Part shown: piece after piece, positions 1 through 38,530 of the stretch
Layout of the letters: every line of letters starts with the position of its first letter
Position numbering within the stretch: the first letter of the stretch is position 1
NCBI GenBank assembly: GCA_945875545.1
Contig: CAMCKZ010000024.1
Span: 1 to 38,530 of the forward strand
Direction: 5' to 3'
Length of the DNA stretch: 38,530 nt
Origin: Polyangium aurulentum
Lineage (GTDB): Bacteria; Myxococcota_A; Polyangia; Polyangiales; Polyangiaceae
Program-made: the position numbers and the translations under genes
The notes under the pieces: model-generated
What the model saw: the letters and a program-made list of their open reading frames with translations, nothing else
Database searches by the model: none
Told to the model about the DNA's origin: nothing

Positions 1-198
1 GCGGATAAACAGGTGGTCGAAGCTGAATGCGACATCGGTGACTCCGGTGGCTCGCGAGAGGTGCCCTCTCCGTCAAGCAATAGCCGGTCCATGTGTCGGC
101 GCGTTGGCGACTATTTTTGACACCCCGCACATTCGCACGGTTGTCAATATATTTGGCCCGCGTAGTGGCACCCGGGATGAGCCACGAACAGCGGGCTA

Positions 199-338
199 GG
201 GGGTAAAAGCTGACCCGTGTAGGCCCAACGCGTCGCGGAAAACGATTCGAGGCAAAAACCAGCTAACCGCGGGCCTGGGTCCCCATGGACCCGGCCCAAA
301 AGGGCATATGGGGCCAAAATGACCTGGCGGGGGTAAAA
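199..338. repeat. G-rich TAAAA direct repeats, possible insertion-element end
   Basis: The decamer GGGGGTAAAA occurs at 199-208 and again at 329-338. A related G-rich word followed by CAAAATGACC lies at about 311-323. Each copy is followed within a few bases by a TGACC, GACAC or GGGTCA word. Several short direct repeats of this type next to each other are characteristic of the ends of IS21-family elements. That family assignment is from memory of the pattern, no transposase gene is visible, and the element would be a remnant or have its body outside the window. Confidence 0.3.
271..297. other. Strong hairpin upstream of flgB
   Basis: GGGCC pairs with GGCCC and GGGTCC with GGACCC, with one bulged T and a CCAT loop, giving an 11-bp GC-rich stem. 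There is no adjacent T-run on the plus strand, so it is not a standard intrinsic terminator. It could be part of the putative insertion-element end or a transcription barrier before the flagellar operon. Confidence 0.45.
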
Positions 339-404
339 CGACACCTGGGTCATGTGTGACCTCACGTCGGACGCCGGAAGCGCCGTTCGAAGGGTTGCGA
401 AAGC

Positions 405-421
405 TTGGCACGGCGTTCGCT
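405..421 (+). promoter_or_regulatory. Sigma-54-type -24/-12 element before flgB
   Basis: TTGGCACG is followed by four bases and TCGCT. The GG at 407-408 and the GC at 419-420 are separated by exactly ten bases, the spacing sigma-54 requires, and only one position departs from the TGGCACG-N4-TTGCW consensus. Sigma-54 control of early flagellar operons is common. The difficulty is position: transcription would start near 432, only about two bases before the flgB ATG, so the Shine-Dalgarno-like GGAGGG at 422-427 would not be in the transcript. Confidence 0.4.
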
Positions 422-433
422 GGAGGGCCGGGT

Positions 434-847
434 ATGTCCTCGCCCAATCTCTTCTCGAGTATCAGTCGATTGAACGGCACACTGGACTACCATCTTGAGC
501 GGCAAAACGTTCTTGTCTCAAATATTGCCCACGTGGATACGCCCGGGTATGTGCCGAAAGATTTGGCGCGCGTCGACACGGCAATGAGCACTTTTCAAGG
601 CGAGTTCGACGTAGCGATGGCGCGCACCTCGGTGAGCCATCTGCCGGACCCGACGGCTCCCGGCCTCTTTCAAGGGCGGGTGTTTCTAGACCCGGCGGCG
701 AGCCCGGGCAACGACGGAAACTACGTATCTCTTGACCGCGAGGCCGCCAAAATCGGGGCCAACCAAGTGCGCTACGAGGTGATTTCCCAGCTTGTGGCGG
801 GTGAACTTGATGGCCTGCGGTTTGCAGCCAACGACGGTAAAGGCTGA
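434..847 (+). CDS. flgB: Flagellar proximal rod protein FlgB
   Basis: FlgB is one of the proximal rod subunits that connect the MS ring to the rest of the periplasmic rod. The 137-residue product has the conserved N-terminal rod/hook motif (SNIAHVDTPGY, near residues 32-42) and a C-terminal amphipathic helix around NQVRYEVISQLVA, as expected for FlgB. The start at 434 is preferred because it gives the family's usual short N-terminus and has GGAGGG upstream. An in-frame ATG at 356 would add 26 residues without family resemblance. It is the first gene of the flagellar locus, 28 nt ahead of flgC. Confidence 0.9.
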   Translation: MSSPNLFSSISRLNGTLDYHLERQNVLVSNIAHVDTPGYVPKDLARVDTAMSTFQGEFDVAMARTSVSHLPDPTAPGLFQGRVFLDPAASPGNDGNYVSLDREAAKIGANQVRYEVISQLVAGELDGLRFAANDGKG

Positions 848-875
848 GCGTTAGGCGCTCTGAAACGAGGAAGTT

Positions 876-1325
876 ATGGCGGCCATCGGTCTATTTTCCG
901 CTCTCGAAGTTGCCTCTTCCGGCCTCACGGTGGAGCGCACGCGCATGAACACGATTGCGTCGAACCTCGCGAATGCGCGGACCACGCGCACGCAGGAAGG
1001 CGGGCCTTTTCGTCGTCTCGACCCTGTATTTACAGCGACCCCGATCGACACCTCCGGCACGCCGGGGTTCAACGACCCCACGCACAGCGCCATATCTTTG
1101 GCGGGCGTGTCATCGATCCACCGCGACGAGCGAGACCCGGTGCGCATCTACGAACCGGGCCATCCCGATGCGGATGATCAGGGATACGTGGGCTACCCGA
1201 ACGTCAACGCCGTCGAAGAGATGGTCAACATGATGGCGGCCAGCCGCGCGTACGAGGTCGGCGTTTCCAGCGTTGAGATGATCAAATCGATGGCGAAGAC
1301 GGCCCTCGGGATCGGGCGCGGTTAA
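876..1325 (+). CDS. flgC: Flagellar proximal rod protein FlgC
   Basis: FlgC is a rod subunit assembled with FlgB, FlgF and FlgG. The 149-residue protein begins with the rod/hook-family helix and has MNTIASNLANARTTRT in place of the usual N-terminal signature. It carries the family's central GYVGYPNVNAVEEM segment and ends in a helix containing MMAASRAYEVGV, both hallmark FlgC/FlgG features. Its length is close to the usual 135-150. A GAGGAAG Shine-Dalgarno sequence lies just upstream. It is flanked by flgB and fliE in the standard flgBC-fliE order. Confidence 0.93.
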   Translation: MAAIGLFSALEVASSGLTVERTRMNTIASNLANARTTRTQEGGPFRRLDPVFTATPIDTSGTPGFNDPTHSAISLAGVSSIHRDERDPVRIYEPGHPDADDQGYVGYPNVNAVEEMVNMMAASRAYEVGVSSVEMIKSMAKTALGIGRG

Positions 1326-1330
1326 CCGCC

Positions 1331-1645
1331 ATGGGCGTCGGAAATGTATCGAGCGAGCTTCCGCTCATCCTGCCGACGGGCGGGCGATTCGAAGCGCCGG
1401 CCCTGGCACCGCAAGACGACCAGTCGGGGCCGTTCACCGACGTCTTTAAGAACGCCCTCGCGAAGGTGCAAAAGAGCCACGAAGTTGCCGCTGGCATGAA
1501 GACCGAGTTCGCATCGGGACGCCTCGATGACATCCACGGCATGATGATCGCAAACAAACAAGCGGAGATCGAAACTCGCCTCCTCGCGAATGTTCGCTCC
1601 AAGATGCTCGAAGCCTTCCAGGAACTCTGGCGCATCAACGTCTGA
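1331..1645 (+). CDS. fliE: Flagellar hook-basal body protein FliE
   Basis: FliE joins the MS ring to the proximal rod and is the first rod-type substrate exported. The 104-residue product has the family layout: a variable N-terminus, a central helix (FKNALAKVQKSHEVA) and a conserved C-terminal helix ending SKMLEAFQELWRINV, which matches the family's typical KLLDAYQEIMRM-type ending. It starts 5 nt after the flgC stop and is 12 nt upstream of fliF, so it is certainly co-transcribed. No strong Shine-Dalgarno sequence is visible, suggesting translational coupling to flgC. Confidence 0.9.
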   Translation: MGVGNVSSELPLILPTGGRFEAPALAPQDDQSGPFTDVFKNALAKVQKSHEVAAGMKTEFASGRLDDIHGMMIANKQAEIETRLLANVRSKMLEAFQELWRINV

Positions 1646-1657
1646 GCAAATTGAGCC

Positions 1658-3373
1658 ATGAACGAACGCCTCGCAGCAGCCTTTCAACAGTTTATCACCT
1701 TCTGGCAGGGCCTCACGCTCTGGCGCCGGGTGGCTCTCGTGGGCACCGTCGTGGGGGTGCTCGGAGGCACGCTTTACGGGGCAAATGTCTCGAATCAAGA
1801 GACCTACGCGTACCTTTACACGGACCTTGCGGTGGACGACGCGTCCTCGATTTCGGCGAAGCTCAAGGAGCTAAAAGTTCCCTTTCGCGTGGCCGCGGGC
1901 GGGGCTGCGATTGAAGTTCCCGAAGCGCGCGTTCACGAGCTGCGGCTTGATTTGGCGGGCCAAGGAATTCCAAAGGGCGGCGGCGTAGGCTTCGAGATTT
2001 TTGACAAAACGCGCCTCGGTGCCACCGAGTTCGAACAGCGTGTCAATCTGAAGCGGGCTCTCGAAGGCGAACTTTCGCGCACCATCGGCACCATCGGAAG
2101 CGTGCAAAGCGCACGTATACATTTGGTATTACCTGAGCGCAGCGTCTTCACAGCGAATCGCGAACATGCCACCGCGAGCGTGGTGCTAAAAATGCGTCAG
2201 GGTCGCGCCTTTTCCAAGGGAGAAGTGTCGTCGGTCCTCCATCTTGTGGCGGCTGCGGTGCCCGGGTTGAGCGCGGAGCGGGTGTCGATCGTGAGTGCCG
2301 ATGGAGCCACGTTGCACAGGCCCAAGGAAGACGGCGGCGGCAGCAACGACGGCGACGCGCAGGCGGAAAAAGAACGCGACATGGCCCAGGCTCTCGAAGG
2401 GCAGGCGCGGGCGATTTTGGATCGCGCGGTGGGCGCCGGTCATGCGGAAATTCGCGCCCGCGTTGAGCTCGAAACGGCGACGACGGAGCGCACCGAAGAG
2501 CACTACGATCCGGCGAAAACGGCGGTGCGATCGGAGCAAGAAAATCTGGAGCGCTCCGGCGATACCACGGGGCAATCCTCGGTATCCGGCATTCCCGGTG
2601 CGGGCAGCACGTTGCCCCAGGCGCAGACCCCGCCGGCTGGCGCGGCGGCCGGCGATCCGAACAATCCCACGACCGATCCCAACGCGCAGAATCGCATCAC
2701 AGGTTCGAGTCGAACGCAGCACACGCGCAATTTTGAGGTCGATAAAGTGGTGACGAAAACGACGCCGGTTGGTCGTCGTGTGCAGCGTGTGACGCTCGCT
2801 GTTTTCGTTGACGGAGTCGAGAAGGAAGAGAACGGCGTTAAGACCTTCCTGCCTCGCGAACGCGCGGAGCTCGATCGTTTGGAAGCGCTGGTAAAAGGCG
2901 CAGTGGGCTTCGATGCGGCCCGCGGCGACTCGATAAAGGTGGAAAGCGCGACGTTCTACAAAGAGCCGGAGCCGCCGCCGCCGCCCGCCGTTCCTCTGTT
3001 GAAAGATTGGCGCTTCTACGTCGTCGCCGTGCCCTGCTTTGGGGTTGCGCTGTGGGCCGCCGGAGTGTTCGTCCGCAACCGACGCCGGCGCCTGCTTCGC
3101 GAGGCTAAAGAGGCCGAGCAACTGGCCGAAGAAGAGGAGCGCATGCGCCTCGAGGCCGAAGCCGAGGCCGCACGCCAGGCCGAGCGTTTGCCCCCACCAC
3201 CGGACCCGCGCGTACTTCGCGAATTCCTCCCAGAAGCGCCCGAAGTTGTGGCTTGGCGCGATCGCCTGCGGCGCGAAGTTTTCGAAGCCGTGTCGCGCGA
3301 TCCGGCCACTGCCGCCATCGTGCTCCGCGAGTGGCTCAATACGGTCGGCGTGCAGAAGAAAGACGCGGCGTAA
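1658..3373 (+). CDS. fliF: Flagellar MS-ring protein FliF
   Basis: FliF forms the MS ring in the inner membrane, the platform for the export gate and C ring. The 571-residue protein has a membrane segment near residues 24-42, the YscJ-like ring-building domain (residues about 45-220), a second periplasmic domain interrupted by a Gly/Pro/Ala-rich insert at about 300-345, a second membrane segment near 447-469 and a charged cytoplasmic tail. The last part (FEAVSRDPATAAIVLREWLN) corresponds to the FliG-binding helix. Length is normal for the family. It is followed by an 80-nt gap before fliG, the largest spacing in the early operon. Confidence 0.95.
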   Translation: MNERLAAAFQQFITFWQGLTLWRRVALVGTVVGVLGGTLYGANVSNQETYAYLYTDLAVDDASSISAKLKELKVPFRVAAGGAAIEVPEARVHELRLDLAGQGIPKGGGVGFEIFDKTRLGATEFEQRVNLKRALEGELSRTIGTIGSVQSARIHLVLPERSVFTANREHATASVVLKMRQGRAFSKGEVSSVLHLVAAAVPGLSAERVSIVSADGATLHRPKEDGGGSNDGDAQAEKERDMAQALEGQARAILDRAVGAGHAEIRARVELETATTERTEEHYDPAKTAVRSEQENLERSGDTTGQSSVSGIPGAGSTLPQAQTPPAGAAAGDPNNPTTDPNAQNRITGSSRTQHTRNFEVDKVVTKTTPVGRRVQRVTLAVFVDGVEKEENGVKTFLPRERAELDRLEALVKGAVGFDAARGDSIKVESATFYKEPEPPPPPAVPLLKDWRFYVVAVPCFGVALWAAGVFVRNRRRRLLREAKEAEQLAEEEERMRLEAEAEAARQAERLPPPPDPRVLREFLPEAPEVVAWRDRLRREVFEAVSRDPATAAIVLREWLNTVGVQKKDAA

Positions 3374-3453
3374 ACTACGGGCACCCATCCGCATAGCGTG
3401 GAAATACGCGTCGCGAACTCGCCGACGCGCGCAACCTGAGGCAGACTGTAATC

Positions 3454-4452
3454 ATGGCTACCCCAAAGCTCACAGGGCCCGAGAAAGCCGTGCTCTTTCT
3501 CCTCTCGCTCGACGAGGCCATTGCGGCTCCACTCGTCGCAGAACTTGAAGAGAGCGACGTACGCAAGCTCCGCGAGATCGCCTCGATGATGCGGGCTGTC
3601 CCGGCCAATTCTCTCGACTACGTCTACGAAGAATACGTCGATAAAGCGCGGGAAGCCGTCGCGGTGCCTCAGGGCGGAATGGGGTACCTCCGTCGTCTTG
3701 CGGCCAAAGCTCTCGGCGAAGAAAGGGCCAATTCGGTCTTCTCCGGATCGGCTCCCGCATCGGCTCTCGAGCGCATTTCAAGCTCCGATCCGGTCGCCGT
3801 CGGCAGTGTTCTCGAAACCGAGCATCCTCAGGTTATTGCCGCGGTTTTGTCGCAGCTTGAACCCGCCAAGAGCGCCGCGATTATCGCCGCGCTGAGCGAC
3901 GAATTGCAAGTGCGCGTGGTGGGCCGACTCGCCACCATGACCGAACTCCCGGCGGGCCTTCTCGAAAGCGTTATCAACGCGGTGGCGGCCGAACTACCCG
4001 CTCGCGGCGCCGATGCCGCGATCAGCGTCGATGGCGTGAACCGCGCTGCGAGCCTCGTGAAAAAGATGTCCAAGGAGCAAGGCGAAACCCTCCTCGCGAT
4101 GCTCGATGGGCAACCGGATATGCAGCCCGGTGTCTCCGACAAAATTCGCAGCGCGATGTACACGTTTCAAGATTTGGCCGCTCTCGACGCGAAAGGATTT
4201 CGCGCGCTACTCAAGGAAATTCAGCCAGATAAGCTCGTTATCGCCATGAAGACCGCGAGCGAAGACATCCGAGGAAAAATCTTCGCGAGCATGTCTCAGC
4301 GCGCCGCCGAGCTTCTCCGCGACGACCTCGACAACCTCGCGGGCGTCAAACTCGCCGACGTCGAAGCGGCCCAGCGCGAGATCGTCGATCGCGCTCTTGC
4401 CCTCGCCGCCGAGGGTCAAATCAACCTAGGCGGCGATGAAGAACTGGTCTGA
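3454..4452 (+). CDS. fliG: Flagellar motor switch protein FliG
   Basis: FliG is the rotor protein of the C ring that contacts MotA and transmits torque. The 332-residue product has the three-domain FliG layout. An N-terminal domain begins TGPEKAVLFLLSLDE. The middle domain carries the EHPQ-type motif (ETEHPQVIAAVLSQL, near residues 128-142). The C-terminal torque helix contains alternating charged residues (AAELLRDDLDNLAGVKLADV). Length matches the usual 330-340. fliH begins 17 nt before the fliG stop, so the two are translationally coupled. Confidence 0.96.
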   Translation: MATPKLTGPEKAVLFLLSLDEAIAAPLVAELEESDVRKLREIASMMRAVPANSLDYVYEEYVDKAREAVAVPQGGMGYLRRLAAKALGEERANSVFSGSAPASALERISSSDPVAVGSVLETEHPQVIAAVLSQLEPAKSAAIIAALSDELQVRVVGRLATMTELPAGLLESVINAVAAELPARGADAAISVDGVNRAASLVKKMSKEQGETLLAMLDGQPDMQPGVSDKIRSAMYTFQDLAALDAKGFRALLKEIQPDKLVIAMKTASEDIRGKIFASMSQRAAELLRDDLDNLAGVKLADVEAAQREIVDRALALAAEGQINLGGDEELV

Positions 4453-5218
4453 CCCCGGTCAAAAACCCGTCGTTCGACCCCTGATGTTTCAAGAGGTCGG
4501 CGCGCCGCCGCGGGCCATGTCGTCGGTATTCTTCGAAGGCCGATCGCCCGATTCTTACATGGCTCACTCGCCCGTCGCCGCACGCTTGCCGACGGGAGAA
4601 TCCCAGGACTTTAGCGCGCTTGACGACGACGGTAACCCGGGCCAGGTCGGCGAAAACCACGAAGATTGGTCCAGCGACTTTAGCTCCTTCGAGGCGCCGT
4701 CAGCCTTCGATCCCATCATTCCGTCGGCGGTGTTCGCACCGGCACCACCGCCCGCCGCCGCGCGCGAACCGGAAGACGACCCGCGGGTCATTGCCGCTCT
4801 CGCAGCCCTCGATGAAAGTCTGAGAGCCTTGCTGGCCGCGCGCCACGCGGTGCTTTCCGCATCCGAGGCAGATGTCATTCGGATCGCTGTCGCCCTTGCG
4901 GAGCGCGTCGTGGGGAGCGAAATTCGCCAGCGCCCCGAGGTGCTCTTGAACGCTGCGCGCCAGGGAATTGCCGTATTATCCGAGACAGACCGCTACATTG
5001 TGCGCATCTCGCCCGGGCCGAGCGAGGCCCACTTAAACGCCTTTCGATCCGCCCTCGTTGCGAAGCACGGGCGGTCCGAACTCATCGTCGACGACAGGCT
5101 TGCCCCGTTCTCGTGCGTCGTCGAAAGCGCACAGGGCCGCGTCGACGAATCTGTCAGCGCGCGCATGGCGGCCGTTCTCGAACAAGCGGGTCTCGGCAAG
5201 GTGCTGTCCGATTCATGA
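4436..5218 (+). CDS. fliH: Flagellar export regulator FliH
   Basis: FliH is the peripheral stator of the export ATPase and holds FliI at the export gate. The 260-residue product has a Pro/Asp-rich, poorly conserved N-terminal half. The FliH/YscL-type C-terminal half starts near VIRIAVALAERVVGSEI and ends with ELIVDDRLAPFSCVVES and a final helix, the standard arrangement. The start at 4436 lies inside fliG. A second in-frame ATG at 4484 is possible and neither has a clear Shine-Dalgarno sequence. The stop overlaps the fliI start by 4 nt. Confidence 0.85.
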   Translation: MKNWSDPGQKPVVRPLMFQEVGAPPRAMSSVFFEGRSPDSYMAHSPVAARLPTGESQDFSALDDDGNPGQVGENHEDWSSDFSSFEAPSAFDPIIPSAVFAPAPPPAAAREPEDDPRVIAALAALDESLRALLAARHAVLSASEADVIRIAVALAERVVGSEIRQRPEVLLNAARQGIAVLSETDRYIVRISPGPSEAHLNAFRSALVAKHGRSELIVDDRLAPFSCVVESAQGRVDESVSARMAAVLEQAGLGKVLSDS

Positions 5219-6537
5219 GCGAAGCGCTGGATCGCGTTCTGAAGTCCATCCAAGGCGCGTCGCCTCACCGCCCCGAGGGCGTCGTCGTCGACATCGTTGG
5301 CCTCATTCTCGAGGTGCAAGGAATACGCGCGGGCATAGGCGATTTGCTCGAAGTGGACCGAACCCGCGGTGCGCCGCTGTTGCTCGAAGTCGTTGGCTTT
5401 AAGGCCGGGCGCCTCGTCACAACTCCCCTTGGCCCCGTTGAGGGCGTGAAGGCCGGCGACCGCGTGAGCCTCTCGGCTCGGGGCTCCCGGGTCTTTGTCG
5501 GCGAGGCGCTGCTCGGGAGAATTCTGGATGCATTCGGGGAGCCCATGGATGGGGGCCCGCCGCTCATCACGACGGAGAGTTACCCCATGCGGCAGCCGCC
5601 GCCGTCGGCCGTCTCGCGTCGATCGATCCGCGACTCATTCTCCACCGGTGTGCGTGCCATCGACGGATTGTTGACGTTGGGCCGAGGCCAGCGCGTGGGC
5701 ATTTTTGCAGGCACTGGCGTCGGTAAGACGACCCTGCTCGGCATGCTGTGCCGCACGAGCGAAGCCGACGTCAACGTCGTGGCTCTCGTCGGCGAACGAG
5801 GGCGCGAGCTCAACGATTTTATTCGTGATGGCCTTGGTCCCGAGGGCCTGGCGCGATCGGTTCTCATCACGGCGACAAGCGACATGCCGCCCCTCGTCCG
5901 AGCGCGCGCCGCCGAAACGGCAACGTCGATCGCGGAGTACTACCGAGACCGAGGCAAGAATGTTTTGCTCGTGATGGACTCGGTCACGCGTTACGCGATG
6001 GCCATGCGCGAGGCGGCGTTGGCGAGCGGTGAACCTCCCGCGACGAAGGGCTATCCACCCAGCGTATTTGCAGCACTTCCGCGTTTGCTGGAGCGTGCCG
6101 GCACCTGCGGAGGGACCGGGGTTATCACTGCAATCTACACGGTTCTCGTGGAGGGTGACGACCTCCAAGACCCGGTGTCCGATGCCGTTCGCGGTATTCT
6201 CGATGGCCACATCGTGCTTGCGAGAACACTTGCAGAGCGCAACCATTATCCCGCAATCGACGTGCTCGCGAGCGTCTCGCGTCTTGCCCCCATCGTGATG
6301 CCCCAGTCTCAAGTTCGTGCTGCGGGGTCTGTTCGCGACTTGATGGCGACGTACCGCGAGGCCCAAGACCTGATTCAGGTAGGGGCCTACGTGCCCGGGT
6401 CCGATACCAAAGTTGATGCGTCGATTCGTGCGCAGCCGCTGATCGACATGTTCCTCCGGCAAGGCGTCAGGGAGCCTACGCCCGTCGACCAGACCAGGGG
6501 TGCCATGGACCAGCTGGCGGCGTTAAACGGCCGCTGA
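5215..6537 (+). CDS. fliI: Flagellum-specific export ATPase FliI
   Basis: FliI is the F1-beta-like hexameric ATPase that helps unfold and deliver substrates to the flagellar export gate. The 440-residue protein has the Walker A loop GTGVGKTT (residues 166-173), a Walker B region (NVLLVMDSVTRYAMAMREAA) and the family segment GEPPATKGYPPSVFAALPRL. Length is normal. The start at 5215 is chosen because it overlaps the fliH stop as ATGA and matches the family's N-terminus. An upstream in-frame ATG at 5113 would add 34 Arg-rich residues that are an out-of-frame reading of fliH. Confidence 0.96.
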   Translation: MSEALDRVLKSIQGASPHRPEGVVVDIVGLILEVQGIRAGIGDLLEVDRTRGAPLLLEVVGFKAGRLVTTPLGPVEGVKAGDRVSLSARGSRVFVGEALLGRILDAFGEPMDGGPPLITTESYPMRQPPPSAVSRRSIRDSFSTGVRAIDGLLTLGRGQRVGIFAGTGVGKTTLLGMLCRTSEADVNVVALVGERGRELNDFIRDGLGPEGLARSVLITATSDMPPLVRARAAETATSIAEYYRDRGKNVLLVMDSVTRYAMAMREAALASGEPPATKGYPPSVFAALPRLLERAGTCGGTGVITAIYTVLVEGDDLQDPVSDAVRGILDGHIVLARTLAERNHYPAIDVLASVSRLAPIVMPQSQVRAAGSVRDLMATYREAQDLIQVGAYVPGSDTKVDASIRAQPLIDMFLRQGVREPTPVDQTRGAMDQLAALNGR

Positions 6538-6559
6538 GGGCCCCTCAGGAGCCCCGTAA

Positions 6560-7000
6560 ATGGCAAGCGCGCGCATTCGCCGAATCAGCCGCATCCGTGT
6601 GTTGAAGCAGACGGCCTTGGAGGACCGCGCGAAGGAGCTGTCGGCGGCTCGGGAGCAGCTCGCGACGGCTGAGGCGCGGCTTCTCGAACTCGTTGCGACG
6701 AGGGCGGAGGCAACGGCGAAAAAAGATGAAGCGCGGCGCCAACCCATCGCGCCGGACGAATGGCGCGAGCTCGAAGAGTGGCTCGACACGACGCACATTC
6801 GCGAGCGGGCGCAGCGTCAGCGCATCGTCGCCCACGAGCATGCTGTGGCCCTTGCGCGCCAAGCCGTTGTCGCCGCGCAATCGGAGGTGAAGAGCTTCGA
6901 CGAGCTCATCGATCGCATTCGAACCGGCGAGATTGCGACGGAAAATTCCAAGGACCGCAAGCTTGAAGATGAACTCGCGGGTCGCCGCAAGAACAGGTGA
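6560..7000 (+). CDS. fliJ: Flagellar export chaperone FliJ
   Basis: FliJ is the small coiled-coil protein that sits in the centre of the FliI hexamer, as the gamma subunit does in F1, and links it to FlhA. The 146-residue product is almost entirely alpha-helical and rich in Ala, Glu and Arg, with heptad-like spacing across residues 15-75 and 80-115. Sequence identity in this family is low. The call rests on length, predicted coiled coil and position directly after fliI. No fliK follows, although fliK usually separates fliJ from flgD. Confidence 0.85.
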   Translation: MASARIRRISRIRVLKQTALEDRAKELSAAREQLATAEARLLELVATRAEATAKKDEARRQPIAPDEWRELEEWLDTTHIRERAQRQRIVAHEHAVALARQAVVAAQSEVKSFDELIDRIRTGEIATENSKDRKLEDELAGRRKNR

Positions 7001-7020
7001 GATGGGGTCCTTCGCGGGCT

Positions 7021-7036
7021 CGGCACGCCTTCTGCA
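7021..7036 (+). promoter_or_regulatory. Sigma-54 promoter for flgD-flgE
   Basis: The sequence CGGCACG, four bases, CTGCA has GG at 7022-7023 and GC at 7034-7035 with the required ten-base separation, and differs from the sigma-54 consensus at two less critical positions. The predicted transcription start near 7047 lies just before a GAGG Shine-Dalgarno word (7051-7054) and the GTG at 7059. Sigma-54 control of hook genes is established in many polarly flagellated bacteria. The agreement of promoter, ribosome site and start codon makes this the best promoter call in the locus. Confidence 0.6.
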
Positions 7037-7058
7037 ATTGACCTCCCTACGAGGTCCC

Positions 7059-7739
7059 GTGAAAAATATTTCAAGCACGTCGAGCGCCGCGGCGGCAGGC
7101 GAAAGTTCTCCCTTCACTGCTGCTTCCACAGGCAACCAGGCGATGGGGAAAGATGCATTCCTCAAGCTTTTGGTCGCGCAAATTTCGCACCAAGATCCGA
7201 TGAAACCGATGGACGACACCGCCTACGTGGCGCAGCTCGCCCAGTTTTCATCGTTGGAACAGCAGTCGAATTCCAACAAAATGCTCGAACTGATTGCCAC
7301 GCAGCAACAGGGGCTTGCGAACACGCAGACCCTCGGACTCGTCGGCAGGAACGTGACGGTGCGCGGCGGGGCGGTGACGCTGGGCACCGACGGTCTTGGG
7401 GCGGTGGCCCCGTTTAAACTCGGAGATTCGGCCGAGAAAGTATCGGTCACGATTCGTGATCAAAGCGGAAACCTTGTGCGCCGGGTCGACCTCGGCGCTC
7501 AGCAAAATGGCCGCGTGGATTACCGATGGAACGGCCGCAACGACAGCGGTCTGGCGGTGCCCGCGGGGCGCTACTCCGTGAGTGTCGAGGCCACCAAGGG
7601 CAACGGGCAGCAGGTCAGCGTGGAACAAGAATCGACGGGTCGTGTGCAGGCCGTGTCATTCGATGGCGGCATTACAAAGCTCATTCTCGACACCGGTCTT
7701 TCGGTCGCGGCGTCGGATCTCATCAAAGTTCAATCATAA
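7059..7739 (+). CDS. flgD: Flagellar hook assembly (cap) protein FlgD
   Basis: FlgD caps the growing hook and is discarded once the hook is complete. The 226-residue product carries the family signature (KDAFLKLLVAQISHQDPMKP followed by a YVAQLAQFSSLEQ segment), then a central beta-rich domain with the FlgD Ig-like region (YRWNGRNDSGLAVPAGRYSV). The GTG start at 7059 is preferred because GAGG lies 4 nt upstream and a sigma-54 element lies just before it. An ATG at 7002, directly after the fliJ stop, would add 19 residues and cannot be excluded. flgE follows after 30 nt. Confidence 0.9.
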   Translation: MKNISSTSSAAAAGESSPFTAASTGNQAMGKDAFLKLLVAQISHQDPMKPMDDTAYVAQLAQFSSLEQQSNSNKMLELIATQQQGLANTQTLGLVGRNVTVRGGAVTLGTDGLGAVAPFKLGDSAEKVSVTIRDQSGNLVRRVDLGAQQNGRVDYRWNGRNDSGLAVPAGRYSVSVEATKGNGQQVSVEQESTGRVQAVSFDGGITKLILDTGLSVAASDLIKVQS

Positions 7740-7769
7740 TTTCTAGCAGCGGTTGAAAGGTAATAGATC

Positions 7770-9077
7770 ATGTCAATTGTCAACATGATGTCCATCGGGG
7801 CTTCGGGCATAGCGGCGGAAGGCCAGTCGTTAGGCATTACGGGCGATAATATCGCGAACGTAAATACCGTGGGATTCAAGTCACAACGGGCCATTTTCGG
7901 AGACATGCTCGGCCGGGCCGGAGGCGGAAGTGTGAGCTCGGGCGGTGCGGGCGTGCGGGCCATCGGGGTGCAAAGTCTGTTCTCGCAAGGGTCACTTTCA
8001 ACCACTGGAGTGTCCACCGATTTGGCGATTGAAGGCGATGGTTTCTTCGTCGTTAAGGGCGTCGCAGGCGGCGTTGATGGCAGCTACTATTCCCGTGCTG
8101 GGCAGTTTCGTTTCGACAAAGAGGGCTACCTAGCCACCCCACAAGGCCTGATTGCCCAAGGGTACAAAGCGAACGCAACAGGTGGGTTTGATACCAATCT
8201 GTCGCCGCTTCGAATGTTGCAGACGACCATCCCGCCTAAGCCGACTTCGTTGGCTACGATTGTAGGCAATCTCGACGCAACAGCCGTTCCTCCGCCGGCA
8301 TTTGATCCTGCAAATTCTGCGACAACCTCGAACTTTGCGTCAACAACGACTGTCTACGATTCCCTCGGCAAAGGCCACGCCGTCAATGTGTACTTCCGAA
8401 AGACTGCAACCCCTGGTCAATGGGAATATCATTCCACCGTAGACGGCGGTGATATCGCCGGCGGAGTGGCGGGAACCCCAGCGCTCGTTGCCAGCGGTAC
8501 CCTGAACTACACCACCGCCGGTGCCCTCGATTCACACAGCGTAAACACTCCTCTCGTCGTGAACTTTCTCAACGCGAAACCCAATCAAAGTATTGAGCTG
8601 AATTTTGGGCTGCCAATCAGCGCGCAAGCCGGGCAAAAAGCAGGAACGGGCCTTGAGGGTATGAGTTCTTTTGCGGTCGCGAGCGCCATCAGTACGCAGG
8701 CGCAAGACGGCACGAGCGTCGGTGAATTGCAGGGCGTTGAGGTCGACTCGCAGGGCACGATGCGGGGCCTCTATTCCAACGGTCAAAAGCTGAATATCGG
8801 CATCATGGCGTTGGCGAAATTCCCGTCGAACGATGGACTGTCGCGTCTCGGAAATGGCGTATGGGCCGCCACAGAAAAGAGTGGCGAGGCCGCCGTGGGT
8901 CTCCCAAAAACCGGCGGACGCGGCATGCTGAACGCCGGATCGCTCGAACAAAGTAACGTCGACCTCGCGCAGCAGTTTGTCGATCTGATCAGCCATCAGC
9001 GGGCATTTCAGGCCAACTCAAAGACCATTTCGACCGCCGACGACATGCTTCAAGAAGTCGTGAACTTGAAGCGGTAG
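7770..9077 (+). CDS. flgE: Flagellar hook protein FlgE
   Basis: FlgE polymerises into the hook, the flexible joint between rod and filament. The 435-residue protein has the N-terminal rod/hook signature (GDNIANVNTVGFKSQRA, near residues 26-42), central beta-rich domains and the C-terminal FlgE ending (LEQSNVDLAQQFVDLISHQR to ADDMLQEVVNLKR). Its length and the internal insertion set it apart from FlgG, which is about 260 residues. GAAAGG at 7755-7760 provides a ribosome site ten bases before the ATG. It probably shares the sigma-54 promoter of flgD. Confidence 0.95.
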   Translation: MSIVNMMSIGASGIAAEGQSLGITGDNIANVNTVGFKSQRAIFGDMLGRAGGGSVSSGGAGVRAIGVQSLFSQGSLSTTGVSTDLAIEGDGFFVVKGVAGGVDGSYYSRAGQFRFDKEGYLATPQGLIAQGYKANATGGFDTNLSPLRMLQTTIPPKPTSLATIVGNLDATAVPPPAFDPANSATTSNFASTTTVYDSLGKGHAVNVYFRKTATPGQWEYHSTVDGGDIAGGVAGTPALVASGTLNYTTAGALDSHSVNTPLVVNFLNAKPNQSIELNFGLPISAQAGQKAGTGLEGMSSFAVASAISTQAQDGTSVGELQGVEVDSQGTMRGLYSNGQKLNIGIMALAKFPSNDGLSRLGNGVWAATEKSGEAAVGLPKTGGRGMLNAGSLEQSNVDLAQQFVDLISHQRAFQANSKTISTADDMLQEVVNLKR

Positions 9078-9105
9078 GCCCCGCTGAAGTAGGCTTGGTG
9101 ACAAC

Positions 9106-9675
9106 ATGGCGGACGACAAGAAAACAGCAGCACAGGCCGACAAAGACGGCGCGGACAAGAAGAAGGGCGGGGGCGGAAACCCCCTCGTCACGCTCATCGG
9201 GGTGCCGCTCGTAACCGTTGGCGCGCTTGCGGCCGCGGTGTGGTTCGGTGGGCCCATCTTCATGGCCCGCCTGAAGCCCGTGGAGCCACGGCACAAAATT
9301 GAGCACGCCGAAGAAGGCGAAGAAGAGGCGGAGGGCGGAAAAAAAGAGGAGGGCGGCAAGGAGGCCGAAGAGGGAGAGCTCAAAGAGATTCAAGGACTGA
9401 TCGTCGATCTTCGCGACGATTCGGGTGCGCAGCGCCACCTGAAACTTGGCATCGGAATCGACCTAAAAAAGAAGCTTGGCGAAGAGGAAATGAAGAAGAT
9501 CGTTCCCCACGCCAAAGACGCAATTCTTGAGTACTTACGGGCACTTTCGTACGATTACGTCGTGGCTCCGCAGAACTTTCCCGAGGTCAAAAAGCAGATT
9601 ACCGACCGCATTGTCAAAGAGGTCGGCAAGAGCAAAGTGAAGCACGTTCTCATCACAGACTTCATCGTCCAATGA
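9106..9675 (+). CDS. fliL: Flagellar basal body-associated protein FliL
   Basis: FliL is a single-pass inner-membrane protein that surrounds or stabilises the stator units. The 189-residue product has a charged cytoplasmic N-terminus, one membrane segment at about residues 26-50, a Glu/Gly/Lys-rich linker at about 65-90 and the conserved periplasmic domain beginning at GLIVDLRDDSGAQRHLKLGI. The domain ends in KVKHVLITDFIVQ, the family's usual closing strand. The acidic low-complexity linker is longer than in most homologues. The stop overlaps the fliM start by 4 nt. Confidence 0.88.
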   Translation: MADDKKTAAQADKDGADKKKGGGGNPLVTLIGVPLVTVGALAAAVWFGGPIFMARLKPVEPRHKIEHAEEGEEEAEGGKKEEGGKEAEEGELKEIQGLIVDLRDDSGAQRHLKLGIGIDLKKKLGEEEMKKIVPHAKDAILEYLRALSYDYVVAPQNFPEVKKQITDRIVKEVGKSKVKHVLITDFIVQ

Positions 9676-10775
9676 GCGCACCCGGCGACGACGATTGGGG
9701 TTCGGCCTACGCGGATTTCGTTACGCAAAACGACCCGAAGGCGGCCCTAACGGAGGAGCCCGAACCAGAGGCCGAATACGGTGTAGCCGACGACGCGGAG
9801 TCGTTCGGCGCAGCAGACGACGGCGCAGATGCCTTCGGTGGTTCCGGCGATGGCTCGGATGCCTTCGGGGCGGAGGGCGCGGCGGAGGGTTACGATTACG
9901 AGGCGGCGAATTACGAAGAGCTTCCGGAGGGCGTTCACCGCATCGATTTGGTGGGCGTGCAGCGGCCCTTCGATGGGGCCGTGGCATCGATGGAACGCGC
10001 GGGAATCGCCTTCGCGCGCACGGCGAAAAGAAGCTTGCCGTTTCTCCTTCGCTACAGGGCGCAGGTCACGCCAACGCAGGTCGAATTGGTCGCCGGCGAC
10101 TGGGAACCGGCCCCGTCCGAAGGCCCCACCTTCACGATTTATTTGGGCGCGTCCGGGGGCGTGCGCGGTATGCTTCAACTGAATACCGAGGCGGTCGTTC
10201 TCGTGCTCGAGGGCGCGCTGGGGGCCAGCGGATCTGGCTTCGAAATGCAGTTGCCGCCGAACCTCAGTGGTGCCCAGCGGGCGGTGCTTGGGCGTGTGGT
10301 GGGCACCCTCGCCAGCGACTTCATCGCAGGCGTCAAAGATGCGGCCGGGCTTCAACTTCAAGTCATTGGTACCGAGCCTCCGATCCTTCCCGCCAGCGTG
10401 CGCGTCGGCGAGCTGGTTGTCTGCGCGTGCTACGTTGAAGGCCTGGAATTTCAGCCGTGTTTTACGCTCGTGTGCAGCGCGTCACCGCTCGAAGCCTCGG
10501 CCCGTGCCATCGAAGCGCGGCGCACGCAAAAGGGCGACCCGCGCATGCGCGATGCCCTCGACGAAGTCCCCGTGGAACTGGTGGCGGAGCTCGGCCGCGT
10601 GACCGTCAATATGAGGCGCCTTTTGGGCCTGAAGGTCGGAGACGTGATTCGGCTTCCGGGTTCCATGGAAGACCCCGTGATCGTCCGCGTCGAAGGCGAG
10701 CCAAAATTCAGGGGTTTCCCGAAGATCTCGCGCGGTCAGTTGGCCATCGAGATCGTGACGCGGCACGATACATGA
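9672..10775 (+). CDS. fliM: Flagellar motor switch protein FliM, divergent N-terminus
   Basis: FliM forms the wall of the C ring between FliG and FliN and normally binds phosphorylated CheY. The 367-residue product has an acidic Gly/Ala-rich N-terminal tail (residues 1-85) with repeated DAFG words, a divergent FliM middle domain (about 90-270) and a C-terminal SPOA domain with VPVELVAELGRVTVNMRRLL and LKVGDVIRLPGSM. The usual N-terminal CheY-binding peptide (LSQxEIDALL type) is not visible. Position between fliL and fliN supports FliM. How CheY would act on this switch is unclear. Confidence 0.85.
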   Translation: MSAPGDDDWGSAYADFVTQNDPKAALTEEPEPEAEYGVADDAESFGAADDGADAFGGSGDGSDAFGAEGAAEGYDYEAANYEELPEGVHRIDLVGVQRPFDGAVASMERAGIAFARTAKRSLPFLLRYRAQVTPTQVELVAGDWEPAPSEGPTFTIYLGASGGVRGMLQLNTEAVVLVLEGALGASGSGFEMQLPPNLSGAQRAVLGRVVGTLASDFIAGVKDAAGLQLQVIGTEPPILPASVRVGELVVCACYVEGLEFQPCFTLVCSASPLEASARAIEARRTQKGDPRMRDALDEVPVELVAELGRVTVNMRRLLGLKVGDVIRLPGSMEDPVIVRVEGEPKFRGFPKISRGQLAIEIVTRHDT

Positions 10776-10840
10776 ATCGCTGTTACCAGCGCGCGGCACC
10801 GATTCAGGTGCACCGCGGCGAACGCATGGCGGAGTAGACG

Positions 10841-11146
10841 ATGGCGAACGACGATAGCGATTTCGGTGCACTGCCCAGTGGCCGAGGTCTCGAGAACATG
10901 AGTTTCGTGATGGATGTCCCCGTCGACGTGACCGTCGAGATCGGGCGAAAAAAAATGCGCATCGCTGACCTTTTGAAGCTTGGCCCCGCATCCATTCTGG
11001 AACTCGACAAAGTGGTTGGCGAACCCCTCGACGTGTACGTCAACAATCGCCGCATTGCGCGCGGCGAGGTCGTTCAAGTGGGCGAAAATTACGGCATTCG
11101 CCTGACAGAAATTTCCCACGAAGAAACGAAAGGCCTGGGCGTATGA
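10841..11146 (+). CDS. fliN: Flagellar motor switch protein FliN
   Basis: FliN forms the base of the C ring and docks the FliH-FliI complex. The 101-residue product is essentially one SPOA domain: FVMDVPVDVTVEIGRKKMRI, a DLLKLGPASILELDKVVGEP segment and ARGEVVQVGENYGIRLTEI, all close to the FliN consensus. GGAG at 10831-10834 gives a well-placed ribosome site. It follows fliM after 65 nt and overlaps the fliO start by 4 nt (ATGA). Confidence 0.95.
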   Translation: MANDDSDFGALPSGRGLENMSFVMDVPVDVTVEIGRKKMRIADLLKLGPASILELDKVVGEPLDVYVNNRRIARGEVVQVGENYGIRLTEISHEETKGLGV

Positions 11147-12333
11147 ACGCGCGAGTTCTCTTTTTTCTCGTCGCCGGTCTGTCTTCGGGCGTTGCGGCGT
11201 TGGCTTTCGCCGATCCGCAGCAAACCGTCGGCTTTCCGCCGGGCCCGATCCAGCCATTGCCGCCGCAAATTGCGCCGCCCATGCAGCCCTCCCAGCCCGC
11301 GCCGCCCCAGGCTCCGCAGGTGGCTCCGGTCGCTCAAATGGCGCAGTTTCAGGTGCCGCAACCCGCGCCGCCCTTCGTCGCGCGGCCCCTTGCGCCAGCC
11401 CCGGTTCAAGCGCTCCAAGCGCCGGCCGCGCCCCCGCAGTTTGTCCCAGCGCCGGCAGCCCCGCCCGCGGCACCCTATGCCCAGGCCGCGCAGGCCCCCT
11501 TGCCGGCTCCAGGAGCCCCATCAGCGGCCGCGGACCCACAACAGCGACCGTGGCTCGCCGCACCCGTAGGAGGCCCCGCACAGGCCCTCTCAGGCCCGGC
11601 AGCGTCGCCGGGAGCTTCACCCGCCACGGCCGACGCGGGCCCTTCGCCCATTCGGATTTTCGCGGTGCTCTTTTTCGTGGCACTCCTCGGGGGTGCGGCG
11701 CTGTTCGCGAAGCACGCCAAGAACCCCATGACGACGCTGCTCCGCAACGCGCGCATGGAGGGCGTGGGGTTGCGCATTGTCGACTCTACGCGCATTGGTC
11801 CGCGCGCTCAGCTCGTGGTTGCGGAGTTCAACGGGCGCCGATTTCTGATCGGCGTGAACGACGCTTCGATTCGGCGGCTCGCGTACCTTGGCCGCAGCGC
11901 TGGGGGCACGACCCCGGCACGCGTTTCGACGGAGTCCGGGGCGCCCGGCGAAGACTACCGCGACAGCGGCGGAAGCGAGAGCGCGGGGCCCGTCGCCGGG
12001 TTCACAGACGCGATGCGGCGCGCGTTGTCGTCGAGTGCGTCGCAGCCCTTGCAGCCCGTCGCCGTCCCTTCTCCCTATGCTCCGCCGGCCTCGAGGGCCG
12101 TGGCCATGACCCCCTCTGCGCCGAGCGTAAATGCAGCAGATTTGCTCGCATCCGAGACCCGCGACGTGGTCGAACTTGGCGCCGGTGCGCGCATGAATCG
12201 GGTGCTATCCGGCCGGGAGCTAGCACCTAGTTCGCGTCCAGCCGATGTGTATACACGAACACCGGGTCCGGCTGTTGTGGAAGAACAAGTCGCTGGGCTC
12301 ACGCGCCGGCGCATTCAGAGGCGTGGGGGATGA
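11143..12333 (+). CDS. fliO: Flagellar export protein FliO with long Pro/Ala-rich periplasmic region
   Basis: FliO is a small membrane protein that assists assembly of the FliP-FliR export core. This version has 396 residues, far longer than the roughly 100-150 usual. It has a signal peptide (1-24), a Pro/Ala/Gln-rich stretch of about 140 residues predicted to be periplasmic (25-165), one membrane segment (170-189) and a FliO-type cytoplasmic domain (about 195-260, including IVDSTRIGPRAQLVVAEF). A Ser/Ala-rich disordered tail follows. The call rests on the membrane-plus-domain core and on position between fliN and fliP, which it overlaps by 4 nt on each side. Confidence 0.8.
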   Translation: MNARVLFFLVAGLSSGVAALAFADPQQTVGFPPGPIQPLPPQIAPPMQPSQPAPPQAPQVAPVAQMAQFQVPQPAPPFVARPLAPAPVQALQAPAAPPQFVPAPAAPPAAPYAQAAQAPLPAPGAPSAAADPQQRPWLAAPVGGPAQALSGPAASPGASPATADAGPSPIRIFAVLFFVALLGGAALFAKHAKNPMTTLLRNARMEGVGLRIVDSTRIGPRAQLVVAEFNGRRFLIGVNDASIRRLAYLGRSAGGTTPARVSTESGAPGEDYRDSGGSESAGPVAGFTDAMRRALSSSASQPLQPVAVPSPYAPPASRAVAMTPSAPSVNAADLLASETRDVVELGAGARMNRVLSGRELAPSSRPADVYTRTPGPAVVEEQVAGLTRRRIQRRGG

Positions 12334-12998
12334 ACCCGCAACCGACCGTCGCCTCGCTCATGTCGGGCGGTGCCTTAGGGCCCTCGCTGCGCCTGCTTCT
12401 CATCATGACGCTGCTGTCGCTCTTGGCGCCAGCGGTGCTCACGATGACCTCGTTTGTGCGCACGGTCGTCGTGCTCTCTTTTCTTCGCCAGGGTCTCGGC
12501 GTGCAGCAGACGCCCCCGGGGCAGGTTCTTGTCGGGCTCTCGCTCTTCGTCACGCTCTTCACGATGACGCCCGTTCTTGAGGCGGTGCAGCGCGACGCTT
12601 ACGGTCCCTATGACCGGGGCGAGGTCACCGAGTTTCAGGCCCTCGACAGGGCGGCGGTTCCGATTCGGGGCTTTCTCCTCCGGCAAACCAGGCAGAACGA
12701 TCTCGAGCTTTTTTACACGGCAACGCGCATGCAGTTGCCGGCGACGCCCGACGACGTCCCGATGAAGATTGCTGTCCCCGCGTTCATCATTTCCGAGCTC
12801 TCCACGGCGTTTCAAATGGGCGTGCTCGTGCTCTTGCCGTTCTTGGTCGTCGATATTGCCGTGGCTACGATTTTGATGGCCATGGGCATGATGATGGTTC
12901 CTCCAGCGACCATTTCGTTGCCGCTCAAACTCATGCTTTTCGTTCTCGCCGACGGCTGGAATCTCGTCGTTGGGTCCATCATTGCGAGTTTCCGATGA
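12330..12998 (+). CDS. fliP: Flagellar export gate protein FliP
   Basis: FliP forms, with FliQ and FliR, the helical export channel inside the MS ring. The 222-residue product has four hydrophobic segments and conserved family stretches including MTSFVRTVVVLSFLRQGLGV, FITLF-like FVTLFTMTPV, IPAF-like VPAFIISELSTAFQMG and PATISLPLKLMLFVLADGW. Length is slightly below average because the N-terminal signal-like segment is short. It overlaps fliO and fliQ by 4 nt each, indicating tight translational coupling. Confidence 0.97.
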   Translation: MNPQPTVASLMSGGALGPSLRLLLIMTLLSLLAPAVLTMTSFVRTVVVLSFLRQGLGVQQTPPGQVLVGLSLFVTLFTMTPVLEAVQRDAYGPYDRGEVTEFQALDRAAVPIRGFLLRQTRQNDLELFYTATRMQLPATPDDVPMKIAVPAFIISELSTAFQMGVLVLLPFLVVDIAVATILMAMGMMMVPPATISLPLKLMLFVLADGWNLVVGSIIASFR

Positions 12999-13264
12999 CC
13001 GTCGATCAATCCCTCGAGCTTCTCCGCAACGTCGTTCTCATGGTCGTCACCATCGCCGGTCCACCGTTGGGAGCGGCCCTCGTGATTGGGCTCATTGTCG
13101 GCATTGTGCAGACCGCCACCCAGGTCAACGAAGCCACCGTGCTCTTCGTCGTGAAGGTCATCGGCGTCGGCGCGGTGGTCGCGCTCGCAGGGCCAACCAT
13201 GGTTCGTTCGCTTGTAGAATACACGCGTGAAACCATCGGCTCGATCTCCAGAGTTGTGCGGTGA
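12995..13264 (+). CDS. fliQ: Flagellar export gate protein FliQ
   Basis: FliQ is a small two-helix membrane protein of the export channel. The 89-residue product has the family's two hydrophobic helices (about 14-38 and 50-72), the segment GLIVGIVQTATQVNEATVLF and a C-terminal amphipathic helix. Length is exactly that of the family. The start overlaps the fliP stop and the stop overlaps the GTG start of fliR. Confidence 0.96.
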   Translation: MTVDQSLELLRNVVLMVVTIAGPPLGAALVIGLIVGIVQTATQVNEATVLFVVKVIGVGAVVALAGPTMVRSLVEYTRETIGSISRVVR

Positions 13265-14034
13265 TTGGTCTCTCGGGCGTCGAGCGCGAGTTTGTGTACC
13301 TCCTGCTCGAATCGCTCCGCGTGGCGGGGGTCGTGTTCTTTACCCCTCTGCCCTGGCTCTATGCGCCGGCGCGCATCCGGGCAGCGGTCGTCGCGATGCT
13401 GACGCTCTCCGTGCATGGCGTGCATCCTGTCGAGCGATTCACCAACGTTTCATCGATCCTGCTGACCGTGCCAACGGAGGTGTTGATCGGCATCGCGATG
13501 GCCTTCGTCGTTCGCATTTGCTTTTCAGCGATTGAAATCGCCGACGACCTGATCACCACGATCATGGGTCTCAACGCGATGCCTCTCTTCGACCCCAAAG
13601 TTCAGGTGTCCGAAACCCCCGTGGGCCAGGCGGTGCGTAGTTTCTTCATTCTCATCGCCCTCGGTATGGGCGTACATCGCGTGGTTATTTTCTCCCTTTT
13701 TGAGTCGTACGCCGTCTTGCCCGCGGGTCGCGTGGCTACCGTCACGACGCTCGGTCCGTTCTTTCGCGAGCTCACTTCGGCGGTCATTCTTGGCGGCGTG
13801 CAGATGGCGTTGCCCGTCGTTTCCACCATCGTGGTCGCGCAGGTGGGCCTTGCGTTCGTGGCCCGCGCGGCCCCGCCGCTCCAGATTTTTTCGGTTGGAT
13901 TTGCCGTTACGATTTCCCTCGGTGCCGCGACTCTCTATGCGGCACTGCCCGACATGGCTTTCGATTGGGTTCGCGATCTTGGCTACATCGCGACACACTT
14001 CGACAACTTGTTTTTGGCGCTGCTCGGGAGATGA
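13261..14034 (+). CDS. fliR: Flagellar export gate protein FliR
   Basis: FliR is the single-copy subunit of the export channel and interacts with FlhB. The 257-residue product has five to six hydrophobic segments with the family pattern, including VFFTPLPWLYAPARIRAAVV and a conserved central stretch ADDLITTIMGLNAMPLFDP. The start is a GTG that overlaps the fliQ stop (GTGA), the only start that fits the operon and the family N-terminus. flhB begins 3 nt downstream. Confidence 0.93.
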   Translation: MIGLSGVEREFVYLLLESLRVAGVVFFTPLPWLYAPARIRAAVVAMLTLSVHGVHPVERFTNVSSILLTVPTEVLIGIAMAFVVRICFSAIEIADDLITTIMGLNAMPLFDPKVQVSETPVGQAVRSFFILIALGMGVHRVVIFSLFESYAVLPAGRVATVTTLGPFFRELTSAVILGGVQMALPVVSTIVVAQVGLAFVARAAPPLQIFSVGFAVTISLGAATLYAALPDMAFDWVRDLGYIATHFDNLFLALLGR

Positions 14035-14037
14035 CGC

Positions 14038-15132
14038 GTGAGCGACGACGACAGTAAAACCGAAGAAGCTACCGCCCAGCGCCGAACCAAAGCGCACGGC
14101 GAAGGCCAATTTGCCAAGGTGCCCGAGGCGGGCGGAATCGCCGCATTGGTGGCCGCGTTTTGGCTGATTTATGCGTTTGGCGGGTACGCATTTGAGCAAC
14201 TTCGGCTCTTCGCGGCCTCGTGTTTCGGCGACCTGTATGCCCTCACGCGAGGCGACGGGAGCCAAATCCTTTGGCGCTCGAGCACCCTCTTGGTCGTCAT
14301 TTGCGGCCCCATCATGTTGGCGGGGTTCTTGTCCGCGCTCGTCACGGGCCTCGCCCAGTCGGGCCTCGACGTGGACTTCTCGCGCATCGGTTCGAAGATC
14401 GGCAATTCGAACTTTTTTTCGAGCTTGAAGAACATTCTCAATCCGTTTGGTCGCCTGCCCGAGCTGGCAACGCAGATCGGTCGGGTGGTGGTCATTGGGT
14501 GGATCACCTACGGCGTGGCGCGCGACGCGTACCCAGGCCTCGTGCGTGCGGCGCGCACCGGACTGACCCAGGTGGCCGGTGAGGTCGTCGATGTGCTCAC
14601 GCGCGTCGCAACCCGAGTGGTTTTGGCCTTCGTCGTGCTCGCCGTGACGGACTATTTGATCTCGATCTTTCGCACCAACAAGGCTCTTCGCATGACCAAA
14701 CAGGAGGTCAAAGACGAGCACAAACAGAACGAAGGTGACCCGCGCATCAAGAGTCAGGCGAGGGCCCGCGGACGCGATCGCATCAAGGCCGCGATTGCCA
14801 AAATGGTGAAGAGTGCCGACGTCATCGTGACGAACCCAACGCACGTCGCCGTCGCGCTTCGGTACCGCCCGCAAGACGGCGTGCCCATCGTGACCGCCAA
14901 GGGCTACGACGACATCGCTATGCACATCAGGAAAATTGCTCGCGAAAACGGTATTCCGATTTTGGAAAATAAACCGCTGGCGCGCGGACTCGCAAAAAAG
15001 ATCAAGGTTGGCAAACCGATTTCCCAAGAGTTCTTCTCGCCGGTCGCCGACATTCTTGCCTACGTGTACCGCCTCAAAGGGCGATTGGGCGTCAGCCCGC
15101 GGGGCGATGATTCGCGGCCGTCAGCCCGTTGA
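14038..15132 (+). CDS. flhB: Flagellar export switch protein FlhB
   Basis: FlhB sets the switch from rod/hook to filament export. The 364-residue protein has a charged cytoplasmic N-terminus (SDDDSKTEEATAQRRTKAHG), four membrane segments and a cytoplasmic domain with the self-cleaving motif NPTH at residues 266-269. Cleavage between Asn and Pro is the established switch step in this family. The start is GTG with GGGAGA about seven bases upstream. FliK normally triggers the switch, and no fliK is seen in this window. Confidence 0.96.
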   Translation: MSDDDSKTEEATAQRRTKAHGEGQFAKVPEAGGIAALVAAFWLIYAFGGYAFEQLRLFAASCFGDLYALTRGDGSQILWRSSTLLVVICGPIMLAGFLSALVTGLAQSGLDVDFSRIGSKIGNSNFFSSLKNILNPFGRLPELATQIGRVVVIGWITYGVARDAYPGLVRAARTGLTQVAGEVVDVLTRVATRVVLAFVVLAVTDYLISIFRTNKALRMTKQEVKDEHKQNEGDPRIKSQARARGRDRIKAAIAKMVKSADVIVTNPTHVAVALRYRPQDGVPIVTAKGYDDIAMHIRKIARENGIPILENKPLARGLAKKIKVGKPISQEFFSPVADILAYVYRLKGRLGVSPRGDDSRPSAR

Positions 15133-15234
15133 CGGTGCACGAAATGCCCGGGGCCATGGGCGCTCATGCCCTGAAAGTTCGCAGGGAAACGAAGGCGATT
15201 CCGGGGCTGGCGCGATCTTCGCATCACCGGGGGC

Positions 15235-17361
15235 GTGACTACCCAAGCCGCACCTACGACCGCGAAATCTGAGTCGATCCTGTCGCTCTTGGTGCCCCTT
15301 GGCATCATCGGCGTTGTGTTGATGATGGTCATGCCGGTCCCGGCGTTCCTCCTGGACTTCCTGCTGGCCGTCAGCATCACGATTTCGGTGAGCGTGTTTT
15401 TGATCGCTCTCTTTATCGAAAAACCCCTGGATTACAGCGCGTTTCCTACGGTTGTCCTCGTGGCAACCCTCTTGCGGTTGGCCCTCAACGTCACGAGCAC
15501 CCGGCTCATTTTGCTCCACGGCAACGAAGGCACGGGCAGCGCTGGGCGCGTCATCGAGACCTTCGGCCGGTTCGTTGTCGGCGGCAACGTGGTCATCGGT
15601 CTCGTCGTCTTCATCATCCTCGTCGTCATCAACTTCGTCGTCATCACGAAGGGCGCAGGCCGCATCGCAGAGGTCTCCGCGAGGTTCACCCTCGACGCCA
15701 TGCCGGGCAAGCAGATGGCCATCGACGCGGAGCTCTCGTCTGGGATGATCACGCAAGATGTGGCGCGACGCCGGCGCAAGGAAGTGGAACGCGAGGCCGA
15801 CTTTTTCGGCGCCATGGACGGCGCGAGCAAGTTCGTCGGCGGCGATGCGGTGGCGAGCATTATCATCACCGTCGTGAACCTTGTGGGCGGCCTCATTCGC
15901 GGCGTGCTCGCGGGGATGGACATCGCGCAAGCTGCTGAAACCTTTAGTATTTTGTCTGTAGGCGATGCTCTCGTTACGCAGATTCCAGCCCTCTTGGTCT
16001 CCACGGCCGCGGGTCTTTTTGTCACGCGCACCGCGACGGGCCAGGAGCTCGGTTCGGCTCTGCGCGAGCAGATGTTCGGCACGCCTCGAGCCCTCGGGCT
16101 GACGGCGATCGTCGTGGCCTCTTTCATTCTTATTCCGGGCATGCCGGTCACGCCGTTCTTGCTCATCTCCGGTGGCCTCGGTTGGTTCGCGTACAACCAC
16201 TGGAACGACAAGGCGCACACCGCCGACGACACCTCGGGCACCGGAACGGGCACCTCCGCGGCAGGCGCAGCCACGGGCCCCACCGCATCACCCGGTGCCG
16301 CGACCGCCGAAGACATCGAGAAAGAGTTGCCCCTCGACGTGCTCGCTCTCGAAGTTGGCTTCGAACTGATTCCCGCCGTCGATGCGGGCATGGGCGGCAC
16401 GCTCCTCGACCGCATCGCGAATCTTCGCAAGCAATTTGCCATGGATTTCGGCATCATTCTGCCGCCGGTGCGCATTCGCGACAACCTGCTGTTGGCGTCG
16501 AACATCTACCGCTTCTTGCTACTCGGCACCGAAGTGGCGCGCGTGCAGCTCATTCCCGGGCGCCTCTTGGCGATGACCAATCCTGCGAGTCCGCCGGACA
16601 TGGACCTCGATGGTGAAGAGACCCGCGACCCGGTTTTCAATGCCCCCGCTCGCTGGATTCGCCCAACGGATCGCGACCTCGCCGAGGCCCTTGGGTACAC
16701 GGTTGTGGACCACGCCACGGTGATCGCCACGCACCTCGGAGAACTCTCAAAGCAGCTCGCCGATCAGCTTCTCGGGCGCGCGGAAGTGCAGCACCTGTTT
16801 GAGGTCTTCTCGCGCCAGAATCCGAAGATCGTCGACGACATCGTTCCCGCCATGTTGCCCATGGGCGACGTGCATAAAATCCTGCGAAATCTCTTGCGAG
16901 AAGGCGTTTCGATTCGCGACCTGCGGACGATTTTGGAGGCCCTTGCGGAGGTGTCGGCGACGACGAAAGACACCGAGCAACTGACGGAGATGGTGCGTGC
17001 GCGCTTGTCTCGCCAGATCACCGCGGCGGCCAAGGGTGAAGACACGTCCATCTCGGCCATCGTCCTTTCCGCAGCCGTGGAAGATACTTTCCGAAGGTCG
17101 CTCCGGGACATCTCCGCTGGCACGGGAGGTGCACTGGATCCCGAAGAGGTTCGTCGCATCGGTGCCTCCTTCGAAGCGTGCGTTCAACGCGTTCGCGACC
17201 AAGGCAAGACCCCGGTCCTCGTCACCAGCCCAGAGCTCCGCCGATACGTCAAAGCTTTTGCAGAGCGCCGCGCCCCCCAGGCCACCGTCATCTCGTACCG
17301 AGAAATCGATGGCCAGACGCAAATACGACCGATTGAAACCGTTACGAACCAGGCTGCCTGA
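15235..17361 (+). CDS. flhA: Flagellar export gate protein FlhA
   Basis: FlhA is the nonameric export-gate subunit that docks chaperone-substrate complexes and uses the proton motive force. The 708-residue product has seven to eight membrane helices in its first 320 residues and the FHIPEP-family loop (EVEREADFFGAMDGASKFVG, residues 183-202). A Gly/Thr/Ala-rich linker at about 335-360 is followed by the large cytoplasmic domain. Length is normal. The start is a GTG 102 nt after flhB, with only a poorly spaced G-rich word before it, so the exact start is less certain. Confidence 0.95.
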   Translation: MTTQAAPTTAKSESILSLLVPLGIIGVVLMMVMPVPAFLLDFLLAVSITISVSVFLIALFIEKPLDYSAFPTVVLVATLLRLALNVTSTRLILLHGNEGTGSAGRVIETFGRFVVGGNVVIGLVVFIILVVINFVVITKGAGRIAEVSARFTLDAMPGKQMAIDAELSSGMITQDVARRRRKEVEREADFFGAMDGASKFVGGDAVASIIITVVNLVGGLIRGVLAGMDIAQAAETFSILSVGDALVTQIPALLVSTAAGLFVTRTATGQELGSALREQMFGTPRALGLTAIVVASFILIPGMPVTPFLLISGGLGWFAYNHWNDKAHTADDTSGTGTGTSAAGAATGPTASPGAATAEDIEKELPLDVLALEVGFELIPAVDAGMGGTLLDRIANLRKQFAMDFGIILPPVRIRDNLLLASNIYRFLLLGTEVARVQLIPGRLLAMTNPASPPDMDLDGEETRDPVFNAPARWIRPTDRDLAEALGYTVVDHATVIATHLGELSKQLADQLLGRAEVQHLFEVFSRQNPKIVDDIVPAMLPMGDVHKILRNLLREGVSIRDLRTILEALAEVSATTKDTEQLTEMVRARLSRQITAAAKGEDTSISAIVLSAAVEDTFRRSLRDISAGTGGALDPEEVRRIGASFEACVQRVRDQGKTPVLVTSPELRRYVKAFAERRAPQATVISYREIDGQTQIRPIETVTNQAA

Positions 17362-17384
17362 GACCTGGAGCCCCGGAGAACCCG

Positions 17385-18593
17385 ATGAATTACGAATCCT
17401 TTCGCGGAAAAGACATGGCAGCGGCGCTCGCGCAAGTGCGTGCGGCGTTTGGTCCAAACGCGATCATCGGCATGACCCGAGTCATCACAAATGGCCGCGC
17501 CGGGGGCCTTGGGCACCGCTTCGTGGAGGTTCAGGCCGCCCCCCCGAGCGACGACGAGTTTGAGGAGCAAGCCCGTCCTGCGTTCGCTTCCATCGCCGCG
17601 TTGCGGGAGGAACAAGTGGGCGTCAAAACTTCGACGCTTTTCGCCGCCAAAGACATGGCGAAGCCAAAAACGACTGCCGCCGAGATTCTTAAGGCGATGG
17701 AAGGCATGAAGACGCCCCGCCACGCGGCCGACGATCGCATGCCGATTGGCTCCCTCGACAGCGAGCTGCGGCAACTGCGCGTCATGATCGAGAATCTCTC
17801 TTCCGCGCAAAAACCCCGGGATCGCGTGAATCAAATGCTCGCGGGTCTCGGCATCGAGGGAGAGTCGGCGCGCATCATCGCTGACGCGGTCGATGGCCCT
17901 ATTCCTGCGAACCCAAAATCAGCACGCACGCTTCTCAAAGAAGTCATTGGCGAGCACATCACCATCCACGCGGGCATCCTTGAGAAGCCAGGCAAGCGCA
18001 TCATCGCGTGTGTTGGTCCGACGGGTGCCGGCAAGACCACAACTCTTGCCAAACTGGCGGCCCGCGCGGCTTTCGATCTCGGCCGATCGGCAGCGGTCGT
18101 CACCCTCGATAGCTTTCGCGTGGGGGCGGTCGAGCAGATGCGACGCTTCGCCGAAATCATGGGTTTGCCTTTTGACGTAGCGCACGATCTTCAGGGATTT
18201 CGCTCAGCAATCAAGCGTCAAGAAGCCGACATTATTTTCGTCGACACCCCAAGCCGATCGACCGCGGATCGCAGGTCGCTCGAGCGTCTCGCCGAATGTT
18301 TGAGCGCCTCGCATGGCCGGGAAGTTGATCTCCTCCTCGTGGTTCCTGCAACGATGCGCGCACGCGATGCGGAACGTCTTCTTGCGAGCTTCGATGGTCT
18401 CAAACTCACGGGCACGGTGGTCACCAAGCTCGATGAGACCGATCAAATCGGTGGAGCTCTCCATCCGGTTCTCACGGGCCGCCTGCCGCTCTCGTACCTC
18501 TCGGCCGGGCCTCGCGTTCCCGAAGACTTGGAAGACGCCACGACCGCGACTGCAATTGCCGCTCTCTTCGCCACTGGAGCTTCGTTATGCTGA
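17385..18593 (+). CDS. flhF: Flagellar SRP-type GTPase FlhF
   Basis: FlhF is an SRP-family GTPase that places the flagellum at the cell pole. The 402-residue protein has a variable N-terminal B domain, a helical N domain (about 125-205) and the G domain with P-loop GPTGAGKTT (residues 211-219). The G4 motif is TKLDET, followed by QIGGALHPVL and the family's closing RVPEDLEDA. The G3 motif reads DTPSRS instead of the usual DTAGRS, an odd change in a nucleotide-sensing loop. A GGAGA ribosome site precedes the ATG. The usual partner gene flhG does not follow. Confidence 0.94.
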   Translation: MNYESFRGKDMAAALAQVRAAFGPNAIIGMTRVITNGRAGGLGHRFVEVQAAPPSDDEFEEQARPAFASIAALREEQVGVKTSTLFAAKDMAKPKTTAAEILKAMEGMKTPRHAADDRMPIGSLDSELRQLRVMIENLSSAQKPRDRVNQMLAGLGIEGESARIIADAVDGPIPANPKSARTLLKEVIGEHITIHAGILEKPGKRIIACVGPTGAGKTTTLAKLAARAAFDLGRSAAVVTLDSFRVGAVEQMRRFAEIMGLPFDVAHDLQGFRSAIKRQEADIIFVDTPSRSTADRRSLERLAECLSASHGREVDLLLVVPATMRARDAERLLASFDGLKLTGTVVTKLDETDQIGGALHPVLTGRLPLSYLSAGPRVPEDLEDATTATAIAALFATGASLC

Positions 18594-19393
18594 CCTCAGT
18601 CTCGAAACGCACGATGAGCAGTGACACTCCACCCGACGGTGATCGTCCGAGCCAATCCTCTGGAGGGACGGCGGGCGGAAGCCAGAACCCGACCTACCAG
18701 CGCTACCTGCCGCTCGTGCGGCGGATCACGATGCGCCTCGTGCGAAAACTTCCCGCCGAGGTCACGCTCGATGACCTTCTCGGCGCGGGTTGGCTTGGTC
18801 TCGTCGAGGCCCTTCGCCGCCGCACCGACGTGATGGATGAAGAGCAGTTTGAGGCCTATGCGTCGCATCGTGTGCGAGGCGCAATTCTTGATTATCTGCG
18901 GAGCCTCGACCCCATGTCGCGAAAACTTCGCGGTGCATCGAGGCAAATCTCTCTCGCGATCAAAACGCTGGCGGCCCATCTTGGGCGGGCGCCCGAGGAA
19001 GAAGAAATCGCCGGTCAACTCGGGCTGCCCGTGGAGACCTATCGCCAGCTCTTGGGCGACGTCGCGCAGGCCGACATGGCGCGCATCGAGCTGACGGATC
19101 TTGTGGCACCCGCAACCCTTCCCGATGCGGGGCCCGATCACATTGTGAGCCGCGCGCAGCTCATCGAACAGATCGCTCAAGCCATTGACGAACTGCCCGA
19201 GAGACTGAAACTCGTCGTGGGCCTTTATTACCAAGAAGAGCTTAATCTTAAGGAAATAGGCCTTGTTTTGGAGGTGACCGAATCGCGCGTGTGCCAGCTT
19301 CACAGCGAGGCCATTCACCGAATTCGCGCTGCCCTCGAAGACGATTCGCCCGTGGCCAGTCGCCCGCGCATGCGCCTTAGGAGTGTTCCATGA
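18587..19393 (+). CDS. fliA: Flagellar sigma factor FliA (sigma-28)
   Basis: FliA directs RNA polymerase to late flagellar genes. The 268-residue protein contains sigma region 2 (YLPLVRRITMRLVRKLP, then LLGAGWLGLVEAL and FEAYASHRVRGAILDYLRSL), region 3 (about residues 120-165) and region 4 with the helix-turn-helix YQEELNLKEIGLVLEVTESR. This matches the FliA/WhiG subgroup. The ATG at 18587 overlaps the flhF end by 7 nt and has GGAG seven bases upstream. A second ATG at 18614 is possible. The stop overlaps flgF by 4 nt. No anti-sigma factor flgM was recognised nearby. Confidence 0.94.
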   Translation: MLTSVSKRTMSSDTPPDGDRPSQSSGGTAGGSQNPTYQRYLPLVRRITMRLVRKLPAEVTLDDLLGAGWLGLVEALRRRTDVMDEEQFEAYASHRVRGAILDYLRSLDPMSRKLRGASRQISLAIKTLAAHLGRAPEEEEIAGQLGLPVETYRQLLGDVAQADMARIELTDLVAPATLPDAGPDHIVSRAQLIEQIAQAIDELPERLKLVVGLYYQEELNLKEIGLVLEVTESRVCQLHSEAIHRIRAALEDDSPVASRPRMRLRSVP

Positions 19394-20127
19394 GCAGCGG
19401 CATTTGGTCTGCTGCCAGCGGGGCCATTGCCAATCTCACCGCGATGGACGTCGCCGCCACGAACGCGGCGAACGTCGACACCCACGGGTTTCGTGCCGAG
19501 CACACCATTTTTCGCGAGCTCCTCGGGAGGACGAACACGAACCTTCCGGGCAACGTTGATGGCCGTGATTTGCGTTACGCGATCATCGACGAAACGGGCA
19601 CCGACACGAGAACGGGCGCCACGATCATGACCGGCCGCCCCCTCGACGGCGCCATCTTGGGCGACGGCTATTTCTCCGTGCAGACAGAAGGCGGCGAGCG
19701 CTTTACGCGCAGCGGAGCCCTGCAAATTTCCAAAGCCGGTATTCTTGTCGACAACAATGGCAACCCGTTCAACTCCACGAGCGGCAGCCCCATTGTGGTG
19801 CCGCCCAATGCCAAAAAGGCCGAGATTACGCCAGACGGTTCCATCCTCGTGAACGGGCAAAAGGCGGGGCAGCTTCGTATTGTCAAGCCCGAGGCGAAGG
19901 CCCAGTTTTGGCGTGAAGGCAACCTGCTCTTCGAGATTCGAGGCGGTACGGTGCCTGTCACAAATGTACGCATCGAGCCGGGCGCTCTCGAGGGCTCCAA
20001 CGTGTCGGCGGTGAAGGCGATGCTCGACATCGTTTCCGCGAACCGCACCTACGACGCCTGCCAGCGCGCGATTGAAGCGTTCAGTGAAGCCGACAAGAAG
20101 GCCATTGGCGGGCTCATGAAGGGCTGA
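19390..20127 (+). CDS. flgF: Flagellar basal-body rod protein FlgF
   Basis: This is a rod protein of the FlgE/F/G family. The 245-residue product has the N-terminal helix and motif (DVAATNAANVDTHGFRAEHT), the beta-rich core with LGDGYFSVQTEGGERFTRSG and a C-terminal helix ending near ANRTYDACQRAIEAFSEADK. Length and the short core fit FlgF better than FlgG, and the ending resembles FlgF. The distal-rod gene flgG, often next to it, is not in this window. A perfect AGGAG precedes the ATG inside the end of fliA. Confidence 0.8.
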   Translation: MSSGIWSAASGAIANLTAMDVAATNAANVDTHGFRAEHTIFRELLGRTNTNLPGNVDGRDLRYAIIDETGTDTRTGATIMTGRPLDGAILGDGYFSVQTEGGERFTRSGALQISKAGILVDNNGNPFNSTSGSPIVVPPNAKKAEITPDGSILVNGQKAGQLRIVKPEAKAQFWREGNLLFEIRGGTVPVTNVRIEPGALEGSNVSAVKAMLDIVSANRTYDACQRAIEAFSEADKKAIGGLMKG

Positions 20128-20571
20128 GTGAACGCTGGTAAACGGTGCTGCCGCGGCCGCTCGAGCCGCCTTGAGCCCCGGGTGCTCGCCAGCCCCGGAA
20201 ATTTGCGAACGCGCTGGGGGTGGGGCCGTTGTTGCTTCGCGTCCCTCGCGCGCATTGCGGGTATAAGAGCGCTCGCCGCTTCGCGTCTCCGAAAAGTTCA
20301 CGGAGAAACGGGTCGGTTATTTTTCCTCGGCGCTGCACCCTGATACGGTGATGGAAGCACGAATGATAACGGCCTCAGCGAACATGGAACGACTCTTGAT
20401 GGTGGTACGGGGAGGCGAATTGACGCCCCTCGTTTCTTCGGAGTCTAGTCCATGTATGCGCAGCATATTCCCGACGAATTCACCACGCGGAGGCACATCG
20501 ATCGTGCGCTTGCAGAGGGGTCGTCGCGCGAGCGTGCCCGGGTTATTCAACGACTCCGAAGGGGGCCGGTC
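20128..20571. other. Long intergenic region between flgF and fliW
   Basis: This 444-nt stretch carries no ORF that I can assign. A sigma-54-like element lies at 20221-20236: TGGGGC, five bases, TTGCT, with GG and GC exactly ten bases apart but three departures from consensus. The fliW frame extends upstream in phase to an ATG at 20452 that has GGAG eight bases before it. That adds 40 residues rich in Arg and Glu without family resemblance. No csrA gene, the usual partner of fliW, is seen. Confidence 0.4.
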
Positions 20572-21039
20572 ATGATTGTGGAGAGTCAGCGATTCGGCAC
20601 CGTCGATATCGATGAAGCGGACCTCATACAGTTTCCGGCGGGCATCATCGGATTCCCTGGGGAGCATCACTTCGTGATGATGCAAATGCGTGAAAACGCA
20701 GTGGTTGGTTGGCTGCAATCGGTGACGTCGCCTTGGTTTGCGCTCCCGGTCGTAAGCCTTGATGTCCTCGATTTGGACATGAGTCACTTCAACCTCGTCG
20801 ACATCGCCAAGCAGGCTGGGCTTGCGGGCCGCGAAGACAGCATCGCCGTCATGATCGTGCTGAATGTCAGCGTTCTGGCGGGTGCAAGCGTCAACCTTGT
20901 GGCACCAATTGTCGTCGACGCGGACTCGCGCACCGGTGCCCAAATACTCTTAGACGCTGCGCGCTATTCGACCCAAGAGCCGTTCGTCGTACGGCCCGGT
21001 GCCGAGGCCGCTGCCGCCGCCGGTACGGGCGAAATTTAG
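20572..21039 (+). CDS. fliW: Flagellar assembly factor FliW
   Basis: FliW binds flagellin and antagonises the RNA-binding protein CsrA, coupling flagellin level to its translation. The 155-residue product has the FliW consensus start (FGTVDIDEADLIQFPAGIIG), the central FALPVVSLDVLDLDM region and NLVAPIVVDADSRTGAQILL near the end, and its length fits the family. The start at 20572 follows AAGGGGG by six bases and agrees with the family N-terminus. A start at 20452 would give a 195-residue form. Convergent with the amidase gene downstream. Confidence 0.88.
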   Translation: MIVESQRFGTVDIDEADLIQFPAGIIGFPGEHHFVMMQMRENAVVGWLQSVTSPWFALPVVSLDVLDLDMSHFNLVDIAKQAGLAGREDSIAVMIVLNVSVLAGASVNLVAPIVVDADSRTGAQILLDAARYSTQEPFVVRPGAEAAAAAGTGEI

Positions 21040-21111
21040 GCCCCCGGGAGCTCCGGCCCGGGCATCGCCGGTCAACGCTCGGTCATCGCTCGGGCGCCCC
21101 CGCGCGTACCG

Positions 21112-21162
21112 AAAAACAGGTGCAGACTGCACGCATATCGGAAAACGCGTGCAGTCTACGCC
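21112..21162 (-). terminator. Intrinsic terminator of the amidase gene
   Basis: A long inverted repeat pairs 21119-21134 with 21147-21162: an 11-bp perfect inner stem, one mismatch and four further pairs, with a 12-nt loop. Read on the minus strand, it is followed two bases later by five T residues (complement of 21112-21116). It lies 14 nt after the amidase stop, exactly where a rho-independent terminator is expected. There is no T-run on the plus-strand side, so it should not stop fliW transcripts by the same mechanism. Confidence 0.7.
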
Positions 21163-21175
21163 AAGCGACGAGCGG

Positions 21176-22846
21176 CTACAGTTGGTCGGCGCGCACTTGG
21201 GGGCTCATGCACCGCGCCGCGCCCGAGCGCTCAAGCTCCGCGATCGCCGCGAAAACAGTGGCTTCGTCCCAGGCATCGCCGCACAACTGGAGGCCAATGG
21301 GCCGGCCGTTGGAGTCGGTGCCCACGGGAACGCTGGCCGCCGGGAGCCCCGTGAGGTTGGCCAAAAAAGTGTACCGCGTAAGGGCCTCGACGAGGCGTGC
21401 ATCGAGAAACCCCGACGACATTTCTGCGTCGGAAACTTCCGGCGCGGTGACCGCGAGGGTCGGACTCGCGAGGAGGTCGATGCGCTCAAAGTGACGCTGC
21501 ACTTCTAGCCGGAGGCCCGAGCGAAGACGCTGGGCGTCGAGGTATTCAACGGTCGAAAACTCGAGAAGCGCCGCCACACTGATGCGGAGATCGAGCCCCA
21601 TATTTTCGGGCTGTGTTAGGTAGTCCAGGGCCAAGTCAGCGGCTGCGGGCCCGCCGATACTCACGACGCCAATGGGTCCGGCGAAGGCCGCGAGATCCGC
21701 GTCAATTTCCACGAGTTCCGCTCCCGCAGCCTCGAGCACGGAGAGGGCCTGCCGGCACGTTTGTGCGATGTGCCAGGGCGCATTTTGCCACTCGTGTTTG
21801 TACATGCCGATGCGCAAACCCTTAACGCCGCGCCCGAGGGCACTTCGCCATTGGCCGCTTGGACCAGACGGCGCGAGGATTGTCTGATCGTCTTCTTGGT
21901 CGAGGCCCGCGGTGATTTCGAGAACGTCTGCCAGCTCCGCGCTGCCACACGCGAGGGGCCCTACGTGCTCCACGGTGCCCCCAAAAACGTCGCCGGCGCG
22001 GCTGATGCGGCCCCAGGTCGCTTTGATGCCAAAAACGCCGTTAAGCGATGCTGGAATGCGAATGGACCCGCCCCCGTCGGCACCGAGGCCGAAGGGCACG
22101 AGTCCCGTTCCCACGGCGACGCCGGTGCCCGTGGACGACCCTCCCGCGACGCAGCGCGGATCGTGGGGGTTGCGCGGCATAGGCCGTTTGGGATTGAAGC
22201 CGATGGGCGACATTCCGTACTCCGTCATGGCGCTACTTCCGATGACGATGGCGCCGGCTTCGCGCAGAATGCGGACCATCGTCGCATCGCGTTCCGCAGG
22301 GATTCCGCTCTTCACCGCTGTGCCGGCCTGGCAACGAAGCCCGGCGACTGCCATTTCTTCCTTGACAACGAAGGGGATTCCGTCGAGGGGGCCGAGCGGA
22401 GTGCCTTTGGCGTAGCGTTCGCGCGAGGCCCGCGCCGCTTGAAGGGCTTCCGCCTCGCATAGTTCATACACCGGCGAGCAATTGCTTCCGCCGGAGCGCA
22501 GCGCCTTCGTCTGCGCGATGACGTGCTCCGTGAGCACCACGGGGTCGAGGTTGCCGCGCATAAAATCGGCTACGTACGATGCCGCATTGCGCGCCCACCC
22601 TTGGTACCGCGGTGCGCCGAGTTTCGAATCGTGCGGCGTGCGCGGGGCTCGTCCCATGAGCGGCGCGTTATCCAAGGGAATTCGCCCGCGAAACGTGGGT
22701 GGCAGGCGATCCAGCCGGTCGACACCGAGGTCTTTTCGAAAGACCTGCTTGATGGCCATCGCACCTACACGGTGTCGGGCGAGCTTGCTGAGGGCTTCCA
22801 GGGCTTTGCCGGAAATGCGGGGGGGTGGCGGTAGCATGGCGGCCAT
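21176..22846 (-). CDS. Amidase-signature family hydrolase
   Basis: This enzyme belongs to the amidase-signature family (amidases, GatA, fatty-acid amide hydrolases), which hydrolyse C-N amide bonds with a Ser-cisSer-Lys triad. In the 556-residue product the triad is Lys162 (FVVKEEMAVAG), Ser237 in GGSSTGTG and Ser261 in DGGGSIRIPAS. An N-terminal extension of about 100 residues precedes the catalytic domain. The substrate cannot be told. Without gatB/gatC nearby it is unlikely to be GatA. The ATG at 22846 (or 22837) is preferred. A start at 22948 would overlap the apaG coding region. Confidence 0.88.
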   Translation of the reverse strand: MAAMLPPPPRISGKALEALSKLARHRVGAMAIKQVFRKDLGVDRLDRLPPTFRGRIPLDNAPLMGRAPRTPHDSKLGAPRYQGWARNAASYVADFMRGNLDPVVLTEHVIAQTKALRSGGSNCSPVYELCEAEALQAARASRERYAKGTPLGPLDGIPFVVKEEMAVAGLRCQAGTAVKSGIPAERDATMVRILREAGAIVIGSSAMTEYGMSPIGFNPKRPMPRNPHDPRCVAGGSSTGTGVAVGTGLVPFGLGADGGGSIRIPASLNGVFGIKATWGRISRAGDVFGGTVEHVGPLACGSAELADVLEITAGLDQEDDQTILAPSGPSGQWRSALGRGVKGLRIGMYKHEWQNAPWHIAQTCRQALSVLEAAGAELVEIDADLAAFAGPIGVVSIGGPAAADLALDYLTQPENMGLDLRISVAALLEFSTVEYLDAQRLRSGLRLEVQRHFERIDLLASPTLAVTAPEVSDAEMSSGFLDARLVEALTRYTFLANLTGLPAASVPVGTDSNGRPIGLQLCGDAWDEATVFAAIAELERSGAARCMSPQVRADQL

Positions 22847-22916
22847 CTTACGGAGATCGCGGGCCACGTCGAGGGCAGCCTTGACGGCCCTCAAAACTTC
22901 AGTAGGCCAATGTGTT

Positions 22917-23300
22917 GTGACGATCGCAACCACGCAGGGAATCCGCATTGAAGTGCAGTCCGGGTACGTCGCGGCGCAGTCGTCACCGCGCGACCACCAT
23001 TACGTCTTTGCGTACACCGTGCGTATTTCCAACGTCGGCAACGCCTACGCGCAACTTCTTAACCGCCACTGGGTCATCACCGACGGCGAAGGTCATGTCG
23101 AAGAAGTGCGCGGGCCCGGCGTGGTTGGCCAAACGCCGCGGCTGAATCCCGGCGACAGCTTCGAGTACACGAGCGGGTGTGTTTTGCGCACGCCGCGCGG
23201 TTCCATGGCGGGAACCTACGAATTCACCCGCATCGACAACGACCGTTTTGACGCTCAAATCGCTTCGTTTGACCTGCGTCTTCCCCTCACACTGAACTGA
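22917..23300 (+). CDS. apaG: ApaG-domain protein
   Basis: ApaG is a small immunoglobulin-like fold protein linked to Co2+ and Mg2+ homeostasis. Its exact biochemical role is not settled. The 127-residue product matches the family along its length: IEVQSGYVAAQSSPRDHHYV, FAYTVRISNVGNAYAQLLNR, GPGVVGQTPRLNPGDSFEYT and a SGCVLRTPRGSMAGTYE segment. The GTG at 22917 gives a family-like length. A TTG at 22881 has a better ribosome site (GAGGG five bases upstream) and would add 12 residues. It is divergent from the amidase and 4 nt ahead of cyaY. Confidence 0.93.
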   Translation: MTIATTQGIRIEVQSGYVAAQSSPRDHHYVFAYTVRISNVGNAYAQLLNRHWVITDGEGHVEEVRGPGVVGQTPRLNPGDSFEYTSGCVLRTPRGSMAGTYEFTRIDNDRFDAQIASFDLRLPLTLN

Positions 23301-23304
23301 TTCC

Positions 23305-23661
23305 ATGAACGACGAAGCCGACTATTTTCGCCACGCCGAGGTCGCCTTTCGTCGCATCGACGATGCCCTCTGCGACGTCGACGTCGACTTGGTGGACTGC
23401 GAGCGAAGCGGAGATGTGCTCACGCTCACCTTTGGCTCGGGCAAACGCTGCGTCGTCAATACGCAGCGCCCCACGCAACAAATCTGGGTGGCGGCAAGTT
23501 CTCGCGGCTGGCACTTTCGCTTCGATGGCGCCGAGTGGATCGACGAACGGAACGCCGCCAGCAACGACGCCAGCATCAATGAGAAGGCGCTGACGAATAC
23601 GCTCTTTTCAACGCTCGAGAGCATCGTCAAAGAACACGCCAATGTCGATATATCGTTCTGA
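23305..23661 (+). CDS. cyaY: CyaY, bacterial frataxin
   Basis: CyaY is the bacterial frataxin, an acidic iron-binding protein that modulates iron-sulfur cluster assembly at IscS. The 118-residue product shows the frataxin layout. A first helix carries acidic residues (EADYFRHAEVAFRRIDDAL), followed by strands with DVDVDLVDCERSGDVLTLTF. The signature VVNTQRPTQQIWVAASSRGW comes next, then FRFDGAEWIDER. The NxQxPxxQIWxA core is diagnostic. It begins 4 nt after apaG and its 3' end overlaps the globin gene by 20 nt. Frataxins are best known from alpha-, beta- and gammaproteobacteria, so its presence here is notable. Confidence 0.9.
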   Translation: MNDEADYFRHAEVAFRRIDDALCDVDVDLVDCERSGDVLTLTFGSGKRCVVNTQRPTQQIWVAASSRGWHFRFDGAEWIDERNAASNDASINEKALTNTLFSTLESIVKEHANVDISF

Positions 23662-24136
23662 TCCCGCGCTGTTCGCGCGCACCAGCGAGAAGCAGGTACG
23701 CGAGTGTTTGACTGTACTCTACACGCGAATGAAAGAAGACCGCATGGTGGGTTTCTTGTTCGAGGGCAAGCCGCTGGAGGCCATCGTCGAAGGGCAGGTT
23801 CAGCTCGTGTGCGCGGTGCTCGGCGCGCCCGGTTTCGCGTCCTACCAAGGCCGCTCGCTGCCCGAAGCTCACCGCGAACTACCCTTGCTGCCGGGGCATT
23901 TCGATAGGCGCCACGAGCTTTTGCGCGAGGCCCTCGCTGCGGTGGGCGTCGATGAAAAAGTAAACGCCGCATGGCTTGAAGCCGATACGGCGTGGCGAAG
24001 GGCCATCTTGAATTCAGGCGAATTTGCGCGCGAAAGAGCGCGAAACGCTCAAGACTCCGTGGCCGGCGCGTCCGATGCGCCTTCCGCGTCGCCTTCGCCT
24101 TCGGCTTCAAGCAAGGCACCGCCCACGGGGAAGTAA
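23642..24136 (+). CDS. Truncated haemoglobin-like protein
   Basis: The 164-residue product matches truncated (2-on-2) globins, haem proteins that bind O2 or NO. Residues 15-120 contain a B-helix Tyr27 (LTVLYTRM), the stretch GFLFEGKPLEAIVEGQVQLV, the YxGR-xxxxAH motif (SYQGRSLPEAHREL) and GHFDRRHELL with His86 in the proximal-ligand place. A Ser/Pro/Ala-rich tail (about 138-164) is not part of the fold and lies in the overlap with the convergent gene. The start overlaps cyaY by 20 nt. Which globin subgroup applies is uncertain, with group 1 more likely by motif. Confidence 0.78.
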   Translation: MSIYRSDPALFARTSEKQVRECLTVLYTRMKEDRMVGFLFEGKPLEAIVEGQVQLVCAVLGAPGFASYQGRSLPEAHRELPLLPGHFDRRHELLREALAAVGVDEKVNAAWLEADTAWRRAILNSGEFARERARNAQDSVAGASDAPSASPSPSASSKAPPTGK

Positions 24137-24576
24137 GCCGTCGCGCGGGTCTTACCGGTGGTGCGAACGGCATTGGCCTTCAGCAGCTCGCGAAGAAGGC
24201 GCTTCGTCGTGGGTACGTCGGCGCCGATGGCGTCTTGGATGACCTTCATCGTCGCGCCGCTCTCGGCTTTGGCGATGGCCCTGAGGGCCTTCGCAACGAA
24301 CTTCTGCCGATCGTTTTCGGAGAGCTTCGGTGGGCGGCCTGGCCTACCGGGTGAACGCTTTTCGCCGACGGCTCGCGGAGCGCGCGGGGTGGACGCAGCT
24401 CGCAACGAAGCCCGCGCCCTCGGGGCCTTGAGCCCGGCGACCTCGGCCAGTGCCGTTCGTTGCACAAGGCCCAACATATCGGCGACAAACTTTTCAACTA
24501 GATTGGCAAGCGCGGCTTGCACGGTTCCCGCATTTCGCATGCAATCATGTTGCATCAGAATGTCTGCTTCTGGCAA
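24049..24576 (-). CDS. AT-hook and winged-helix-like DNA-binding protein
   Basis: I do not recognise a named family. The 175-residue product has a helical N-terminal part (about 15-50), an Arg/Ala/Pro-rich linker, an AT-hook-like SPGRPGRPPK at about residues 75-84 and a helical segment (about 88-150) with winged-helix spacing: VAKALRAIAKAESGATMKVI, PTTKRLLRELLKANAV and a TTGKTRATAYFPV wing. Proteins with this AT-hook plus small helix-turn-helix layout are frequent in Myxococcota and are presumed regulators. The acidic tail overlaps the end of the globin gene by 88 nt on the opposite strand. Starts at 24555 or 24540 are also possible. Confidence 0.65.
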   Translation of the reverse strand: MPEADILMQHDCMRNAGTVQAALANLVEKFVADMLGLVQRTALAEVAGLKAPRARASLRAASTPRAPRAVGEKRSPGRPGRPPKLSENDRQKFVAKALRAIAKAESGATMKVIQDAIGADVPTTKRLLRELLKANAVRTTGKTRATAYFPVGGALLEAEGEGDAEGASDAPATES

Positions 24577-24613
24577 TCAAAAAAGTGCGAATACCTAAAA
24601 TAGGCCATGTTTC

Positions 24614-26563
24614 TCAGAGCGACGTTGCATTCTCATCGCGCACGACGCGACCGTTTACGAGAAAGCCCATCGTGCTCTCGATGGCCTCGGGCCTTTCGAA
24701 CGCTACCCAATGCGATGCGTCGAGATTGCGAGTTCCCGGGCCAAATTCCAGGAAATATCGCGTGTTTATTGGTGCGAGGGGCGAAAACAATGCCACGATA
24801 GCCAGCGGCTCGGAGGGCCAAGCCTCCGCCCCAATCAATGTCTGACGCGACGCGATTGCGAGTGCGGTTGCAGACCGATAAGGCGTGCTGGTGTCGAAAA
24901 ATCCCGCCGTTTGCAGGACGACAGCCCCTTCTGAAAAGTATCGCGCATAGCTCGCCGGGTCTGAAACGTCTCCGAGCGTTTGGAGTAGCGCCATTATCGG
25001 GTGACGATCATCCAATGCTTCCGATTCGTCAATTTTCGCCGCGATGCGAACGAAACCCGCAAAATCGATGGGGTCTTTTCGCTCCGCAATCGTGACGTGA
25101 AGTGCCCCACCGGCACCCGAAATCACCGTTCGAAGCGGCGCCAGTCCGGCACCCAAAGCCATCGCCGCACTGAGCCCACCTTGCGAGTGCGCGAAAACAC
25201 TTGCGGCACCGGCGCACAAGGGCAGCGGCGAAAACTCCGGTGGGAGCGCGGGCAATTGCGTGGAGAGTGCATGCATTTGCACGAGGTCAAGAGCTCCTTG
25301 GCGCATGGTGGTGCGAAAGGCCGACGGGTTGCTCATGTTGAACGTGAGCGCGCTGACGTCGAAGGTTTTGCCGAGGGCGCGAAGGCCGTGCATCGGTTGG
25401 TCGAAGGAGAAGGTCGCGATGCCGCGCGCAGCGAGGCGTGGCGCGGTGCCGTCGCGCACGTGACTCAGAGCGTCGCCGCCGGTGCCGTGCGCGTAAATAA
25501 CCACGGGAAAACACGCTGCACCCACCGGCGCCGCGGCTGGAACTGTGAGCGTTATGTTCGTTCGATCGGGACGCGGATTTGGGCTTGCGCCACCGACAAA
25601 TGCCCCGCCGGTGGTCTCGTAAGGAACCTCGCCTTCTTGGTAATTAGCAAGGTTCGCTTCGCCCCCAATGAGTCGGTACGACACCGTTTGATCCGGCGCA
25701 AAAGTGAAGGACTTCTGGGCAACGAGCGGGGCTCCCGGCGCGGGCGGTTTCCAGGAAATGTTGGCGTAGGTGGCCGTGGCTCGGCGAGCGGCATCTGCGG
25801 AAAGGGCTCGCAGTTCGGACGTGGGCGCGCCCGTGGTGAAGAGCGTGGCGGCCACCACGCGCGAGGTGTCGAGGTGCTCCTCGGCCAGATAAGCGCGCAG
25901 CGGCGCGAAGAAGGCCCATCGCACGACGGACGCGGGCTCGGTCGGCGGTGTCACCGATAAAACCTGAGAAAACGCAGGTGAACGCGTCGGCGGAATGGCC
26001 ACAACGGGTGCCAACACGAGGGCCACGTGGACGTGATTCTCTTCGAAAAGATAGCCCTCGACCGGCGCGATAGCCAAGGTATTGCTTGCAAGATACACGG
26101 AGTTGGCTGCATCGCCGGTGAACCGCCAGCGGAGCGGGTAGCGCCGGCCGTGCGAAGTGCCTGGCGCGAGATCCACGAGCCGCAAGACCGAGTTCGAACC
26201 CAGTGACGCCGCGGGATCTTGCGGGAGATCGGCCACGGGAATGGGTGCCGTAAATGAGAAAAAGACAGCGCCTTGCGTACTAAAACCCCGAAGTCTGTCG
26301 GCGTCTTCGCGCCATCGGCGAATGATCGAGGAGCCAATTGGCATGTCCGAAAAGACGATGGTTCCGTCTTCGCGCCGGCGTTCGTCGCTGGGGAACGGGA
26401 GGCGTAGCCAGGTCTCGGGGCTTCCGTCGGCGGCCTCTGCGGCGAGGGATGCGGGCGCAAATCTTACGGGGGGCCACGACGAAATTTCGCCCGGGCCTGG
26501 GAGCGCAGCGCAGGCTGCGAGCAGGGAAAAGAAGAAACCTCCCCGCCACCGAAACGTCGTCAT
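24614..26563 (-). CDS. Putative secreted lipase-like alpha/beta-hydrolase lipoprotein
   Basis: The 649-residue product begins with a lipoprotein signal (FFFSLLAAC lipobox, Cys near residue 18). A beta-rich N-terminal half opens with RLPFPSDERRREDGTIVFSD, the pattern seen before many secreted bacterial lipases. An alpha/beta-hydrolase domain follows: HGTGG oxyanion-type loop, then the nucleophile elbow AHSQGG with Ser. A candidate acid/His part lies near the C-terminus (LDASHW). The substrate is unknown, with lipid or ester most likely. The start at 26563 overlaps the astB stop by 4 nt (ATGA). The longer frame to 26800 is an Arg-rich shadow of astB. Confidence 0.7.
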   Translation of the reverse strand: MTTFRWRGGFFFSLLAACAALPGPGEISSWPPVRFAPASLAAEAADGSPETWLRLPFPSDERRREDGTIVFSDMPIGSSIIRRWREDADRLRGFSTQGAVFFSFTAPIPVADLPQDPAASLGSNSVLRLVDLAPGTSHGRRYPLRWRFTGDAANSVYLASNTLAIAPVEGYLFEENHVHVALVLAPVVAIPPTRSPAFSQVLSVTPPTEPASVVRWAFFAPLRAYLAEEHLDTSRVVAATLFTTGAPTSELRALSADAARRATATYANISWKPPAPGAPLVAQKSFTFAPDQTVSYRLIGGEANLANYQEGEVPYETTGGAFVGGASPNPRPDRTNITLTVPAAAPVGAACFPVVIYAHGTGGDALSHVRDGTAPRLAARGIATFSFDQPMHGLRALGKTFDVSALTFNMSNPSAFRTTMRQGALDLVQMHALSTQLPALPPEFSPLPLCAGAASVFAHSQGGLSAAMALGAGLAPLRTVISGAGGALHVTIAERKDPIDFAGFVRIAAKIDESEALDDRHPIMALLQTLGDVSDPASYARYFSEGAVVLQTAGFFDTSTPYRSATALAIASRQTLIGAEAWPSEPLAIVALFSPLAPINTRYFLEFGPGTRNLDASHWVAFERPEAIESTMGFLVNGRVVRDENATSL

Positions 26564-27912
26564 GGGCCTCGTTGAAAATCGTAAATCGAGCCGAGTTTGA
26601 GGATGCTCGTCAACTCGTCGAGGGTCTCGAAGAGGCCACGCACAAATGCAGGGTCGCCGAGATGGGCGGCGTCGACGCGATCGGGGTAACGGCGCGAAAT
26701 CCAGTCTTCGAGGGCCCGCTCCAGGTCGTCGGTGAGCACCACGCGCGCTCCGAGCGACCCAAGTTCGCCCGCCGTGAGCGGGACGCGCAGGCGCAAACAT
26801 GCGGGCCCCCCGCCGTTGCGCATTGACTGCCGAACATCGAGGAAATGCAGCTCTTTAACGCGCCCGACGCTGCCGACGACGCGCTCCAAAAAGGCCCGCG
26901 CGCGCTCGTTCTCTTTGGCATCGAGGGGCGCGACAAGGACGAATGTTCCGTCGGGGCGTTCAAGCAGTTGCGAGTTGAAGGGGTACGCCGCGACGGCGTC
27001 GGCGACGGGCAGCGCGTCGTTTGCGGCCCACACGAGTTCAAAACCCTCGCCCAAGCGACCGCGCAGGGTGGATTCCAGGCGATCGGGGTCTGTGAAGGCC
27101 TGCCGGTGGGCCAAAAGGAGAGAGCCGGATCCAACCGCCAGCACGTCGGTGTGAAAGCTACCGCCGTCAATCCCCTCGGGCTGCTGTTGCCAAAAAAGAG
27201 TGCAATCTGCACGCAGTTGGTGAGCCCGCGCGATGGCTTCGGAGGCCTCAAAGGCCTGACGCGCGGGGTGCCGCACGGGGCCGGGCATCGCGCCCCATGA
27301 ACGCTTTCCCCAGGCAAAAATGTGCACGACGTTTTCGCCGTCGCCGCTGTGGAGCCGCGTGTGATTGGCCGCACCTTCGTCGGAAAAATGCGCGCCACCG
27401 GGTAGTGGATCATGAACCACGAACCGCGCTTGATCCGCGAATATCGCGCGAAGAATCCGTGCCCGTTCGCGCCCTTCGATGGAGCGGTGAAACATGGTGG
27501 TGAGGTTCGCCGGCGTGAGGTGGCAGCGGCCATCGCGCGTGTCTGTTGAAGGGGTGACGGTGGCCGCATTGGCCGCCCACATCGCGGACGCGCTCGACGC
27601 GAGGCGCAGCAGGTGCCCCCCCTCGTGGCGCGCAGCCGAGGCCAGCGTTTCTTCGTCGGAGCCGGTAAATCCCAGGGCGCGGAGCGTGTGGAGCGACGGG
27701 CGTTCGTGGGGCGGCAACACCGCCTGGGGAATTCCGAGGCGGCGAACAAAGGCCATTTTACGAAGGCCTTCGAGAGCCGCGAGTCGCGGATTGGAAGGCT
27801 CTCCTGCGCTGCGAGCACTCGCCATATTTCCGGGGCTCAGGCCCGCGTAATTGTGCGTTGGCCCTACGAGGCCGTCGAACTGAACTTCTTGCAGCGTGCG
27901 CGCAGAACTCAT
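26560..27912 (-). CDS. astB: N-succinylarginine dihydrolase AstB
   Basis: AstB hydrolyses N2-succinylarginine to N2-succinylornithine, CO2 and ammonia in the arginine succinyltransferase pathway. The 450-residue product aligns with the family throughout: FDGLVGPTHNYAGLSPGNMA at the start, and catalytic Glu179 (FSDEGAANHTRL), His254 (GGSFHTDVLAVG) and Cys372 (NGGGPACLRLRV). Length equals the E. coli enzyme. No astA, astC, astD or astE is seen in this window. The gene overlaps both neighbours by 4 nt, between pfk and the hydrolase lipoprotein. Confidence 0.95.
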   Translation of the reverse strand: MSSARTLQEVQFDGLVGPTHNYAGLSPGNMASARSAGEPSNPRLAALEGLRKMAFVRRLGIPQAVLPPHERPSLHTLRALGFTGSDEETLASAARHEGGHLLRLASSASAMWAANAATVTPSTDTRDGRCHLTPANLTTMFHRSIEGRERARILRAIFADQARFVVHDPLPGGAHFSDEGAANHTRLHSGDGENVVHIFAWGKRSWGAMPGPVRHPARQAFEASEAIARAHQLRADCTLFWQQQPEGIDGGSFHTDVLAVGSGSLLLAHRQAFTDPDRLESTLRGRLGEGFELVWAANDALPVADAVAAYPFNSQLLERPDGTFVLVAPLDAKENERARAFLERVVGSVGRVKELHFLDVRQSMRNGGGPACLRLRVPLTAGELGSLGARVVLTDDLERALEDWISRRYPDRVDAAHLGDPAFVRGLFETLDELTSILKLGSIYDFQRGP

Positions 27913-29222
27913 GATTTTTGCGCTTTCGGGGGCGCGATGCTGAGGCGAATTGTGGCGGGCTCGCGTTCGGCCAAATGACCGAATTCCGAGATAAATTGCT
28001 GGGGCGTACGGCCGATAGTTTCCGCGAGCCGGGCGAGGGCGATGGGGTCGTCGAAGTCGCTGTCGCGCAAACGAATCATGTAGACGCGCGCGATTTTGTA
28101 GCGATCGGATTCCAAATCGACCATGCGCACGCGCGACATGCCGGTGCGAAAGTCGATGACCTCGTGGAATGGCACAGGAACGAAATTGCCGTTCTGCATC
28201 GAGACCATCACGTGCGATCCGCCCTCGATGATGTAGCGGGCCGCGCAGTAGCCAAGGTCGCGGCAGTATTCGAGGTCGAAGGGATTGGGGTCGGCGCAGC
28301 GCAGTTCATAACCGATTGCCTTCGTCATGATGGTGACCGCGACGTTGAACTCGCGCAGACGCTTGGCGACCTCGTGGCGCAGAATCACGGCGAGATCGAC
28401 GTCGGCCATGTGGATGTTCCCGTAAGGATCACGCGGCAGATCTCCAAGCAATTCCAAGTCTTTAGGAGCGATGCACTCGATGAGACCCTCCGCGAGTACG
28501 GCCACGCCGTCGGAGCGCCCGTAAGCCAGACGGCGAAGAACCGACCCGGCGAGCGTATCGACGATCGTGCGCAAAGGCGTTGCGCCACGCGGAAACTCTT
28601 CGGGGATGAGCGTGATGGTGGCCCCGGAGGCTTTCCCGATTCCAAGCGCGAGGTGCCCCGCTTTTCGACCCTGGGCGAGGATGAAATACCATCGCGAAGT
28701 CGTGCGCGCGTCGACCTTGAGATTCTCAACGAGTTCAACGCCCAAATGGCGCGCGGTCTGAAAACCGAAAGTCGGAATGTCGTGGGGAAGATCCAGATCG
28801 TTGTCGATGGTTTTGGGCACGTGAACGACGCGCAGCCTTCCCTTCGCGGCCTCCGCCAGGCGCCATGCGGTGAAGGCCGTGCCGTCGCCGCCGATCGTGA
28901 TGAGTTGGCCAACGCCGAGCTGCGCCAAAGTGGCGAGAACCTTCTCGAGATCGCCCTCTTTTCGCGTGGGATTTGCCCGAGAAATACCGATGTGCGAACC
29001 GCCACGAAAGTGAATGCGCGTCGTGTCTCCGACGGTGAGCGGAATAACGTGGGACCCGTCGCCCTCCATCAGCCAGCGAAATCCGTCTTGAATTCCGATG
29101 ATTTCGACGCCGGAAAGCACGGCGCGAATCGTGGTTGCGCCGATAACCGCGTTGATGCCGGGTGCCGGACCGCCGGACGCAAGGACCGCAAGCTTGGAAT
29201 GAGTGGCCACGCGGGGCAGCAT
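27909..29222 (-). CDS. 6-phosphofructokinase, long PfkA-family type
   Basis: This is a PfkA-family phosphofructokinase, converting fructose 6-phosphate to fructose 1,6-bisphosphate. The 437-residue protein has the substrate loop ASGGPAPGINAVIG, the phosphate-donor motif GGDGT (111-115), PKTIDND (136-142) with the catalytic Asp, and GRKAGHLALGIGKASGAT. Gly at the GGDG position favours ATP as donor, while Lys137 is a residue usually found in PPi-dependent enzymes. The donor is therefore not certain. Its 437 residues exceed the 320 of E. coli PfkA. It follows the amidohydrolase gene by 16 nt and overlaps astB by 4 nt. Confidence 0.9.
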   Translation of the reverse strand: MLPRVATHSKLAVLASGGPAPGINAVIGATTIRAVLSGVEIIGIQDGFRWLMEGDGSHVIPLTVGDTTRIHFRGGSHIGISRANPTRKEGDLEKVLATLAQLGVGQLITIGGDGTAFTAWRLAEAAKGRLRVVHVPKTIDNDLDLPHDIPTFGFQTARHLGVELVENLKVDARTTSRWYFILAQGRKAGHLALGIGKASGATITLIPEEFPRGATPLRTIVDTLAGSVLRRLAYGRSDGVAVLAEGLIECIAPKDLELLGDLPRDPYGNIHMADVDLAVILRHEVAKRLREFNVAVTIMTKAIGYELRCADPNPFDLEYCRDLGYCAARYIIEGGSHVMVSMQNGNFVPVPFHEVIDFRTGMSRVRMVDLESDRYKIARVYMIRLRDSDFDDPIALARLAETIGRTPQQFISEFGHLAEREPATIRLSIAPPKAQKS

Positions 29223-29238
29223 GCCAGAACCGCCCGCG

Positions 29239-31461
29239 TTACGGAATGATCCGCGTCAGGCGAATGCGAAGAGCCGCGCTGTCGGAAGCCGTCGAGGCGC
29301 GGTCATCGTAGACGCCTTCGATCGCGGCGACGCGTTGGCCCATCGTCACGGTCGGCGTGGCGGACCCGGTGCGCACTTGAATTTGCGCGGAGGCACCCTT
29401 GGCCACGAAACCGCGCTGGTAGCCTGCGGCCGACAAAAATTGGATGACCTCGGCGCTCTCGATGCGAACAATCGCCCCGAGGGGTGGCCGCGCGGGACTC
29501 TGCACGTCCGCGAGGGCTTCCACTGTCGTCAGGCATGCCACGGCCCCGGGATTGCTCGAGGTGCAGCTGTCGCAGGCATCTCCGCGGCCATCGCCATCGA
29601 GGTCAGATTGGGCGGCATCGGCGACGTCCGGGCACACGTCAACTTCGTCGCGAACGCCGTCGCTGTCGCGGTCCGCGGCGCTGAGAATGCCGCACGCGTT
29701 GCCGCTGTCGAGAGGGCACGGATCGCAGGCATCGCCCTTGCCATCGCCGTCGCCGTCGGCCTGTTTAGCGCCATCGAGGGGACGAATCGGATCAAAGGTT
29801 CTCGGGCAAATATCGGACTCGTTGGCCATGCCGTCGCCGTCCGAGTCCGCAGCGGTAATGCCCGCCGGGTAGGTTGCGCGGTAGGGCGTGCAGCTCGGCT
29901 CTCTCGTGGGCACCGTGTCGCGGCAAAAATAGAGCGGATAAAACGTCTCGATGGCCGCGCGGATGGTCGCCGCATCCTTTCCAGTTTCGCGCTGAACGCA
30001 CGCTTTTTTTCCGACGGAGCAGACGTCCATGGGTTCACAGGCCGCGCTTCCGAGGCCGTCCATGATCGAACGATCGCCGTACATGGCTTGGCCGCCGCGC
30101 AGAACGAGGGCCACGTCTTCGACGCCCGCATCGATAACAGCGCGGTGATGCCGGGCTCCATCGCGACCGCGAAAGATCACGATATCGGCCATATACCCAG
30201 GCTTAAGCGCACCGACGACGGTCTCGGCGCGGGTGGCTCTCGCGCCCCCGTAAGTAGACATACGCCATATACTGTAGTCCGAAAAATGTTTACCGTAGTA
30301 CAGCGTATTAAGCGAGTCGGCGCAGCGTAGTTCGCGCAGCATGTTCATCGATCCGCTCGGCACCCAATCGGTTCCGAGAGCGAGCGTGACGCCCATGGTG
30401 TCGAGGAGGGTGACCGGCGCTGTGTTTCCGTAAAGATCGATGTTCGAGCGGGGCGACCAAACGACCGTGGCACCGCTGTCGCGGATTTTCTTGGCGTCGG
30501 CGGCGGTGACGGCGACCGCATGCACCACCGCCGTATGCGCGGTGAGGAGTTGCTGCTTGCCGTTTGCGGCGTCGCTCTCGCTCGCGCACAGAAATTCATT
30601 GCGCGCCGAGGTGTCGATTCCCTCGGAAATATGCGGCACATAAGAGGGCTTTCCTGCGACGGCGGCCTCCGTAGTTCGCGCTTGCCCGTACGCGCACCCG
30701 GTCGTCAATTGTGTTCCGCCCGAGTCGTCAAGGGGAAACGTATCGCTGTCGGACTCGCGCGCGCCGAGGCCTTCGAGCACGCGGAGGTCTGACTGATCGA
30801 GGTTGCGCAGCAGGCCGTACCGCGAGCCGGCACCCGCGATCGATGTGACCCCGGAGATGAGCATGCGCAGCTCGTGGCCCGTGATGGCGTCGCCGGGCGC
30901 GGAGCCTGCGGTGGTGAGTTTGGTGTGCCCGTTTTTGCCGCGGCGCCATTCGTGACGATGGTCGTAACGTTCGGTGCCGTGGGGAACCGGCGCGTTGTTG
31001 GCGAAGGTGATGTGGTCGTGGGGATTGATGAGACCCGGCGAAATTGCCGACCCCGCGCACGCGACAATTTTCGCCGTGGCGTAACCGGGCACGGAGGAAC
31101 AATCGCACCCCGCGCACGTGATGCGACCCGCGTCGTCGAAGACCACTTCGCCATTTTCAAAGACGTCGGTGGGCCCCAAAACATCGCCGCGCAGAATGAC
31201 CACGGAACCCGACCCGCCCGTTCCGCTTACGCAGGTTTCGCCCGGCAAGACCTCGGGAAGCGCGCGATTGCACGTGACCACGCCCGCCGTCGACACGGGG
31301 CCGCCGTCGATTCTGCCGCCCGCCTCGGTGCCGCCGTCGGTGCCGCCGTCGAGCTCCACGACCGCGATGGGGGCCTGGGAACCCGTTCCGCTGCACGCCG
31401 CTGCGACAAAAAAAGAAATGCCGGCGAGGGCGAAAACGACCAGGGGAGAGGTTCGGGGCAT
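29239..31461 (-). CDS. Amidohydrolase-superfamily lipoprotein with thrombospondin type 3 repeats
   Basis: The 740-residue product starts with a lipoprotein signal (Cys near residue 23), then a Gly/Asp-rich linker. An amidohydrolase domain follows with HDH (LINPHDHITF), the HISEG motif, a later His in AVVHAVAV and Asp in LALGTDWVPSGS, the set of metal ligands expected for deaminase-type members. After residue about 550 come three or more calcium-binding thrombospondin type 3 repeats (DSDGDGMANESDICP, DGDGDGKGDACDPCP, DRDSDGVRDEVDVCP, DLDGDGRGDACD) and a small beta-rich end domain. It should be anchored outside the cytoplasm. The substrate is unknown. It is first in the minus-strand group. Confidence 0.82.
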   Translation of the reverse strand: MPRTSPLVVFALAGISFFVAAACSGTGSQAPIAVVELDGGTDGGTEAGGRIDGGPVSTAGVVTCNRALPEVLPGETCVSGTGGSGSVVILRGDVLGPTDVFENGEVVFDDAGRITCAGCDCSSVPGYATAKIVACAGSAISPGLINPHDHITFANNAPVPHGTERYDHRHEWRRGKNGHTKLTTAGSAPGDAITGHELRMLISGVTSIAGAGSRYGLLRNLDQSDLRVLEGLGARESDSDTFPLDDSGGTQLTTGCAYGQARTTEAAVAGKPSYVPHISEGIDTSARNEFLCASESDAANGKQQLLTAHTAVVHAVAVTAADAKKIRDSGATVVWSPRSNIDLYGNTAPVTLLDTMGVTLALGTDWVPSGSMNMLRELRCADSLNTLYYGKHFSDYSIWRMSTYGGARATRAETVVGALKPGYMADIVIFRGRDGARHHRAVIDAGVEDVALVLRGGQAMYGDRSIMDGLGSAACEPMDVCSVGKKACVQRETGKDAATIRAAIETFYPLYFCRDTVPTREPSCTPYRATYPAGITAADSDGDGMANESDICPRTFDPIRPLDGAKQADGDGDGKGDACDPCPLDSGNACGILSAADRDSDGVRDEVDVCPDVADAAQSDLDGDGRGDACDSCTSSNPGAVACLTTVEALADVQSPARPPLGAIVRIESAEVIQFLSAAGYQRGFVAKGASAQIQVRTGSATPTVTMGQRVAAIEGVYDDRASTASDSAALRIRLTRIIP

Positions 31462-31525
31462 GCCCGCAGTGTAGACAGATTGGCACCAAGAACGAGCAAT
31501 CGTTTTGCATCACGCGATCGAACCC

Positions 31526-31554
31526 TTGACACGGGCCCAGGGCAGCGGTAACGG
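31526..31554 (+). promoter_or_regulatory. Possible housekeeping promoter for rplM-rpsI
   Basis: A perfect TTGACA at 31526-31531 is followed, after 17 bases, by TAACGG at 31549-31554, a weak -10 match. It lies in the 160-nt divergent spacer between the amidohydrolase lipoprotein and rplM. Transcription would begin near 31561 and leave a leader of about 60 nt before the rplM ATG. The exact spacing supports it, the poor -10 weakens it. Confidence 0.4.
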
Positions 31555-31621
31555 CACGTCCCCTTCGCCGAAATCCATCTCGGAACAAGCGGAGAAAAGC
31601 AAGCATAGCGAAGTCAAGGCC

Positions 31622-32068
31622 ATGGCACAGCGAACCTACGTAGCAACCAAGAAGAGCGCCGACGAATCGCGCGCCTGGTTCGTCGTCGACGCGACGAATA
31701 TTCCGCTCGGGCGTCTAGCGAGCGAGGTCGCGCGCCTCCTGCGTGGCAAGCACAAGCCCACGTTCACCCCCCACGAAGACACCGGCGATTTCGTCATTGT
31801 CGTCAACGCGGGCAAGATCAAGCTCACGGGCAACAAGCGCGAGGGCAAGTTCTATTACAGCCACTCTGGCATTCCTGGCGGTTTCCGCGCGGAAGCCTAC
31901 GGAGACCTCTTGGAGCGCAAGCCAGAGTTCCCCGTCGAAAAGGCCGTGAAGGGCATGCTCCCCAAAAACGTGCTAGGGCGCGAGATCTTCACGAAGCTCA
32001 AGGTGTACGCCACGCCTGACCACCCGCATGCGGCGCAGCAGCCGAAGGCGATTACCCTCGCGCTCTGA
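31622..32068 (+). CDS. rplM: Large-subunit ribosomal protein L13
   Basis: Ribosomal protein L13 is an early-assembling 50S protein. The 148-residue product carries the family features: [20 protein letters not shown], an [20 protein letters not shown] stretch, [16 protein letters not shown] and the signature [20 protein letters not shown], ending in HPHAAQQP. The ATG at 31622 gives the normal N-terminus. The frame is open to 31505 but the extra 39 residues are leader DNA. It is paired with rpsI 25 nt downstream, the usual order. Confidence 0.98.
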
Positions 32069-32093
32069 GCGCCCCACCGAAACAGCTCCAAAA

Positions 32094-32501
32094 ATGGTTA
32101 GCCCCGCCACCACCGATCCCCGCACATACGCCACCGGCAAGCGCAAGACCGCCATTGCCCGCGTGTGGATTAAGCCAGGCACTGGCAACTTCGTGGTTAA
32201 CGGCCACGCGCTCGATGTTTACTTCGATCGCGCCACGTCCGTCATGATTGCGAATCAAGCCCTCGAGCTCGTTGAGGTCAAGGGCCAATTCGACATCGTC
32301 GCCACCTGCACCGGCGGCGGCAAAAGCGCCCAAGCCGAGGCCGTTCGCCACGGTATTTCGCGCGCTTTGTGCGACGTAGACGCCGAGAAGCGCCCTGCTC
32401 TCAAGCGAGCGGGTTTCCTCACCCGCGATGCACGCAAGAAAGAACGTAAGAAATACGGTCAGCCAGGCGCACGCAAGCGCTTCCAGTACTCCAAGCGCTA
32501 A
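32094..32501 (+). CDS. rpsI: Small-subunit ribosomal protein S9
   Basis: S9 sits in the head of the 30S subunit, its C-terminal tail reaching the P-site tRNA. The 135-residue product has YATGKRKTAIARVWIKPGTG, then GGGKSAQAEAVRHGISRAL and the invariant tail ending RKRFQYSKR. The ATG at 32094 is chosen over one at 32028, which lies inside rplM in another frame. It is co-transcribed with rplM and followed by a 251-nt intergenic region with two hairpins. Confidence 0.98.
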   Translation: MVSPATTDPRTYATGKRKTAIARVWIKPGTGNFVVNGHALDVYFDRATSVMIANQALELVEVKGQFDIVATCTGGGKSAQAEAVRHGISRALCDVDAEKRPALKRAGFLTRDARKKERKKYGQPGARKRFQYSKR

Positions 32502-32578
32502 TCGCCTTGGCGTGCGATGCAGCCGCAGAATCGCGCTTTATCGTTCGTCACACGCTTTCGCTGCTTTGGCAGCCCCTT

Positions 32579-32608
32579 CGAGCGCCCTCGTTTTGCGAGC
32601 GGCGCTCG
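32579..32608. other. Hairpin downstream of rpsI
   Basis: CGAGCGCC plus CTCG pairs with CGAG plus GGCGCTCG around a five-base loop with one bulged C, giving a 12-bp stem about 77 nt after the rpsI stop. There is no T-run after it, so termination by this hairpin alone is unlikely. It may protect the 3' end of the ribosomal-protein mRNA or act together with the terminator further downstream. Confidence 0.5.
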
Positions 32609-32700
32609 AAGTCCATTTTGCCGCATCATTATCCATCGCTCCATGCGCTCCATCGCTTCCTCCCTCCACCGAGGTCTTTCGCGGCTTTGGGGCAGTCGAA

Positions 32701-32733
32701 GGGCGCGCTCTCGTTGCCAGCGCGGCCCTTTTT
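32701..32733 (+). terminator. Intrinsic terminator between rpsI and the SurA-like gene
   Basis: GGGCGCGC (32701-32708) pairs with GCGCGGCCC (32720-32728) with one bulged base, the loop is 11 nt, and five T residues follow directly (32729-32733). This is a standard rho-independent arrangement. It ends only 19 nt before the start of the next gene, so that gene needs a promoter within or before the hairpin, or depends on read-through. Confidence 0.65.
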
Positions 32734-32752
32734 AGGTTAGGCCAGGGGCCAA

Positions 32753-33703
32753 ATGACGTTCTGTTTTCGGGTCCTTGCGGTCGCGTTTTTCATGAGTCCT
32801 CTGGCGCTCGGTGCCGTGGTCGAGCGCATTGTGGCGGTGGTTGGCGAACGCCCTATTTTGCTAAGCGATGTGCAGCGCCGCGCGCGCCCGTTCCGGGTTC
32901 GCATGATGGCGTCGGGCGCCAATCCGCAGCAGATGCAACAGGCCGAGGTGCAGATGCAAAAAGAGCTTTTGCAGCGCCTCATCGACGAACGGCTTGAAGA
33001 ACTCGCCGCGGAAAAAGCCAAGGTTTCGATCTCCCGCGAAGAGGTCGATGCCGCGATCGGAAATGTCGCGACGAACGCCCGACTGACCGTCGCAGACCTC
33101 TTGCGCGAAGCCGCCACCCAGGGCCTCGCCGAGGCCGATTACCGCGAAGAACTTCGGCGCCAACTGCTCGAAGGCCGCCTGTTTCAATTGCGCGGGCGTG
33201 GGCGTCCGAGGGCGTCCGAGGTCGAGGCGCGGGCAGCTTTCGAAAAGTGGACGAAGCAGCCCGGTAACGAGCAACCGGTGGTCCGTGTTGCCCTCTTGGC
33301 GCTGCGTGCGGGGGTCGAGGGCGCTGACGGGTTGGCGGCTCGCACAAAGGCCGTAGAAGACCGTCTGGCGGCCGGCGCTGGGTTCTGCGATTTGGTCAAA
33401 GAGTTCGCCGACGACGTCTCGTCGCATGCCACGTGCGGTGACCGGGGGCCGCAGCCCGCGTCGGCGCTTCTCCCGGCGATTACCAAGGCTGTCGAAGGCC
33501 TTTCCGCGGGGGCGGTTTCCGCGCCATTTTCTGCCGGCGACGCGGTGATTTTCGCGAAACTGATCGAGCCTTTGCGCGCGCCAGTTTTCGAAGATTTGCG
33601 CGAGGCCATGACCGACCGCGCGGCGCAGGAGTCCGCGGATAAACAGCGCAAGGCGTGGCTCCTCGAGCTGCGCGCGGGTCACTTCGTCGACGTGCGAATG
33701 TAA
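32753..33703 (+). CDS. SurA-like periplasmic chaperone with divergent parvulin domain
   Basis: SurA-type proteins escort outer-membrane proteins through the periplasm. The 316-residue product has a signal peptide (about 1-20), the SurA N-terminal segment (ERIVAVVGERPILLSDVQRR, then LLQRLIDERLEELAAEKAKV and a long helical part) and one parvulin-like domain (about 180-290). That domain keeps the frame of the fold (CGDRGPQPASALLPAI, GLSAGAVSAPF) but lacks most of the typical peptidyl-prolyl isomerase residues. It probably works as a chaperone rather than an isomerase. AGGGGCC lies before the ATG. The next gene starts 12 nt downstream. Confidence 0.78.
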   Translation: MTFCFRVLAVAFFMSPLALGAVVERIVAVVGERPILLSDVQRRARPFRVRMMASGANPQQMQQAEVQMQKELLQRLIDERLEELAAEKAKVSISREEVDAAIGNVATNARLTVADLLREAATQGLAEADYREELRRQLLEGRLFQLRGRGRPRASEVEARAAFEKWTKQPGNEQPVVRVALLALRAGVEGADGLAARTKAVEDRLAAGAGFCDLVKEFADDVSSHATCGDRGPQPASALLPAITKAVEGLSAGAVSAPFSAGDAVIFAKLIEPLRAPVFEDLREAMTDRAAQESADKQRKAWLLELRAGHFVDVRM

Positions 33704-33715
33704 GGCTCGGTCCGC

Positions 33716-34582
33716 ATGCGTTTTCTCTCCATCGAAGGAAATCGGCAACGGCTCGACGGCGGCGCGATGTACGGAAATGCGCCGCGCGCGCTGTGGGCCA
33801 AATGGTCACCACCCGACGACCGCAACCGCATTGAGCTTGCGTGCCGCGCGCTCTTCGTCGAACTCGACGACGGCCGACGCGTCCTTTTCGAGGCCGGGAT
33901 CGGCTTTTTTTTTGAGCCCAAGTTGCGCGATCGATTCGGTATTACTGAGGATAGTCACTGTCTAATCGATAACTTGGTAAGGGCTGGTATTGAGCTGGAG
34001 TCCGTTGACGCCGTGGTTTTGTCGCATCTCCACTTTGACCACGCGGGCGGCATGCTCTCGGCCTTCGAAGATGGTCCTCAGAGGCTGGTTTTTTCCAGGG
34101 CAAATGTCTACGTCGGGCGCGCACACTGGGCGCGGGCTACGGGTCCTCACCCGCGAGACCGGGCGTCGTTCATTCCCGAGTTGCACGCGCTGCTGGAGGC
34201 GTCGGGTCGTCTGCGCCTCGTCGATGAAAGCCCCGAGAGTCTTCCTCCGGGCGTCGATCGCGTGCATTGGAGCGAGGGCCACACGCCGGGGCTGATGCTG
34301 TCCGAAGTGCGCACGCCGGGCGGCCCCATCGTCTTCGGGTCCGACCTCGTACCGGGCTTGCCTTGGGTTCACGTGCCGATCACCATGGGCTACGATCGGT
34401 TCCCCGAGGGACTGATTGACGAAAAAGCGACGATCTTTGCCGGCCTAGAAAAGCGGTCCGGCGGCATTTTTTTTACGCATGATCCGCTGCATTCCCTTGC
34501 TAAACTTACGCGCGGAAGCGACGGTCGTTTTGGCGGGCGTCCCGTTCTTCTCGACGAGCGCACCGGACTCGTAGACACTTAG
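33716..34582 (+). CDS. Metallo-beta-lactamase-fold hydrolase
   Basis: The 288-residue product is a metallo-beta-lactamase-fold hydrolase with the zinc-binding HxHxDH motif ([10 protein letters not shown], His104, His106, Asp108, His109). Further expected ligands follow in EGHTPG, FGSDL and THDP. The overall layout resembles the lactonase-type and related hydrolases of this superfamily, but the substrate cannot be read from the sequence. It follows the SurA-like gene closely and probably shares its transcript. The hybrid kinase gene begins 50 nt downstream. Confidence 0.82.
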
Positions 34583-34632
34583 CGGCTGCGCGCATTGGCC
34601 ATCGTGGCCGTGCTTTGGGATTGATCGAGCGA

Positions 34633-37497
34633 ATGAGCGAGTTCGAGGGAGGAAAAACTGACTTCGCCGAGGCATGGGGGCAGCTCCAGGGTGCCGTCGC
34701 GTCGGTGCTGGAATCCCTGCCTTCTGCCTCGGTTTTGGCCGTCGATCCGGTAGTCGCAGCGATGGCGTTGCTCGAGGCAGGCGGGGCATCTGTCATCGTC
34801 ACCGACGCCCAGGGCTTGGTCGTTCACGTGGGGCTCCGCGCCCAAGAAGTACTTGCCGTCGTGGGCCTTCACGGGCTGCCGTTGCGACGCGTTCTCGTCC
34901 ACCGGGCAGACCAAAGCGGCGACTCGTTCACGGGGTCGCTGCGCTCGCCGCAGGGCGGCGTCATTCCGGTGCAATGGCAAGTTGTTTCGGTCGGAGCGTG
35001 CCAGCTTTTCTGCTTCTTGGATCAGCGAACCCATCTGCGCGCCGTGCGCGAGGCCGAGGAGCGTTACCGGTCGGTTCTCAAAAATTCGCCCATGGTCTTT
35101 TTCACCCAAGACCGCGCGCTTCGCTACGTGTGGGTGCATTCGCCGCACGATGGTTTTCAGCCAAAAGCCATGCTCGGGCGTCGCGACGCCGACATCTTTT
35201 CGGCCGACGAATCCGAGCGCATGGAGCTTATCAAGCGCAACGTGATGGAGAGCGGCGTGGGCTGGCGCGAAGAGGTCCAGCTCACCCTCGAAGGGCATCC
35301 GAGCACCTTCGACCTCACCGTCGAGCCGATGCACGGGCAGGGCGGAGAGTGCCTCGGTGTTCACGGTTCCGCGCTCGAAATCACCGAGCGCAAAATGGCC
35401 GAGGCGGCGCTCCAACGCTCCCGAGACGCCATGGAGGTTGGGGTTCTCGAGCGCACCGCCGAATTGGCGCGCACAAACGTCGCGTTGCAGGGCGAAATCG
35501 GCGAACAGAAACGCCTGCGTGAGGGCCGGAGAGCGTCCGAGGCGCGCAACCGCGCGTTGCTCAATGCCATTCCTGATCTGATGTTTCGTTTGGGTCGCGA
35601 CGGCATTTTTTTGGACCACCACGCGGCGCGTTCCGGCGACATCGACCGCGGCGAGAGCGCTCGTTTTGTCGGCACCAATATTCGCGAAAGTCCCTGGAAT
35701 TTCGCGGTCATCGCGCAGTTTTTGTCCGCCACGCATCACGCCCTTGTGACGGGGCGCGCGCAGTCGTTTGAGTATGCAGAAGCAACGCCTGGGGGCCTTC
35801 AGCACTTCGAAGCCCGACTCGTGGAAAGCGGTCCCGACGAAGTCGTCGCCATCGTGCGCAATATCTCCCTCATCAAGCGTGCCGAAGAAGAGCTTCGTCA
35901 GTCCGTCGATGTGGCCGAGGGTGCCAACAAGGCCAAGAGTGAGTTCCTCGCGAGTATGAGCCACGAGATTCGCACGCCCATGAATGGCGTCGTCGGCATG
36001 ACCAGTCTCTTGCTCGACACAAAGTTGAACGAGGTTCAGCGCGATTACGTCGAGACGGTGCGATCGAGCGCAGAAAGCCTGCTCACGATCATCAATGACA
36101 TCCTCGATTTTTCGAAAATTGAGGCCGGAAAACTCGACCTCGAAAACATCGAATTCGACGCGCGCCAAACCCTCGAAGAGGTGGTCGATCTGCTCGCCGA
36201 GAAGGCGCAGGCGAAGGGGCTCGAGCTGGTGCACTTGGTGCCCGCGTCCATTCCCGAAATGGTGTGTTCAGACCCGGGCAGGCTCCGGCAAGTCCTGCTG
36301 AATCTCTTGGGAAACGCGGTCAAATTCACCGCCGAGGGCACCGTGACCTTGGCCACTTCGGTCGAAGAAGAAGTTCCTGGCCGTGTGCGGCTCCGCTTCG
36401 AGATTCGAGACACAGGAATTGGCATCTCGCCTGAGGGCCTCAAGAGACTGTTTCAGAACTTCTCCCAGGCCGAAATTTCGATTTCCCGCCGCTACGGCGG
36501 CTCGGGCTTGGGCTTGGCAATTTGCAGGCGGCTCGTCAACTTGATGGGCGGCGTCGTGGGCGTCGACAGCGTGCAGGGGCAGGGAAGTACCTTTTGGTTT
36601 ACGATCGACGTCCCCGTCGCCCCGCACATCGTGGCAGCGCCGTCCAGCGTGTCGGGCCAATCCATTGCCGTCCTTGACACCCATGAAGGGTCGCGCGAGG
36701 CCCTTCGCGAACAGTGCAAGGTGCTTGGCCTATCGGTGCAGTTTGCAAGTACTTTCGGTGAGCTGCTCGCGTGCGTGCGCGAGGCCGACGTGGCCGCGGC
36801 TTTCGTTCCGGTGGCCGTCATTCAGCGAGAGGGCGCCCGCTGCGCGCCGTACCTCGACGGCTTCGGCGGCCGCGCCGTTCCAGTCATTGTTCTCACGACG
36901 ATGATCGACCGGGCGCGCGCTGCCGAGGGGAGACGCGCGGGGTTCGAGCATTTCTTGACGAAGCCGATTCGCCTCGGGCAACTGGCGGGCACCATTCTCG
37001 GCGCCAACGCTCCGAAGGTTGCGGTCGCTATCGTCAGCGAGCTTCCACCGCCGTCGTCGTTCGTCTTGTCGAGTTCGCGAACGCGTCACCGTATTCTGCT
37101 CGCCGAAGACAACACGGTGAATCAGAAGGTAGCCGTGCGGATGCTCGAAAAACTGGGCTACCGCGTCGACGTCGTTCGCACCGGCGTCGAGGCCCTCGAG
37201 GCGAGCGCCCGCTTTGACTACGGTGCCATCCTCATGGACTGCTTCATGCCCGAACTCGATGGCTACGAGGCCACAATCGCGATTCGCGCCCGTGAAGCAG
37301 GGCTTTCGCACGTCCCGATTATCGCCATGACCGCGAACGCCATGAAGGGCGATCGGGAGCAGTGCCTGGCCGTAGGCATGGACGATTACGTTGCCAAGCC
37401 CGTTAAACCCGACGAGCTGGCGAGGGCCCTTGAGCGGGCGCTGGCCCCACGAGACGAGGCCGATGGCGCGGTAACTGGCGGCGGCGCGGCTTCGTAA
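34633..37497 (+). CDS. Hybrid sensor histidine kinase with PAS domains and two receiver domains
   Basis: This large signalling protein (954 residues) appears soluble. Its N-terminal half contains two or three PAS-like domains (about 50-140, 150-255 and 300-415) joined by coiled coil. The kinase core follows: H-box [10 protein letters not shown] with His444, and ATP-binding boxes [16 protein letters not shown] and [11 protein letters not shown] first receiver-like domain (about 675-790) lacks the phosphoacceptor Asp. The second (about 820-935) is intact with Asp869 in [13 protein letters not shown] and Lys in VAKPVKP. The signal is unknown. The ATG at 34633 is preferred over a TTG at 34615. 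Confidence 0.92.
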
Positions 37498-37721
37498 TCG
37501 ACCGCGCGGCCCTAAGGCGCCCGACCCTGCTACATGCAGAATACACGTGTAGTGACGCAGATGTTTTCGGGCGCGGGGTACTTCGTCCGACCCTCGATGA
37601 TCCGTCGTTCGCCCGGGCAACGGCACGAGAAAACCGTGAAAAATCTCTCGAAAATGTTAACAAATTTCCCGCCGCGAGACTTTTTTCGGAGTTGTGCTAT
37701 GGCGCGGGAACCGAATTCACC

Positions 37722-38530
37722 ATGACGCAGCCACAAAACGCCCCCAATGTCTCCCTCGCTGGTGGCGCCGCCATCATCGCTCCCGTCAGTGCTTTCCCCA
37801 ACGGCGTGCTCCCGAGCAACGCGTTGGTGCTGATTCCTCTCGGGCCCAACGGGGCACCGGTCGAGAAGCGCATTGTCGAGGGCCCCGTGGCGCTGCAAAT
37901 GGAAGAAGTGTGGAAGCTTCTGGGCTTCAACGGGCCGGCGGTTCAGGTTCAAGACGACCAGGGTCGTCCGATTGCCATTGGCCTCGAAGACCTGCTGACG
38001 AGCCTCGAAAAAAACTGGACGGAGGCAAATGGCGATCCGCAGGCGGGGCGCATATTTGCTCAAGAACTGATGAAGTACGGCCGCGGCGCCAAGGCCGAAA
38101 CCGTGCTGTCTCGGCTCGTTGCCCTCGGCGGCGACGGCGAAGATTGGCTTGCGCTCGGCATCGCTCAATTGCAGCAGGGCAAGCTCGAGAAGGCGGAGGC
38201 CACGCTTCGCGGAGCCCAGAGTCTTCTCAAAGAAAACCCCATTCCTCTCTTGCAGTTGGCGCGCGTCGCAGCCGAACGCAACGATCCAAAAGGGGAACGC
38301 GATCACATCGAGAGCGCGATTAGCCTCCAGCCGTTCTTCGTCGATGGCTGGTCCTCGCTTTACACGGCCGTTCGCCGCACCACCTCCGAAGATGCGGCCA
38401 TTGCTGCGGTCGAAGAGCTCGCGGTCACCCCGACGCACGAAAAGAACGCGGCCCCGTTCATCGCGCTTCAGAGCTTTTACGCCGAATCCGACGAGTCGCG
38501 ACCGCGGGCTGTAGCCTTCGCTCGCCGCGC
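37722..38530 (+). CDS. TPR-like repeat protein, 3' end beyond window
   Basis: An uninterrupted frame of about 269 codons runs from the ATG at 37722 to the window edge. After a low-complexity N-terminus (about 50 residues) comes a short globular piece (MEEVWKLLGFNGPAVQVQDD), then helical repeats of tetratricopeptide type: YGRGAKAETVLSRLVALGGD, WLALGIAQLQQGKLEKAEAT and LLQLARVAAERNDPKGERDH. No signal peptide is visible. Partner and role are unknown. The only upstream ribosome-site candidate, GGGAA about eleven bases before the ATG, is weak. The 224-nt spacer before it shows an AT-rich patch near 37640-37668 that may hold its promoter. Confidence 0.7.
   Translation, partial: MTQPQNAPNVSLAGGAAIIAPVSAFPNGVLPSNALVLIPLGPNGAPVEKRIVEGPVALQMEEVWKLLGFNGPAVQVQDDQGRPIAIGLEDLLTSLEKNWTEANGDPQAGRIFAQELMKYGRGAKAETVLSRLVALGGDGEDWLALGIAQLQQGKLEKAEATLRGAQSLLKENPIPLLQLARVAAERNDPKGERDHIESAISLQPFFVDGWSSLYTAVRRTTSEDAAIAAVEELAVTPTHEKNAAPFIALQSFYAESDESRPRAVAFARR

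Follow-up and report, generated by a model that had tools for sequence, protein, structure and literature searches.

A conserved apaG-cyaY-globin gene cluster in the Polyangiaceae and its linkage to isc genes in relatives

Structure of the locus and its gene products

The DNA analysed here (38,530 nucleotides of Polyangium aurulentum, referred to as the window) contains three small genes, encoding ApaG, a bacterial frataxin (CyaY) and a truncated haemoglobin, which lie head to tail on the forward strand, the first two being separated by a 4-nt gap and the last two sharing a 20-nt overlap. Our analysis confirmed this compact organization and both junctions, as given in a preliminary description of the same DNA. 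Of the span proposed there (22881-24136), the limits of cyaY and the globin gene and the stop of apaG were retained. The apaG start was revised: a TTG codon at 22881 is possible, but a GTG at 22917 is likelier, since the N termini of homologous proteins match at this position. The genes of the locus are as follows.

21176-22837, minus strand: amidase-signature gene, divergent from apaG (PF01425, 3e-82)
22917-23300, plus strand: apaG (ApaG/CorD, DUF525), 127 aa, GTG start set by homologues (PF04379, NF003967)
23305-23661, plus strand: cyaY (bacterial frataxin), 118 aa, ATG at 23305 (PF01491, TIGR03421), CyaY clade A
23642-24136, plus strand: truncated haemoglobin of group 1 type, 164 aa, ATG at 23642 (PF01152), overlapping cyaY by 20 nt
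24049-24576, minus strand: small winged-helix-like gene, convergent, overlapping the 3' end of the globin gene, with weak HTH matches only

The start of the amidase-signature gene is uncertain (its longest ORF begins at 22948); this gene is the conserved left-hand neighbour in many relatives and lies near apaG/cyaY in 13 other genomes. Further upstream there is a flagellar gene cluster (window positions 434-21039), in which FliF, an FliI-like ATPase, FlhA, an FlhF-like GTPase and FliW were recognized with Pfam, while the remaining members were assigned by reading. A consensus search, which is uninformative in such GC-rich DNA, found neither a sigma-70-like promoter nor a terminator around the trio.

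In each of the three congeneric species, the overlapping ATG is the sole in-frame start of the globin gene that was found. Between these species, differences at third codon positions are approximately 2 to 4 times as frequent as those at second positions in apaG, cyaY and the globin gene, and the amino acid sequences of all three products are therefore under constraint. The window comes from a 3.5-Mb metagenome-assembled genome (MAG); contamination or an assembly chimera is an unlikely source of the trio, which is present in two independent congeneric MAG records.

Each of the three proteins is an ordinary member of a known family: the curated thresholds of both Pfam and NCBIfam are passed by the products of apaG and cyaY, and that of Pfam by the globin. 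ApaG matches DUF525 (PF04379) at 1.9e-36 and the equivalog-level model NF003967 at 6.6e-47 (158.5 bits; cut-off 106), which places it in the same family as ApaG/CorD of Salmonella and Escherichia coli. In enterobacteria apaG is located with ksgA and apaH, whereas its neighbour here is cyaY. CyaY is assigned to the frataxins by Frataxin_Cyay (PF01491; 1.5e-18, 67.3 bits, cut-off 21.3) as well as by TIGR03421 (1.5e-24, 85.9 bits, cut-off 53.25), and it matches two CyaY chains of known structure (4jpd and 1ew4; 2e-16 to 3e-16). The co-occurrence with IscU expected of a frataxin was also found: the window's genome encodes IscU (1.8e-65, at G000:C101:4385-4753), and an IscU match is present in every listed cyaY genome from the family sample but one, G034, where the contig terminates after iscS.

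The globin matches Bac_globin (PF01152) at 1e-7 (32.6 bits, cut-off 21) and has zero matches in NCBIfam; beyond approximately residue 140 it carries a Ser/Pro/Ala-rich tail. Its best sequence match among solved structures is the group 1 truncated haemoglobin of Tetrahymena (3.9e-5). The predicted structure (pLDDT 86.8) is a 2-on-2 globin fold nearest to group 1 truncated haemoglobins, to which the protein belongs according to this model; the Shewanella benthica representative was superposed with Z 18.1 and 1.4-1.5 A, ahead of groups II and III (Z approximately 15.7 and 15.0). Residues Y27 (Tyr B10), F40 (Phe CD1), Q52 (Gln E11) and H77 (His F8) align to Y33, F46, Q58 and H81 of Mycobacterium tuberculosis HbN, are invariant across 8 orthologues and leave the haem-ligand positions intact. 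The globin thus shares its fold and main haem-pocket positions with HbN and with the Tetrahymena and S. benthica proteins, but it is only about 20% identical to known group 1 members, contains an invariant LPEAH...GHFDRRH signature, in which the conserved FG/G-region motif GHFDRRH is confined to this globin subgroup and differs from HbN, and is encoded by a gene predicted to be translationally coupled to cyaY.

Frataxin lineages and conservation of the gene order

Frataxin had been considered unusual in Myxococcota-like bacteria. This view was rejected on account of its occurrence in 81 of the 98 sampled genomes of the family Polyangiaceae and in 89 of the 284 genomes of the phylum sample. The CyaY phylogeny proposed in the preliminary description was constructed, and the family proteins fell into two deeply separated groups, clade A (n=30, including the window's CyaY) and clade B (n=51), with one type per genome and never both. 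The comparison of CyaY and ApaG lineages comprised loci L001-L082 and L269-L288.

ApaG proteins of six large-genome clade B members nest inside the ApaG of clade A. This incongruence suggests that cyaY may have been exchanged in some lineages.

The apaG-cyaY-globin trio is a real, conserved and tightly packed gene set. The absence of this arrangement from every relative had been named as a ground for rejecting its significance; a neighbourhood survey found relatives with apaG next to cyaY (24 genomes) and with cyaY next to the globin gene (8 genomes). All 24 genomes in which apaG immediately precedes cyaY, both genes being on one strand (among 81 frataxin-bearing members of the family) belong to clade A (24/30), and this order was seen in none of the clade B genomes examined, some of which have short flanks. 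Outside the family, apaG-cyaY adjacency was found in a single genome, which belongs to a different family of the order, and a comparison of coordinates revealed no neighbouring globin and cyaY genes elsewhere in the phylum sample. The gene maps were prepared with a simple codon-usage caller that missed the overlapping globin gene of the window, so small genes elsewhere may have been missed.

A profile search with the globin identified 8 genomes encoding a very close orthologue (E <= 5.5e-58), and in 8/8 of them it is located directly downstream of cyaY; 4 further genomes contain a close globin (3e-50 to 9e-46) situated away from cyaY, and other matches are more distant. The overlap between cyaY and the globin gene amounts to 20, 14 and 14 nt within the genus and to 4, 1, 1 and 1 nt elsewhere, and one genome has a 7- or 25-nt gap. 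Such overlapping stop/start junctions usually indicate translational coupling, which is therefore likely for this gene pair. The globin gene is present in only 8/30 clade A genomes and is thus an optional component.

Linkage to isc genes

The canonical isc operon of E. coli has the order iscR-iscS-iscU-iscA-hscB-hscA-fdx, and cyaY is located elsewhere in the genome. Because frataxin works with IscU, the latter was chosen as the search target (TIGR01999); MerR, IscA, HscB and ferredoxin were identified with Pfam, while IscS and HscA were assigned from homology and by reading. In 15 of the 30 clade A genomes the block lies in or beside the isc operon, within approximately 15 kb of isc genes: IscU is encoded 2.0-14.9 kb from cyaY in 14 of them, and the fifteenth is G034, in which merR-iscS follows before the contig ends. 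IscU was near cyaY in none of the 51 clade B genomes. Two genomes (G081 and G069) contain an uninterrupted apaG-cyaY-merR-iscS-iscU-iscA-hscB-hscA array, and a third (G080) the order apaG-cyaY-globin-X-merR-iscS-iscU-iscA-hscB-hscA-fdx, all on one strand. The linked clusters thus share the iscS-iscU-iscA-hscB-hscA-fdx order with E. coli, but differ in having a MerR-family gene at the head in place of iscR, and apaG-cyaY, sometimes with the globin gene, upstream. Another truncated haemoglobin gene located among genes of this kind is glbN of Nostoc commune, within an iron-sulphur/nitrogenase assembly cluster; the latter is nif rather than isc, and frataxin is not included.

According to the survey of Roche et al. 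2015 (PMC4440780), cyaY of alpha-, beta- and gammaproteobacteria has no genes for Fe-S biogenesis in its neighbourhood; the CyaY proteins are of the same family, but half of the clade A genomes do have such genes close by. All the IscU proteins examined carry Val at residue 108, and a frataxin-dependent IscU (Met108) was not found; with this residue class, frataxin would not be expected to be indispensable (PMC4440780).

Many clade A genomes contain, between cyaY and merR-isc, a gene on the opposite strand that encodes a member of a conserved family of large proteins (500 to ~1,800 aa; L249:3982-5475 and homologues). The representative of this gene that was searched (P497) gave only sub-threshold TPR matches.

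In the window's own genome the isc operon resides on another contig (L259) and does not adjoin the trio; isc is likewise not beside cyaY in G012 (a congener with long flanking sequences), nor in two other genomes (G004 and G090). The HTH-like gene at 24049-24576, which has a same-genus match at 1.9e-51, has homologues located between cyaY and merR-isc in relatives (1.7e-4 in L051, 0.0041 in L058). Since the window keeps this gene of the cyaY/merR-isc junction, the arrangement fits an ancestral trio-isc link that would later have been broken in the window's genus, the homology being modest (E 1.7e-4).

A 16-bp dyad, ACCCTNACGTNAGGGT, is present upstream of merR in most isc loci (L249-L268; e.g. 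L249:6321-6336 and L259:2385-2400), and may be the operator for an isc regulator other than IscR. It was absent from the whole window, with up to 3 mismatches allowed, and from the region upstream of apaG in every gene-called locus checked. A MerR operator shared by isc and the trio was therefore rejected, and the trio is probably not under direct control of that MerR.

Possible function of the cluster

The role and partners of bacterial frataxin are still debated, partly because its gene usually sits away from Fe-S genes. Where cyaY adjoins isc, along with apaG and in some genomes a coupled globin gene, the arrangement offers genomic evidence on frataxin partners and concrete genes for testing. 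It could also connect two further proteins with Fe-S biogenesis: a truncated globin and ApaG, the function of which is not well understood. The arrangement appears to be undescribed, in agreement with the preliminary description. In the open-access literature, whose silence is not proof, we found no account of apaG and cyaY together or of a frataxin-globin-isc linkage: PMC4440780 was the only report found on cyaY with the isc operon and genomic context, and PMC8811941, on truncated haemoglobin and frataxin, reports no gene linkage.

We consider it rather probable that apaG-cyaY-globin constitutes an operon-like accessory module of ISC assembly, ancestrally located beside isc in this branch of the Polyangiaceae and later separated in the window's genus. 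The three genes would be transcribed as one unit, and each of their products would have a role in ISC. The frataxin family is established to act on the IscS-IscU complex as an iron-dependent regulator or iron donor, and CyaY would do so here. In view of its pocket residues and linkage, the coupled globin is proposed to bind O2 or NO, and might remove NO or buffer O2 close to the site of cluster assembly. Cobalt poisons Fe-S assembly, and ApaG could add tolerance to divalent cations (Mg2+/Co2+); the corD phenotype of Salmonella (Co2+ resistance/Mg2+ efflux) is reviewed in PMC12421838. These chemical activities of the globin and ApaG are predictions. The proximity of the trio to Fe-S genes in relatives suggests that both proteins help or protect Fe-S cluster building. 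It is a more tentative idea, which we would not count as likely, that in part of the Polyangiaceae the production of a dedicated haemoglobin is matched to that of frataxin, the globin being an integral component of this process with a protective or sensing role.

The preliminary description envisaged a joint function of the three genes, whose cluster is indeed conserved in relatives and has operon-tight junctions; the form proposed, a free-standing iron/nitrosative-stress unit independent of the isc operon, seems improbable. It would be consistent with the separation of the trio from isc in the window's genus, as well as with the group 1 pocket positions that the globin has in common with M. 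tuberculosis HbN, whose NO detoxification is cited in PMC8811941. However, the block adjoins isc in 15 relatives and the window retains a gene of the cyaY/merR-isc junction; this adjacency, shared by half of clade A, therefore points to Fe-S cluster assembly instead. Less improbable, but still unlikely in our opinion, is inherited proximity without shared function, in which apaG and cyaY have been neighbours since a common ancestor, the globin gene was inserted later, and the close spacing reflects genome packing. The loss of isc linkage in several genomes, the lack of the globin in most genomes and the lack of a regulatory dyad common to the trio and isc agree with such a history, and apaG and cyaY can evidently part, as in some genomes that carry a clade B CyaY the ApaG groups within that of clade A. 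Against it, many genera retain the gene order and strand despite differing neighbour genes, and the cyaY-globin stop/start overlap persists while its length varies.

A further question concerns the globin within the proposed ISC accessory module, where, instead of detoxifying NO as an enzyme, it could serve Fe-S assembly as an O2/redox sensor or as a haem/iron reservoir. The subgroup-specific GHFDRRH stretch, which HbN lacks, favours this option, as does the fact that no dedicated reductase gene adjoins the globin gene in the window. We nevertheless regard it as doubtful, since the globin retains Tyr B10 and Gln E11, two positions characteristic of NO-dioxygenase-type globins of group 1.

Other globins were also encountered in the family. 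A second, more distant type (L166-L169 and others, ~1e-27) has the proximal His but neither Tyr B10 nor Gln E11, and its counterpart of the GHFDRR found in the cyaY-linked type is GQFMRR. In two loci of one genus (L161 and L162), a close globin gene immediately adjoins a tsaD-like gene (tRNA threonylcarbamoyl transferase, identified by eye).
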